Positions 1-50,601 of a stretch of 50,601 nt of DNA are shown one piece after another; position 1 is the first letter of the stretch, and each line of letters starts with the position of its first letter. Below the pieces are notes generated by a model. That model made no database searches and was not told the origin of the DNA. It saw only the letters and a list, made by a program, of their open reading frames with translations. The position numbers were made by a program, and so were the translations under genes. Source of the stretch: a virus; IMG/VR virus record IMGVR_UViG_3300007276_000069, positions 1 through 50,601 of that record. One strand, written 5' to 3'.

Positions 1-882
1 AGGCTAGCAGGTTCCAGTGTCTCTGACTTTGTTCTGCAACCTGTAACACGAAACATTGGTTGCGTCTCCCGATTTAGCATACAGGAAATAGGCGGTGATC
101 TAATCTATCTTGCACCAGACGGCCTACGTACAGTTGCAGGTACTGAAAAGATTGGCGACACAGAACTTGGAACGATATCTAAACAAGTACAGTCTAGATT
201 AAATGATCTTAGTGCTGACCAGATATCTAATATTAGTTCTCATGTTATAAGAAGAAAGAGCCAATACCGACTGTACTACCCTACAACATCAGGCACTGAG
301 GCTAACTCAACAGGGCTTATAGCCGTGTTAAAACGGAGTTCTGAGACAGGGCAGATAGGCTGGGAGTATTCAGATTTAAAAGGCATTAAGCCTATGAGCG
401 CCGATCATGGAGATATTTCTGACGAAGAACATGTTGTTCACGGAGATTATGATGGCGGTTATGTTTATAAGCAAGAATCAGGTTCTACTCTTGATGGAAC
501 TAATATGGCCTGTATATATAGAACTATTGACTACAACATGGGAGATGTTGGAATACGCAAGAACATGCAGAGAGTAGTTATTAACTACATCGGGACAGGA
601 ACTGTATCCTCTGTAGATATGAACCTTGAGTATGACTACGGCGACATACTTCTACCAAGCCCAGCTTTGTACGACCTGTTAGACCCCTCTGGGTCTGCTT
701 TTTACGGCAGTGCTACAATGGCAACAGCAGAATACGACGCTGCTGTGTACACGCCGCTATACAGACAGTCTGTAGAAGGATCAGGATTTGCCGTGGCGCT
801 AAAATTTACAGATACAAGCACAAACCCTACGTACACACTTAAAGGGTTTTCATTAGAATTTACACCGGGAGCTAGAATGTAA
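1..882 (+). CDS. Tail/neck structural protein, 5' truncated by window edge
   Basis: The reading frame is open from the first base to a TAA at 880-882, giving at least 293 residues; the true start lies before the window. The sequence has beta-rich segments such as GGDLIYLAPDGLRTVAGTEK (about residues 32-51), the type of repeat seen in beta-propeller tail-tube or head-completion proteins of podoviruses. It directly precedes the tail fibre with a TAATG overlap, so it is probably a component of the tail hub or tail tube to which the fibre attaches. I cannot tell a P22 gp10-like stabilisation protein from a T7 gp12-like tubular protein. The structural assignment rests on context and is inference. 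Confidence 0.6.
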   Translation, partial: RLAGSSVSDFVLQPVTRNIGCVSRFSIQEIGGDLIYLAPDGLRTVAGTEKIGDTELGTISKQVQSRLNDLSADQISNISSHVIRRKSQYRLYYPTTSGTEANSTGLIAVLKRSSETGQIGWEYSDLKGIKPMSADHGDISDEEHVVHGDYDGGYVYKQESGSTLDGTNMACIYRTIDYNMGDVGIRKNMQRVVINYIGTGTVSSVDMNLEYDYGDILLPSPALYDLLDPSGSAFYGSATMATAEYDAAVYTPLYRQSVEGSGFAVALKFTDTSTNPTYTLKGFSLEFTPGARM

Positions 883-2933
883 TGGGTACAGCATACACAA
901 CAACAAGCCCAACAAATTTTGTAGATGGAGAGACGATTAATGCGTCTGACTTTACTACAGAGTTTAACGCTATTGACGCTGCGTTTGAAACGGGGGGTCA
1001 TCAGCATGACGGTACAGATGGTGAAGGGGGGGCGATTGAGAAGCTTCTTAGCAACGCTATTACTTTCGGTACTGGCGCTGATACAGATATAGCCGTAACC
1101 TTTAACGCTAATACATCAGATGGCGTTCTGACATGGATGGAGGATGAAGACTACTTTCAGTTCTCAGATGACCTGCTGATTAGCAGCACGGAGAAGATAC
1201 AGTTCCGCGATACAGCTATTTACATCAATTCATCTACTGATGGGCAGCTAGACCTCGTTGCTGATACAGAGATACAGATAGCTGCTACTACTATTGACGT
1301 AAATGGCAATCTTGATGTTTCAGGTACTATTGTCTCCGGTGGCACTTTAACTGCAACAACTTCAATTGGCATAGGCAGCGCGGTACTAACAGAAGCAGAG
1401 CTAGAAATGCTAGACGGCATCACTGCAGGTACTGCAGCCGCTAGTAAAGCAGTTGTTCTAAGCGCGGATAAAGACATAGCTACTGTTAGAAATGTCACTT
1501 CAAATGGCACTGTGCAGTTTGGAAGTTTGTCAGATGGGACTATAACTGCAACGGCATTCGTTGACGAAGACGATATGTCTTCTGACTCTGCTACTCTAAT
1601 TCCCACGCAGCAGTCTGTGAAAGCTTATGCAGACAGTGTAGCGGGCATGACTAGTTGGGTTTTAGAAGACGGAGATGGGACTGAAGTATCTATCACTAAT
1701 TCTAAAGAGGTTAAGTTTGTTGAAGGCGGCGGTATTGATATTGATTGGACCGATACTGATAACGGAACTGATGGCGACCCCTATGACCTAACCTTTACCA
1801 TAGTCGCTGCACAGACAGGCATTACTTCTGTAACAAATACCAGCCTGACTGTTGGCAGGGATGCTGACAACGATATTGATTTTGCAACAGATAACAACAT
1901 TATATTTAGAGCTTCAGGTGCAGATCAGGTTAAGATAATTGACGGCGTGTTATCCCCCGTAAGCGATAACGATGTAGACCTTGGCTCAAGTAGCTTGCAG
2001 TTTAAAGATGCTTATATACACGGCACACTTGAAGCGGATGCTATCACTATTGGCGGTACGGCTATTGCTGCAGCAGGTACTTCAAGCATTACAACTACTG
2101 GCGCTCTTAATTCAGGCTCTATTACCAGCGGATTTGGCACAATCGATACCGGGTCGTCTGCTATTTCAACTACAGGTGCAGTTTCTGGTGGTAGCTTTGT
2201 TGTTCCTGATGACGGAGATATAGGTTCTGCAAGTGCTACAGACGCTATGCAGATTTCCTCTGCCGGTATTGTTACCTTTAAAGATGATATCATAATCAAA
2301 GATGCTGGCACCATTGGCTCTGCCAGCGATACAGACGCGCTTGCAATCGCCTCTAATGGCGTGGTTAACTTTACACAGGCTCCTACAGTTGCAAGTGCTG
2401 CAGTTAAGACTGCTGGTAAAGAGACTATATTTGTTCCTGCAGCAGCTTGCCAACCCACTGCCTCCAACGGGTGTGCGGCTCTGGCAAATGTAGAAACAAC
2501 CTCTGGTCGTCCTGACATGCAGGTTCTTGACTTTGATAATGGCTCAGATGAACACGCTCAGTTTCAAGTTGCATTTCCAAAAAGTTGGAATGAAGGCACG
2601 GTTACTTTTCAGGTTTTTTGGACAACCACTGCAACGGACACGGATGGTGTTGCTTGGGGACTTCAGGGCGTTGCTGTTTCTGACAATGATACTATCGACG
2701 TAGCATACGGTTCTGCAGTGGTTGTTACAGATGACGCGCTAAGTGCCGCTGAAGACCTCTGTGTAACTGCAGAGAGTGGTGCAGTAACTATCGCTGGTAG
2801 CCCTGCTGCGGCAGATATGTGCTTCTTTAGAATATTTAGAGATGTTTCTGATGGTAACGATGATATGGCAGAAGATGCCCGACTAATTGGCCTCAAGTTG
2901 TTCTACACGACAGATGCAGCCAACGACGCTTAA
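882..2933 (+). CDS. Tail fibre protein
   Basis: 683 residues; the start overlaps the previous stop as TAATG. The N-terminus (MGTAYTTTSPTNFVDGETIN, then a HQHDGTDGEGG segment near residue 43) is typical of the attachment part of phage fibres. The middle is made of degenerate repeats. A GSAS-x-TDA-x-x-I-x-S-x-G-x-V-x-F unit occurs at least twice around residues 447-500, and simulated-looking Thr/Ser/Gly-rich beta stretches dominate, as in trimeric fibre shafts. The last 150 residues are less repetitive and contain four cysteines, possibly a head domain. It probably acts with the glycine-rich adhesin directly downstream. The exact receptor is unknown. Confidence 0.8.
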   Translation: MGTAYTTTSPTNFVDGETINASDFTTEFNAIDAAFETGGHQHDGTDGEGGAIEKLLSNAITFGTGADTDIAVTFNANTSDGVLTWMEDEDYFQFSDDLLISSTEKIQFRDTAIYINSSTDGQLDLVADTEIQIAATTIDVNGNLDVSGTIVSGGTLTATTSIGIGSAVLTEAELEMLDGITAGTAAASKAVVLSADKDIATVRNVTSNGTVQFGSLSDGTITATAFVDEDDMSSDSATLIPTQQSVKAYADSVAGMTSWVLEDGDGTEVSITNSKEVKFVEGGGIDIDWTDTDNGTDGDPYDLTFTIVAAQTGITSVTNTSLTVGRDADNDIDFATDNNIIFRASGADQVKIIDGVLSPVSDNDVDLGSSSLQFKDAYIHGTLEADAITIGGTAIAAAGTSSITTTGALNSGSITSGFGTIDTGSSAISTTGAVSGGSFVVPDDGDIGSASATDAMQISSAGIVTFKDDIIIKDAGTIGSASDTDALAIASNGVVNFTQAPTVASAAVKTAGKETIFVPAAACQPTASNGCAALANVETTSGRPDMQVLDFDNGSDEHAQFQVAFPKSWNEGTVTFQVFWTTTATDTDGVAWGLQGVAVSDNDTIDVAYGSAVVVTDDALSAAEDLCVTAESGAVTIAGSPAAADMCFFRIFRDVSDGNDDMAEDARLIGLKLFYTTDAANDA

Positions 2934-2946
2934 TTTGGAGTAGGTT

Positions 2947-3663
2947 ATGAGTTTTGGCTACAACGTTTTAGGTTTTGGTTCTTTAGGCGGATCAAGAATT
3001 ACCACTATAACATTAAATATAACATCTAACGCTAGCGAGTATAATATCCTAACAGCAGCTAACTCTGCAGGGTATGATGCTCCCTCCGGTCAGCCTATCG
3101 TAGTTAATGTTGCTTCTGGAGTTACCGTAAGCGGCAGTAGCACTCATGCTATGAGAACAGGCGCAATAAATGCAGCATCTCCACTAACTATTAATGTTAC
3201 TGGTAATATAGACGGTTATACAGGTGCTAATGGTAGTGCTGGACGGCCCGGAGGAAACGGTTCAGTAGGCGGCGATGCTATATATTGGGAATCAAGTACA
3301 CCATATACAGGAACTGGTATTGTTAATATTCTTTCTGGTGGTAAAGTTCGTGGTGGCGGCGGCGGCGGTGGTGGTGGCGGTCTAGGCCAAGTTAGACAAG
3401 GTGTTGGGCCAGATGATAAAGGTAATCCTCTTTGTGGTGCTGCTCCTAATATAACAGGTAGTACAGGTTCTACAGGTTCTGCAGGTGGTTTTGGTGCGGC
3501 TGGTGCTAGTGGTGGTACTGGGGGTGCTGCATCAGGATCATGTCCTCAAGTAACAGCAGCCAGTGGTGGGGGATCAGGAGGAGCAGCAGGTTTTGCTGTT
3601 AGGAAGAACAGCAGAACTGTTACTGTTAATAACTCTGGTACAATGAACGGATCGGCGGGCTAA
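2947..3663 (+). CDS. Glycine-rich receptor-binding tail adhesin
   Basis: 238 residues, preceded by TTGGAGTAGGTT, a usable ribosome site. The N-terminal 90 residues look beta-rich. From about residue 95 the chain becomes extremely glycine-rich, with G-x-x-G repeats, a run of ten glycines near residue 137-146 and further Gly/Ser/Thr blocks to the end. This composition resembles polyglycine-sandwich adhesins such as gp38 of T-even-like phages, which cap the fibre and contact the host surface (family knowledge). Two internal cysteines flank one Gly block. Its position immediately after the fibre gene fits a fibre-tip adhesin. Function is inferred from composition and context. Confidence 0.65.
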   Translation: MSFGYNVLGFGSLGGSRITTITLNITSNASEYNILTAANSAGYDAPSGQPIVVNVASGVTVSGSSTHAMRTGAINAASPLTINVTGNIDGYTGANGSAGRPGGNGSVGGDAIYWESSTPYTGTGIVNILSGGKVRGGGGGGGGGGLGQVRQGVGPDDKGNPLCGAAPNITGSTGSTGSAGGFGAAGASGGTGGAASGSCPQVTAASGGGSGGAAGFAVRKNSRTVTVNNSGTMNGSAG

Positions 3664-3664
3664 A

Positions 3665-4486
3665 ATGAAAGTTTTGATACCTATTAGCGGCGGAATAAAT
3701 TCTACGTATGCTGTATGGCGTTGGCTTTCTCAGACAAGCCATGAAGTTATCTCTGTGTATTTTAAAGAAAGTAATTTGTCTGATGCTGATATTCAAGCAG
3801 GAGAAGACGCTGGAATTGCAATTAGAGATTGGTTGAAAGCTAATGTAAGAGATTTTACGTGGCTTTCTCCTGTATCAGTTGATCCTATTGCTGAAGAAAA
3901 ACTTCCCATTAGAAATGGAGTAACTATTGAAGCTTCTAAAGGAAGTGTTAGTTTAATATTAAATAGAAGAAATAAAATAATAACTGCAGCAAAAGATAAT
4001 AGTTGTGACGGAATAGTTAGTGGATACAGTCTTGAAAATACATCTACAGATAGAATTTGGGATGTTAGAGAGCATAGCTCAAAAGTAAGCTGGTCAGGTA
4101 AAAACTTTTATGGCGGTGCGTCAGATATAGAATTTGAGTCTCCTGACCCCTTCCCGTCAAGAACAGATACAGGAACTTTCTTAGAAAATTTATCTGGTAG
4201 ATTTGAACAGTATGAAGCACTGCCATCTGCTTTGAGAGATTTAGTGTACAAGGGAACTTTTAAAGACGATATAGATACATGTTGGCGGCGTGGCACATGG
4301 GACGCATATGAAAAGTTTAGCGGCACAGGGGCAGAGTTTGATCAGTGGATGGCTGAAAAAACTTTTGCAGGTAAGTGGCGTCCTGATGCTTTTGATGCGT
4401 CAAAAGTAGAAGGCGAGGAGTATTTTTACAGAAATAATCCTATTACGTGGTTAAAAGCATTACGAGATGGAGGATATAATTTCTAA
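3665..4486 (+). CDS. PP-loop ATP pyrophosphatase, QueC/ExsB-like (copy A)
   Basis: 273 residues. The PP-loop signature SGGINS is at residues 8-13 in MKVLIPISGGINSTYAVWRW, the N-type ATP pyrophosphatase motif of QueC, thiouridylases and asparagine synthetases; such enzymes adenylate a substrate carbonyl or carboxylate. It is a paralogue of the protein encoded at 18395-19201: both share GYSLENTSTD, DTGTF, SGR-x-EQ-x-EALP and FDQW-x-AE. The C-terminal C-x-x-C seen in copy B (CWHC) is CWRR here, so a zinc site would be incomplete. The gene is visibly more AT-rich than its neighbours and sits one base after the adhesin inside the late tail operon, an odd place for a metabolic enzyme. Substrate unknown. 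Confidence 0.75.
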   Translation: MKVLIPISGGINSTYAVWRWLSQTSHEVISVYFKESNLSDADIQAGEDAGIAIRDWLKANVRDFTWLSPVSVDPIAEEKLPIRNGVTIEASKGSVSLILNRRNKIITAAKDNSCDGIVSGYSLENTSTDRIWDVREHSSKVSWSGKNFYGGASDIEFESPDPFPSRTDTGTFLENLSGRFEQYEALPSALRDLVYKGTFKDDIDTCWRRGTWDAYEKFSGTGAEFDQWMAEKTFAGKWRPDAFDASKVEGEEYFYRNNPITWLKALRDGGYNF

Positions 4487-5006
4487 AGCTCTTGCTCTCT
4501 TCTACACGGTAGTAATCTTATGTGCAGCTATTAGCTCACAAGTTAAGGCTGCAGACACTAATACTGTATCTTCTACTGTAGTTACAGACAAGACGCCCCC
4601 AACTGCTTCTGCACCCTCTGTAGTGATTAACAATACAGACGTATGTAAGAGCGCCAAGAGTGCAGCAATACAGACACAGATATTCGGCTTTGCCAGCGGC
4701 ATCACAGTAACGGACAGCACATGCGAACTGCTAAAACTTAGCCGCTCTCTGTACGGCATGGGAATGAAGGTAGCTGGTGTTAGCCTACTCTGTACAGATC
4801 ATAGAGTGTTTGACGCTATGTGGATGGCGGGTACTCCCTGTCCATACAAAGGCAAGATAGGTAACGAAGCGAGGGTAGCATGGGAAGCTAACCCGAAGGA
4901 TGCACCGGAGGGGAACACGGTGCTAATTGAAAAGAAAGAAGTATCTAATTATTCAGCACGGGATGAGAGCTACGAGTTCCCAGATCAATATGAGTCCTAT
5001 GATTAG
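4467..5006 (+). CDS. Exported hypothetical protein
   Basis: 179 residues, overlapping the PP-loop gene by 20 bases. The N-terminus MEDIISKALALFYTVVILCAAISS followed by QVKA-AD looks like a signal peptide with a plausible cleavage after Ala at about residue 28. The mature part has four cysteines (VCKSAK, STCELLK, LLCTDH, TPCPYK) that could form two disulfides in the periplasm. No family is recognised. It overlaps the next exported gene, so the two may be expressed together. Their place between fibre genes and lysis-like genes suggests a role at the envelope, but nothing in the sequence proves it. The ribosome site upstream is weak, so an internal start is possible. Confidence 0.55.
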   Translation: MEDIISKALALFYTVVILCAAISSQVKAADTNTVSSTVVTDKTPPTASAPSVVINNTDVCKSAKSAAIQTQIFGFASGITVTDSTCELLKLSRSLYGMGMKVAGVSLLCTDHRVFDAMWMAGTPCPYKGKIGNEARVAWEANPKDAPEGNTVLIEKKEVSNYSARDESYEFPDQYESYD

Positions 5007-6333
5007 GTGGATACTTTTTCTGTGTGTTGTGTTTGCAGTTATGGCAGTCACCTTTAGTTCCCACGCAGAAGAGACAGAGATTGTAACGGGACAGGAGACT
5101 AGCCCTAACTACATACCAAACATGAGCGAGTTTACTAAGTCGGGTGGAACTAACACAGGCGGCGGCAGAGGGTGCACTTCAGGCAACTTCTGCACTGCAG
5201 GTACACAAGGACCGGGAGGGACATATACAAGCACTTTTGATCTAGAAGATAACATGACAATAGACCAGATCAATCGGGGCTTCGATATGGATTATGGAGT
5301 AAATGTTGAATCGCATCAAAGCAACTCGGTACTCTCTACCTGCGCTAATGGCAACGTCATGCAGAACAGTGACTGCAGAGACATATTCAATCTTACTGTT
5401 TCTCTGCTAGATGCAGACAACATAGTACATAAGTTTGAACATGAAGTTGAGTTAGACTTTACAGGCACACGGCCCTTTGCTTTTTCACAAGTCATACCAG
5501 AGAACGACTTTACAGGACTAAGGGGGGAGTTTGAGCTATTCGGCATAGATGCTGGGTTTCCAAGCGGGTTTTTCGGTCCAAGATTTGACAATCCCTTCCT
5601 CACTACGACTTTCGATCTGGTTACGATTTTAGAGACTGAAGTGCTTAATATTATTGATTTACAACAAGAGGTAGAGGTTGTTGATATACAGGAGATAGAA
5701 GTAGAACTTGAGCCTGTAGAACCAGAAGAGATAGAGCTAGCTGCTGAGATAGTGGTTGAAGAAATTGAGACTGTAGAATTGCAGATAGAAGTGCAGCAGC
5801 CTGTAGAGCCACAGGCAGCGGAAGAAATGGAAGTCGCTGTTGAAGTTGAGCAAGAGATAGAAGCGGAACTAGAAGATGTTAGTGAGCCTGAACCAGAGAG
5901 AGAAGAGGTTGTTGAGGAATCCGGCGGAGAAGCAGAAGACGCTGGAGAAGCTAATGAACCTGCACAAAATGAAGAACCTGCCGAAGAGACAGTTCAGGAA
6001 GAAGAAGCATCCGAAGAGCCAGAGCCTGAAACCAAAAAGGCCGTAGCCCAGAAAGTAAAAGAAAAAGTAGCAAAGAAGATTATGAGCAAGATGGGTGATA
6101 AGGGCAAGTATGACTCGACTAATCAGATTAGGACGTTAGCCGTAATGGGCGTGCTTGGTAACAGTCGCAGCTTCTTTGGTACACAGGCAACTCTGCAGGA
6201 CACTCCCGGTTTCTTTAGCGGGGCTAAAATACCGGATAGCTCTATCCCTACAAACAACGTGGCGCAGTATTTGATGTTTGGTGGCAGCAATCAATCGCAT
6301 TCTGAGATGGTGGACAGTCAATGGCAGAGGTAG
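4990..6333 (+). CDS. Exported protein with long acidic Glu/Val-rich region
   Basis: 447 residues from the ATG at 4990, or 444 from 4999; an earlier in-frame ATG at 4927 would put a charged stretch before the signal peptide and is less likely. MIRWILFLCVVFAVMAV followed by SSHA-EE is a clear signal peptide. The first 200 mature residues contain four cysteines. They are followed by about 130 residues dominated by Glu and Val with EPEE-like repeats, then a Lys-rich segment and a conserved-looking C-terminus (FFGTQATLQDTPGFF, NNVAQYLMFGGS). The acidic tract resembles flexible linkers or polycation-binding tails. No enzyme motif is seen. It overlaps both neighbours, suggesting a coupled envelope or virion set. 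Confidence 0.55.
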   Translation: MSPMIRWILFLCVVFAVMAVTFSSHAEETEIVTGQETSPNYIPNMSEFTKSGGTNTGGGRGCTSGNFCTAGTQGPGGTYTSTFDLEDNMTIDQINRGFDMDYGVNVESHQSNSVLSTCANGNVMQNSDCRDIFNLTVSLLDADNIVHKFEHEVELDFTGTRPFAFSQVIPENDFTGLRGEFELFGIDAGFPSGFFGPRFDNPFLTTTFDLVTILETEVLNIIDLQQEVEVVDIQEIEVELEPVEPEEIELAAEIVVEEIETVELQIEVQQPVEPQAAEEMEVAVEVEQEIEAELEDVSEPEPEREEVVEESGGEAEDAGEANEPAQNEEPAEETVQEEEASEEPEPETKKAVAQKVKEKVAKKIMSKMGDKGKYDSTNQIRTLAVMGVLGNSRSFFGTQATLQDTPGFFSGAKIPDSSIPTNNVAQYLMFGGSNQSHSEMVDSQWQR

Positions 6334-6860
6334 AAGTTGGCGGTGTAAAGTTTAAAGGGGGCAGGATGATGGCCTTGCTTGCCCTACTATCCACTGCAGG
6401 TGGCGGTTTGTGGGCTGGCTTTGAGTTTTACAAAGACTACATGAACATGCGCGAGACAATAGAAGAATACACAGCGCCAGACCTATCAGGGTTTGACAAG
6501 AAGTTAGCCGTGCTACGACAGGACATGAATAATCTCAAAGAGCTAGAGAAGATTATAAAGCAGTCAGCCTTAGATGCCAGAGATTATGCAAGGGACATTA
6601 AGAACGACTTGAAGGGTGAGATTGTACGAACAGAAAAATTAGTCGAGGGAGTAGACCGTAGGACCAAGACTATACAAGATGAAGTTCGTAGTATGGTAGA
6701 TAAAGAGAATGATCGTAACAGCACTCTGCGAGATAGGATAAACTCTCGTATGGATAGTTTGGATGATTCTCTATCTAACAAGATGAAGACACTACAAGAA
6801 GAAACAAACGCTAAGATTAGAAAAGCATTAGATAATCCTCTCTCTAAAATGCAGAAATAA
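6321..6860 (+). CDS. Membrane-anchored coiled-coil protein
   Basis: 179 residues; the ATG overlaps the previous gene by 13 bases. One hydrophobic segment (MMALLALLSTAGGGLWAGF, residues 14-32) is followed by about 140 residues of charged heptad-like sequence (repeated Leu/Ile with Asp/Lys/Arg/Glu), predicted to be a long coiled coil. This is the layout of an inner-membrane protein projecting a rod into the periplasm or cytoplasm. It could be an unusual spanin-like or channel-tether protein, or a structural protein. A recognised i-spanin is present elsewhere (17290), so a second role is likely. Function unassigned. Confidence 0.6.
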   Translation: MAEVEVGGVKFKGGRMMALLALLSTAGGGLWAGFEFYKDYMNMRETIEEYTAPDLSGFDKKLAVLRQDMNNLKELEKIIKQSALDARDYARDIKNDLKGEIVRTEKLVEGVDRRTKTIQDEVRSMVDKENDRNSTLRDRINSRMDSLDDSLSNKMKTLQEETNAKIRKALDNPLSKMQK

Positions 6861-6861
6861 C

Positions 6862-6890
6862 TTGACTTTTTCTTTAAAAAAGGGTATAAT
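6862..6890 (+). promoter_or_regulatory. Sigma-70 type promoter, TTGACT-17-TATAAT
   Basis: The -35 box TTGACT is at 6862-6867, a 17-base spacer follows, and a perfect -10 box TATAAT is at 6885-6890. It lies two bases after the stop of the coiled-coil gene. Transcription would start near 6897, inside the ATG at 6894, so the promoter serves either a leaderless transcript or the genes from 7081 on. It would give extra late-operon output for the lysis-like and internal-virion genes. Confidence 0.65.
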
Positions 6891-6893
6891 ACT

Positions 6894-7091
6894 ATGGACC
6901 TAAAGTCTCCTGATACATTAAAGAATATTACAGACACTACTATTGCTACTGGTTTAGTGTCTACACCTATCTGGTTGCAGTGGGTGGAACAGGGCCTTCA
7001 ACTTTTTATGCTGGTTGGCGGCTCCATTCTTTTACTTTTCAGGTTGTGGGCAATGTACCAAGAAAGGAAAAGCAAGAGAGATGGAAGTTAA
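6894..7091 (+). CDS. Holin-like small membrane protein
   Basis: 65 residues with one strong membrane segment (LQLFMLVGGSILLLFRLWAM, residues 34-53), an N-terminal half that may insert weakly, and a basic tail (QERKSKRDGS). Short length, a single hydrophobic helix and a charged C-terminus match class II/III phage holins such as T7 gp17.5 in layout, not in visible sequence. The upstream AAAGGG could serve as ribosome site but overlaps the promoter -10 region. Holin is an inference; it could equally be a membrane protein of the ejection apparatus given the genes that follow. Confidence 0.5.
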   Translation: MDLKSPDTLKNITDTTIATGLVSTPIWLQWVEQGLQLFMLVGGSILLLFRLWAMYQERKSKRDGS

Positions 7092-7248
7092 CATTACAGA
7101 AAATTTAGTCAAAGTGCTAATCCGTCAGCGGGATGTAGCAATGTCAAAGTGTGCAGAGCTAGAGGCTAAACTATTGTCTCTAGGCGAAAAACTAGCTGAA
7201 TTTGAAAACAAAGAACACGCCGAGGATTTGTTTAAAGACAAGGAATAA
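7081..7248 (+). CDS. Small hypothetical protein
   Basis: 55 residues from ATG 7081 (MEVNITENLVKVLIRQRDVA). The frame is open further upstream, but that part is the shadow of the holin-like gene. The purine-rich GGAAAAGCAAGAGAG just before the ATG supports this start. It overlaps the preceding gene by 11 bases. The helical sequence ELEAKLLSLGEKLAEFENKE suggests a short coiled coil. No known family. Confidence 0.6.
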   Translation: MEVNITENLVKVLIRQRDVAMSKCAELEAKLLSLGEKLAEFENKEHAEDLFKDKE

Positions 7249-7251
7249 AAT

Positions 7252-8664
7252 ATGGCAGAGGAAAATGAAGAGGTTACGGAAACACAAACCGCTGAAGAAC
7301 TACAAGCGGGACAGTTTACTCCTCCTGAAGCAACAAAGAACCTTCTAACGCGGGTTACAGAAGAGGCAGCACTCGACACAGATACGCCGCCCTCGTTAAC
7401 GGCGGGTACTACTGTGCCGTTTCAGCAGCAGCAGGTTCAGCAGGAAGAGTTATTTACTCCTACAGATACTGCGGCAGCTATTACAGCGCCAGTAACTCAA
7501 GCTTCTGTAACTGGGCTAGAGCTTCCTACTCCTCCACGCACTGCAGCGGCTACCTATCAGTCCTTTGTAGAAGCGGATACTCCAGAGTTTGCTGCAGCCC
7601 AAGGGCAGGTATCTGCACAGTCTCTTATAGGTGACATTGAAGGTGCAGTATCGGAAGAGTCAATTGCACAGGGAGTAACTGAAGAGCTAGACGAGAAGGC
7701 TACTCTCAAGTTCCAGATGGGCGAACTCTTCAAGTCCTTTGAAGAAGGTAAACCCCCTCCTCCTTGGGCAGCACCTGCGGTCAGGCAGGTTGGTGGTATG
7801 ATGGCACAAAGAGGACTAGGCCGGTCCTCTATGGCCGCTGCAGCCATCACACAATCTATCATGGAGTCGGGCATACCGATAGCGGCACAAGACGCTAACA
7901 AGTACGCCACCATTCAAATACAGAACCTGAACAACAGGCAACAGGCTACTCTGCAGAACGCAGCTACTTACGCAGCTATGGATAAGGCTAACCTTAGTGC
8001 TAGAATGCAAGCTGCTGTAAGCAATGCGCGATCCTTTCTGCAGATGGATACACAGAACCTAAACAATGAACAGCAGCTAAAGACTATCGATCTGCAGTCT
8101 AAATTTCAGAAGCTATTTACTGATCAGGCGCAGGAGAATGCGGCTAGGCAGTTCAATGCAAAGTCTCAGCTACAGGTAGATCAGTTCTTTACCGAGTTAG
8201 ATACGCAAGTTCAGAATGCTAACTCTAGCCGCATGGCAGCTATGGAACAGTTTAACGCTGACCAGACTAACGCAGCGACACGCTACTTTGCAAAGATTAA
8301 CGATGCAAGAGAACGGTTTAACATCTCTAATGAAAACCTGATCCAACAGTCTAACTCAGTGTGGCGTAGAAACATAAACACGGCTAACACGGCAGGGCAG
8401 AACGAGACTAATCGTACTAACGCCCTTAACCTGCTAGGAGTTACACAAGCGTCTATGGATAAGCTGTGGCAAAGATACAGGGACGAGGCTACTTGGATGG
8501 TTGAGATATCTGAGAATGCTGCACAGAGAGCGCACAATGCAGCTATCTTAGCCCAGACACAAGACTTCAATGCGGAACAGTATGAAGTAGAACGTGAGAA
8601 TCAGTTCTTTAGTGCGCTTGGTAGCACCGTGATTAACGGCGTCTTTGGTATATTGGGAGCTTAA
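7252..8664 (+). CDS. Probable internal virion protein (Ala/Gln/Asn-rich)
   Basis: 470 residues. The first 150 are acidic and Thr/Pro/Ala-rich. Residues about 165-460 are a long helical region rich in Ala, Gln and Asn with recurring NLNN-x-QQ and QFNA-like units (NLNNRQQATLQN, NLNNEQQLKTID). Such long polar helical proteins next to 100-150 kDa partners are typical of podovirus ejection proteins that leave the capsid with the DNA. It is the first of a run of large genes (7252-16620). No catalytic motif is visible. Assignment is by composition and position. Confidence 0.55.
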   Translation: MAEENEEVTETQTAEELQAGQFTPPEATKNLLTRVTEEAALDTDTPPSLTAGTTVPFQQQQVQQEELFTPTDTAAAITAPVTQASVTGLELPTPPRTAAATYQSFVEADTPEFAAAQGQVSAQSLIGDIEGAVSEESIAQGVTEELDEKATLKFQMGELFKSFEEGKPPPPWAAPAVRQVGGMMAQRGLGRSSMAAAAITQSIMESGIPIAAQDANKYATIQIQNLNNRQQATLQNAATYAAMDKANLSARMQAAVSNARSFLQMDTQNLNNEQQLKTIDLQSKFQKLFTDQAQENAARQFNAKSQLQVDQFFTELDTQVQNANSSRMAAMEQFNADQTNAATRYFAKINDARERFNISNENLIQQSNSVWRRNINTANTAGQNETNRTNALNLLGVTQASMDKLWQRYRDEATWMVEISENAAQRAHNAAILAQTQDFNAEQYEVERENQFFSALGSTVINGVFGILGA

Positions 8665-8665
8665 A

Positions 8666-9334
8666 ATGAGTTTAACTGGTTTTTTTGATGACTTTGATTT
8701 TTCAAGCTTTAATGATGACTTTGGGTTTGATGATGATTTTGGTGGTTCTTTTACGGATTTTAATGTTCCTTCTTCTGCCTTCTCTTTTAGTCAAGAGCAA
8801 TTTGAGTTAGAGGATGACTTTGCCCCTCAAAGTTTTTTTCAACAGGACGCTGACTTAGGTGGGTTTGATGATTTTTTAGGTGAAGAGCGAGAGATATCTC
8901 TTCCAGAAACTACCTTAAAAGAAGATATATTTAAGCTTTTTGGCGTAGGCGAAAAAACAGCTAAAGCAATCAGCGCGTTTGCAAAGGCGGCTAATAAGGG
9001 CGGCGGTAAACAGGGGCAAGCACAGGGCAGAGGTAGAACTGGTCCTGCACTTCCTACATCAGCCCGTGCGCCAACGACAGCAGCGGGTAGAACATCTAGG
9101 GCTAGACAGGCTACTAGCGGTGAACGTGCAGTACAGGCGGCTATACAACAATCAGAACGTGCAACAAGCGCAGCCAGAGCAATTGCTAATCAGATGGCTA
9201 GGGCTGGCACTGTTACCAGTACAAACGACTTAGCCGACATGATCTCAGGCTCGACTAAACCTATGGGTACTAAACAAAAGCTTCCCGGTTCAAACTTACG
9301 GCAGCTAGCAATACCACGAACACAAATGGCATAG
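8666..9334 (+). CDS. Virion-module protein with Phe/Asp-rich N-terminus
   Basis: 222 residues from ATG 8666; the frame continues upstream but the ATG directly after the previous stop (TTAAAATG) is favoured. The first 80 residues are dominated by Phe, Asp and Gly (FFDDFDFSSFNDDFGFDDDF), a low-complexity acidic-aromatic tract. A short helical part around GVGEKTAKAISAFAKAA resembles a helix-hairpin-helix-like segment, though this is weak. The remainder is basic and rich in Arg, Ala, Thr and Gln. No family recognised. It is probably packaged or part of the ejection machinery because of its neighbours. Confidence 0.5.
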   Translation: MSLTGFFDDFDFSSFNDDFGFDDDFGGSFTDFNVPSSAFSFSQEQFELEDDFAPQSFFQQDADLGGFDDFLGEEREISLPETTLKEDIFKLFGVGEKTAKAISAFAKAANKGGGKQGQAQGRGRTGPALPTSARAPTTAAGRTSRARQATSGERAVQAAIQQSERATSAARAIANQMARAGTVTSTNDLADMISGSTKPMGTKQKLPGSNLRQLAIPRTQMA

Positions 9335-9344
9335 AGGAAATACA

Positions 9345-9947
9345 ATGGCGTTAAATCCCGATCCATATTACAGCGATCCCAAGATAGAAGAGTCGCTTCG
9401 CCCACAGGAAGGCAGCATTGATGCTATTGACAGGTTCAACGCACCTCCTCCCGGCCACTCGTTAACAGGCGAACCTCAGAAGTGGGCTTGGGAAAAACCT
9501 GCAGAATACTCTAGTCCTGAAGAGGCTATGGAGTGGGTGGTTAGCCGTATTGAACAGCCGGAAGTAGAAGAGAACTTTCTGCGACTAATGCTTAGTGGTG
9601 TGCCTATCGAAGCTATGACTAACACAATTACCTTTACAGGTTTTACGGAGGGCTATTGGAGTCCTGACATGTCAGAGATACTGAAGATGCCTATTGCCAT
9701 GCACTTCATGGGATTAGCCCTAGAGAACGGCATACCTGCAACTATCTTCAACAAAGACCCTGAACTTGCAAAAGAAGAGGGCAGAATACCTGATAACAAA
9801 GTTATGGGTATCATGGAACAAAATAGGCCAGACATGTACAACAAAATTATGTATGCGACCGATCTTTTGCTAGAGGAAGATGAAGAGATGCCTGAAGAGC
9901 AAGAGGATGTTAGCTTTATGGAAATGGAAGAAGGGGAGATGGTCTAA
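9345..9947 (+). CDS. Conserved virion-module protein
   Basis: 200 residues with a purine-rich GAGGAAATACA before the ATG. Mixed alpha/beta-looking sequence. The central part (about residues 55-110, containing EEAMEWVVSRIEQPEVEENF and MLSGVPIEAMTNT) looks like a compact folded domain, and the C-terminus is very acidic (LLEEDEEMPEEQEDVSFMEM). The stop overlaps the start of the next gene as TAATG. I recall similar proteins beside ejection proteins in marine podoviruses, but no function is established to my knowledge. Confidence 0.5.
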   Translation: MALNPDPYYSDPKIEESLRPQEGSIDAIDRFNAPPPGHSLTGEPQKWAWEKPAEYSSPEEAMEWVVSRIEQPEVEENFLRLMLSGVPIEAMTNTITFTGFTEGYWSPDMSEILKMPIAMHFMGLALENGIPATIFNKDPELAKEEGRIPDNKVMGIMEQNRPDMYNKIMYATDLLLEEDEEMPEEQEDVSFMEMEEGEMV

Positions 9948-12418
9948 TGGTATCACCTTTTATGAGTTTTGCAACGGGTGCGCTGCAAGCGGTTGATAAA
10001 AACATTGATAGGTATCGTGCTGAAAAGGCTGCAGAGGAAGAGCGTGCAGACGCCGCTGCACAACGCATGTCAGAACTTGCGTTTCAAAGAGAGACTAGAC
10101 TAGACGTACAAGAATTAGCAGGGAAGCAAAGTAGAGAAGCTGCAGAGATAAAATATAATGGAGAGCGAGGTAACAAAGGTCAAACCTTTGGATCAAAAAA
10201 TAATAGCTTTTATGTTAGAACTGGTGCTACTCCCGACAAAACTGCTATAAATTTAATTAATCAAATCAATGCGAATCCTGAAAAAACTTCTGCAATATTA
10301 AACGATGCTGTAGAAGGTCCAAGGTTAGTGGCTGCAATTAATGGTATGCTTGGACAGGTGAGAAAAACCCAAGGTGAGTTTGGAAGAGCGCAAGAGTTTG
10401 GTGAAGGATATCAAGGTTCAGTACCCTTGAACAATCCTGAAATGTACCTCCGTGCTTTTCACGGAATGAAAAATAAAGATGTGCTAAACTTAGCCCGTCT
10501 CTTTAGCGAAAATACTGCTAAAATGAGAAGCCCAACAGGGAATGTAAATGAAAGCACTCCTCCTCCTCCGGGGACAGATGTAAGTGTTATGGAAAGAGGA
10601 AAGGTTGTAGATTTAGGAGGTTCTGAATTTCCTAATTTTAATACTGCTGCAGAAGCTTATCGCTCTACTAATCTTGGCTTCTCTAACAAACCTTTAGAAT
10701 TTTCTAAACAAAGCTTACTAAAAAAGCTACACACAAATGGTGTTACAGAAGACGAAGCAAAAAACCGTATTTTTCGTGCTGCTTCAAACAAAAGTCTCAT
10801 GACTGTAATATCTGGAACTCTCGCTCCAAGTCAAAAGCAAAAGGATGAAGCTTTAGAGTATGTATTGAATCCAGATAACGGGTTTACAGATAAAGATACC
10901 GGAGAACTTAATATTAATAATTTCTCACAATTTGTTGACTTGTTTGGTAGAAAAATGGCGGGTTCAACTATGTTAGGCTCGGACCCTGCAGAAATAAAGT
11001 TTCAAGGAAATGAAACTTCCGCACAAAAGAAAGAGCTTGAATCTACTATGGTTTTAGGTAGCACGGCCCGTGCAGCGCGTTTAGTCTCTAAAGAGATGAG
11101 AATAAATATTGAACGTTCCGGCGCTGGAGGTAGTATCATTCAAAGAGCTACAGCACTAACGGCTGAAATTCCTGAATTTATTCAATCTAGTGGACAAGTC
11201 CTTAACAGTATCATGCGAGATCGTGGTCTAGGTAATAATATTATGATCGATGCGGCTAATAGAAAAGTAAAGGCTATATCGCAAAAAGCTCAAGATAGGT
11301 TTACAAACACAGCAGCAAAAGCAGAAAAAGCGCGGATAAATTTTCAAAACAATCAAAGTGAAGCAAATCAAGAGGCGCTAGCAGCGTCAAAGCTTGAGAT
11401 GCTTGAGCTTACTTTTGCCTATCAGCTTACGGGCATTCTACAGGGAGGCACTGGTGGTCGAACCATATCAGACCAAGACATTACCAGAGCTATGGCTATG
11501 TTTAGGTCTAAGACAGGAACTGTCCAAAGTCGCCTACAAAAATTAGATTTCATAGACAAGATGTTAAGTGGAGCAGTTAATAAAGAAGTCCTTTTTAATA
11601 TTCTTCAACGTGGAGGAACTAACAAGGATATGTTTGAATCTGTTAAGAATGCTGCTAGACTATTTGAAACGGGTGCTAATTTAAGTAATTTTGACACTGA
11701 AGCTAATAGCTATGCAAAGAAAAATGTTGGGGAGCAGCCCTCTAAAGTTAGAACAAACAACGCTCAAATGATTGTACAATCTGCAGCGCAGATACCTGCT
11801 GTTGCTGATTCTCCAAACTATGTAAAAGGTAGGTATATAGATGGTATTAACATGGTACTTACTCAGGGTGATAAAATAGCTCCCGGTATGATTGTTGGAA
11901 ACAGGTATGTTATTAATGCAAATGCCTTCGATTTATCTCGTAGAATGATACAGCAGTTTCCTAATCAAAGAACACCGGAGATGGCAAAAGGTAGAGAAAC
12001 TGCTCAAAAAAGAGTTAATAGCATGGTTGACTCAGTATTTGATTTAATAACAGGCGAGGTAGTTCCGGCACGATTAGGAACAGAGGTTCAGACGCAAGGC
12101 AAAAATAAAGGTAAAGAGTTTCCCTCTATAATTAGAAATGACGAAGATGTAGCGCCTAAAACTAACCCTGTAGCTTCACCTGTACCTGTAGGGCCTGAAA
12201 CTAACCCTGCAGTTTCACCTGTACCTGTAGCACCCGAAGCTCCAGCAGTACGTTCTACAGTTGGTAGGTCTTTAGAAGATCGAAGAGCGTCAACGCCTTT
12301 GGAAGCATCTACCGTATCAGAAAGAAACACAGAGTCTCAACGAAATGTTAAAGTTATGGAACAAAACAGACAAAGAGCATTGCGTAGCGGTTCTAAACTC
12401 TTTAGCGGGAGACAGTAA
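9947..12418 (+). CDS. Large internal virion / ejection protein
   Basis: 823 residues, TAATG-coupled on both sides. The N-terminus (MVSPFMSFATGALQAVDKN) is mildly hydrophobic, followed by an Ala/Glu/Arg-rich helical segment and a long mixed domain. The C-terminal 110 residues are Pro/Val/Ala-rich with a duplicated TNPA/TNPV...SPVPV unit. No protease or lysozyme motif is seen. Size and position between the other ejection-type genes suggest an equivalent of T7 gp15. Inference from context. Confidence 0.55.
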   Translation: MVSPFMSFATGALQAVDKNIDRYRAEKAAEEERADAAAQRMSELAFQRETRLDVQELAGKQSREAAEIKYNGERGNKGQTFGSKNNSFYVRTGATPDKTAINLINQINANPEKTSAILNDAVEGPRLVAAINGMLGQVRKTQGEFGRAQEFGEGYQGSVPLNNPEMYLRAFHGMKNKDVLNLARLFSENTAKMRSPTGNVNESTPPPPGTDVSVMERGKVVDLGGSEFPNFNTAAEAYRSTNLGFSNKPLEFSKQSLLKKLHTNGVTEDEAKNRIFRAASNKSLMTVISGTLAPSQKQKDEALEYVLNPDNGFTDKDTGELNINNFSQFVDLFGRKMAGSTMLGSDPAEIKFQGNETSAQKKELESTMVLGSTARAARLVSKEMRINIERSGAGGSIIQRATALTAEIPEFIQSSGQVLNSIMRDRGLGNNIMIDAANRKVKAISQKAQDRFTNTAAKAEKARINFQNNQSEANQEALAASKLEMLELTFAYQLTGILQGGTGGRTISDQDITRAMAMFRSKTGTVQSRLQKLDFIDKMLSGAVNKEVLFNILQRGGTNKDMFESVKNAARLFETGANLSNFDTEANSYAKKNVGEQPSKVRTNNAQMIVQSAAQIPAVADSPNYVKGRYIDGINMVLTQGDKIAPGMIVGNRYVINANAFDLSRRMIQQFPNQRTPEMAKGRETAQKRVNSMVDSVFDLITGEVVPARLGTEVQTQGKNKGKEFPSIIRNDEDVAPKTNPVASPVPVGPETNPAVSPVPVAPEAPAVRSTVGRSLEDRRASTPLEASTVSERNTESQRNVKVMEQNRQRALRSGSKLFSGRQ

Positions 12419-15400
12419 TGGGATTTATTATTGAGCCTGAAGAGGACGAAGAACAGCCACAATTTGCAGTTACGCAACCAATTGTTCCCTCTGAAGAGAT
12501 GTTAGAACAAGTAGAAGCAACTACAGTTAGCGAAGACTCAGAAGATGTAAGGGATATTGCTGCTGCTCTTAGGAGAGCGTACCTTGGAGAACAAGCAGAG
12601 GTAGGAGGTGCACCATCAATTACAGGAGTAGAGCAGCTAACTCGTAGGTCAGAAGATATTGAACGTGCTATTGAAAGGCTTCCGGGTGAAGAGAACACAT
12701 TAGGATTAGCCCGTACTGCGTTTTCAATAGGTAAATTTTTTGTAGACAATATGGTTGGCGTGGCTAATACCCTTGCAGTCCCACTTGGTCTTGTTGATAC
12801 CAGCAGTGCTGATCCTAATGCTCAAGAAACACTTCTCACAAAACCTCAAAAACAATATGAGAAAAAAAGATATGTAGATTATTACGATAGACTTCGTGAA
12901 AAAGAAAACAGGTCTATAGCTGGTGCCGTGCTATCTACTACTAAAAAAATCTTTGACGAGTCTCCTGAGTTAAAAAATGAGGGTGAGTTTGTAAAAGGTG
13001 TTATTGATCGTCTTGCTGGGCAGGTAGGAACGATAACTGCCAGAGAGGCTAACGAACTTACAGGCTACTGGCGACCAGAGGCTAGCACCACAGAACAAGT
13101 TGTTCGGGCTATCCCAGAGTTTATTGGTGGCACAACTTTAGGCATAAGATTTCTTACTCGCAACAAAAGAGCTATAATTAAAGAGTTTGAAGATTTGTCT
13201 GGAGTATCAGTTCTTAAAGCAACAGAGTCTGACATAGTAGAAACCACTGCAAAAATGATGGACAAAGCTGCTTTTCCGTTAGCCAGTGCTTTGAGGCTAG
13301 GTGGAGTGCGTAGAACTATGTATGGCAAGCGTATAGCCAGCAACATTAGAATAAAACAGATGAACCAAAAGTTTCGATCTGCTAATAGGCAGGTAGAGGT
13401 TGCAAGAAGAAAGGTACGGTCTACTAGAAATAAAGCAGATAAAACAGCACTAAGACAGGAAGAAGCTGCGTTACGCGCAGCCCGTTCAGAAAGAATCAAT
13501 GCAATACCAAAGGAGTTAATAGAAATTCCTATTACAGAAGCGGGTGCTATCACTGGCGCTATGATAGGCGGCAACTATTTTGGTGAAGAATATGGCGCTT
13601 TGCTTGGGGCTTTGGGTGGAGGCTTTGGTTCTGTGGTTGGTTTCAGCAGGGTCTACGATTTAGCCGCTGGTTCTGTGAGAGGTGTAGGCTCTTTAATTAC
13701 TAGTTTAGGTGGGAGCATAGGTCTTCTTACAGATGACCAGTTAAGCTCTCTTGCAAAAAAAGGTATTATATCAGGCACATCTAATTTGCCTAAAAGAGAT
13801 CAGAAAGCCCTTGAAGACTTTGCATACTTCATTCGATCTTTGCCTGAACAAGCTAGAGAAAATGCGTTTGCACAGCTAAAGTTTTTTAGAGAAATTCGTG
13901 ACGATCTTGCAGATGCTGGTGTAGACCCTGAAGTTCTTGAAACAACCTTGGGTAAAGCAACAGGACTAGTTCCTTTAATGATGATGAAGAATACGATTAC
14001 AACGTATAAACTTGATTTAGCAAAAGGTGTTGGCAAGGTAGACAAAGAATTAGAAGACTTGTTAAAAAATGAAGACAATATTAATAAAACTCTTGGCGAG
14101 TTTAGAGGTCTTATTGATAATCTTTCTGGTGCCGTTGAGGGAGCGGGAGTACAGAATGAAAAGTTTAATTCTTTTGTAGCAGCCGTTCGTGGAGTGGCTA
14201 CAGAAGAAAACGTCAAACTGACTGCAGACTCCTCCACACTTAAAAACTTAATAGATGATTTTATTGATAAGGCTAGTAATCCAACTATAGGTGGTGCTGC
14301 AGCAGATAAAGAAGCTCTCGAAGAGATTATTGAAATGGCTGTGAAGCAGGGTACACTACAAGCAGATTCTCTTGGTGAAGACGCTTCCCTCATAGCTTTA
14401 AGACAAGAGGCATTGCCTGAATTAGAACGGGCAGGAGTAGAGGCATCTAGTCGGGCAGAGCGTGCAGCCATAGAACGTGAATCGGATGTGTTAAATTTTT
14501 TAACAGACTATTTAGACCCACAAACATATCAAAATAATGCAAAAGAGGCTGCTACAAATCTCTTAGAGTATGCAAAAAGTAGACGGCGCGATATTAAAGG
14601 AAAAGCTAGCGCAAAGTTTGAAGAGTTAAAAAACCTTGATCTGCAGGTAGACATCACTGATTGGTTGAGAGGTCTGTATTCTGATGATGCGTATTCTTCT
14701 GTAATACCCTACGGAAAAAAAGCTAAAGTAAAGCAGAGATTAGCTCAGACTAGAATTGCTAAAGCGTCTACTTTAGATAGTCTTGCTAAAATTGAAGGGT
14801 CTACAGGAGCGCAAAAAGCAGTAGAGAATAGTCCTGAGTTACGACAGGCTATTAGATCAGAAATGTTAGAGGATGGGGTAGAGGTAGGAAATGATGTAAC
14901 CTACAGAGAAGTACGAGATTATATCAAGGATCAGGCAGGTGTAGAAGATATGTCTGACTTTGATGTGTTTATGGTTCTCCGTGAAATATCTGAAAGCTTA
15001 GACCTACCAGAGTTAAAAATAACTGCTAGCATAGAAGATATTCAAAAACTATCTTCATCCTTTTCTACTGATGCTGCCACATATTATAAACGAGGAAAAC
15101 TAGATTTAGCTAAAAGCTCTGATGATCTTGCTCAAGGATTAGTAAATCAAGTTCCTGAAACTGGCGATGTAAACATAAGACAAAAGATAAGAGCGGCTAA
15201 AGAGAACTATATTAACAACGTCATACGCAGGTATCGGGATAAAGACGGAAACCCTATTGGTTTTGAGTTAAACAAAAACATCGATCCTGAAGACGCTGTT
15301 AAAATAATTGACATGAAAAAAATAGTTGCTGGAGACGCGCAGTATGGAACAGATGTAATAAATCAAATAGGTAAAAGTTTTGGTGGATACTACAGTGAAA

Positions 15401-16620
15401 CTGGAGAGTATGTTTTAGGAGATAAAGGAAGATTGATCGTAAGAAACTTAATGAACGATCTTCTGGCTAAACATATTTCGGAAACGGGTACTGTAAGAGC
15501 CGCAAAAAGATTAGCCTCTGGGCCGAAGATGCCTCTCAGCGTGGATCAAAGAGAGCTTTTATCTGGAGTAGGGACGCCGGGGCTTGATCCTGCTAGACAG
15601 GCTGAAAAAGCCAGAGCAGGTCGAGCGTTACAAGAAGAAAGGGTTTTGAAAGAAGCAAGACCAGTTGAATACAGCCCTGCTATGGAGATGTTAGAGGACG
15701 CGGGACTGATAGATTATAATCAAGTTGTACAATACAATAAACATATAGAGATCGCTGAAGGGGTTGCTCCAATTCTATCAGCGACAGATCGTAAAGTAAA
15801 AGCGGATACTCTTAGGGCTGCACGTAAAGTTAAATCTCTGCTGAACGAAAGAGAAAAGTTTCTAAGCGAGTCTATGCGCTATCTTCCAACTCAGGAAGGC
15901 GCTAGAAGTATTGGTGATTATGATAGGTTCTTAGAATTTTTTATCACTAACCCACAAGGAGGACAGCGTTTTGAAGCTATGTTACCACAGATAGCTGACA
16001 AAATGAATAAAAGCCCTGAAGAGGCTCGTAAGATTTTTAAAGATATTACTATTGAGTCTTTATCAAGAGCAACGTATGGAGACATGAGAGAGGTTGCACC
16101 GGGGAGGTATAATAGAGACTTTGATTATCAGGCATTTATTAACTATGTAACCGATCCAAATACTTCAAGTGCTATTCAAAACATAGTAGGAGAAGAGTCT
16201 TTCAATACAATTGCTAGGATGGCTGATTTTATGAATGTGCAGAATCGAGATTTAGCAGCTAGGCTACGAGATTCTGGCATACAAGTTTCAACACCAAAAG
16301 GGTTGTCTGTAGAGTCTCTTCTATCTCGTACCTACAGCATCTCTCGCGGAGTTATTAGCCCTAAATATGTAGCAACAGAGGTTGCACTTCTTAGCTTCAG
16401 AAAACAAAAAGCAAAGGCTCTTTCTCGTATTCTAAGTGACCCAAAAATGGTAGATGCCGTTATTGATATCATTGAATCCGAAGGCACAGACATAAGAAAA
16501 TATAATGGTGATCTGTTTACTGCTTTAATAAACGGACTTGGATACCATGAAAATATGAAAAAAGAAGAAAGAACTAGAGAACAAATTACACAACTAGAAC
16601 TTGATCAATTTAGGAGATAA
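12418..16620 (+). CDS. Very large internal virion / ejection protein
   Basis: 1400 residues, the largest gene of the window, coupled to the previous one by TAATG. The acidic N-terminus leads to a helical region. A glycine-rich hydrophobic stretch (ITGAMIGGNYFGEEYGALLG, around residues 378-400, continuing to GGSIGLL) could insert in a membrane. The rest is charged and helical, with many Lys/Glu/Ala heptads. The layout matches the giant ejection proteins of podoviruses (T7 gp16 class), which form the periplasmic conduit. No lytic transglycosylase Glu motif was recognised. Confidence 0.55.
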   Translation: MGFIIEPEEDEEQPQFAVTQPIVPSEEMLEQVEATTVSEDSEDVRDIAAALRRAYLGEQAEVGGAPSITGVEQLTRRSEDIERAIERLPGEENTLGLARTAFSIGKFFVDNMVGVANTLAVPLGLVDTSSADPNAQETLLTKPQKQYEKKRYVDYYDRLREKENRSIAGAVLSTTKKIFDESPELKNEGEFVKGVIDRLAGQVGTITAREANELTGYWRPEASTTEQVVRAIPEFIGGTTLGIRFLTRNKRAIIKEFEDLSGVSVLKATESDIVETTAKMMDKAAFPLASALRLGGVRRTMYGKRIASNIRIKQMNQKFRSANRQVEVARRKVRSTRNKADKTALRQEEAALRAARSERINAIPKELIEIPITEAGAITGAMIGGNYFGEEYGALLGALGGGFGSVVGFSRVYDLAAGSVRGVGSLITSLGGSIGLLTDDQLSSLAKKGIISGTSNLPKRDQKALEDFAYFIRSLPEQARENAFAQLKFFREIRDDLADAGVDPEVLETTLGKATGLVPLMMMKNTITTYKLDLAKGVGKVDKELEDLLKNEDNINKTLGEFRGLIDNLSGAVEGAGVQNEKFNSFVAAVRGVATEENVKLTADSSTLKNLIDDFIDKASNPTIGGAAADKEALEEIIEMAVKQGTLQADSLGEDASLIALRQEALPELERAGVEASSRAERAAIERESDVLNFLTDYLDPQTYQNNAKEAATNLLEYAKSRRRDIKGKASAKFEELKNLDLQVDITDWLRGLYSDDAYSSVIPYGKKAKVKQRLAQTRIAKASTLDSLAKIEGSTGAQKAVENSPELRQAIRSEMLEDGVEVGNDVTYREVRDYIKDQAGVEDMSDFDVFMVLREISESLDLPELKITASIEDIQKLSSSFSTDAATYYKRGKLDLAKSSDDLAQGLVNQVPETGDVNIRQKIRAAKENYINNVIRRYRDKDGNPIGFELNKNIDPEDAVKIIDMKKIVAGDAQYGTDVINQIGKSFGGYYSETGEYVLGDKGRLIVRNLMNDLLAKHISETGTVRAAKRLASGPKMPLSVDQRELLSGVGTPGLDPARQAEKARAGRALQEERVLKEARPVEYSPAMEMLEDAGLIDYNQVVQYNKHIEIAEGVAPILSATDRKVKADTLRAARKVKSLLNEREKFLSESMRYLPTQEGARSIGDYDRFLEFFITNPQGGQRFEAMLPQIADKMNKSPEEARKIFKDITIESLSRATYGDMREVAPGRYNRDFDYQAFINYVTDPNTSSAIQNIVGEESFNTIARMADFMNVQNRDLAARLRDSGIQVSTPKGLSVESLLSRTYSISRGVISPKYVATEVALLSFRKQKAKALSRILSDPKMVDAVIDIIESEGTDIRKYNGDLFTALINGLGYHENMKKEERTREQITQLELDQFRR

Positions 16621-16622
16621 AA

Positions 16623-16793
16623 ATGGAGTTCATTATTACTATCGTAGTGCTAGCCCTTGCAGTGTTTGGAGGCTTTTCCATCCTTGCGGCTATCACGCCC
16701 AATGAAGCGGACAACAAAAAGGTGCAAGCTATCCTTACCGCTATCAATGTATTTGGTATGAATATTATCAAAGCTAAAAACAAACTTGGCTAA
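16623..16793 (+). CDS. Small membrane protein
   Basis: 56 residues. ATG 16623 follows TTTAGGAGATAAAA, a strong ribosome site, three bases after the preceding stop. MEFIITIVVLALAVFGGFSI is one membrane segment, and a second weaker hydrophobic part (AILTAINVFGMNII) follows. It starts a run of short, overlapping membrane genes ahead of the spanins, so it is a candidate holin, antiholin or accessory lysis protein. Function inferred from position only. Confidence 0.65.
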   Translation: MEFIITIVVLALAVFGGFSILAAITPNEADNKKVQAILTAINVFGMNIIKAKNKLG

Positions 16794-17040
16794 ACTATAT
16801 ATAAAAAAAGAACCAGTGACACTGCGCGTGTACTATTGGATGCCAGACTACAATAACATACTGCAGGAATTTATGTGGCAGTTGCACGATATTGTACCTG
16901 AGTATCCAAGAGTACACCGCTTTCTTAATCACTGGCACCACAACATAGAGGCCGTTATAGAAACGGTGGAGGTATCACATGGGAGAGCAAAAGAAGCTGG
17001 AGCCAGACAGCGAGTACAGCGCACTGGACCTCGACAATGA
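16786..17040 (+). CDS. Small conserved hypothetical protein (TTG start likely)
   Basis: 84 residues from a TTG at 16786 that overlaps the preceding stop by eight bases (TTGGCTAA); an ATG at 16840 (MPDYNNILQEFMWQLHD) would give 66 residues. The core with aromatic and His residues (PRVHRFLNHWHHNIEAVI) is of a type I recall from other marine phages without a known function. No strong ribosome site precedes the TTG, so coupling to the upstream stop is assumed. The last 20 residues overlap the next gene in another frame. Confidence 0.5.
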   Translation: MAKLYIKKEPVTLRVYYWMPDYNNILQEFMWQLHDIVPEYPRVHRFLNHWHHNIEAVIETVEVSHGRAKEAGARQRVQRTGPRQ

Positions 17041-17293
17041 CGGGGTAGTGAGCGACAAGGAGTTAGCCGTTATGGAAGCTCTGGAGAAAAAGGAAAAGAT
17101 GGAAGCGCAGAAGAAGATGGCGTGGGTAGCTATGGTATCCATGCTTGTGTTCACTGCCCTTGTGTTTTTGCCTATATTTCCTGACACCCGGATTAAAGCA
17201 CTTTCCGACCTGTTTGGGCTTTTCTACATTGGACAGGCAGGTGTGGTTGGAGCGTACATGGGAATGACCGCGTACATGAGTGCTAAGAAGTGA
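16979..17293 (+). CDS. EF-hand-bearing two-helix membrane protein
   Basis: 104 residues; the start is supported by GGTGGAGGTATCAC directly upstream. Residues 17-28 (DLDNDGVVSDKE) fit the canonical EF-hand loop D-x-D-x-D-G-x-x-x-x-x-E. After a charged helix come two membrane segments (WVAMVSMLVFTALVFLPIF and LFYIGQAGVVGAYMGMTAYM). The stop overlaps the GTG start of the i-spanin. A calcium-binding loop on a small membrane protein next to spanins suggests a holin whose assembly might sense divalent cations, but this is speculation; similar proteins also occur without known roles in marine phages. Confidence 0.65.
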   Translation: MGEQKKLEPDSEYSALDLDNDGVVSDKELAVMEALEKKEKMEAQKKMAWVAMVSMLVFTALVFLPIFPDTRIKALSDLFGLFYIGQAGVVGAYMGMTAYMSAKK

Positions 17294-17724
17294 TCAAGAT
17301 ATACATACTTATAGTCGTGCTAGGATTAGTCGGCGGTGTGTGCTATGGCGGATACTATTACTACAAAGATACCCAGGAGAGGATACAGACCCTCACTGAG
17401 AACAATGCCAAGCTAGAAACTGCAAAGCAACTGCAGGACGATACGATCAACGCTATGATCGAAGACCGTGAGAAGTTTGAAGAGCTAAACAACGAACTTC
17501 AAAAGAAACTACAGGCGGCTAATAACTACAGGGACACATTAATTGGTAAGCTGCGTAAGCACAACCTATTAGTCCTTAGTCTGAAGAAACCAAAACTTGT
17601 AGAGAAGAAGATTAATAATGGAACGAAGAAACTCTTTGAGTCCTTTGAAGCTATTTCTGGTGCTATTGCTCCTCCCGCTAGTGGCGACGGGGTGCAGCAG
17701 CTTCCGAAAAGTTCTACCCCTTGA
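17290..17724 (+). CDS. i-spanin (Rz-like)
   Basis: 144 residues, GTG start at 17290 overlapping the previous TGA (GTGA). The N-terminal membrane anchor (YILIVVLGLVGGVCYGGYYY) is followed by a periplasmic coiled coil (about residues 30-95, Glu/Gln/Lys/Asn heptads) and a Pro/Ser-rich end. This is the layout of inner-membrane spanin subunits, which join an outer-membrane lipoprotein to fuse the membranes in the last step of lysis. The o-spanin gene begins inside this one in another frame, as is usual for Rz/Rz1 pairs. Confidence 0.7.
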   Translation: MIKIYILIVVLGLVGGVCYGGYYYYKDTQERIQTLTENNAKLETAKQLQDDTINAMIEDREKFEELNNELQKKLQAANNYRDTLIGKLRKHNLLVLSLKKPKLVEKKINNGTKKLFESFEAISGAIAPPASGDGVQQLPKSSTP

Positions 17725-18019
17725 AATAAAAACAGTAGAGGTAGAGCGCAAAATTCCTGCACAGGCTAGACCAAAGAGTGTTAGCCTGAACAACATATAT
17801 TTCTATGTGGTTACTGACAGGAACTTTGGCGATTTTAAAAAGACATTTGAGAAAGAGAACGGCGACTTGGTATTTTATGCCGTGAGTGTGCGCGACTACG
17901 AAACACTAGCACTGAACATGGCAGAACTGAAAAGATATATACAACAACAAAAAGAACTCATAATCTACTATGAGAAAGCTATTAAACCAAAAGAGAAGAA
18001 AGAGACGCCTAAAAAATAA
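17618..18019 (+). CDS. o-spanin (Rz1-like outer-membrane lipoprotein)
   Basis: 133 residues. A lipoprotein signal (FLVLLLLPLVATGCSS) has the lipobox ending A-T-G-C, with Cys at about residue 26. The mature part (NNIYFYVVTDRNFGDFKKTF and NMAELKRYIQQQKELIIYYE) is longer than lambda Rz1 and resembles the o-spanin-like lipoproteins I recall from other marine phages. It starts 107 bases before the end of the i-spanin gene and extends past it, so the pair is partly nested. It is the last gene before the terminator at 18051, and overlaps the convergent gene by 11 bases. Confidence 0.75.
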   Translation: MERRNSLSPLKLFLVLLLLPLVATGCSSFRKVLPLEIKTVEVERKIPAQARPKSVSLNNIYFYVVTDRNFGDFKKTFEKENGDLVFYAVSVRDYETLALNMAELKRYIQQQKELIIYYEKAIKPKEKKETPKK

Positions 18020-18239
18020 AACTCTGTAAGTCTCTGTGTTGTCGATCACTATAGTCTCGTAGGTATTTTACCAGCGAGACTATTTTTTTTGTGTTTTCAA
18101 AGTCTGGGTTCCACGCATCGAACGCTTCTTCTATATCTTCTGGAGAGGGTGGCCCCTCAAAGTCAATAGATATGTTGCCGTCCTGTGTTAGAGATACAGA
18201 CATCTTATATAATAACGCATCACGCTTCTGGGACATCAT
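18009..18239 (-). CDS. Small hypothetical acidic protein
   Basis: 76 residues, last gene of the minus-strand operon. ATGATG at its start overlaps the end of the small membrane gene upstream. The sequence (MSVSLTQDGNISIDFEGPPS, then EDIEEAFDAWNPDF) is soluble and acidic, with a C-terminal charged part. Its coding region contains the terminator stem of the opposing late operon, and its 3' end overlaps the o-spanin gene tail to tail. Family unknown. Confidence 0.55.
   Translation of the reverse strand: MMSQKRDALLYKMSVSLTQDGNISIDFEGPPSPEDIEEAFDAWNPDFENTKKIVSLVKYLRDYSDRQHRDLQSFIF
18051..18090 (+). terminator. Rho-independent terminator of the late operon
   Basis: A perfect 9-base stem ATAGTCTCG (18051-18059) and CGAGACTAT (18075-18083) with a 15-base loop is followed by a run of eight T (18083-18090). 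It faces the plus strand and would end transcription after the spanin genes. It lies inside the coding sequence of the convergent minus-strand gene 18009-18239. The minus-strand side lacks a T run, so it is one-directional. Confidence 0.85.
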
Positions 18240-18381
18240 ATAAAACCTTTAATAAAACTACTATAGATACTATAAGTATCGTTGTAAGCACCCTGTTGCC
18301 GTGTGAGTTTGTTACCGGCAAGGCTAAGTATACGCACAGCCCTAATAAGAATACCATAAGATTTATTAAAAAGTAGGACAT
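18220..18381 (-). CDS. Small two-segment membrane protein
   Basis: 53 residues: start ATG at 18381, stop TGA at 18222-18220. MSYFLINLMVFLLGLCVYLA forms one membrane helix and VLTTILIVSIVVLLKVL a second, joined by a short polar loop (PVTNSHGNR). It lies 13 bases after the stop of the PP-loop gene and overlaps the next gene by 20 bases, as expected in this compact operon. Ribosome site weak. Function unknown; an inner-membrane modulator (for example of superinfection or lysis timing) is possible. Confidence 0.55.
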   Translation of the reverse strand: MSYFLINLMVFLLGLCVYLALPVTNSHGNRVLTTILIVSIVVLLKVLYDVPEA

Positions 18382-18394
18382 TTTAAAGACTGTT

Positions 18395-19201
18395 TCATTT
18401 CATGCAAAATGTGGTTGGGGCTTTTGGGCCTGATACCACTATTTCTGTATGTTGTACTTTGTGGGTCTGCGTTTGGACGCCACTTACCGCAAATATTCTT
18501 TCGGCTAACCACTGGTCGAACTCATAGCCTGACATTCCGCTAGTTTCATAGGCTTCCATAACAGCACAATGCCAGCACTCGGATGTGGGATGGGGCAGAG
18601 GAGTCGCTTGCTTACCAGCAGGGCCAGAACAGGTTACAACTAAAGATCGTAACTCTTCAGGAAGTGCCTCAAGTTGCTCCCACCTACCTGATATTGTTTC
18701 TATAAAAGTTCCTGTATCTTCAGGCTCTGGAAAAGCCCACTCTTTAGGTATTTCAAGTTCTCTTATTACAGTTGATCCCCAGTAAACTTTCTTACCTGTT
18801 CTCTCTAGTATACTTTTTATAGCCCAGTAGCAATCCGTGCTAGTGTTCTCTAAGCTATATCCATAGACTATGGCATCACAGTTCTCTTTAACAAGAACGT
18901 CAGCCATGTTTTCAAATCTATCTATCAAGTTTCCATAGTTAGTTAAATGCCTAAAGCCTTTACGTATTGGTCTGTAGTCATAGTAAGTCTGTCTGCTTAT
19001 GGGTGGGAGCAAAGTGAAAGAACGAGTGTTTTTTTCTAGCCACTCTTTAACTCGCATTACAGCAAGCTCCTCTACAGAGTAGAGTTCGTATCCATACTCT
19101 TTAAAAAATATAGATACTATTTCATGGTCGCTTTCTTTAAGCCATCTCCATAGAGCATATGTAGAGTTTACACCACCAGACATGGGAATGAGAACTTTCA
19201 T
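18395..19201 (-). CDS. PP-loop ATP pyrophosphatase, QueC/ExsB-like (copy B)
   Basis: 268 residues from ATG 19201, which overlaps the upstream stop as ATGA; an in-frame ATG at 19234 would add a non-conserved extension. The PP-loop SGGVNS is at residues 8-13 of MKVLIPMSGGVNSTYALWRW. The C-terminal third has CWHC, like the zinc-binding cysteines of QueC-type enzymes. It is a clear paralogue of the protein at 3665-4486 (shared GYSLENTSTD, DTGTF, EALP, FDQW-x-AE). Being in the DNA-metabolism operon next to a nuclease-like gene, it could modify a nucleobase or a protein side chain. No partner genes of the full 7-deazaguanine pathway were seen. Confidence 0.75.
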   Translation of the reverse strand: MKVLIPMSGGVNSTYALWRWLKESDHEIVSIFFKEYGYELYSVEELAVMRVKEWLEKNTRSFTLLPPISRQTYYDYRPIRKGFRHLTNYGNLIDRFENMADVLVKENCDAIVYGYSLENTSTDCYWAIKSILERTGKKVYWGSTVIRELEIPKEWAFPEPEDTGTFIETISGRWEQLEALPEELRSLVVTCSGPAGKQATPLPHPTSECWHCAVMEAYETSGMSGYEFDQWLAERIFAVSGVQTQTHKVQHTEIVVSGPKAPTTFCMK

Positions 19202-19671
19202 GGGCCTAGCTCTTCTATTGGCAGGTTGTAACAATCAGCACGAAATACAAAACCATTGCTGGGGTCATAGTCGCCTCTCTTATGTTCTGTGGCTTTTAGA
19301 AAGAAATCATTCTTCTTTATAACACCTAAGAACCAGCCTACGGATAGATCGTATTTCACTCGTACAAAAGCATAGGCATCACACTTTTGTGATGTATTAA
19401 ACTTAGCTACAGAACAGGAATAGTAAGGTAGGGGGGGAGAGGATGTTCTCTTAGTCTTTACATCTACTTTTGTACCGTCATCAAGAACAACATCGTAATC
19501 AAAGGTGTTATCTGGCTTGCCACCCAGAACGCTTACGACTAGCATCTCCCCCAGATATCCAGATTGAGAACCACCGCTTCGCATGATCGAGTTGTTTAGC
19601 TCTCCAAGCATGAAAGCTTTACGATCAGCCGCCTGTCGCATGTCCTCAGTTATCTGGATTTCTTTTATCAT
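19198..19671 (-). CDS. PD-(D/E)XK nuclease-like protein
   Basis: 157 residues, ATG sharing a base with the stop of the next upstream gene (TAATG). A core of GYLGEMLVVSVLG, then FDYDVVLDDG and KVDVKTKRT fits the Glu ... Asp ... (D/E)-x-K arrangement of restriction-like nucleases, with Asp-Val-Lys as the last motif. The N-terminal part before it is helical. Proteins of this type are common in marine phage genomes; whether it cuts or only binds DNA is not shown. It is coupled by ATGA to the PP-loop gene downstream. Confidence 0.55.
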   Translation of the reverse strand: MIKEIQITEDMRQAADRKAFMLGELNNSIMRSGGSQSGYLGEMLVVSVLGGKPDNTFDYDVVLDDGTKVDVKTKRTSSPPLPYYSCSVAKFNTSQKCDAYAFVRVKYDLSVGWFLGVIKKNDFFLKATEHKRGDYDPSNGFVFRADCYNLPIEELGP

Positions 19672-19997
19672 TAGTCAGTGCTATGGAGAGGGTGTACTTC
19701 TACTTCCCTCTTTTTTCTTTCTTCTTGTATGCGCGTGTTAGTCTGGCGTAACTCGTCTGCCTCACTCTGCGTGCTTTCATCACCAAGGCTACCAAGGCGC
19801 TCTGCGACTACAGAGGGCAGAATACCTTTCATAGCACATTCCTTGGCGTCTTCCCATGTCCCACTCGCGGCTACTTGGCCGTTACCGAGACGGAAGTTAC
19901 CATCTTCATCGTAACCACAGTCACTACTAATAGTAGCTGCAGCCGTAGTTAACGTAAGTGCGGCTATTGCAACACCCGATAAAACTATCTTCTTCAT
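19671..19997 (-). CDS. Exported small protein
   Basis: 108 residues. A strong GGAG six bases before ATG 19997 supports the start. MKKIVLSGVAIAALTLTTAA is a signal peptide with likely cleavage near AAA-TIS. The mature part has two cysteines (SDCGYDEDGNF and AKECAMKG), suggesting one disulfide, and a charged C-terminal helix (TNTRIQEERKKREVEV). A periplasmic protein inside the replication operon is unusual; superinfection exclusion is one possibility. Family unknown. Confidence 0.6.
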   Translation of the reverse strand: MKKIVLSGVAIAALTLTTAAATISSDCGYDEDGNFRLGNGQVAASGTWEDAKECAMKGILPSVVAERLGSLGDESTQSEADELRQTNTRIQEERKKREVEVHPLHSTD

Positions 19998-19998
19998 T

Positions 19999-21915
19999 CT
20001 ATACTCCTATATCTACAACTTCACAGACTTCGCCTGTGCAGCTAAGTTCTTGAGAACCCGTTGTGGTGTCCTCTACTTCCATTTCTTTTAGCCCTTCCCA
20101 TTTGATTGTTTCAGGCATCTTCTCTACTAAACTCTCATACTCTTCTTTACTACACTCTGTATAAGGTGCTTGTTGATAGGTGTGGTCGGAGTGCGGCAAG
20201 AACGATACACCAGAGATGTAGTCAAAGTTCTTGTACACCCAATCACCAACCTCAAGCCACTCATGTTCCTTTACAGAGATGGTGATTGACGGCTTATGCT
20301 CACACCAGTTCTCTGCGTAGGTTTTCCATAGCTCCAGATGTTCTATAGCAGTTAGGCTATCCCGTGTAAGTGCGCCCTTTGGAGACTTAACAGGGAATGA
20401 GAATACAGTCATGTTATCTTCATTGCCTATAGCTGGCTCTGAAGGAATACCACACTGTATCATAAACTGCGTAAGCGGGTCTTTGTTATCTCCACGAACT
20501 GTACGAATATAGTGTTCGCTGTGCCGGGGGTGGATACCCGATGCACTATCGACTAGCTGGGATACAGTGCCGGAAGGTTTAACACAAGTGATAGCAGTAG
20601 AGGGGCTTACTCCCATACTCTTAGCCAGCTTTTCATTAGTCTTTACAGCTACCTTTCTCCACCCAACAAGCAAGTCTACCAGACCACAGTTGTTAGATGA
20701 CAGCATCTCATTGTCTAAGATACCTGTAAGGCTAACTCCTAGCAGCCGCTCTTCTTCTGTATTCTGCTTCCATATCTTTCTAAGATACTTAAAATCAGTA
20801 AGAGAGGATTGATACGTGCCAAGCTGTGTAGCCCACTCTATCTTTTTAGTTAGTGTGACTACTGTGTCCTCTGCTCTGACAACGACTTCTGTGAGGTTGC
20901 AGAATTGGTAGGGACGTAGGATGATTTCAGAGCAAGGGTTAGTTCCAAATACATGATCAGGATCACGACGACCAATACTAGCCACTTTATTTTGTGCTGA
21001 TTCACGGTTAAAGATTCCTCTCTCTCCAGACTTGGACTCATACAACGAGTACCACTCTTTCAGAAACGTGTTCATGTCTGGGCGTTCTGAGTATACTGCA
21101 GAGTTATTTGCTAGCCCACGGTGCGGGTAGTCTCTGAACCACTCACCTGACTTAGCAACTCGCATCCTGTTTGAGTTAAGATCAGATAGAGATATCAGAG
21201 CGGACCTGCGTACACCGCCTACAACAATTACGCTGGCTATCTTACATACAAGATCATGGCATTCTAACGGAGATAGCTGCCTACCAGCAGCATTTTTAAA
21301 CAAAGCCACTGTAAATTTAAGAAGGTCGTCAAGAGGCGCTGGCCCGGACGATCTACCGCCAAACGTCTTTAAACGCGCTCCAGCAGGGCGTAGACGCGAT
21401 AAGTCCCATTTTGGCACCTGACCTGCGTACAGACAGGCAATTAGCTCACGAAGGCCCCTAGCCCATCCTGCCTTACTATCCTGTACAACGATGGTTGTTT
21501 CTGTAGGTTCAAAGTGTTCGTTTACACTAGGCAGACTTTCTGTGTATCGTCTCTCTGCAGAGAACCCTACACCAGTACCACACATGAGAACATAAAGTAT
21601 CTCATCAAATGAACGTGGTGAGTCTACAGGAATGTATGAACAGTTGTAGCCCGATGTGTGGTCACGTTCTAGGGCTAGCCCTGCAGTCATCAAGGCCCTC
21701 ATTGAGGGCATAATTTGCAGACTAAGTACAGCCTCTTCAAGCTCCTGCCTGTTAGGTATCTTGTGACCATACCTCTCCTTCAGGTGGTGCGACATAAAAT
21801 CAAAGTAACGCTCAACCGTTTCCGGCCAAGTCTCACGCCTATCCCCTAACCAACGGGCATACCGGGACAGATGAATAAACTCTTGGTAGTCTGTTGGGAA
21901 ATAATTATTTTTCAT
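19999..21915 (-). CDS. nrdJ: Adenosylcobalamin-dependent (class II) ribonucleotide reductase
   Basis: 638 residues. It reduces ribonucleotides to deoxyribonucleotides using B12 for radical generation. The active-site signature NPCSEI is at residues 326-331 (Asn326, Cys328, Glu330), the redox-pair cysteines are Cys92 (GYNCSYIPVDS) and Cys339 (YQFCNLTEVV), and the C-terminal C-x4-C (Cys626, Cys631) matches the shuttle pair of monomeric class II enzymes. It is about 100 residues shorter than the Lactobacillus triphosphate reductase. It overlaps DUF3310 by 11 bases and belongs to the replication operon, supplying precursors. It implies that cobalamin is available in the host. Confidence 0.9.
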   Translation of the reverse strand: MKNNYFPTDYQEFIHLSRYARWLGDRRETWPETVERYFDFMSHHLKERYGHKIPNRQELEEAVLSLQIMPSMRALMTAGLALERDHTSGYNCSYIPVDSPRSFDEILYVLMCGTGVGFSAERRYTESLPSVNEHFEPTETTIVVQDSKAGWARGLRELIACLYAGQVPKWDLSRLRPAGARLKTFGGRSSGPAPLDDLLKFTVALFKNAAGRQLSPLECHDLVCKIASVIVVGGVRRSALISLSDLNSNRMRVAKSGEWFRDYPHRGLANNSAVYSERPDMNTFLKEWYSLYESKSGERGIFNRESAQNKVASIGRRDPDHVFGTNPCSEIILRPYQFCNLTEVVVRAEDTVVTLTKKIEWATQLGTYQSSLTDFKYLRKIWKQNTEEERLLGVSLTGILDNEMLSSNNCGLVDLLVGWRKVAVKTNEKLAKSMGVSPSTAITCVKPSGTVSQLVDSASGIHPRHSEHYIRTVRGDNKDPLTQFMIQCGIPSEPAIGNEDNMTVFSFPVKSPKGALTRDSLTAIEHLELWKTYAENWCEHKPSITISVKEHEWLEVGDWVYKNFDYISGVSFLPHSDHTYQQAPYTECSKEEYESLVEKMPETIKWEGLKEMEVEDTTTGSQELSCTGEVCEVVDIGV

Positions 21916-22162
21916 TTTCTCTCTGCTCGCTAACTAGTCGTTGTAGATACCACTGTGACTTCATCAAGTCTTTGAGTGGCATCCCCTTATGTTTGTACCG
22001 GCACACATACTTCAGTATGTTTCCTTTTAGGTAGCCGCTAAACTCTTCCTCTGTAAGAGACTCCTTGATCATGTCTATAGTCTCTATACCATTTTGTGTG
22101 TAGTGTGACGGACTGTTCACAGATTTGGTTAATTCAGCTAGATACTTTTTCTCATTTGGCAT
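21905..22162 (-). CDS. DUF3310 protein
   Basis: 85 residues. VNSPSHYTQNGIETIDMI, then GNILKYVCRYKHKG and DLMKSQWYLQRL are the hallmark segments of DUF3310, small phage proteins sometimes annotated as nucleotide kinases without firm proof. It is coupled by TGATG to the preceding gene and overlaps the reductase start, so it is probably tied to nucleotide metabolism. Confidence 0.8.
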   Translation of the reverse strand: MPNEKKYLAELTKSVNSPSHYTQNGIETIDMIKESLTEEEFSGYLKGNILKYVCRYKHKGMPLKDLMKSQWYLQRLVSEQRENEK

Positions 22163-22536
22163 CAGTTGTCCTCGCTAAACTTAACTTTAATAACATTATC
22201 ATATACTTCTTCTACTACTAGACTCTTAGAATCTCTTTTGTCTTTTGACTTATCAACTATCTGTTCCATAGTTGCTTCATGTCCTAGCTGCATAAGATAG
22301 TCATAATCAGACTCAAGTAGACTAAGCATACCCTGCTGCAGAATATGCGCGGCAGATACGTCCTCAACCTCTGACGTATCATATGCTCTGACGTTCACTT
22401 TGTCAAATCCCTCTGGATCAAAGACAATGTACAGTCTATCTTTGGCTAAAAAGAATGTCTCTTCTTCTATCCTGTCTCTCATCTCATCATCTATGAGATC
22501 ATCTTCCGGCTCAAAAGTAAAACCATCATCATTCAT
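22162..22536 (-). CDS. Acidic hypothetical protein
   Basis: 124 residues from ATG 22536, chosen because GTGGAG lies seven bases upstream and the start overlaps the stop of the endonuclease gene by eight bases; the frame is open further upstream in the shadow of that gene. Strongly acidic throughout (FEPEDDLIDDEMRDRIEEET). No known domain. It probably works with the replication proteins because of the coupled operon. Confidence 0.6.
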   Translation of the reverse strand: MNDDGFTFEPEDDLIDDEMRDRIEEETFFLAKDRLYIVFDPEGFDKVNVRAYDTSEVEDVSAAHILQQGMLSLLESDYDYLMQLGHEATMEQIVDKSKDKRDSKSLVVEEVYDNVIKVKFSEDN

Positions 22537-22909
22537 CAAACCACTCCACAGGTAACTTTTTATGCGCCCAATCAAAACCGTGGCGCTCTGCCCAATCTGC
22601 GTGTGTAGTCTTTGAGCCTTTGTATATTTTTTTATTGGCATTTGCAAAGAAGAACTTCACTTCAAAATCAGGATTCTGCTTCTTAACAAGCAAGTGCTTT
22701 ACTCTGTCTTGCTGTGTTAGTCGCCCCTTAACCTCAATGTACATATCGTTTCTAGGTATGTAGAAGTCAGGTATGTATACGCTAGGCTCACGCTGATAGG
22801 GTATCTTATCAGGCTCGAATTCAAAATCAATACCTCTGCGGCCAAGGGCTACAGCTACTTCAGCTTCAAACTTTGATCTAAAACGCATAGTAATCAAACT
22901 TATTGTCAT
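22529..22909 (-). CDS. T7 endonuclease I-like Holliday-junction resolvase
   Basis: 126 residues (or 119 from the ATG at 22888). The whole chain matches T7 gp3: FRSKFEAEVA, IPDFYIP, YIEVKGRL, RVKHLL, KKIYKGSK and a C-terminal LPVEW. The four catalytic residues of T7 (Glu20, Asp55, Glu65, Lys67) correspond to Glu15, Asp48, Glu59 and Lys61 here. It cleaves branched DNA, resolving junctions before packaging and helping degrade host DNA. It overlaps both neighbours. Neither possible ATG has a clear ribosome site, so the exact start is open. Confidence 0.85.
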   Translation of the reverse strand: MTISLITMRFRSKFEAEVAVALGRRGIDFEFEPDKIPYQREPSVYIPDFYIPRNDMYIEVKGRLTQQDRVKHLLVKKQNPDFEVKFFFANANKKIYKGSKTTHADWAERHGFDWAHKKLPVEWFDE

Positions 22910-23294
22910 TGCCGGGATTTGTATTTGCTATCTCTATAAACTTTCTTTCCAAATCCGTAGAAATTTCTTCTGCCACTGTACTTTTAATAACGCCAAAAGA
23001 CCTCACTGGAAATATAACCAGCTTATTATCTCTAAGTCTACTTTTAATATTATCAAAACACCTATTTAATATTTTTTTTCCATACATACGGTACTCAATA
23101 CTATCCCAATCTCCTTTAGGAGCCATGCTTGATCTATATATGATAGCCTCTCTTTGCTCGTTAGGTAACGCCTTTACACGTAAGCTTTCTACGTGAGTAG
23201 AGTTTTCTTTTGAGCAGTCAAAATATACAAACACAACATCTGGATTATACTGTAATTCAAAGTCGCTTATAGTTTCTGTAATGTACAGGGGCAT
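22878..23294 (-). CDS. Hypothetical protein
   Basis: 138 residues, TGATG-coupled to the Cas4-like nuclease. The sequence has an N-terminal alternating beta pattern (DVVFVYFDCSKEN), a middle Arg/Lys-rich helix and ends in FDYYAF. No family recognised. The position between two nucleases suggests a DNA-processing role, but no motif supports it directly. Confidence 0.55.
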   Translation of the reverse strand: MPLYITETISDFELQYNPDVVFVYFDCSKENSTHVESLRVKALPNEQREAIIYRSSMAPKGDWDSIEYRMYGKKILNRCFDNIKSRLRDNKLVIFPVRSFGVIKSTVAEEISTDLERKFIEIANTNPGNDNKFDYYAF

Positions 23295-24184
23295 CAGATT
23301 TCATCCTTTACATGCTTTGTATACCACACGCGAGGTTTGGTATTTGCTGTAGAAGTTACTTTCTGCTTGTAAGCAGCATCGGGCCAGCAGTGCATCTTAA
23401 AGCCACAGTAGCCACACGTTCTATCCATTAGCCGGTTGCCTGTTCTTTTAACAGAACCTGTAGCCTTGTCCTTGTAAGTCTCAGGCTCATCAGAGAAAGA
23501 ACGCTCAAACTTCTCTTTGCCAAGAACACTGCGTATGTTTTTATCGGCTAATTGTAGTGCAGCCTGTCTGTCTTCTTCATGTACCAGCGGTGTTTCACAC
23601 ACCGCCCACTCACCTGTAGCCTTGTTGATAGCTATCCAGCCACCAAACGTAGAGTTAGCAGCCTCTGCGTACAGGTAGCCCTGCGGCACGTAACCAAACA
23701 CATCATCCTTCTTGATGTTGTTGTAGCCACGATTAGCCGCAAACTTCATAGAGAATGCGCCGGGAGCGGCACTCTTTATGTCATATATCTTATCATCTAT
23801 CTTTACATCATACGTGCCGTTAAGAGTAGTGCCACCTATCTCTAGGCTAACACCCTCTTGCTCACTCTGTATGTCTATACCCGCGCCTTTCATAACTGTA
23901 ACAGCTATCGCTTCTATGATGTCTCCAAACAGAAACTTCATAACCAGAGTATAGTCTACATCTTCTTCTATGCCATCTTCAGCAGACAGCTTCTGCTGGC
24001 ACAAAGGTTTTCCTACACCGGACATGCGAACCTTTGAGCCACGCTTCTCACTAAACTGCCTCTCAATAGCGAAACCACACATTTCCTTAAACTCTTCGAT
24101 AAGGTGAGGGGGAAGGCCGTCGCCCTCTCCCCTCGACGCTTTCTCTAGGAAATGCTGTACTTTATGTAGCAGCATTGAGGTCAT
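23294..24184 (-). CDS. Cas4/RecB-like nuclease with iron-sulfur cysteines
   Basis: 296 residues. PD-(D/E)XK core: Glu91 (GDIIEAIAV), Asp126 (GTYDVKI) and Asp135-Ile-Lys137 (YDIKSA). One cysteine before the core (Cys62, PLCQQKL) and three after it (Cys257, Cys260, Cys266 in CGYCGFKMHC) reproduce the four-cysteine 4Fe-4S arrangement of Cas4 and AddB. Phage relatives act as recombination exonucleases that resect DNA ends. No cas genes or CRISPR array are nearby, so a replication or recombination role is preferred. TAATG-coupled to the gene upstream. Confidence 0.8.
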   Translation of the reverse strand: MTSMLLHKVQHFLEKASRGEGDGLPPHLIEEFKEMCGFAIERQFSEKRGSKVRMSGVGKPLCQQKLSAEDGIEEDVDYTLVMKFLFGDIIEAIAVTVMKGAGIDIQSEQEGVSLEIGGTTLNGTYDVKIDDKIYDIKSAAPGAFSMKFAANRGYNNIKKDDVFGYVPQGYLYAEAANSTFGGWIAINKATGEWAVCETPLVHEEDRQAALQLADKNIRSVLGKEKFERSFSDEPETYKDKATGSVKRTGNRLMDRTCGYCGFKMHCWPDAAYKQKVTSTANTKPRVWYTKHVKDEI

Positions 24185-25020
24185 TAGCTGGCCTCTGCTG
24201 TTTCCAACGCTTTTGCTACATCGAGATCATCCATAGCAAGAACATTTTCTTTGCGCTCATTGTACTGTTTAAGCACACGCACGTTCCACTTCTCAATGTC
24301 CTGCATGAAGGTGTTAAGAGTTTCTACATCTTCATCCACGATCTTGACAGGCTGTGGCTTATCAAAGGCAGGGACATAGTAAACAATACCACCGTTCTTA
24401 TTACGCTTAGTAGCAATGCTTACCTTCTGACCAAAAATAATCTTATTGGATGGCACCTCACGAATGTAGTTAGCCACTGGCATAAACGCAGAGCCACGGG
24501 CTGACCAGATGAAGGGCGTACCTGCGAGGTCAACCTTGTCACCAGAACCATCTGTAGCATCTTTAGCACCAGTGATGATACCGTAGACAACTTGAGTACA
24601 CTTGATACTCTTCTGTTTAGCATGTTCGAGAGAGTTGGTAGAAAGACCTTCTACTTCCTGCTTACTCAGCTTACCACACTTCATACCACCACTAGTATCA
24701 AAGAAGTCGTCGCTAAGAGAAGGTGTGAGAACAGTCCTGATACTATCTTCAGGAGACTGCTGGTTCCACAGATCATAAGAGTAGTACCGAATAAACATAC
24801 GCACGGTAATCTCTTTAGCATAGACTGTGCTGCTATCCAGACGAATGCGGAAGCTACCCTTTGGTAGTGGCTCTCCCTCATCGTTCTCGCTCTGCTGCTC
24901 AATGGCTAGCCGTGGTAGTCCCTGCTGTGATGCAGGGCGCGTCTCAGTCTGACCGACCATGGCAGCAAGCTTTGCCATGTTTTCTTCGTTCAGATCGTCC
25001 ATAGTAATCATATCGCTCAT
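24184..25020 (-). CDS. Possible single-stranded DNA-binding protein
   Basis: 278 residues from ATG 25020, supported by GAGGAG eight bases upstream and an ATGA overlap with the polymerase stop; an in-frame ATG at 25047 would add nine residues. A beta-rich central region (FRIRLDSSTVYAKEITVRMF, FIWSARGSAFMPVANY, GIVYYVPAFDKPQP) resembles an OB-fold layout, and the C-terminus is acidic. Its position between polymerase and exonuclease matches SSB genes such as T7 gene 2.5. No sequence motif proves it. Confidence 0.5.
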   Translation of the reverse strand: MSDMITMDDLNEENMAKLAAMVGQTETRPASQQGLPRLAIEQQSENDEGEPLPKGSFRIRLDSSTVYAKEITVRMFIRYYSYDLWNQQSPEDSIRTVLTPSLSDDFFDTSGGMKCGKLSKQEVEGLSTNSLEHAKQKSIKCTQVVYGIITGAKDATDGSGDKVDLAGTPFIWSARGSAFMPVANYIREVPSNKIIFGQKVSIATKRNKNGGIVYYVPAFDKPQPVKIVDEDVETLNTFMQDIEKWNVRVLKQYNERKENVLAMDDLDVAKALETAEAS

Positions 25021-26555
25021 ATTTTTAGCTCCTCTAAATTTAACCAATCAGTGCCTATTTTCATCTCTATCTCAATAGGCATATCAAAAGTAACACCAAA
25101 CACTGTACTACACTCTTCAGGGATACACAACATACTCCTTTTTAATAGTTCAATCATAGTATTTTTTTCGTCGGGGTGTACGTCCATTATGATTGAGTCG
25201 TGGACGGTATTGATAATTCTACTCTGTGGTTTTGGCTTCACCATCGCCTTCAGACATTTGTGTAGCCGTATCAGGGCTAATGGCAACAGGTCTGCAGTAG
25301 CAAAACCTTGGACGGGGTAGTTCTTAATTGATGTAGCACCTACCGTTGTACCATAGCGTGTGTACTTTGCATAGGGAAATGCGTACTCTCTACCAGAAGG
25401 CAGTGTTACAGTCTTCTTAGTAACAGCTTCTTCCTGTAGTTTATCGTGCCACTCGGTCACGCCTTGGTACTTGTTACGGAAGGCTGAGTAGTATGCCATC
25501 TCCCGATTAGTCCCAAGCACACCACCGTACAACGGCTTGAAGGTGTGGGCCTTTGCGTCCTGTCTACTCACGCCCATGATCTCTGCGGTGTAAGAGTGAA
25601 CGTCAAACCCGCTCTCTACCTCTTCATAGATTACAGGGTCTTTTGACAAGTAGCCAGCTACACGAAACTCTAGCTGTGAGTAGTCTCCTTCTAAAATGTA
25701 ACCACCTTCATGCCTAGAAACAATCGCTTCTCTTGCAGGGAATGTTGCTCCTCTCGGCATATTTTGAAAGTTTGGTCTACTTGACGACAGTCTTCCAGTA
25801 GCAGTGACGCACTGATTAAAGTTAGGATGAATAAAACCTCTATCATCTTGGTACTTCTCCAAGCTATCTACAAACGTATTAAGATACGTTCTTATCATTG
25901 AGTAGCGTGTGTACTTGTCCACGAACTCTCTTGCCTTGCCCTCTAACTCCAACCTGATCTGCGACATAGTTTCTTTATCTGTCTTAAACCCTGCTGCAGC
26001 AGTGTCCTCTGGCCCTCTGGGAATGACGCGAAGCCCTGCAGCTTCTCTGAGATGCGTGTAAACCACTCCCGTGCCGCTACATACCTTGCATTTAGTCTGT
26101 ACCTTACTAAGCGCACCAGACTTCAGCCGCGATCTAATCTTTCCTGTGCCATTACAATGAGTACACCTCTCGCCCCTAGTCTTTAATACTACAGGGGCTA
26201 ATTGTTTTACTGTATCCTTGAACAGTGTAGGCGACATTTTTGTTTTGCGTTTTTGTTTCTTGGTGTGTCCGCGCTGCTCAGTTCCTATGTTGAACGCTTC
26301 TTTCCAAGCAGTCTTATCAGTAACCTGTCTCGAATAAAGCAGCTTACTCCTATCGTCAGGGCTATCAAGATTGATAGGAGTATCACCCATAACATGTTCA
26401 GCAATATCCATAAGATCATCATACAACTGATCGTACTCTGACTGATAGTCTGCCTTAATCTTTGCAAGCTTTTCATTGGAAATCTTTATCCCCGCTCTCT
26501 CTATATCGATTAGGACATCAAGCATATCCATGCTTAGTTTTACAACCTTATGCAA
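25017..26555 (-). CDS. Family A DNA polymerase, with DnaJ-like zinc module
   Basis: 512 residues. Polymerase motifs: A at Asp291 (DYSQLEFRVA), O-helix Arg331, Lys335, Phe339 and Tyr343 (RQDAKAHTFKPLYGG), C at His452-Asp453 (VHDSIIMDVH). Phe339 corresponds to E. coli Phe762. Two C-x-x-C-x-G-x-G units (Cys131/134 and Cys156/159) form a DnaJ-type zinc module ahead of the palm, as I recall for the HMO-2011 phage polymerase. The start is TTG at 26555 with AGAGGAG seven bases upstream, overlapping the exonuclease stop by eight bases; an ATG eight codons later is the alternative. The proofreading domain is encoded separately upstream. Confidence 0.92.
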   Translation of the reverse strand: MHKVVKLSMDMLDVLIDIERAGIKISNEKLAKIKADYQSEYDQLYDDLMDIAEHVMGDTPINLDSPDDRSKLLYSRQVTDKTAWKEAFNIGTEQRGHTKKQKRKTKMSPTLFKDTVKQLAPVVLKTRGERCTHCNGTGKIRSRLKSGALSKVQTKCKVCSGTGVVYTHLREAAGLRVIPRGPEDTAAAGFKTDKETMSQIRLELEGKAREFVDKYTRYSMIRTYLNTFVDSLEKYQDDRGFIHPNFNQCVTATGRLSSSRPNFQNMPRGATFPAREAIVSRHEGGYILEGDYSQLEFRVAGYLSKDPVIYEEVESGFDVHSYTAEIMGVSRQDAKAHTFKPLYGGVLGTNREMAYYSAFRNKYQGVTEWHDKLQEEAVTKKTVTLPSGREYAFPYAKYTRYGTTVGATSIKNYPVQGFATADLLPLALIRLHKCLKAMVKPKPQSRIINTVHDSIIMDVHPDEKNTMIELLKRSMLCIPEECSTVFGVTFDMPIEIEMKIGTDWLNLEELKI

Positions 26556-27105
26556 AGGAACTCTCCTCTGTAGGCCAGCACATCTTTAATTCATCTAGTT
26601 GGGCTTGGGCTAGCTCTGTCGTAGTCTGCACATCAGCGATACAATACTCCCGCACTATGTCAGGCGGCATGTCTTCATAGGACACCTTGTCCTTGATGTA
26701 CTGGTCCGTGAGGTCTGTTCTCTTCTCAGGTAGGCTTCTACGTTTAGCACACTCTGCAAGGCTAATTGATTTCTTTATACCACGGTGGGAAAGATACTCA
26801 GCTATCATTGTATCCCATAGTATACCATCATACTTAAAGCCACACTCTCGCAACCACTGCAAATCAAACTTCAGGTTATGCCCGACTAAACATGTTGTTT
26901 CGTCTAGCTTGTCCTGTAACTTCTTAGCAGCATCTGGTGTAGTCTTACATTGGTTATGATAGAAAAACAATTCATGTGTTTCTACTACAGATAGATCAGG
27001 CATGAAACTCCTGTACCCTACAAAGACTATCTGTTGTCCGTTGTAGGGCGACGATGTAGAGTTATCGAAGTCCATCGTAGTTTCTATGTCAAGCACGGTG
27101 ATCAT
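26548..27105 (-). CDS. 3'-5' proofreading exonuclease (DnaQ-like)
   Basis: 185 residues, ATGA-coupled to the helicase. Exo I is Asp6-Ile-Glu8 (VLDIETT), exo II is HNLKFD (Asn77, Asp81), exo III is Tyr154...Asp158 (YCIAD): the complete DEDDy set. It is the proofreading domain normally fused to the N-terminus of family A polymerases; here it ends in its own TAA and the polymerase follows in the +1 frame. The two chains probably act together, or are joined by frameshifting. Confidence 0.88.
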   Translation of the reverse strand: MITVLDIETTMDFDNSTSSPYNGQQIVFVGYRSFMPDLSVVETHELFFYHNQCKTTPDAAKKLQDKLDETTCLVGHNLKFDLQWLRECGFKYDGILWDTMIAEYLSHRGIKKSISLAECAKRRSLPEKRTDLTDQYIKDKVSYEDMPPDIVREYCIADVQTTTELAQAQLDELKMCWPTEESSFA

Positions 27106-28292
27106 GAGAATATATCTCTATCACCATCTCTGCGTAAAACCAACGACCCGTGCCAGCCATTTACTTTATTTTTTGAGAACTTAATGGTTCGGAACTCCTC
27201 ATGTTCTGCTACACCTATGCCTATAATTATGTCAGCCTCGCCAGCTTTACCTGTCTTACTGCCGTCCAGCATGGAGTAATCTATACTTTCTCTTCCGTGG
27301 GCGTCGTAGGACGCTTGCGATATTGCCCAGACTGCTACGTTGTGGCGCTTGGCAAGCTCTCTGGATCGGCAGTACAACTCCTTCAGCCGCTCATCCCCGC
27401 GTGAGAACTCACCGTCAATCCTGATCTTATCAAGCTGGTCAATGAATATTACATCAACTTCATTGCGAGAGCAATAGTCCTCTATTTCCTGTATCGATGT
27501 TCCTACGCAATCCATGAAAGATATGTAGGGTAGTACATCCTCTTGGTACTGTGTGATAAACTCTTGTTTATCCTGTAGCACCTCTAGTCTAGACTTCTCT
27601 GTAATAGATTTAGCCACGCGCATACGTGTCTTCTTTACAGGTTCTTCATTACCCCAGTAGGCTACATGGTGCTTGTTCTTAACATACCAGCCAGACAACC
27701 ACGCTGAGAAGCTTGTCTTGCCTATCTCTGGCCGTGCAAAGATCACACCAAGATTTTGTCGGTCAATGCCCGGTACGTAATCACGTATCTGTGTAGGAAA
27801 GATAAACTCAGGGTCGCGCTCAAACTCCTCTAGACTGTCAGCTATATTGTCTTGTAGCAGTGTATAGCTTTTAGTTCCCTTTACTTCATTGTTTTTTAGT
27901 TCTTCTACAATGCCGAGCAGAGAATAAGTATCGCTAGATTTACCAAGAAAAATGTCAAGTGCTTGTTCTCCTATCTCTTTTGCTTTCGCTCTCTTCCAGA
28001 AGCTGTGTAGAACATCTCCTGCTACCTGCGGGTTTACTGTGATGCCTACTAACTCTTGAAACTGCTGTTGTACCCTTTGTTTAGTAGCTTCAGGTAAAGC
28101 AGGGTAACGCTCTTCATGAGCGAGTGACACATCAGAGAGGGACAAGTCGCCCTCGTAGTTCTTATGTAGATAACTTATCGTCTCTACAATAGTGCTTACT
28201 TCTTTGGAGAAGTATTCTTTTTGAATTAAACCAGATACTCTGTTAAAGTTGTCTTTTTGCAGACATGCTACAAGTACAGACTTATCAATCAT
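27102..28292 (-). CDS. Replicative DNA helicase (DnaB/gp4-like)
   Basis: 396 residues. RecA-type core with Walker A ARPEIGKTS (Gly191-Lys192-Thr193) and Walker B VDVIFIDQLD (Asp285), plus a WAISQAS segment like helicase motif H3. The N-terminal 100 residues are helical, as in DnaB N-domains. Walker A lacks the usual second glycine-rich form (Pro-Glu-Ile instead). It forms the replication fork with the separately encoded primase directly upstream (ATGA overlap), where T7 uses one fused gp4. Confidence 0.88.
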   Translation of the reverse strand: MIDKSVLVACLQKDNFNRVSGLIQKEYFSKEVSTIVETISYLHKNYEGDLSLSDVSLAHEERYPALPEATKQRVQQQFQELVGITVNPQVAGDVLHSFWKRAKAKEIGEQALDIFLGKSSDTYSLLGIVEELKNNEVKGTKSYTLLQDNIADSLEEFERDPEFIFPTQIRDYVPGIDRQNLGVIFARPEIGKTSFSAWLSGWYVKNKHHVAYWGNEEPVKKTRMRVAKSITEKSRLEVLQDKQEFITQYQEDVLPYISFMDCVGTSIQEIEDYCSRNEVDVIFIDQLDKIRIDGEFSRGDERLKELYCRSRELAKRHNVAVWAISQASYDAHGRESIDYSMLDGSKTGKAGEADIIIGIGVAEHEEFRTIKFSKNKVNGWHGSLVLRRDGDRDIFS

Positions 28293-29077
28293 ATCTTTAA
28301 TACCTCCTTTGCTTCATCCTCAGTAAGTCTTTTTAAGTCTCTGTCTAGTATTGCTATATCAACTATATCTCCATACTCATTGTTTATTCTTAGTGATATT
28401 TCAACTGCCTTGTCTGTAGCATCTTTGTCCAGTGCCACAGTTATACGCTTGAAGCTGCCTAGCCTGTACAGTACATCCTCTTGTAGGTACGTTCCAAGTA
28501 GCGCAACTCCCGTTGCAAAGTTAGATATAGAGGCTGCAGAAGCGCAGTCTTCAACTACTACAGCATGTTTGTGTTTGCCGCATACAAACGGTATCTTGCT
28601 CTGTCCGTATCTGTACCACTTTGGACCTGCGTGTAGTCCCTGTCCAATGTATCTTCCCGCTGCATCAACGCTTTTGTTACCATCCTTAATAACAAACACA
28701 GCCCTGTCTCTCTTGTAATCATAGCGTATGTCGGCTAATCCATTCGACCAAGCTGCAGAACAGTTGTTTGTTTTGAGGTAGTCATAGTAATGTTGAGGGC
28801 AGTTATTCTTGCGCCAGTTCTGCTTTTCTACTTCAAGCCCTACAGGTAAGCTTGGCTTTACCATATCATCAACTACAGAGAAAGAGTTTAAGTTAAGTCC
28901 CTCTTTAATTACACCACCTACAGAACAGCTTGCATGGAAACAATAATACTTAATACAATCTGTAAACTGAGTAACTGAAAGAGTGTTAGTACCATTACAT
29001 ACAGGACAATCTAATCTCTTAGAAGTACCTAAAGGTATATCTAGATTATATATATAATCTTTAATTATATTAGTCAT
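28289..29077 (-). CDS. DNA primase (zinc finger plus Toprim)
   Basis: 262 residues from ATG 29077, chosen because GAGGAT precedes it and it lies downstream of the promoter at 29116-29144; a start at 29125 would precede the predicted transcript. The zinc finger uses Cys24, Cys27, Cys46 and Cys51 (CPVC ... CFHASC). A Toprim domain has the Glu in VVVEDCASAA and Asp-x-Asp in VALDKDAT. It makes RNA primers for the lagging strand. First gene of the replication operon, ATGA-coupled to the helicase. Confidence 0.88.
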   Translation of the reverse strand: MTNIIKDYIYNLDIPLGTSKRLDCPVCNGTNTLSVTQFTDCIKYYCFHASCSVGGVIKEGLNLNSFSVVDDMVKPSLPVGLEVEKQNWRKNNCPQHYYDYLKTNNCSAAWSNGLADIRYDYKRDRAVFVIKDGNKSVDAAGRYIGQGLHAGPKWYRYGQSKIPFVCGKHKHAVVVEDCASAASISNFATGVALLGTYLQEDVLYRLGSFKRITVALDKDATDKAVEISLRINNEYGDIVDIAILDRDLKRLTEDEAKEVLKI

Positions 29078-29115
29078 TAATATAATATCCTCAATATCGG
29101 GACACGGCAACATGC

Positions 29116-29144
29116 CTCTTAGCATGGATAAAAAACACTGTCAA
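29116..29144 (-). promoter_or_regulatory. Early promoter for the replication operon
   Basis: On the minus strand, a perfect TTGACA (29144-29139), a 17-base spacer and TAAGAG (29121-29116) preceded by TGC, an extended -10. Written as TTGACAG-N14-GCTA it also fits the alphaproteobacterial housekeeping consensus as I recall it (TTGACGS-N10-14-GCTANAWC). The start site would fall near 29109, giving a roughly 30-base leader to the primase ATG at 29077. Confidence 0.6.
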
Positions 29145-29157
29145 CAGAAAATAACGC

Positions 29158-29186
29158 TTGACCGCAAATTAATTTTAGTGTACGGT
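29158..29186 (+). promoter_or_regulatory. Early promoter for the rightward operon
   Basis: TTGACC (29158-29163), a 17-base spacer and TACGGT (29181-29186); the -10 is weak. It is back to back with the leftward promoter, with 13 bases between the two -35 boxes. Transcripts would start near 29193 and reach the ATG at 29216, which has AGAGGTGAGCC as ribosome site. Confidence 0.45.
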
Positions 29187-29215
29187 GATCTTCCCTTCAA
29201 CAATAGAGGTGAGCC

Positions 29216-29509
29216 ATGTTCACCATATTCAACCGCAGACTATCTGATCCTGACCTGATGCGGCGGGTTGTCGAGGCCACAGTGCAGGACAGGTTTTTCA
29301 CTGTATCATTTACAAAAGCGGATGGTTCTTACCGCCAGTTAAACTGTAGGCTTGGTGTTAACAAGCACAAGAAGGGTGGTAGAGATTGTAACACTAACAA
29401 ACAAATGATGACTGTGTGGGACACTGGGGCTAAAGGCTACAGGAATGTCAACATGAATACCATAACAAGTATTACAGTAGATGGTGTTAGGCATGAGTTC
29501 ACAGAGTAA
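29216..29509 (+). CDS. Small SH3-like hypothetical protein
   Basis: 97 residues, ribosome site AGAGGTGAG before the ATG. Segments such as VSFTKADGSYRQLNCRLGVN, MMTVWDTGAKGYRNVN and ITVDGVRHEF alternate like a small beta barrel; I recall similar proteins in marine phages, where an SH3-like fold is predicted. First gene of the rightward early operon, overlapped by the GcrA-like gene. A nucleic-acid-binding or regulatory role is possible but unproven. Confidence 0.65.
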   Translation: MFTIFNRRLSDPDLMRRVVEATVQDRFFTVSFTKADGSYRQLNCRLGVNKHKKGGRDCNTNKQMMTVWDTGAKGYRNVNMNTITSITVDGVRHEFTE

Positions 29510-29903
29510 GTTGCATAGTGATGAGTTCATAACAGAAGTATTTGAACTGAGTAGGAAAGAGGGACTAACAGCCCGTGAGATAGCAGAAGCTATGTCACCC
29601 AAGTACAACACAAACAACTGTGGCAAGATGACTAGGAACTCTGTGATAAGTATCCTGAACAGGTACAAAAACAGGTTCACACACATGGGCAAAGTAGAAG
29701 TTAAGCGTATAGACTTCGCCAATGTAGCAGAGCAGCTTGAGCTTGAGCGTGATAGGCTAAAAGACAAAGATCAGTACAAGATCAAGAAGTGCTTGTGCTG
29801 TAGGAAAGAGAAGCTATTGCACAGAGTCTCCTTTGTGTGTGATACCTGTAAAAGCAGTGTTGCCTACACTTCTCCTGTAGATGACTACAGCGTGAGATAC
29901 TGA
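29493..29903 (+). CDS. GcrA-like DNA-binding regulator
   Basis: 136 residues from ATG 29493. Helix-turn-helix-like sequence EGLTAREIAEAM followed by MTRNSVISILNRY recalls the N-terminal domain of GcrA, an alphaproteobacterial cell-cycle regulator that binds methylated promoters and sigma-70 holoenzyme (family knowledge). The C-terminal part has CLCC and CDTC, a possible zinc ribbon that GcrA proteins do not all have. It overlaps the previous gene by 17 bases. It could redirect host transcription early in infection. Assignment is by motif resemblance only. Confidence 0.55.
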   Translation: MSSQSKLHSDEFITEVFELSRKEGLTAREIAEAMSPKYNTNNCGKMTRNSVISILNRYKNRFTHMGKVEVKRIDFANVAEQLELERDRLKDKDQYKIKKCLCCRKEKLLHRVSFVCDTCKSSVAYTSPVDDYSVRY

Positions 29904-29904
29904 T

Positions 29905-30207
29905 ATGAATATCAAAGAGAAGAAGGGCCTACAGTCTAAGCTAGGCGCTATGCGATACTATGCTGATAGCGGCTACCATGTGTACAACGAGACTAACAAC
30001 ACAGGCCCTGTAGATTTCATAGCTATAAATCCTGATACAAAGGACGTGAAACTTGTCGAGGTTAAAACAATGTCGTTCCGTTCCAAGAACGCTAACTGGA
30101 AGCCGGGTACAATGATTAACCGTCAGCTTTCACCTATACAGAAGCAGTTAGGTGTGGAGCTTGTATACTACAATATTAATACAGGACAGGTAAAATGTCG
30201 GAAGTAA
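29905..30207 (+). CDS. Hjc/VRR-like PD-(D/E)XK nuclease
   Basis: 100 residues. KGLQSKLGAMRYYADSGYHV, GPVDFIAINP and KLVEVKTMSF give the Asp ... Glu-x-Lys core of small resolvase or repair nucleases, with the usual N-terminal helix. Starts one base after the previous stop region and overlaps the next gene by 13 bases. It is a third branch of restriction-fold nuclease in this genome beside endonuclease I and the Cas4-like protein. The precise substrate is unknown. Confidence 0.65.
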   Translation: MNIKEKKGLQSKLGAMRYYADSGYHVYNETNNTGPVDFIAINPDTKDVKLVEVKTMSFRSKNANWKPGTMINRQLSPIQKQLGVELVYYNINTGQVKCRK

Positions 30208-30398
30208 AAAAGAACAAGCATTTTGTCAAACGTAGCAAGCGGCCACAACCGGAATACTCTACTCGCGCATATGATGGTAAAACACTGCGTTGGGAGTGGA
30301 AGTATGAAACTGAATTGAACATTTACCCTAAAGATTGGTCTAGACGTTTTCCACATTTAGCAGAACGTGGGCGTTGGGTTATAACCGAGGTAAAATAA
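30195..30398 (+). CDS. Small basic hypothetical protein
   Basis: 67 residues with a Lys/Arg-rich N-terminus (SEVKKNKHFVKRSKRPQPEY) and aromatic-rich remainder (LRWEWKYETELNIYPKDWSR). Likely nucleic-acid or partner binding, no family recognised. It overlaps the nuclease gene and is followed immediately, with no gap, by the PP-loop gene, suggesting a unit of three. Confidence 0.55.
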   Translation: MSEVKKNKHFVKRSKRPQPEYSTRAYDGKTLRWEWKYETELNIYPKDWSRRFPHLAERGRWVITEVK

Positions 30399-31514
30399 AT
30401 GTACAGCTTTGTATACATTGATGATGCTTTTCGTAAGCTGATGGATATACATGTGGGTGAACACTCTAAGATTGATAGAGAGTGGAAGACTGATTATGTT
30501 CTGGCTAGGACTAGAGAAGAAGCCTTTATGGAGTATAACAGGACACCTGCTAGAACAACGTGTATTAATGATTCTCTAGGAAAACGCAGTTTCATATGGC
30601 CTATGGATAATATGTCAAAGTATTTTGGTGATATTGATTACAGGTACTATGATGAAATAGATAGGTATGACTTTAGTGATTTAATGCTGATGCGAGCGCA
30701 GGAGTTTGCTAGAAAGAATAAGCAGATTGATTTCTACTACTCCGGTGGTTTAGATAGTGTAGCCATGCTAGTTGCTTTTAGAGAAGTCCCTATCAGGCAC
30801 CAATTACACATAATAATGGGTGGCAGTGACCCTCTCAGTCTAGGACCGGACAATCTGAAAGATTACATTTTATCGGGTAATCATACGATAGACAGTACAG
30901 GTAATTTATATGGTATGGCTGACCCCTCTAAAAATATAGTTACTACAGGAATAGAGGCCGACCCTCTTTTTGGTTCTGTCGGTAATCCTATACTAATGAA
31001 AAATATTAAAAGAGATAAAACAGATTTGTTTGGCTATAAGTTCGCCTTAGATGCCGAGCCGGACTTGCATCTTTTGGTTAACGAAGATTGGAACTACGAT
31101 TTCTGGTGGCACAACCAGAGATACTTTAGCAGAATGAGATCATTCCGTATTATAAAAAACTTCTCTGGTGAGAAGATGGATTTGTCAAACTACTGCCCGT
31201 TCTACATGGGGGACAACATATTTAAGTGGTGTATAAACCAGCACTACAACAAACAAATAAAGTGGTATCACGGCAACCCAAAATTCCACAAGAGTAACTT
31301 CCTTGCATCAAAACCTATGCTAAGACAATTTGTCGGAGATTTTTGTGACAGGGATTGGGCTTACAACATTGGTAAGACTAGAACAGAGTGGTCTAAGGAT
31401 AATTTAGTTAGTCAAACAAATAGAGTTCTTGCTGTAACTGCTGACGGAACTGTTGTCACTAGAGATAATGTCGGAGATTATCTCAATAACTTTGAAAAGA
31501 TAGTTCAACTATGA
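30399..31514 (+). CDS. PP-loop protein, asparagine-synthase-like (third PP-loop)
   Basis: 371 residues. YSGGLDSVAM at about residues 114-123 is the PP-loop signature, the form used by asparagine synthetase and argininosuccinate synthase families. About 100 residues precede it and contain no obvious glutaminase domain with an N-terminal catalytic Cys. The rest is rich in Trp, Tyr and Asn with no motif I recognise. It is unlike the two QueC-like paralogues outside the PP-loop. It probably adenylates a carboxyl or carbonyl group of a small molecule, peptide or nucleobase. The stop overlaps the next small gene (ATGA). AT-rich relative to its neighbours. Confidence 0.65.
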   Translation: MYSFVYIDDAFRKLMDIHVGEHSKIDREWKTDYVLARTREEAFMEYNRTPARTTCINDSLGKRSFIWPMDNMSKYFGDIDYRYYDEIDRYDFSDLMLMRAQEFARKNKQIDFYYSGGLDSVAMLVAFREVPIRHQLHIIMGGSDPLSLGPDNLKDYILSGNHTIDSTGNLYGMADPSKNIVTTGIEADPLFGSVGNPILMKNIKRDKTDLFGYKFALDAEPDLHLLVNEDWNYDFWWHNQRYFSRMRSFRIIKNFSGEKMDLSNYCPFYMGDNIFKWCINQHYNKQIKWYHGNPKFHKSNFLASKPMLRQFVGDFCDRDWAYNIGKTRTEWSKDNLVSQTNRVLAVTADGTVVTRDNVGDYLNNFEKIVQL

Positions 31515-31690
31515 GACAGATAAAACTAGAAACGTCTATGGATGATCTAGACAAACTACATCAAACTGTAAACGGCGATGGACGTAAAAAAACTGTAATC
31601 GTTTCTAAGAGTATGTTGTCTAAGATACTAATAGACCATACAAGGTTAGTAGCATATTTAGGACCAGTGGTTAAGGAGCCAGAAGATTAG
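31511..31690 (+). CDS. Small hypothetical protein
   Basis: 59 residues, start overlapping the previous stop as ATGA. The sequence is Lys/Asp-rich with a central strand-helix pattern (KKTVIVSKSMLSKILIDHTR). The tight coupling and full-length open frame support a real gene. A role linked to the upstream PP-loop protein, perhaps as carrier or partner, is a guess. Confidence 0.55.
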   Translation: MRQIKLETSMDDLDKLHQTVNGDGRKKTVIVSKSMLSKILIDHTRLVAYLGPVVKEPED

Positions 31691-31712
31691 TCTGTGTGGA
31701 TTAAAAAAACAT

Positions 31713-31742
31713 TTGACGGACGCTAGACGGATATGCTAGGGG
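31713..31742 (+). promoter_or_regulatory. Candidate promoter ahead of the tRNA-like RNA
   Basis: TTGACG (31713-31718) followed after 18 bases by TAGGGG, which is preceded by TGC. In the alphaproteobacterial form it reads TTGACGG-N15-GCTA. The -10 is poor by E. coli standards. The start would be near 31749, six bases before the folded RNA begins, which is what makes it worth noting. Confidence 0.4.
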
Positions 31743-31754
31743 TCAATTCTTCAA

Positions 31755-31865
31755 GAGGGGCAAGGCTAGGCGAATGCTGTATAACTTGAATAAGGCATGG
31801 CATAGGATTGCGAAAGCAAACGTTTCAAGTGTGCCAAGCAGAAGGTTCGATTCCTTCTCCCCTCA
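31755..31865 (+). ncRNA. tRNA-like structured RNA of about 111 bases
   Basis: A perfect T-arm is present: GAAGG (31841-31845), loop TTCGATT, CCTTC (31853-31857). It is followed by CCCCTC (31859-31864) that pairs with GAGGGG at 31755-31760, an acceptor-like stem, and a discriminator A. A D-arm-like GGC/GCT with a GG-containing loop follows the 5' strand. Where the anticodon arm should be there is a 7-bp stem ACTTGAA (31784-31790) with TTCAAGT (31824-31830), enclosing a hairpin TTGC-GAAA-GCAA (31808-31819) with a GNRA loop. No normal anticodon loop can be drawn. It may be a degenerate tRNA, an intron-bearing tRNA, or a dedicated tRNA mimic. Confidence 0.5.
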
Positions 31866-31889
31866 CCTTATTTACATGGAGAACCAACA

Positions 31890-32423
31890 ATGAATATATT
31901 CTATCTAGATAAAAACCCCAAGATTGCAGCGCAAATGCACTGTGACAAGCATGTAGTCAAAATGGTGCTGGAGTATGCACAAATCCTATCCACCGCACAT
32001 AGAGTAATTGACGGTGATGAAGTTGCTGACCGTGAGGGCTTGTACAAGATAGCTCACAAGAACCACCCCTCTACTGCATGGGCAAGGCTAGGCCGTGGCA
32101 ATTACAATTGGTTGTCGGACCTATGGGGATATCTTGGTATTGAGTACACGCACCGCTACAACAAAGTACACAAGGCTGCTACGAAAGAATGGTTGTTCTA
32201 CGCGCCTGACAACATACCACACAGAACAGTCTTTACAGGATTAACTTCAGCACCACCGCAATGTATGCCTGACCACTACAAATGTAATCCTAACTCTGCG
32301 TCGTTAGACGATGCAATCTCTGCGTACAAGGCGTACTACATTGGTGATAAGGCATACTTTGCTAAGTGGACTAATCGTCCTGTACCAGATTGGTTTACCG
32401 AAACTGTGAAAGAGGTAGCATAA
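31890..32423 (+). CDS. Conserved phage protein of unknown function
   Basis: 177 residues with GGAG eight bases before the ATG. Opens with MNIFYLDKNP, then HCDKHVVKMVLEYAQ and LSTAHRV, and ends with YYIGDKAYFAKWTNRPVPDW. I know this family as widespread in marine phages, including cyanophages, without a settled function. Several conserved His/Asp/Cys residues (HCDKHV) look like a metal or catalytic site. The closing KWT-x-RPVPDW segment faintly recalls the end of phage pyrimidine-dimer glycosylases, a weak similarity. Confidence 0.7.
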   Translation: MNIFYLDKNPKIAAQMHCDKHVVKMVLEYAQILSTAHRVIDGDEVADREGLYKIAHKNHPSTAWARLGRGNYNWLSDLWGYLGIEYTHRYNKVHKAATKEWLFYAPDNIPHRTVFTGLTSAPPQCMPDHYKCNPNSASLDDAISAYKAYYIGDKAYFAKWTNRPVPDWFTETVKEVA

Positions 32424-32515
32424 TGCACGCACTTGAAGATGTACTATACAATGAAGAACTACATCCAAACAGTGTGTTTTGGTACACTTGGATGATGGAA
32501 CATTATACGCAGTAA
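32423..32515 (+). CDS. Mini-ORF, 30 residues
   Basis: TAATG overlap with the preceding gene; product MHALEDVLYNEELHPNSVFW and ten more residues. Very short and rich in aromatic residues near its end. The coupling is the only support. No family. Confidence 0.3.
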   Translation: MHALEDVLYNEELHPNSVFWYTWMMEHYTQ

Positions 32516-32590
32516 ATTTGTCGGCCCTTAAATTTTGTCGGCCTTTAGATTAGTTTGTGCAGGGTTTTGTTGGTTCTCCCCCTGTACTCC

Positions 32591-32643
32591 CCGGCGGTGA
32601 GCGGCGGTTCTAGTCTCCCTGACCACTGCTCCCGCCGGTTTTT
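32591..32643 (+). terminator. Terminator ending the early rightward operon
   Basis: CCGGCGG-T-GAGC (32591-32602) pairs with GCTCCCGCCGG (32628-32638), leaving one bulged T, followed by TTTTT (32639-32643). A GC-rich rho-independent terminator. A nearby direct repeat TTTGTCGGCC occurs twice at about 32518-32547. It separates the early operon from the DUF932 cassette. Confidence 0.75.
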
Positions 32644-32668
32644 ATTCTGTTTAGATTAAAATGAGTGT

Positions 32669-32697
32669 TTGACATTGATCGCGGTTTAGTTTATGCC
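32669..32697 (+). promoter_or_regulatory. Promoter of the DUF932 cassette
   Basis: Perfect TTGACA (32669-32674), 17-base spacer, TATGCC (32692-32697). It lies 26 bases after the terminator and about 30 bases before the ATG at 32730, which has AAGGACGAG as ribosome site. The arrangement makes the cassette an independent transcription unit. Confidence 0.65.
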
Positions 32698-32729
32698 AGC
32701 TTTGTTTCATCAACAAAAGGACGAGAACC

Positions 32730-33794
32730 ATGAACCAGATACAGATTATCGAACCCGCCCACAACGTGCCGGAAGTAGCGCAGATTAAACCTGCCGCCGT
32801 TCGCGAACACAACGACGTGTTTGACCTCAGCTTTTTTGAGCCGCTCAAGGTCGATAAGTTTCACATTTACACCGCCGACGGTACGGAGATAACTGGTAGC
32901 AGAGCTTTGCGGTATCTTCACGATGGAAGCTTAGCCGATACCAGCGCGGTATCATCCAGCTACACACTGGAAAACCACGTAGACTTGTTTGGCAAACACG
33001 CCGACATTCTCAAAGACAGTGAGCTTCCTACCGACAACGTGCTAGTCCGTGACGAATATTCCGACTTCGGCATGAAGGCTAAACGTTCCATCCAGTATTT
33101 GGACGAGGCCGTGGACATGTCCGGCGGCGGTGACATGGTTTATTGCCGTTCTGATCAGATTAATTCAGTTAATAGCAAATGGGCTTTCCAGCAGTTTGCA
33201 GGTGCCTATCGTTCATATTGTGAAAACTCAATGGTTTTTGGTGGCGATAAGGCAGTCTACAACAAAGTGAAACATTCCAAGCACTTTGACGCCGCCAGTT
33301 TGTTGCGTACAGCCAATACAGTGTTTGGTACTTTCCGCGATAACATCGACCGCTTTAAAGAATGGAAAGCCACGCCTGTTGAAGATGCTACAGCGGGAGC
33401 GTTTATCAAGCATATTTGCCCGAAGGATGTTACAGGACAGAAACGGCTAGAACGTGAACAGCAGCACGGGATTGAGAAGGCAGAAGACTTGAACATTAAG
33501 AAGTTCCACGCCTTGTACGACTTGTGGGAAGAGTACAGCCGGGATTACTCGCAGGGCGGTGGCTTGGGCAAAAATAAATGGGCTTTGTACAATGTGCTGA
33601 CCCACTACGCCACGCATACCCATGACAGCAGAACGTTTGAGATTAATGGTGTAGAAAAAACTCATACGTTTGGTCGTGCAAATGACAACATGGTAAACAC
33701 TGATCGCGGCGGCTATACGCTCAACGAACAAATGGATCGCGCACGCGGTATCTGGGCAGTGCTTTCCGCACCGGCTTGGGCTTCGATTAACTAG
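32730..33794 (+). CDS. DUF932 protein (phage/plasmid-like)
   Basis: 354 residues. The central region (RDEYSDFGMKAKRSIQYLDE, GGGDMVYCRSDQINSVNSKW, FQQFAGAYRSYCENSMV) is characteristic of DUF932, found on plasmids and phages, function unproven. The end (RGIWAVLSAPAWASIN) is also typical. The gene is visibly richer in GC than the genes on either side and has its own promoter, which suggests acquisition from another source. Possible roles in plasmid or phage maintenance or defence evasion are speculation. Confidence 0.75.
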   Translation: MNQIQIIEPAHNVPEVAQIKPAAVREHNDVFDLSFFEPLKVDKFHIYTADGTEITGSRALRYLHDGSLADTSAVSSSYTLENHVDLFGKHADILKDSELPTDNVLVRDEYSDFGMKAKRSIQYLDEAVDMSGGGDMVYCRSDQINSVNSKWAFQQFAGAYRSYCENSMVFGGDKAVYNKVKHSKHFDAASLLRTANTVFGTFRDNIDRFKEWKATPVEDATAGAFIKHICPKDVTGQKRLEREQQHGIEKAEDLNIKKFHALYDLWEEYSRDYSQGGGLGKNKWALYNVLTHYATHTHDSRTFEINGVEKTHTFGRANDNMVNTDRGGYTLNEQMDRARGIWAVLSAPAWASIN

Positions 33795-33809
33795 TGCAGG
33801 AGATGTGCC

Positions 33810-33887
33810 ATCGAAATCATAGAGGCAGCTTATAGAATATGCGTAGTATTAGCAGTTTGTCTAATCGTTTATCACTTCATATTGTAA
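33810..33887 (+). other. Candidate 25-residue membrane peptide with ATC start
   Basis: After AGGAG and a seven-base gap comes an ATC, opening a frame (IEIIEAAYRICVVLAVCLIV, then YHFIL and TAA) that is a single membrane-spanning helix. There is no ATG, GTG or TTG in a suitable place, so translation would need the rare AUC start. It could be chance. It fills the only gap between the DUF932 gene and the next gene. Confidence 0.25.
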
Positions 33888-33899
33888 GGAAATAGAACC

Positions 33900-34121
33900 A
33901 TGACGACCAAGAAAACAGCGACCACGACTAATGGCGGGAAACAGGTTTTTGTGTCTCAGGAAGCACTCGACGCTATCGAGGGTTTGCAGTTCAAGATGCA
34001 AAATATTGATATTGAACATGCCCGGCTCTATGGCATAGGTGCGAAGGGGGCTTTTTCCCGCGTGATTGAGAAGCTTGCGAAACAGGGGCTTTTTACCCCT
34101 CAAGTGAAAGAGGCAGAATAA
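33900..34121 (+). CDS. Small hypothetical protein
   Basis: 73 residues, preceded by TAAGGAAATAG. Thr/Lys-rich disordered start, then a helical part (SQEALDAIEGLQFKMQNIDI, AFSRVIEKLAKQGLF). No family. Second gene of the DUF932 cassette and last before the terminator at 34160. Confidence 0.55.
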   Translation: MTTKKTATTTNGGKQVFVSQEALDAIEGLQFKMQNIDIEHARLYGIGAKGAFSRVIEKLAKQGLFTPQVKEAE

Positions 34122-34159
34122 TTAGTTGACGCCCGGTACTCCCTGCCGGTAAACTCTAG

Positions 34160-34188
34160 CCGTCCCCTTAATTGGGGGCGGTTTTTTT
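34160..34188 (+). terminator. Rho-independent terminator
   Basis: CCGTCCCC (34160-34167) pairs with GGGGGCGG (34174-34181) around a TTAATT loop, followed by seven T. It closes the first part of the cassette. Its core CCCCTTAATTGGGG resembles that of the terminator at 34848. Confidence 0.85.
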
Positions 34189-34212
34189 AACTCTAATTAG
34201 GAGATCGGACTA

Positions 34213-34539
34213 ATGGCAAGCTTTACACAAAAGCACTATTACAAAGTTGCCCACGTACTGAAAACCAATTTGATGCGGTATGAATATGACTCTGCGGAGC
34301 ATAACACTGGTAATGACGACGACGACGTGAACGAGATTTATGCTACCGCGACGGCGCGGGTTGCGCTTAAGGATACGGCGCTGGATTTCCACAACTTGTT
34401 CAGAGTGGATAACCCACGTTACGATGCAAATAAATTCATGGGCGCTTGCGGCATTGATGATTGGAAAGACATCACAGAACCAACGGAGCAGGACGTGCAA
34501 CCATACGAAACGCCTGACTTTTACGGGGAGCAGGGCTAA
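34213..34539 (+). CDS. Conserved small phage protein
   Basis: 108 residues with AGGAGA eight bases before the ATG. MASFTQKHYYKVAHVLK at the start and FRVDNPRYDANKFMGACGI near residue 73 form a pattern I recall from many phage genomes, without a known function. The middle is acidic (NTGNDDDDVNEI). It starts a three-gene string with TAATG and ATGA overlaps. Confidence 0.6.
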   Translation: MASFTQKHYYKVAHVLKTNLMRYEYDSAEHNTGNDDDDVNEIYATATARVALKDTALDFHNLFRVDNPRYDANKFMGACGIDDWKDITEPTEQDVQPYETPDFYGEQG

Positions 34540-34637
34540 TGGCTAGACCAACCAAAAGCGATTATTTCGCGGTATATGGCGCATTCTTGATCGGCTTCTT
34601 GGCCGGATGTATTGTGGGATCGGAGTTGCTCTTATGA
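34539..34637 (+). CDS. Mini membrane protein, 32 residues
   Basis: Starts by TAATG overlap with the previous gene and ends by ATGA overlap with the next. The product MARPTKSDYFAVYGAFLIGF plus LAGCIVGSELLL has a basic N-terminus and one membrane helix with Gly-x3-Gly-like spacing. Double coupling supports translation. Function unknown. Confidence 0.5.
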   Translation: MARPTKSDYFAVYGAFLIGFLAGCIVGSELLL

Positions 34638-34828
34638 AGCCCCTGACCAGAAAACAACGCGAGGCCCTGCTAAAGGGTTACGGCAGAGGATGGGGAGGAA
34701 ATCCCAAACCTAAGACTTATCTGCAGTTCAGGCGCACCGCTTACAATGATGTTATCGCTAATTGCGTGATTGTGCCGTGGTGTGGAATGTGGCTGGGCAT
34801 AGAACCCGATGGATACACTCACAGTTAA
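34634..34828 (+). CDS. Small hypothetical protein
   Basis: 64 residues from ATG 34634; the frame upstream of this is the shadow of the mini membrane protein. The N-terminus is strongly basic and Gly-rich (TRKQREALLKGYGRGWGGNP), followed by a Trp/Cys-containing hydrophobic part (IVPWCGMWLGIEPDGY). Similar short proteins occur in other phages as far as I recall, with no role assigned. Confidence 0.5.
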   Translation: MKPLTRKQREALLKGYGRGWGGNPKPKTYLQFRRTAYNDVIANCVIVPWCGMWLGIEPDGYTHS

Positions 34829-34847
34829 CACAACCCACAATAAACTG

Positions 34848-34873
34848 AGGCCCCTTAACTGGGGCCTTTTTTT
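34848..34873 (+). terminator. Rho-independent terminator
   Basis: AGGCCCC (34848-34854) and GGGGCCT (34861-34867) around TTAACT, then a run of seven T. It closes the plus-strand cassette. Beyond it no plus-strand gene is convincing until 36305. Confidence 0.85.
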
Positions 34874-35212
34874 ACCTGCAATAATACTTAGCGTCTGGAT
34901 ATTGCTAGCGTTTCGGATATGGCTGCCGGGTTTGTGTGCGCTGTATTGCACGCCCATGCCACCCCAAAGCACCACCAAAAAGGCCGCCGGGGGATCTTGT
35001 CGGCATGATTAGAACAACGCGCGCGGGAGTGCGGATATATGAAAGGGATCGCGGAACTATTAGCCGGGGTATTAGTGCCGGAAAGCATAGTCTCATAGTG
35101 TATATTATGGATACTAGTCAAACTTAATAAAAACAAAGACTTAGCCATGCAGGGGCGCGCATGGGCCACCGGGGGTGGGTATATATCTATATGCAATCCC
35201 GGTATATTTTTA
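34874..35212. other. Intergenic region without convincing genes
   Basis: About 340 bases with patchy composition: GC-rich pieces (GCGCGCGGGAGTGCGG near 35019-35034, GGGGCGCGCATGGG near 35153) between AT-rich ones. Short frames exist (for example ATG 35005, 40 residues; ATG 35039, 19 residues behind GGGAG), but none looks protein-like enough to call. No hairpin with a T run was seen after the one at 34848. It might contain a replication or regulatory site, but nothing specific is visible. Confidence 0.4.
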
Positions 35213-35371
35213 CTATTTTTTACCCTTTCTAGAATAAATCTTCTTGTTTTTCAATACCTTATGGCCTAACTGGGCTAATTCCTTGTAGTAAGGATTGCGT
35301 TTTAAGGGTACTTTTTTATTTTTTTTATCCATATCGAGTATTACTGCGTATAGATATCCAAGTGAAGTCAT
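35213..35371 (-). CDS. Small basic protein
   Basis: 52 residues from ATG 35371, or 39 from ATG 35332 (MDKKNKKVPLKRNPYYKELA). The C-terminal part (LGHKVLKNKKIYSRKGKK) is very basic; short RNPY...KNKK...Y-x-RK proteins of this kind are common in marine phages. It follows the oxygenase gene after ten bases and shares its promoter. Probably nucleic-acid binding. Confidence 0.55.
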   Translation of the reverse strand: MTSLGYLYAVILDMDKKNKKVPLKRNPYYKELAQLGHKVLKNKKIYSRKGKK

Positions 35372-35381
35372 TATTTTAATA

Positions 35382-36011
35382 TTATTTCCACGCTGGTCCT
35401 GTTACCCAGCCTACTAGAGAGTGCCGCACCCCCTCAGTTACAGGTGTAACTTCATGCAGTGTAAAACTTGGGAATACGATCAGGCTTCCAATCTCTCTGG
35501 GTGCAACTGTAGGCGTCATGTCGGTGTGTAAGAGGAGATCACCCCCCTCGTAGGAGTCTGCAGGGCTTAACTGCACACTGAAACTTAACTTTCTAACTCC
35601 TGTAGCGGCAGAGTTTGTCATAGTATCTATATGCTTTGTATAGAAACCGTCATATCCAGCGGAGTAGGTAGAAAACTGCACAGCTTCTATATCAAAAATA
35701 TCATATTCAAAAAAGGATTGATTAGCGTTTATCAGAACTTCGGTTAATTTTGAGTATAGGGGATTATTTGCTGGGTTATGTGTCTTGAAGAAACACACAT
35801 CAGAGTTTCTTACCTCAAAGTTAGTGTTGGCCTCTGCATTACCAACCTCACCCTTCTTTAAGACAGTAGTCCGTTCATTTTCTTTCCCGTCGCGGATGTA
35901 CTGTTTACACTCATCGGCATTAAAGTATTGAATATACTGGGCAAAAGTATTAAAGGTGTACGAAGTCAACGGCCACGGCCTTATAACATCCTCTGAGGGG
36001 GTAACAAACAT
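35382..36011 (-). CDS. 2-oxoglutarate/Fe(II) dioxygenase (PKHD-type)
   Basis: 209 residues. The iron triad is His127-x-Asp129 (YTKHIDTM) and His186 (FTLHEVTPV), with Arg196 (GVRHSLVGW) as 2-oxoglutarate ligand, in the order usual for prolyl-hydroxylase-like PKHD enzymes. It hydroxylates a protein or nucleic acid; the target is unknown. Such genes are frequent in marine phages. It is transcribed alone with a small basic gene from a perfect promoter at 36134-36107, opposite to the head operon, so it is regulated from the same hub. Confidence 0.85.
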   Translation of the reverse strand: MFVTPSEDVIRPWPLTSYTFNTFAQYIQYFNADECKQYIRDGKENERTTVLKKGEVGNAEANTNFEVRNSDVCFFKTHNPANNPLYSKLTEVLINANQSFFEYDIFDIEAVQFSTYSAGYDGFYTKHIDTMTNSAATGVRKLSFSVQLSPADSYEGGDLLLHTDMTPTVAPREIGSLIVFPSFTLHEVTPVTEGVRHSLVGWVTGPAWK

Positions 36012-36092
36012 ACTGATACTGAGTCCTTTTGGGTAATTATATTACAATGAGGGCTAATAGTAAGGGGATATATGTATATTAAACCCCCGGAG

Positions 36093-36106
36093 AAGAGTTA
36101 ACTCTT
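36093..36106. promoter_or_regulatory. 14-bp perfect palindrome, operator candidate
   Basis: AAGAGTTAACTCTT reads the same on both strands. It directly abuts the minus-strand -10 box (36107-36112) and covers the expected start site of the oxygenase transcript. A dimeric repressor bound here would block that promoter and might affect the opposite one 60 bases away. Confidence 0.5.
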
Positions 36107-36134
36107 ATTATACAGCTCATATCGGATTTGTCAA
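36107..36134 (-). promoter_or_regulatory. Perfect sigma-70 promoter for the oxygenase
   Basis: On the minus strand TTGACA (36134-36129), 16-base spacer and TATAAT (36112-36107). The start site would be about 36100, inside the palindrome, leaving a 90-base leader to the ATG at 36011. Confidence 0.75.
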
Positions 36135-36165
36135 GCATAAAATGCACTATTTTATAATTTTTTAC

Positions 36166-36193
36166 TTGACAACTTCGATATAATTGTTATAAT
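36166..36193 (+). promoter_or_regulatory. Perfect sigma-70 promoter for the head operon
   Basis: TTGACA (36166-36171), 16-base spacer, TATAAT (36188-36193). It is divergent from the oxygenase promoter with identical boxes and spacing, the two -35 boxes being 31 bases apart. It can drive the long plus-strand operon that starts at 36305 and may run through the map junction to 18090. Confidence 0.8.
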
Positions 36194-36199
36194 AGATAG

Positions 36200-36304
36200 T
36201 TAGCAGCTATTAGTCCGTCTACACCCTATCAAAAATAGTATTATATTTAACCCTAGAGGGTTGGGAGACAAGACTGTAGTAGCTGCACCCCCAAAGAATT
36301 TACA
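36200..36304 (+). other. Structured 5' leader of the head operon
   Basis: About 105 untranslated bases. GCAGCTA (36203-36209) can pair with TAGCTGC (36280-36286), enclosing a hairpin AACCC-TAGA-GGGTT (36249-36262). There is no purine-rich ribosome site before the ATG at 36305. The fold could act in stability or translation control; no known riboswitch class was recognised. Confidence 0.4.
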
Positions 36305-36535
36305 ATGCCTCAATATCAAGGGCCTTATGCAGCTTTTACAATGATATCCAACGCGCCTGAAAAACAGCCGGAGGATGACACCTGCCTAACCTGCGTGTGT
36401 CAGCCGAGAGATTGTCATTGTCCAGAGCCTTGCGCTCACTGTGACTGTGGAGACTGTCACTGTAAGAAGATGTACACAAGAACCACTGGATTTGGAACGA
36501 GTGGATGGGGAGAACCAACGGTGGAGATGGAATAA
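36305..36535 (+). CDS. Cysteine-rich, metallothionein-like small protein
   Basis: 76 residues. Between about residues 27 and 53 there are ten cysteines in a pattern of C-x-x-C-x-C, C-x-C and C-x-x-C-x-C-x-x-C-x-C spacing (for example CAHCDCGDCHCKK), with several His and Asp residues. This density is typical of zinc or copper clusters of metallothioneins and would suit metal storage or a structural zinc cluster. No match to a named family is claimed. It is the first gene behind the strongest promoter and couples by TAATG to the next gene. No ribosome site is visible, so a later ATG at 36341 is possible. Confidence 0.6.
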   Translation: MPQYQGPYAAFTMISNAPEKQPEDDTCLTCVCQPRDCHCPEPCAHCDCGDCHCKKMYTRTTGFGTSGWGEPTVEME

Positions 36536-36837
36536 TGGCAAAGAAACAAAAATCAACTTATGAACTTTACAAATCTATTAATGAAAGAGATTCTGCAGAT
36601 CGTAAGAAAGCTATAAAAAAGTACTACGATACTAAAGAAGGTGATCGCGGAAAAGCTGCTGAAGATGTGTATAGCGCTGATTTGGATAGACGAATAAAGG
36701 CTGTAAAGCGAGATAAAGAACTTGTTTATCAATATGGCAGAGACGCCCCCAAGGCCCGTAGCTTTGGTACTGATAAACAGTATTCAGTGTCTCGCACCAA
36801 AACCGCTCCCGCCAAAAAACCCAAAGCAGCAAAATAA
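36535..36837 (+). CDS. Small basic head-module protein
   Basis: 100 residues from ATG 36535, with GGTGGAGATGGAA upstream and a TAATG overlap. Very rich in Lys, Arg, Asp and Tyr (KKQKSTYELYKSINERDSAD; C-terminus TKTAPAKKPKAAK). Probably binds DNA or a virion partner; no family recognised. It precedes two further Lys-rich small proteins. Confidence 0.55.
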   Translation: MAKKQKSTYELYKSINERDSADRKKAIKKYYDTKEGDRGKAAEDVYSADLDRRIKAVKRDKELVYQYGRDAPKARSFGTDKQYSVSRTKTAPAKKPKAAK

Positions 36838-36838
36838 A

Positions 36839-37237
36839 GTGCCAGCCAAAGAACAACTCCAGCAAATCTCCAAGGAGCTAGTCAAAGCCTCACAGATGCA
36901 CAAGCGGCAATCTAAGAAGGTAGCAGCGATTAGTCGTAAGGAGTATGCAAAGGGCGGTGGAGTTCGTAAGCCCAAGATGCCTACAGGTTCAGGAATGAAG
37001 CGACCTACTAAACAGGGCGCTGGAATGACCGAGAAGGGTATCAAGGCTTATCGTGCGGCTAACAAAGGTTCAAAGCTAAAAGGCGCAGTGACCGGCGAGG
37101 TCAAGGCGGGAAGTAAGGCCGCAAAGAGGCGTAAGTCATACTGCGCTCGTTCTGCAGGTCAGATGAAGAAGTTTCCCAAGGCAGCGGCTAATCCCAATAG
37201 CCGTATTAGGCAAGCAAGAAAAAGGTGGAAGTGCTAA
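36839..37237 (+). CDS. DUF6321-like basic protein
   Basis: 132 residues from GTG 36839, right after the preceding stop; an ATG at 36734 would give a 35-residue extension overlapping the previous gene, whose composition looks like a frame shadow. The C-terminal half (GMTEKGIKAYRAANKGSKLK, GEVKAGSKAAKRRKSYCARS, NPNSRIRQARKRWKC) matches what I recall as DUF6321, basic proteins encoded next to terminase genes in aquatic phages. Likely virion or DNA-associated. Confidence 0.6.
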   Translation: MPAKEQLQQISKELVKASQMHKRQSKKVAAISRKEYAKGGGVRKPKMPTGSGMKRPTKQGAGMTEKGIKAYRAANKGSKLKGAVTGEVKAGSKAAKRRKSYCARSAGQMKKFPKAAANPNSRIRQARKRWKC

Positions 37238-37569
37238 TGCCAGAAAAAAAAGGACTATATTATAATATTCAACAGAAGCGCAAGCGGATAGCCGGTGGCT
37301 CTGGAGAGAAGATGCGTAAGGTAGGGGCTAAAGGTGCGCCTACTGCCAAGAACTTCAAGCAAGCTGCAAAGACGGCTAAGAAAGCTTATGGTGGCATGGC
37401 TACTACAGGCACCCCGGACAAAGATAAGATTATGGGTGCAGCTTCCATGCAGCAGAACCCGCAGCAGAGCCTGATGCAAATGAACCGCAACAAGGTTACA
37501 GGCATGATGGGTGGCGGTAAGGTTAAAGAATATGCTCATGGCGGTGGAGTACGTAAAGTACGTTACTAA
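37237..37569 (+). CDS. Basic hypothetical protein
   Basis: 110 residues from ATG 37237 (AAGGTGGAAG upstream, TAATG overlap). N-terminus MPEKKGLYYNIQQKRKRIAG, Lys/Ala-rich centre and a Met/Gln/Gly-rich second half (MQQNPQQSLMQMNRNKVTGM) ending in HGGGVRKVRY; an AKGGGVRKPK segment in the upstream protein is very similar to that ending. Possibly DNA condensing or head associated. No function known. Confidence 0.55.
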   Translation: MPEKKGLYYNIQQKRKRIAGGSGEKMRKVGAKGAPTAKNFKQAAKTAKKAYGGMATTGTPDKDKIMGAASMQQNPQQSLMQMNRNKVTGMMGGGKVKEYAHGGGVRKVRY

Positions 37570-37997
37570 TGGCACAGGAAGGACTCTTACCCTCACAGAA
37601 GAAGAAGAAACGAGAGCTAACTGAGATGCAGTCTGCATACTTAGACGCTCTCATGGACAATGGCGGCAATAACGCTGCAGCACTGCGCGTAGCCGGATAC
37701 TCCGAAACTACTGGCAAGGCGGTTATGAACTCTCTTGCAGACGAGATAGTAGGCAGGGCTAAGAATATGTTAGCCGCTAATTCAGTAAAAGCGGCAGCAG
37801 GTCTTGTACAAGCACTAGACGATGATGGAACCATCCCACGCGCTGAACAGCGTATAAAAGCAGCGGAATCTATTCTTAATCGGGTAGGAGTGGGCAAACA
37901 CGACAAAGTTGAACATAACGTTACTGCTTTACATGGAGTGGTTCTTCTTCCCGCAAAGTCTGGGCAGGATGATCCTATTATCATAAATCATGAATAA
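37569..37997 (+). CDS. terS: Terminase small subunit
   Basis: 142 residues, TAATG start. A helix-turn-helix-like N-terminal domain (LTEMQSAYLDALMDNGG, NAAALRVAGYSETTGKAV) followed by a helical oligomerisation part (RAEQRIKAAESILNRVGV) matches the terminase small subunit layout. It recognises the packaging site and stimulates the large subunit encoded 0.8 kb downstream. Three small genes separate them. Confidence 0.75.
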   Translation: MAQEGLLPSQKKKKRELTEMQSAYLDALMDNGGNNAAALRVAGYSETTGKAVMNSLADEIVGRAKNMLAANSVKAAAGLVQALDDDGTIPRAEQRIKAAESILNRVGVGKHDKVEHNVTALHGVVLLPAKSGQDDPIIINHE

Positions 37998-38178
37998 GAT
38001 ATTCGTAGAAGTTAAACTGTCGCGGACCAGAAAGCCCTTGAGCCAGCCCTGCTACATCCGTGGCAAGGGCCAGTTCTATAAGACGGTAGAAGTAAAAACT
38101 GTAGAAGATTTCGTCGTACAAGCTTACGCAATTGATCGTGGGCTAATCAAAGAGAACCAGATCGTACAAAATGGCTGA
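37990..38178 (+). CDS. Small hypothetical protein
   Basis: 62 residues overlapping the terminase small subunit by eight bases and the next gene by eight. Beta-rich (KIFVEVKLSRTRKPLSQPCY, FYKTVEVKTVEDFVVQAYAI). Double overlap supports translation. Family unknown. Confidence 0.55.
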   Translation: MNKIFVEVKLSRTRKPLSQPCYIRGKGQFYKTVEVKTVEDFVVQAYAIDRGLIKENQIVQNG

Positions 38179-38740
38179 TGATTTAAAAAGAGCAGTAACA
38201 ACAATCAGGGATGGACTAAAGTCTCAGATTGATAGATCAGAGAGAGGCAAAGAAACAGCCTTTACTGCTCGTTCCCGTGATCTTGGTATTGCTAATCCAG
38301 ACATACAAAGAGATGTGAGTAATGCACAATTAGCAAAGGGTGCTATGGGTGCCGCCTATTTAGCCGCAGATTATTTTCTTGATCCTGATAAGTACAGTGC
38401 AGAGGCGTTAAAAGATAAAGCGTCTAGAACTGCAGTTGCAAGAGTTGTACAAGAAGGTGAGAAACTTATTAATCGCCAGTTACCAGAGGGACTAAACCTA
38501 AATATTAACTACAAGGGTTTGGGTTTTGAAGATGTAGCGGAGGGAAGAGTACCCACTGTAGGAGCATCCTTTGAAAGGCCCGTCGAGCTAGGCAGGTTTA
38601 AAGGAACTGCAGGTGTTAGGGGCAGCTATGATCCTGAAAGCGGAGAAGGGCGTGTAGGCGCTAGAGTTACAGGACGATTTGCAAAAGGCGGACACGTTAA
38701 ACAATACTCCAACGCCCCAAGGAAACCACGACTAAAATAA
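38171..38740 (+). CDS. Hypothetical head-module protein
   Basis: 189 residues. Charged helical N-terminal half with an alanine-rich hydrophobic stretch (AKGAMGAAYLAADYF). The C-terminal half is Gly/Arg/Val-rich with alternating strands (KGTAGVRGSYDPESGEGRVG, ARVTGRFAKGG), resembling amphipathic beta repeats. No family recognised. TAATG-coupled to the next small gene. Confidence 0.5.
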   Translation: MADDLKRAVTTIRDGLKSQIDRSERGKETAFTARSRDLGIANPDIQRDVSNAQLAKGAMGAAYLAADYFLDPDKYSAEALKDKASRTAVARVVQEGEKLINRQLPEGLNLNINYKGLGFEDVAEGRVPTVGASFERPVELGRFKGTAGVRGSYDPESGEGRVGARVTGRFAKGGHVKQYSNAPRKPRLK

Positions 38741-38874
38741 TGGCAGTAAAAAAGAAGAAGACTACAGGGAATACCAAGATAGTATTTCACAAAGGTAAAA
38801 CACTTGGACGATTTAGATCACCAGAGCGAAGGCACAAGAAAAGTATTAGACGAAAGCCCCCTGCCTTTGGTTGA
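38740..38874 (+). CDS. Small very basic protein
   Basis: 44 residues, TAATG start. The product MAVKKKKTTGNTKIVFHKGK, then TLGRFRSPERRHKKSIRRKP is about one third Lys/Arg. It overlaps the start of the terminase large subunit by 71 bases in another frame. Probably DNA or RNA binding; the tight coupling supports it. Confidence 0.55.
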   Translation: MAVKKKKTTGNTKIVFHKGKTLGRFRSPERRHKKSIRRKPPAFG

Positions 38875-40573
38875 TAAGGCGGATGTAAGAGAAGAGCCTG
38901 TAAAGCGCCGGGGTCGCCCAAAGTTAGCCGAGGGTGAAAAGGGTAACTACCGCACCTCCGCAAAAGAACGTGCGCGGAGAGCATCCGCAGCCGCCGTCCG
39001 TAATGCAGACAGGGCTAAGAAAAAGGCGCAGAAGAAAGCCTCCAAGGCTAAAGAAAAGAAAGACAGCATCAAGAAGGTTGAACAGGCTCTGTTCACCAAG
39101 AATGGTGCTAAACTTATTGAAGATACTACACTACAGAATGTACCAAAGCCCGTAAGGGAGTTAGTAGAGGATGAAGCAGAGGTTATCTTCAAGCCCAATT
39201 CAGGGCCACAAACGGACTTTTTGGCAAGCCCTGAAAGGGATGTGTTTTATGGGGGCGCTGCTGGCGGCGGGAAGTCTTACGCTCTGCTTGCTGATCTTCT
39301 TCGCTACTGCAGCAATCCCAATCATCGCGCCCTTATTATTCGTCGCACACTGGACGAGCTTACAGAACTGGTTGACAAGAGTAAACAACTCTATCCAAAA
39401 GCTTTTCCCGGTGCCATCTTTCGGGAGTTGAAAGCGATGTGGCAGTTCCCGTCCGGGGCTACGGCATGGTTCTCCTACCTCGACAAGGACAAAGACGTAA
39501 CACGCTACCAAGGACAAGCCTTTACTTGGATTGGCATTGACGAGATCACGCACTACCCGACACCCTACGTATGGGAGTATCTGCGTTCTAGGCTTCGTAC
39601 TACTGATTCTGAAATTAATGCGTACATGCGCTGCACAGGAAACCCCGGAGGGGTAGGCGGATGGTGGGTCAAGAAGATGTACATCGACCCTGCACCACCT
39701 AACGCACCTTTTGCAGCTACTGATGTTGATACAGGTAACGCACTTTTGTGGCCTGACACAGCAACTAACGGTAAAGCAGGTCAACCGCTTTTTCTTCGTA
39801 AGTTCATTCCGGCGCGATTGACCGATAACCCCTACCTCGCTGAAACTGGTGAATATGAAGCCATGTTGAGGTCGCTCCCAGAAGTCGAACGAAGGCGGCT
39901 TCTAGAAGGGGATTGGGATGTCGCAGAGGGAGCGGCGTTCCCAGAGTTTTCCCGCAACATTCATGTTGTGGAAGCCTCACAGACACAGATACCCCACAAC
40001 TGGTTGCGCGTCCGCGCAGCGGATTACGGGTATGCCGCCCCCTCATGTGTTCTGTGGGGCGCAGTTGATTGGGATGATACTCTGTGGATTTACAGGGAGT
40101 TCTACGGCAAGGGCCAAACGGCAGAGATGCTGGCAAATACTATCGTAAGCCTAGAGGGGGATGACCCCGGCATGTATTACTCTGTGCTTGACGCTTCTTG
40201 CTGGAACAGGACAGGCACTGGCCCTTCCATTGCAGAAACCCTTATTCGTAGAGGTGCTAGGTTTACTCCTTCTGATAGAAATAGAATAGCGGGTAAGCTG
40301 GAGTTGCACAGCCGGTTAAGGGTTGATGATTTTACAGGCGAGCCAAAGATAAAGATACTTTCTACGTGTACACATCTGATACGCACTCTCTCAGGACTAC
40401 CTCTGTCAAAGACAAACCCTGAAGATGTAGATACGAAAGCAGATGACCACGCCTACGATGCTTTGCGATACATGTGCATGACCCGCGCAAGAGGTCATCT
40501 AACTATTAATTCTATGATGAATAAGATGAAAGAAGCAAAGCCTAAAGCATTTGACTCTACGTTTGGTTACTGA
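38804..40573 (+). CDS. terL: Terminase large subunit
   Basis: 589 residues from TTG 38804 (AAAGGT seven bases upstream). ATPase: Walker A GGAAGGGKS at about residues 150-158, Walker B TWIGIDEITH. RNase H-like nuclease: Asp in RAADYGYAAPS, Asp in YYSVLDASCW and Asp in KADDHAYDAL. It cuts concatemers and pumps DNA into the prohead through the portal. The first 130 residues are a Lys/Arg/Ala-rich extension with an AT-hook-like KRRGRPKL (residues 34-41), unusual for the family. The nested small basic gene overlaps its start. Confidence 0.92.
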   Translation: MDDLDHQSEGTRKVLDESPLPLVDKADVREEPVKRRGRPKLAEGEKGNYRTSAKERARRASAAAVRNADRAKKKAQKKASKAKEKKDSIKKVEQALFTKNGAKLIEDTTLQNVPKPVRELVEDEAEVIFKPNSGPQTDFLASPERDVFYGGAAGGGKSYALLADLLRYCSNPNHRALIIRRTLDELTELVDKSKQLYPKAFPGAIFRELKAMWQFPSGATAWFSYLDKDKDVTRYQGQAFTWIGIDEITHYPTPYVWEYLRSRLRTTDSEINAYMRCTGNPGGVGGWWVKKMYIDPAPPNAPFAATDVDTGNALLWPDTATNGKAGQPLFLRKFIPARLTDNPYLAETGEYEAMLRSLPEVERRRLLEGDWDVAEGAAFPEFSRNIHVVEASQTQIPHNWLRVRAADYGYAAPSCVLWGAVDWDDTLWIYREFYGKGQTAEMLANTIVSLEGDDPGMYYSVLDASCWNRTGTGPSIAETLIRRGARFTPSDRNRIAGKLELHSRLRVDDFTGEPKIKILSTCTHLIRTLSGLPLSKTNPEDVDTKADDHAYDALRYMCMTRARGHLTINSMMNKMKEAKPKAFDSTFGY

Positions 40574-40575
40574 TT

Positions 40576-42057
40576 ATGGTTGATAGTTCAGGAAGATCAT
40601 CTTTTCCAGAAAGAAAAGCAGGTGTAGGGCCGGGAAGTCAGTTGCGCCCTAACGTGACTGATTTGCCTGAAGCCGAATTAAAAAAGCTGGGCGTTAGAAA
40701 TCCTATTACTATAACTGATAGGGGTGTCAGTCTTATACTAAAGATGATGCAGGAGACAGGGCTTCCTGTACAAGGGTCATTACGCCAGCTACAAAAACGT
40801 TTAGATGCTTTTAGAAAAGCAAATCCTGACAGAGCATCCGATCTAGGCAGGTACATCACTCAAGCATTTCCAGATGGTATTGAAGGCACTGAAAAAAGTC
40901 TTACTGAATCTAGAGCGTATGAGCAGTTTTTGTATGACAATGGTTTTCTCCGAGATGCTGACCCAGATTTTAAACAGCTAGATGAGAAATTTAAAAGTCT
41001 CCCTAAGAGTGGTCAAAATAGACGCTCTAGGCAGGGCAGAGAGATACTAGATATAAAAGATAGAGGCGGTGTTCCTGTTGTAGTCGGTAGGGATGAGGAT
41101 GGAAGGCCCGTTGAGGATAAAAGTAGATCACGTCCTTACAAGCTTAATCTTTCTGATAAAGGCATAGAAGAAGCTAAAAAATCATCTCTTCCTGTATATG
41201 CACAGACAGAAATTACTCCTCAGATTGAAATGCAAGACAGGCAAAGAAAAGCTGTTGCGCGAAGAGAGGCAAGAGTCCCTTCTACTGTTGATACTCCAAG
41301 CATACCGGGTGGAGAGACTGTAGAGCCAAACAGAGGCGAAGTTTCACGAAAAGCAAAAGGGGCAGTGATTGTACGAAGCGATGTTAATACGTTTAAACAG
41401 GCAATGGGCAAGGCTGTTAGCAAGGGCGGTAAAGTAAATCTGTTTACAGAGATTGTAGATGAAGCCCGTAAGATCGATCCTAAAGTGTCTATGAACGCGA
41501 TGCAGGACATCAAGGACTATTTGTTTTTTACAGGTCATTTAGAAGCCGATGCTGCAGTATCAGAAAAGATGGGACCATCTCGTTTGTCAGATGCTGATGT
41601 GCCAGAGTACGTTAAACCTAGTCAGAAGTATTATAAGCAAGGTTTAAAAGTGTTAGACGCTGGAGGATCAAACGAACCTTTAGTCATTAGAAAGCTGAGT
41701 GCAGAGCCTGATCCGTATGTTCAACATGTCCGTGCTAAATCAGTGCCAGAGATAACTGGCCCCCAATCCGCAACTCCTGATAGGCCCGTATCTGAAAGGA
41801 CTAGCCGCCTACTAAACATCATTAAGAGTGGCGGTAGAAAAGGACTAAAAGTTCTTGTTCCCGGTGTTGGTTTAGCAGCAACAGCAATAGAGGAAGCTGC
41901 AGCAGCAACGCCTACAGCTAGATCATCTTTTTCTGAAATAGAATATGATAGAATGATGGAAGAAGCTAAAAGAGAAGAATTAATCCCCGAAGAGAGTGAA
42001 GTAAGGGGGAGAACTATGGAAGAGGTAAAAAGCAGAACCTCTTTTATGAACCAATAG
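40576..42057 (+). CDS. Head-module hypothetical protein
   Basis: 493 residues, two bases after the terminase stop. Charged, Lys/Arg/Asp/Glu-rich, largely disordered-looking sequence with a few folded patches (GVSLILKMMQETGLPVQGSL, MNAMQDIKDYLFFTGH) and one Ala-rich hydrophobic segment near the end (GLKVLVPGVGLAATAIEEAA). No enzyme motif. Its position between terminase and portal suggests a head-associated role. Confidence 0.5.
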   Translation: MVDSSGRSSFPERKAGVGPGSQLRPNVTDLPEAELKKLGVRNPITITDRGVSLILKMMQETGLPVQGSLRQLQKRLDAFRKANPDRASDLGRYITQAFPDGIEGTEKSLTESRAYEQFLYDNGFLRDADPDFKQLDEKFKSLPKSGQNRRSRQGREILDIKDRGGVPVVVGRDEDGRPVEDKSRSRPYKLNLSDKGIEEAKKSSLPVYAQTEITPQIEMQDRQRKAVARREARVPSTVDTPSIPGGETVEPNRGEVSRKAKGAVIVRSDVNTFKQAMGKAVSKGGKVNLFTEIVDEARKIDPKVSMNAMQDIKDYLFFTGHLEADAAVSEKMGPSRLSDADVPEYVKPSQKYYKQGLKVLDAGGSNEPLVIRKLSAEPDPYVQHVRAKSVPEITGPQSATPDRPVSERTSRLLNIIKSGGRKGLKVLVPGVGLAATAIEEAAAATPTARSSFSEIEYDRMMEEAKREELIPEESEVRGRTMEEVKSRTSFMNQ

Positions 42058-42075
42058 CTACAGAAAGGAAAAACT

Positions 42076-42288
42076 ATGTACGCATATGGTAAAGACTACA
42101 TCATGGGTATGATGAAGAAACAGGGCGAACTAAGCCCTGCCCCGGAAGGTGCTTTGCACCGCGAAGGACTAGATCAGATGCTGGTCGGCAAGATTGACCG
42201 CGATGCTCTGAATGTTGATATGCCCCGTCCGAAAAGCAATACGGTTGACCCGGCTGTATTTCGTATGGCAGACGAAAAAGACTACTAA
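42076..42288 (+). CDS. Small hypothetical protein
   Basis: 70 residues with CAGAAAGGAAAAACT upstream. MYAYGKDYIMGMMKKQGELS, then a Pro/Asp-rich tail (MPRPKSNTVDPAVF). No family known. Sits directly before the portal gene, as small head genes often do. Confidence 0.55.
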   Translation: MYAYGKDYIMGMMKKQGELSPAPEGALHREGLDQMLVGKIDRDALNVDMPRPKSNTVDPAVFRMADEKDY

Positions 42289-42301
42289 GTAAGGAAGTCC
42301 T

Positions 42302-44398
42302 ATGGACGATTCACCTTTAGGCGATATCACAGCGGCTGCTTTTGTTGATGACGCTTCTACTAACGTAGTTGGCACTGTTAAGTCAAAGTTTGAAGAAGCT
42401 GAACATGGCCGTTACCAGCATGAACAGCGCTGGCTAAAAGCCTATAAAAACTTTAGAGGTATCTACGACTCAACTACTCAGTTTAGAGAGTCTGAGAACA
42501 GTAAAGTTTTTATTAAGATTACAAAGACAAAAGTTCTGGCTGCGTATGGGCAGATAATTGACGTTCTTTTTGCAAACAAGAAGTTCCCAATTGTTGTTGA
42601 GCCTAGCCCTGTGCCTGAAGGTGTAGCAGAGTTTGCACACCTTAGTAAAGTCCCTATGCCTCCACAGCAACAAGAAGAGCCTGTTGAAGACCCCTACGGT
42701 TTCCCCGGCGATGGCCGGGACATGGCACCGGGGGCTACAGAAGCTTCCCCTCTAGCCGGATTAGCCGACAAGTACGAGGGAGTTGATCTGCAGGAAGGCC
42801 CAAGTCGCATGGGCGAACCACAGATTAATCCTTCGCGTGAGACGGCGCGACACATGGAAAAGCTCATCCATGATCAGTTGCATGAGAACAATGCCACGAA
42901 TATCTTGCGTCACTCCCTGTTTGAGTGCGCCCTTCTTGGCACGGGTATTGTAAAGGGACCGCTCAATGAAAGTAAAACTCTTCACCGCTGGGATAACGAA
43001 AAAAACTACAGCCCGTACAAGAAGCTTGTACCTCGGCTTGAGTCGGTTTCATGCTGGAACTTTTACCCAGACCCCACCGCTACTAACGTGGATGATTGTT
43101 CCTATGTAGTACAGCGCCACCGGCTAAACCGGTCGCAGATGCGTGACTTGATGGACAAACCATTCTTTAATGGTGAGGCCATTGCTAAATGTCTTAGTGG
43201 CGGCCCTAACTACACGGATAAATACTTTGAAGACACTATCCGTGCAGAGAGCCTAGAAGACTTAGCCGCTGTTGACAGGTACGAAGTTCTTGAGTTCTGG
43301 GGCAATCTAGACAGCGATCTTATGCGCGATATGGGCATTCCTATGGAAGTAGACGATCTTTCAGAGGTTCCTGTAAACGCATGGATATGTGGTAACGAAG
43401 TGCTACGATTAGTCCTAAATCCGTTTGTACCATATCGTATTCCTTACTTTGCAACTCCGTATGAGATTAACCCCTATCAGTTGTTTGGTATAGGCATACC
43501 AGAGAACATGGAAGACGCCCAGCTACTAATGAATGGTCATGTAAGAATGGCTATTGACAATCTTGCATTAGCTGGTAATGTAGTATTTGATGTAGATGAA
43601 GCATCCCTTGTACCCGGACAGAACTATGATATCTATCCGGGTAAAGTGTTTAGGCGGCAGTCTGGCGTTACTGGCACAGCTATTAACGCTGTTAAGTTTC
43701 CTAATACTGCTGGTGAAAACATACAAATGTATCAGGCTGCACGACAATTAGCCGATGAAGAGACAGGGCTACCTAGCATCATGCACGGTCAAACGGGTGT
43801 GTCTGGAACAGGACGTACCGCTGCGGGACTTAGCATGTTGATGGGCGGTGCTAATCTAAGCGTAAAAACAGTTATTAAAAATGTTGATGACTTTCTTCTC
43901 AAGCCGCTCGGTGAGTGCATGTTCTTTTGGAATATGCAGTTTACTGATGACCGTCCTGAGATACAGGGAGATTTGGAAATCAAGCCACAGGGAACCTCTG
44001 CAGTCATGCAGAAAGAAGTTCGCAGCCAACGCCTTACCGCGTTGCTACAAACAGTGGCAAATCCAATGCTCGCTCCGTTTATCAAGATTCCAAACCTTGT
44101 ACGTGAGCTAGCCATTGCACAGGACATTGATCCTGATTTGTTGGTAAATGATATCAATGATGCACAAATCTTTGCAGAAGTATTGAGAGGATTAAATGCT
44201 CAACAAGGAAACATGCCAGACCCTGCTGCCGCTGGTCAACAATCAGGCGGCATGGGACAGTCTGGAGGACTACCTAGCGGACCTGAAGGAGCGCCATCAG
44301 GCCCTGCTGGCGGTGGAGAAATCGGACTTAGAGATGCGCTTGCTGCAGGGCAAGGTGCAGGTGGTGGACCACCTCCTATCCCTGAAGACGCAGGTTAA
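42302..44398 (+). CDS. Portal (head-tail connector) protein
   Basis: 698 residues, purine-rich AAGTAAGGAAG upstream. N-terminal helix-rich part (RWLKAYKNFRGIYDSTTQFR), central domain with conserved-looking SVSCWNFYPDPTATNVDDCS and YRIPYFATPYEINPYQLFGI, and a C-terminal helical barrel region (GTGRTAAGLSMLMGGANLSV). Size and segments match podovirus-type portals; a dodecamer forms the DNA gate and binds terminase. From about residue 632 on, the chain becomes Gly/Pro/Gln/Ser-rich low complexity, and exactly there a second gene is encoded in another frame (44196-44435). Confidence 0.88.
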   Translation: MDDSPLGDITAAAFVDDASTNVVGTVKSKFEEAEHGRYQHEQRWLKAYKNFRGIYDSTTQFRESENSKVFIKITKTKVLAAYGQIIDVLFANKKFPIVVEPSPVPEGVAEFAHLSKVPMPPQQQEEPVEDPYGFPGDGRDMAPGATEASPLAGLADKYEGVDLQEGPSRMGEPQINPSRETARHMEKLIHDQLHENNATNILRHSLFECALLGTGIVKGPLNESKTLHRWDNEKNYSPYKKLVPRLESVSCWNFYPDPTATNVDDCSYVVQRHRLNRSQMRDLMDKPFFNGEAIAKCLSGGPNYTDKYFEDTIRAESLEDLAAVDRYEVLEFWGNLDSDLMRDMGIPMEVDDLSEVPVNAWICGNEVLRLVLNPFVPYRIPYFATPYEINPYQLFGIGIPENMEDAQLLMNGHVRMAIDNLALAGNVVFDVDEASLVPGQNYDIYPGKVFRRQSGVTGTAINAVKFPNTAGENIQMYQAARQLADEETGLPSIMHGQTGVSGTGRTAAGLSMLMGGANLSVKTVIKNVDDFLLKPLGECMFFWNMQFTDDRPEIQGDLEIKPQGTSAVMQKEVRSQRLTALLQTVANPMLAPFIKIPNLVRELAIAQDIDPDLLVNDINDAQIFAEVLRGLNAQQGNMPDPAAAGQQSGGMGQSGGLPSGPEGAPSGPAGGGEIGLRDALAAGQGAGGGPPPIPEDAG

Positions 44399-44435
44399 CA
44401 CGCAGCAGAAAGAATACAGCAAACGTGGCAACTAA
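44196..44435 (+). CDS. Small gene nested in the portal 3' end
   Basis: 79 residues in a different frame from the portal. AGAGG lies five to six bases before the ATG, a better ribosome site than many accepted genes here. The product is protein-like and helical (AAWDSLEDYLADLKERHQAL, LEMRLLQGKVQVVDHLLSLK); proteins with W-x-x-L-x-x-Y-L and a late LQG...L-x-L pattern follow the portal gene in other podoviruses as far as I recall. 203 of its 240 bases overlap the portal gene, whose product is low complexity there. It overlaps the next gene by 11 bases. Confidence 0.65.
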   Translation: MLNKETCQTLLPLVNNQAAWDSLEDYLADLKERHQALLAVEKSDLEMRLLQGKVQVVDHLLSLKTQVNTQQKEYSKRGN

Positions 44436-47211
44436 TATTGAAGAAGCACTGAGCGGCGGAAGTCTATCCGTCTCTGCTAAACCTGTAACTATGGAAGCTC
44501 TTCCTGAAGCTACCATAGATGTAGGTGGTGGTTCTCAGTCTCTTGCAATTGAAGGTCTTGGTGTAAAACGCAAGAAAGACGATCTTTCTGTAACAACATC
44601 CTCTACATCTCAGATTGCTATTCAAGACTTATTTGGTGATCTTCTTGATGAGGTAAACTTTTCTGATCCTAGCAGTGTAGATGCTTTTAGAAGTAGCGCA
44701 CAGACACGCATTGATGAGATGGACCTCGACAGTGTTAATAGAGTGTTAGGAACAGCTTCTAGTGTAGCAAGCGATATTAGTACGTTAGCTAGTCCTTTTT
44801 TAGATAGAGATAGTTCACAAAACCAGTTTCAGCAAGTTTTTGGACCTCCTGCGCCTACAAGCGTAACGGATAGCGGGGGTTCTGGCGATGTTAGCACGGG
44901 ATCAGCAAGCGGGTTTGATACTGAAGGAATAGGCTCTTCAAGAGATTTTGCAGATTTGTCTGCTTTGGGCGATCCTTCTTTTGCTGCCTCTGCTTTTGGT
45001 GGGGCTTTTGGCGCTCTTGGTCCGGGGGGTAGCCTTGGAAGTTTTGCTGCAGGGCAACTAGGCTCAATTGGAAGTTTATCATCAGCAGCACAGGCATTTG
45101 GTGGCTTTCAGAGCCTTCAAAATGCAGACATAAGTAACCCTGCGGGGGCGCTTGCTGCGGTAACGTCAGGTTTAAATGCGGCAAAAGGCGTTTCAGGTCT
45201 TCTTAGTCAAGCAAAGAATATACCTGATATTTTTTCAGATGTTGAGAAAACCATCTCAAAATTCGCACAGAATGCCTATAATACGCTCACAAATCCTGCA
45301 TTAGCTATGGAGGCGTATGGCAGGAGCATGGCGTATGGGACACAGTTTCCCGACCTATATTCTTTTGAAACTAATCAAGGTCTTGCAACCTTTGCCTTTG
45401 ACGCTAAAACAGGAGCAATTGCTACTCCCGGTTTTTTAGCTATGATGATGCCGGGACCACTAAAGGCGGCGTTCAGTCTGAGTCAACAGGCAATGAAAGA
45501 GCTTGGTTATAGTGCACAAATGCAAGCTCGAAATGCAGCGGCTATTGAGGCGTATACCGCGCCAGAATTTGAAACGCCAAACACTTCTGTTTCTGTATAC
45601 TCTTCTCCTAACGCGACAGTATCTTTTGACGCAACTACAGGTGACACAAGTATCTCAGGTGCCTTTGCATCTATGGATTTAGGACAACAGGGCTATGGTC
45701 AAGTAGGTTTTGATTTAGGTGCTTTATCAGAGGCTATGGGACCAGACGGCACTGTTGGTAGCATTAGTTTTGAAGATTTTCAAAGTTCAGCTATAACAGG
45801 TATGCTTGGTCACGGACCTCTGGGGTTTGATGCTTTTAATGAAGAAGAGGCGCTGGCTGCAGATATTGCAGGACAACTTTCAGCAGCAGGACTAGGAACT
45901 AAAGCAGATATAGCAGATTATGCTGATCGTTCTGCAAGTCTATCATCTTTGTTTGGAGAAGCCTTTGGTCTTGAGATGGGTATGGACTTTAGTTCAAAAG
46001 GTATTGAATCTCTTGCTGCTGATCCTTTAGGCGGAATGGATAAACAACTGTCCAATGCTCCTCCAGCCGCATCGGGTTTAGATTTTGGTATTGCTAAAGC
46101 TGCTAGAGAAGACCCTGCTATGGCTGCGTTGTACAGCATGTACACTTCAGTGTATGTTGATATGGTGAAAGCTGAACCTTTAAGTGAAATGGCAAACGAA
46201 CTTGGTATGGCAGGATCAATTCATAGTATGGCAAAGGAAGCGGAGGGCAAACAAACCCTTGCAATGATAAGGTCGCAGATTCAGGCGCAGCAAGCAGCAA
46301 GAGGTAGAGCGTATGGCCGGACTTTAGGGGGGAATACGGGAGAAGGTTATAACAGTCAATCCCCAAGCTTCGACGCTGTAAGCATGGCAGATTATGCTAT
46401 GGGCATAACGGGTAAAAATACGTTTGACACTGTAAACGATGTAACTGATCAAGCTATAGCAGATCACGTAAGTGGAATAATGAACGCGTTTGGCTTTGCT
46501 TCAGTCCACGCTACGACTGAAGCAATAAACAACGAGCAATTAAGTGGTATGGATGCTGACTTATCCAGCGCAGTCGGTTTTGATCCGGCTGGTGAAATAG
46601 CAGCGGGTTATGATATAGGCTTTTCTGCAGCCGCCCAAAACGCAAGTGCTGCTATGGCTGCTTTGGGTGGGTATGGGCAGCGAAACGACCCTACAAGCGA
46701 TCTCGGAGAGATGCCCGGTTATCACTCGCCCGAATTTGATCCTTTTGGGGGCGATAGTCAAGTCAGTGGTGGTTTTGGCGCTCCCGATGCTCCCGGCGCT
46801 CCCGATGCGGGGTTTGAAGGGCTGGGCTATGGTTATGGCTATGGCGAAGAGGACAGCGGCGGCGGTGATGGCGGCGGTGGCGGCGGCGGCGGCGGAACAA
46901 CATATATATGCACTGCAGCCTACGCTAATGGAGTAACAGATTACAGCACATTTAGTGCTAATCGCAAGTATGGAATAAACCTACGTAGAAACGATCCGTA
47001 TCTTATGAAAGGTTATGACCTTGTAGGGCCAACGCTAGCTAATATGCTTGGCGGAACTAAAGTTGCAAAAGTCCTAACAAATTATTATAAAATGGATTTG
47101 GATAAAAAAGTTGTTTCTTTTCGCTATAAGCTCTTGCAAATCTTTTTGAAAGGCGTCATGAGGCCAGTGGTCAGAACTATAGGTTATTTAAATGAGCGCA
47201 TCTTTAAATAA
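44425..47211 (+). CDS. Large virion-module protein with poly-Gly hinge
   Basis: 928 residues, GTG start at 44425 overlapping the nested gene. Most of the chain is Ser/Gly/Ala-rich with repeated acidic and Phe/Gly segments. Near residue 820 there is a run of nine or more glycines after an acidic Gly patch. Beyond it is a compact basic C-terminal domain of about 105 residues (TTYICTAAYANGVTDYSTFS, INLRRNDPYLMKGYDLVGPT) of a type I recall at the ends of other marine phage proteins. It is encoded between portal and coat; it could be a head decoration or ejection component. Function unknown. Confidence 0.5.
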   Translation: MATNIEEALSGGSLSVSAKPVTMEALPEATIDVGGGSQSLAIEGLGVKRKKDDLSVTTSSTSQIAIQDLFGDLLDEVNFSDPSSVDAFRSSAQTRIDEMDLDSVNRVLGTASSVASDISTLASPFLDRDSSQNQFQQVFGPPAPTSVTDSGGSGDVSTGSASGFDTEGIGSSRDFADLSALGDPSFAASAFGGAFGALGPGGSLGSFAAGQLGSIGSLSSAAQAFGGFQSLQNADISNPAGALAAVTSGLNAAKGVSGLLSQAKNIPDIFSDVEKTISKFAQNAYNTLTNPALAMEAYGRSMAYGTQFPDLYSFETNQGLATFAFDAKTGAIATPGFLAMMMPGPLKAAFSLSQQAMKELGYSAQMQARNAAAIEAYTAPEFETPNTSVSVYSSPNATVSFDATTGDTSISGAFASMDLGQQGYGQVGFDLGALSEAMGPDGTVGSISFEDFQSSAITGMLGHGPLGFDAFNEEEALAADIAGQLSAAGLGTKADIADYADRSASLSSLFGEAFGLEMGMDFSSKGIESLAADPLGGMDKQLSNAPPAASGLDFGIAKAAREDPAMAALYSMYTSVYVDMVKAEPLSEMANELGMAGSIHSMAKEAEGKQTLAMIRSQIQAQQAARGRAYGRTLGGNTGEGYNSQSPSFDAVSMADYAMGITGKNTFDTVNDVTDQAIADHVSGIMNAFGFASVHATTEAINNEQLSGMDADLSSAVGFDPAGEIAAGYDIGFSAAAQNASAAMAALGGYGQRNDPTSDLGEMPGYHSPEFDPFGGDSQVSGGFGAPDAPGAPDAGFEGLGYGYGYGEEDSGGGDGGGGGGGGGTTYICTAAYANGVTDYSTFSANRKYGINLRRNDPYLMKGYDLVGPTLANMLGGTKVAKVLTNYYKMDLDKKVVSFRYKLLQIFLKGVMRPVVRTIGYLNERIFK

Positions 47212-47950
47212 AGTACGATACCTTTTTATAATAAATTTAATTTCAGCAGTTTTACTTTTTAATTTTGTTGATTTTACATTTTCCGCCATACTTTTAAGTT
47301 TGCTTATGTATTTTTTGTATGACTGTCTTGGAATTGTAGTAACTAATCATAGGTATTGGGCGCATAAAAGCTTTAAATTTAAGAGCAGGGGTATAAAATA
47401 TTTATTTTCTACTCTTGCATTATTATCAGGCACCGGAAGCTCATTAGGCTGGGCAGGAATACATATAATCCACCACAAACATTCTGATAGTGGAGAGGAT
47501 GATCCGCACGACCCTTCGCGTGGGTTTATCAAGATGTTGTTTTTAAGGTACTCGCTAAATGAAATGAAGATGGTTAGACAAGCACTACCACTATCCCGCG
47601 ATCCTTATATTAAATACACTAATAGATATTGGGTTTTAATTATTACAACGTATGTTGGATTGCTTTTATTGTTAGGGGGGTTTCAACTCTTATATTTTAT
47701 GTTTATTATACCCTCTGTTTTAGTAATGTTAGTACAGGCGCTTACAAACTACGTAAACCATCTTGATGTGGGCTATAAAAATCACACTATTAAAGATAAC
47801 TCATGTAATTGTGTATGGTTGTCTCTAATTAATTGGGGAGAGGGGTGGCATAACAATCACCACGCTAATCCAGCAAAAAGCAATCTTCGTGAAAAATGGT
47901 GGGAAGTAGACATCTCAGGAATGATTATAGACGTTATTAAGGCTAGGTAA
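47192..47950 (+). CDS. Fatty acid desaturase (acyl-CoA type)
   Basis: 252 residues, overlapping the previous gene by 20 bases. Three histidine boxes of membrane di-iron desaturases: HRYWAH (His53...His58), HIIHH (His91, His94, His95) and HNNHH near residue 218-222, separated by membrane helices (FIINLISAVLLFNFVDFTFS and LVMLVQALTNYVN regions). It would introduce a delta-9-type double bond into acyl chains and change membrane fluidity. It is shorter than typical desaturases (about 300), mainly at the ends. A host-derived metabolic gene in the structural module is unusual. Confidence 0.88.
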   Translation: MSASLNKVRYLFIINLISAVLLFNFVDFTFSAILLSLLMYFLYDCLGIVVTNHRYWAHKSFKFKSRGIKYLFSTLALLSGTGSSLGWAGIHIIHHKHSDSGEDDPHDPSRGFIKMLFLRYSLNEMKMVRQALPLSRDPYIKYTNRYWVLIITTYVGLLLLLGGFQLLYFMFIIPSVLVMLVQALTNYVNHLDVGYKNHTIKDNSCNCVWLSLINWGEGWHNNHHANPAKSNLREKWWEVDISGMIIDVIKAR

Positions 47951-47952
47951 TT

Positions 47953-49350
47953 ATGGAAATAACACAAGATCAATTTACAGCTAACCTAGAGCAGATGCCT
48001 GAAGGGGCGCAGGTGCAGGTTGTACAGCTAATAGAGCAGAACGAACCTCCTGTACTACAAGCGTTTGCTGCTAGCTTGGGTGTCACCCTTTCGATGGGTG
48101 AAGAGCCAATGGCAGAGGAGCCAATGCCGCAGGAGCAACCTTCTGTGCTTGATGAAGTAATGGCAGAAGAGCCGGTAGCACCAGAGGAACCTGCCCCGGT
48201 AGAGGCACCTCTGCCAGAAGCGTCTCCCATGCAGGACCAGATGCAACAGTTAGCCCTTGGTGATCAGGTAGCAGGTATGATTGATCAGCCGGGTGCAGAA
48301 GATCAGACAGGTGTGGCTGATGATGTACCCATGAAGGCAAGAGAAGGCGCATTTATTGTAAACGCAGCCGCTATTGCAAAGGTGGGTAAAAAGGACTTTG
48401 AAGAGCGTATCATTGAACCTGCTATTGAATACCTAAAAGAAAAAGAAGGTATAGAGGTAGATAAGGGTACTATTACAAGGCCAGCACAGCAGGTAAAAGG
48501 CGATCAGCAAATACTTGCCTCAAATAAAGAGTATCACATTCCTCCAGAGTTAGCGGAAGTAATAGGCACAGACCTGCTTGAAAAGATTAACAAGCGTGGT
48601 GAGGCAGAGACAGAGAAGAAGCTAGAAGAGCAAGAGCAGCAGCCCCAGCAGCAACAGCAACAGGACTTTGCACAGAAGCAAGTTCCTGTTAGGGCTGCGA
48701 AAGGGACGCAAGTACGTAAAAAAAAAGCTAGTTCAAAAGAAATAGATATGCTTGCAAGGCTTTTAATTTCTGAAGCTGGCGGTGAAGGTAAAGAAGGTAT
48801 GCAAGTTGTAGCTAATGTTGTTGGAAACAGGTTATTTGATAGAAAAACAAATTTTGTGGCTCAAGATAGTTATCAGAAAGTAATTAGTGCAGACCTTCCT
48901 AGCAAAAAAGGCAAAGAGTTTACAGGCTATGACAATGATAACTATAAAGATGCCCCACAACATCCTAAATGGAAAGAAGCTTTAGATTTAGCTGAAAGAC
49001 AAATAGCAGGAAGTTTAGATGATGTAACTGAGGGCGCAACTTTTTACAGAAATAAAAATATTAAACCCGGAAAAGAGGGTTCAACTGCACAAGGACAAGA
49101 GTTTTTTGATAAACGGGTTGCTAGTGGAAGATTTGAAATATTTAAAACAATAGGCGGTCATACTATTTATAAAGATAAAGATTCTTCTACTTATATTAAA
49201 AATGCTATACCCCGACCCAAAAGAAAACCCGCTCCCCCAGCGCAGCAAACACAAAACAGTTTTATGGGGTCTGCTCCCCCCATAGGTTCTCCTGAAGATG
49301 AAAGGGAGAATCAAATAGCAAGAGAGCAACTTGAAGCAGCCACCCGTTGA
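47953..49350 (+). CDS. Virion protein with SleB-like cell wall hydrolase domain
   Basis: 465 residues. N-terminal 125 residues are acidic and Pro/Glu/Gln-rich with EEP-MAEE-type repeats, followed by a folded part and a Gln run (residues about 226-236). The C-terminal domain (about residues 255-410; LARLLISEAGGEGKEGMQVV, NVVGNR, later TEGATFYRNKN) matches SleB/hydrolase-2 domains, with Glu in ISEAGGEG as probable catalytic residue cutting peptidoglycan. In the head module it is more likely a virion-borne lysin aiding DNA entry than the lysis endolysin, but no other endolysin was found in the window. Confidence 0.75.
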   Translation: MEITQDQFTANLEQMPEGAQVQVVQLIEQNEPPVLQAFAASLGVTLSMGEEPMAEEPMPQEQPSVLDEVMAEEPVAPEEPAPVEAPLPEASPMQDQMQQLALGDQVAGMIDQPGAEDQTGVADDVPMKAREGAFIVNAAAIAKVGKKDFEERIIEPAIEYLKEKEGIEVDKGTITRPAQQVKGDQQILASNKEYHIPPELAEVIGTDLLEKINKRGEAETEKKLEEQEQQPQQQQQQDFAQKQVPVRAAKGTQVRKKKASSKEIDMLARLLISEAGGEGKEGMQVVANVVGNRLFDRKTNFVAQDSYQKVISADLPSKKGKEFTGYDNDNYKDAPQHPKWKEALDLAERQIAGSLDDVTEGATFYRNKNIKPGKEGSTAQGQEFFDKRVASGRFEIFKTIGGHTIYKDKDSSTYIKNAIPRPKRKPAPPAQQTQNSFMGSAPPIGSPEDERENQIAREQLEAATR

Positions 49351-49414
49351 TACAACGGCCCTGCTAGACTAACCCAACTGCGGCTACCCCTTAGAGGCCC
49401 CGCAAGGAGGAAAA

Positions 49415-50251
49415 ATGAAAACCCAAGAACAGGAAAATCTAGGCCCCTATCGTGGCAAGTACCGCTCTGACTTACAGGACGATGCACAAAACGAACAGGC
49501 TACCCTAGAAGATAGTGAAATTGAAAGCGAGGTTGTTGATGATGAAACCATTTCCGTCTCTACAGAAATAAAGACGGAGGAGCATGACTACAAAAAACGC
49601 TATGATGATCTCAAGAAGCACTACGACTCCAAACTCTACGAGTGGAAGGAGGAGCGCGAAGAGCTTCTACAAAAGCCGCAGCCTATGCAGGAATACCCTG
49701 AAGAGAATGCGGACATTGAAAACTTTAAAGAGAACTATCCTGACGTTTATAATGTAGTTGAGGCTATGACTACTAAAAATTCTGCAAAAGAAGTTCAAGA
49801 ACTTAAACAAGAGATAGAACGTCTTTCACAGAAAGAAGAGCAGTTACAAGCTAAAAGTGCTTACCAAGCGTTGTTAGCCCTGCATCCAGACTTCTCTGAT
49901 ATCAAGAAGTCAGACCAGTTTAAAGAATGGTTAGGAAAGCAGCCACCCAACATTGCTGATGGAATCACCAAAAACAACAACGATGTTCAGTACGCTTCTC
50001 GCGTTCTAGATTTGTACAAAGCCGATACAGGCAGTGCAAAAAAAACTAGAGGTCGTCCCTCCAAGAAACAGTTAGAAGCCGCAGCAGAGGCTGTTACTCG
50101 GACTAGTCCGGTTAATGTCTCTACAGATAGCGGTGGTAACAAGAAAGTGTGGACAACCTCAGAGATACGTAAACTCAAACCGCATGACTTTGACAGGCTT
50201 GAAGCAGAGCTAGATCAGGCGAATGCGGAGGGTCGTATCGTTAATGGCTAA
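49415..50251 (+). CDS. Capsid scaffolding protein
   Basis: 278 residues with a strong AAGGAGGAAAA ribosome site. Highly charged and helical: acidic N-terminus, coiled coil (YKKRYDDLKKHYDSKLYEWK; EVQELKQEIERLSQKEEQLQ) and a basic C-terminal part with TRGRPSKKQL, then a helical tail. This layout and the place directly before the coat gene are typical of scaffolds, which guide prohead assembly and leave. The RGRP motif also occurs in the terminase N-terminus. Confidence 0.8.
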   Translation: MKTQEQENLGPYRGKYRSDLQDDAQNEQATLEDSEIESEVVDDETISVSTEIKTEEHDYKKRYDDLKKHYDSKLYEWKEEREELLQKPQPMQEYPEENADIENFKENYPDVYNVVEAMTTKNSAKEVQELKQEIERLSQKEEQLQAKSAYQALLALHPDFSDIKKSDQFKEWLGKQPPNIADGITKNNNDVQYASRVLDLYKADTGSAKKTRGRPSKKQLEAAAEAVTRTSPVNVSTDSGGNKKVWTTSEIRKLKPHDFDRLEAELDQANAEGRIVNG

Positions 50252-50274
50252 ACTTATATAGAAAGGTTAAGGAA

Positions 50275-50601
50275 ATGGCTGTTGGTGTATCCTCCGGTTA
50301 CGGTAATCTTCCGTCCGGTAATTTCCAAGCCGAAATCTATAGCCAGAAGGTTCTCAAGTTTTTCCGCCGTGCGTCAGTTGTAGAAGATATTACTAACACT
50401 GACTATGCGGGGGAGATTGAGAATTTCGGTGACACGGTTCGCATTATGAAAGAACCCACTGTCTCGATTTCAGCGTATACCCGTGGTGCTGTGGTTACTC
50501 CGCAGGACTTGGCAGACGATGAAATTCAATTGACTGTAGATCAGGCTCAAGCGTTTGCGTTCAAGGTAGATGATATCGAAGAACGTCAATCGCACGTTAA
50601 C
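50275..50601 (+). CDS. Major capsid protein, 3' truncated by window edge
   Basis: 109 codons to the window end, ATG 50275 after AAAGGTTAAGGAA. The N-terminus (MAVGVSSGYGNLPSGNFQAE, then KVLKFFRRASVVEDITNTDY and VRIMKEPTVSISAYTRG) is typical of HK97-fold coat proteins of marine podoviruses: N-arm, E-loop region and start of the P-domain. Downstream of the scaffold gene, as expected. Confidence 0.85.
   Translation, partial: MAVGVSSGYGNLPSGNFQAEIYSQKVLKFFRRASVVEDITNTDYAGEIENFGDTVRIMKEPTVSISAYTRGAVVTPQDLADDEIQLTVDQAQAFAFKVDDIEERQSHVN

Follow-up and report, generated by a model that had tools for sequence, protein, structure and literature searches.

The window analysed here, a 50,601-nucleotide stretch of DNA from a marine bacterial virus (IMG/VR record IMGVR_UViG_3300007276_000069), carries on one strand a promoter-like site, a tRNA-like element and a downstream gene that is no more than a neighbour of the element (Table 1). 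The acceptor-like stem, T-arm, D-like region, 7-bp stem and GNRA hairpin all lie, base for base, where the original prediction had placed them. The T-arm, described there as GAAGG-TTCGATT-CCTTC at 31841-31857, is present but its stem is longer, as A31840 pairs with T31858 to give 6 bp. The 7-bp stem (termed S1) and the GNRA hairpin, said to replace the anticodon, are likewise both present; however, the prediction overlooked an arm that abuts the T-arm. The 3' strand of S1 sits in the loop of this arm, so that arm and S1 together form a pseudoknot.

The acceptor/T helix comprises 6 + 6 = 12 bp, compared to 7 + 5 in canonical tRNA, both in the window and in a divergent homologue termed L049, between which it covaries, and the T-loop fits the TTCRANY consensus. 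At the 3' end of the RNA, CCA is only partly encoded (A-C-C-T). The D-like region carries GGCGAATGC, a D-loop motif like that of class II tRNAs and present too in phage tRNA-Tyr genes. Its stem is weak in every copy outside the variant L088, including the window, the variant L087 and L049, and an alternative helix in the D/anticodon region (ATGCT/GGCAT; TGCCC/GGGCA in L049) competes with the D-arm fold. Both S1 helices, that of the window type and that of L049, keep U-G-A opposite U-C-A at the same place. A 14-mer in the 5' part of the RNA (GGGCAAGGCTAGGC, 31757-31770) recurs in the downstream gene at 32081-32094, probably by chance.

The promoter-like TTGACG...TAGGGG of the original prediction is present, and its pattern is kept in relatives: TTGAC-N17/18-TGNTARG precedes the same leader or gene in related contigs, with or without the RNA. 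The site was nevertheless not scored in a sigma-70 consensus scan. Transcription from it would start near 31749-31752.

Table 1. Features of the locus (window positions) and tRNA-like RNAs of enterobacterial phages (positions within the named loci).
Feature	Position	Strand	Description
Promoter-like site	31713-31742	+	TTGACG (31713-31718), 18-nt spacer, TAGGGG (31737-31742); directly upstream of the RNA
Whole tRNA-like RNA	31755-31867	+	113 nt including discriminator A and CC
Acceptor-like stem	31755-31760 / 31859-31864	+	6 bp, GAGGGG / CCCCTC; read directly
D-like region	31764-31778	+	GGC-TAGGCGAAT-GCT; stem only 2-3 bp, weakly supported
S1	31784-31790 / 31824-31830	+	7 bp, ACTTGAA / TTCAAGT; 5' strand at the anticodon-region position
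Arm abutting the T-arm	31795-31803 / 31831-31839	+	GC, A·A mismatch, TGGCAT / GTGCCA, A, GC
GNRA hairpin	31808-31819	+	TTGC-GAAA-GCAA, inside the arm
T-arm	31840-31858	+	6-bp stem AGAAGG / CCTTCT, loop TTCGATT
Acceptor 3' strand and discriminator-like base	31859-31865	+	CCCCTC and A31865; read directly
Downstream gene	31890-32423	+	PHROG 624 'DNA binding protein', weak Pyr_excise resemblance
Enterobacterial tRNA-like RNA	L232:501-629; L270:604-731; L271:534-673; L272:531-667; L273:542-681; L274:530-656		

Searches for known RNAs bore out the view that the element is neither a tRNA nor a tmRNA. ARAGORN called no tRNA gene in it at the default threshold, with or without introns allowed, and the Rfam tRNA model left it unmatched even at E ≤ 10. 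ARAGORN -m called no tmRNA, and the Rfam tmRNA models matched the T-arm only, at 8.7 bits against a cut-off of 84. No known family was matched at the Rfam gathering threshold; Rfam at gathering and relaxed thresholds, together with blastn against cultured phages, returned only T-arm or ordinary tRNA matches. The fold contains no anticodon arm (5-bp stem, 7-nt loop), and removal of any internal segment yielded only two anticodon stems, mostly of G-U pairs. Standard tRNA and RNA-family searches miss this gene, which phage annotation consequently overlooks.

Folding of the single sequence was only mildly better than that of shuffles (z -1.86; 9/200), so the case for an RNA depends on relatives, which were collected by a protein scan from the next gene and by pattern scans of IMG/VR contigs. 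Copies identical to the window are present in three contigs (L082-L084), and three further variants occupy the same locus, namely L085, L088 (the same as L006) and L087 (the same as L089), giving four variants in total. The pseudoknotted structure is kept in all four (31/31 pairs, alignment A1), with three pairs compensatory. The T-stem shows a compensatory change from AA/TT to GG/CC among the relatives, and in the GNRA hairpin one pair is compensatory and a second survives one-sided changes. Three segments, GCGAATGCTGTATAACTTGAATAAGGCATGGCATAGG, GCGAAAGC and CGTTTCAAGTGTGCCAAGCAG, together 66 nt, are invariant across the four variants, whereas third codon positions of the neighbouring genes are only 70-80% identical between the window and L088. 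This difference in sequence conservation points to selection on the 66-nt core.

A descriptor scan for acceptor plus T-arm revealed a 98-nt element in the 51.7-kb phage contig L049, where it lies on the other strand near a tRNA cluster, beside real tRNA-Met and tRNA-Leu genes. It scores 41.7 bits (E=1.4e-7) with a covariance model built solely from the four window-type sequences, with which ordinary tRNAs reach at most ~22 bits; the window RNA scores 144.9 bits with the covariance model R1. The Rfam tRNA model does not find the L049 element, though it finds the neighbouring real tRNAs. Compared to the window type, L049 keeps GCGAATGC, TAA after S1 and AGC before the T-arm; in its acceptor, T-stem, S1 and arm the sequence is new but pairing is retained. 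When the window type is compared with L049 over acceptor, S1, hairpin and T-stem, every cell (100%) is paired and 12 of the 23 pairs are compensatory, values that rest largely on this one divergent copy with its alignment fitted to the S1 structure. None of 500 shuffles matched either value, and slid controls gave at most two compensatory pairs. Three of the six acceptor pairs are compensatory, as are four of the seven S1 pairs, all of which are kept. The L049 arm follows the same plan (GC-A-ACGG...CCGT-A-GC), and the GNRA hairpin is absent. Dinucleotide shuffles produced the arm and a 7-bp pseudoknot jointly in 2/20,000 cases for L049 and 56/20,000 for the window. The ends of the window RNA pair as the 6-bp acceptor-like stem. 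In L049 a longer outer stem extends the acceptor, and the element sits inside a long outer inverted repeat.

The window type and L049 can thus be grouped by sequence comparison into a new RNA family, at present five distinct sequences in two groups, with a predicted plan of a 6+6 acceptor/T helix, a 7-bp S1 and a GC-A-S2 arm abutting the T-arm. Covariation and core conservation accordingly support the original claim of a dedicated tRNA-like RNA with an elaborated structure for the anticodon, and indicate that the element is a real, undescribed RNA with a structure kept in related viruses as the sequence changes. The L049 element (locus on the minus strand, 5705-5930) also lies within an insertion of ~170 nt, defined relative to the four close relatives L053, L056, L076 and L078 and flanked by direct repeats AAAATGTTGRA.

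The element is not carried by every relative. The promoter-like TTGAC-N17/18-TGNTARG runs straight into a gene without the element in L005 and L010-L023. Only the 3' end of the element is left in L007 and L008 and only the 5' half in L009; L012, L019 and L020 show clean absence, and in the latter two the leader TTATTTACATGGAG stands alone. Because close relatives (L005, L007-L009, L012, L019, L020) have lost or truncated it, the element is dispensable and accessory. The 31890 gene in turn occurs with the same leader but no RNA in relatives. What follows the element varies: in the window it is the 31890 gene, in L085, L087 and L088 a small 'MSVPETEG' ORF, and in L049 an unrelated ORF. A role in trans is favoured, since the first downstream gene differs between the window and L085/L087/L088, and L049 has its copy on the other strand near a tRNA cluster.

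We put at about one half the probability that the element is a dedicated, accessory, trans-acting phage RNA, a tRNA mimic that occupies a factor which handles or attacks tRNA. The compared sequences establish the predicted architecture of a 12-bp acceptor/T helix, a T-loop of canonical form, a D region like that of class II tRNAs and a pseudoknot for the anticodon arm. An RNA of this architecture cannot decode, as it has no anticodon. The acceptor/T parts that are left intact are those recognised by RNase P, EF-Tu, the CCA-adding enzyme, enzymes that modify the T-loop and some that attack tRNA, which argues for a mimic that occupies such a factor. The RNA would be transcribed from its own promoter-like site, cut at its 5' end by RNase P, and trimmed and possibly CCA-tailed at its 3' end as a tRNA is. 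The mature RNA would then tie up, in trans, a host factor that reads the elbow of tRNA together with its acceptor/T helix. The mimic proposed in the original prediction survives, and its most likely role would be that of a decoy or competitive inhibitor of a host enzyme that handles or attacks tRNA. A decoy would point to such a factor of the host as one that has to be occupied by marine phages. It is improbable that the family represents a new class of tRNA mimic, one whose anticodon strand would always be base-paired to a codon-like strand of the RNA's own long arm; such an RNA would imitate a codon-bound tRNA and let phages tie up the ribosome, RNase P or a defence enzyme that senses tRNA.

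Several other explanations were weighed against the mimic. With the promoter-like site on one side, the next gene's ribosome-binding site on the other and a position at the predicted 5' end of the transcript, the element might be a cis-acting leader, a structured 5' UTR by which the downstream mRNA is controlled or protected, perhaps through cleavage by RNase P or as a translational switch. This is possible but doubtful: the next gene differs among the window, L085/L087/L088 and L049, and the leader also exists without the RNA (L019/L020), so that the differing downstream genes and genomic placement disfavour a leader bound to one gene. No terminator was predicted at the element. Alternatively, a class II tRNA (Tyr/Ser-like) that has lost its anticodon arm might be on its way out. 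The GGC..GGCGAATGC D region, shared with phage tRNA-Tyr genes, makes descent from a class II tRNA likely, and the truncated and deleted copies and the weak D-stem in the window, L087 and L049 would also fit decay. Against it speak the 66-nt core, which does not vary, and the compensatory changes found in four helices, two of them foreign to any tRNA. Descent from a tRNA is plausible and decay is not, and we regard a decaying tRNA as unlikely.

The two remaining proposals of the original prediction, an intron-bearing tRNA and an attachment-site remnant, found no support. With introns allowed and the threshold relaxed to 80%, ARAGORN does propose intron-bearing tRNAs in 5/5 sequences, but these calls contradict each other across the family (Leu-CAA, SeC-TCA and Leu-TAA, with introns of 25, 39 and 5 nt), nothing is called at the default threshold, and the sole anticodon stem with T33 is mostly G-U pairs; a functional tRNA whose anticodon loop, or a position close to it, is interrupted by a small intron is very unlikely. 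Although the 3' 27 bases resemble a tRNA end (T-arm plus acceptor), an integration remnant of a host tRNA 3' end is extremely unlikely, given that the 5' acceptor strand is present, the T-stem varies in a compensatory manner between relatives, and neither tyrosine nor serine integrases (PF00589, Phage_integrase; PF00239, Resolvase) were found in the window and eight related records, some possibly fragments, with positive controls. The combination of acceptor, T-arm and pseudoknot recalls the tRNA-like domain of tmRNA, and Y-RNA-like YrlA RNAs are known tRNA mimics. Rhodococcus phage Trina, where a tRNA-like element neighbours a Ro gene, prompted a Y-RNA reading, and GGCGAATG resembles a Ro-binding motif; the same GGCGAATG is, however, an ordinary D-loop motif in phage tRNA-Tyr. 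That reading failed, as no TROVE/Ro60 gene (PF05731) was found in the window or the element-carrying relatives, with Trina as positive control. Since the tmRNA searches gave only the sub-threshold T-arm match, a minimal tmRNA-like or Y-RNA-like RNA is highly doubtful. An HDV-like ribozyme topology was also dropped, as no P4 or J4/2 segment was seen by eye.

Among known systems, class II tRNAs (Tyr/Ser/Leu) share with the element the 12-bp acceptor/T helix, the TTCRANY T-loop, the D-loop GGCGAATGC and a long arm before the T-arm. They differ in the 7+5 division of the helix and in possessing a 5-bp anticodon stem with a 7-nt loop; in the element, the strand at the anticodon position pairs into the loop of the long arm instead, and neither ARAGORN nor Rfam calls it. 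The tRNA-like domain of tmRNA similarly has a T-arm and acceptor, a weak or absent D-stem and a pseudoknot, whereas the element, at ~113 nt, has no tag reading frame and no tmRNA match. YrlA, a bacterial Y RNA, is a noncoding tRNA mimic that has D-, T- and acceptor-like arms, is acted on by tRNA-modifying enzymes and partners Ro60 (PMC8394870, PMC7790460). The element is likewise a putative tRNA-mimicking noncoding RNA with such parts; however, it has no nearby Ro60/TROVE gene, and its paired ends in the window look more like an acceptor stem than a Ro-binding one. The Bacillus cereus pseudo-tRNA tRNA-Other is a non-decoding tRNA-like element with another role (PMC3399842). It differs in being one part of a larger regulatory RNA, located at a genomic island, and the abstract describes no pseudoknot (PMC3399842). 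Allo-tRNAs and allo-tRNA-like pseudogenes, some unusable in translation, also depart from the 7/5 split of the 12-bp acceptor/T branch (PMC7609411). Theirs is 8/4 or 9/3 with anticodons, compared to 6/6 without an anticodon arm in the element. In plant viral tRNA-like structures, viral RNA mimics tRNA, often by means of a pseudoknot. Those structures are 3' ends of RNA genomes, whereas the element is a gene in a DNA phage. Viral tRNA mimicry has been reviewed (PMC5723415), and the element adds to it a DNA-phage case in which a pseudoknot takes the place of the anticodon arm and the acceptor/T helix, though divided 6+6, is still 12 bp long.

The terminase of the source phage is 52-56% identical to those of Roseobacter phages CRP-1, CRP-2, CRP-9, CRP-13, CRP-207 and CRP-345 and Pelagibacter phages HTVC115P and HTVC033P, which we take to be the HMO-2011-type group. 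Five of these cultured phages (HTVC115P, CRP-13, HTVC033P, CRP-345 and CRP-1) have no copy of the element. Broad-pattern scans of viral sequences returned mostly real tRNA-Tyr, tRNA-Ser and tRNA-Arg genes or chance matches, and one match from the genome-contig scan fell inside a coding region and was rejected as chance. Three window ORFs (30399-31514, 3665-4486 and 18395-19234) have an SGGxxS PP-loop-like motif, and two of them weakly resemble the tRNA thiolase MnmA. The ORF at 30399-31514 has no family match, and no tie was found that would mark this upstream ORF as a tRNA-modification gene.

Other tRNA-like elements were encountered in phages. Vibrio phages 1.238.A, 1.238.B and 1.245.O carry an unannotated one (L229:1444-1529) with an acceptor and T-arm nearly equal to those of L049 and a different, possibly pseudoknotted middle. 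The elements of Vibrio phage 1.238.A and Escherichia phage Jgk1 are not counted as homologues, scoring ~22 bits with R1, no better than ordinary tRNAs. ARAGORN also missed tRNA-like stretches at L246:1331-1438, L143:8763-8863 and L117 (minus strand, 1967-2056), one of which has a tRNA-Leu-like D-arm and no anticodon arm and another an anticodon stem that carries a 20-nt loop. In Rhodococcus phage Trina, a 209-nt 'tRNA-OTHER' pseudogene (L233:421-629) immediately precedes the Ro60/TROVE gene; this pseudogene may contain a phage Y RNA whose ends are tRNA-like. A separate unannotated tRNA-like RNA is present in the cultured enterobacterial phages Jgk1, VTCCBPA_322, FKP3, Horatius, FBKp34 and Gungnir39; ARAGORN called none of its six listed loci (Table 1). 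It has a 6-bp acceptor, an encoded ACCA or GCCA, and a hairpin AGTCAGG-GTTCATGG-CCTGATT with a variable loop that abuts the T-arm. A long variable arm replaces the D-arm, and its ends change in a compensatory manner by eye (ATATCA/TGATAT, ATCTC/GAGAT, GCATC/GATGC). As this family sits in cultured phages, such RNAs are testable there.
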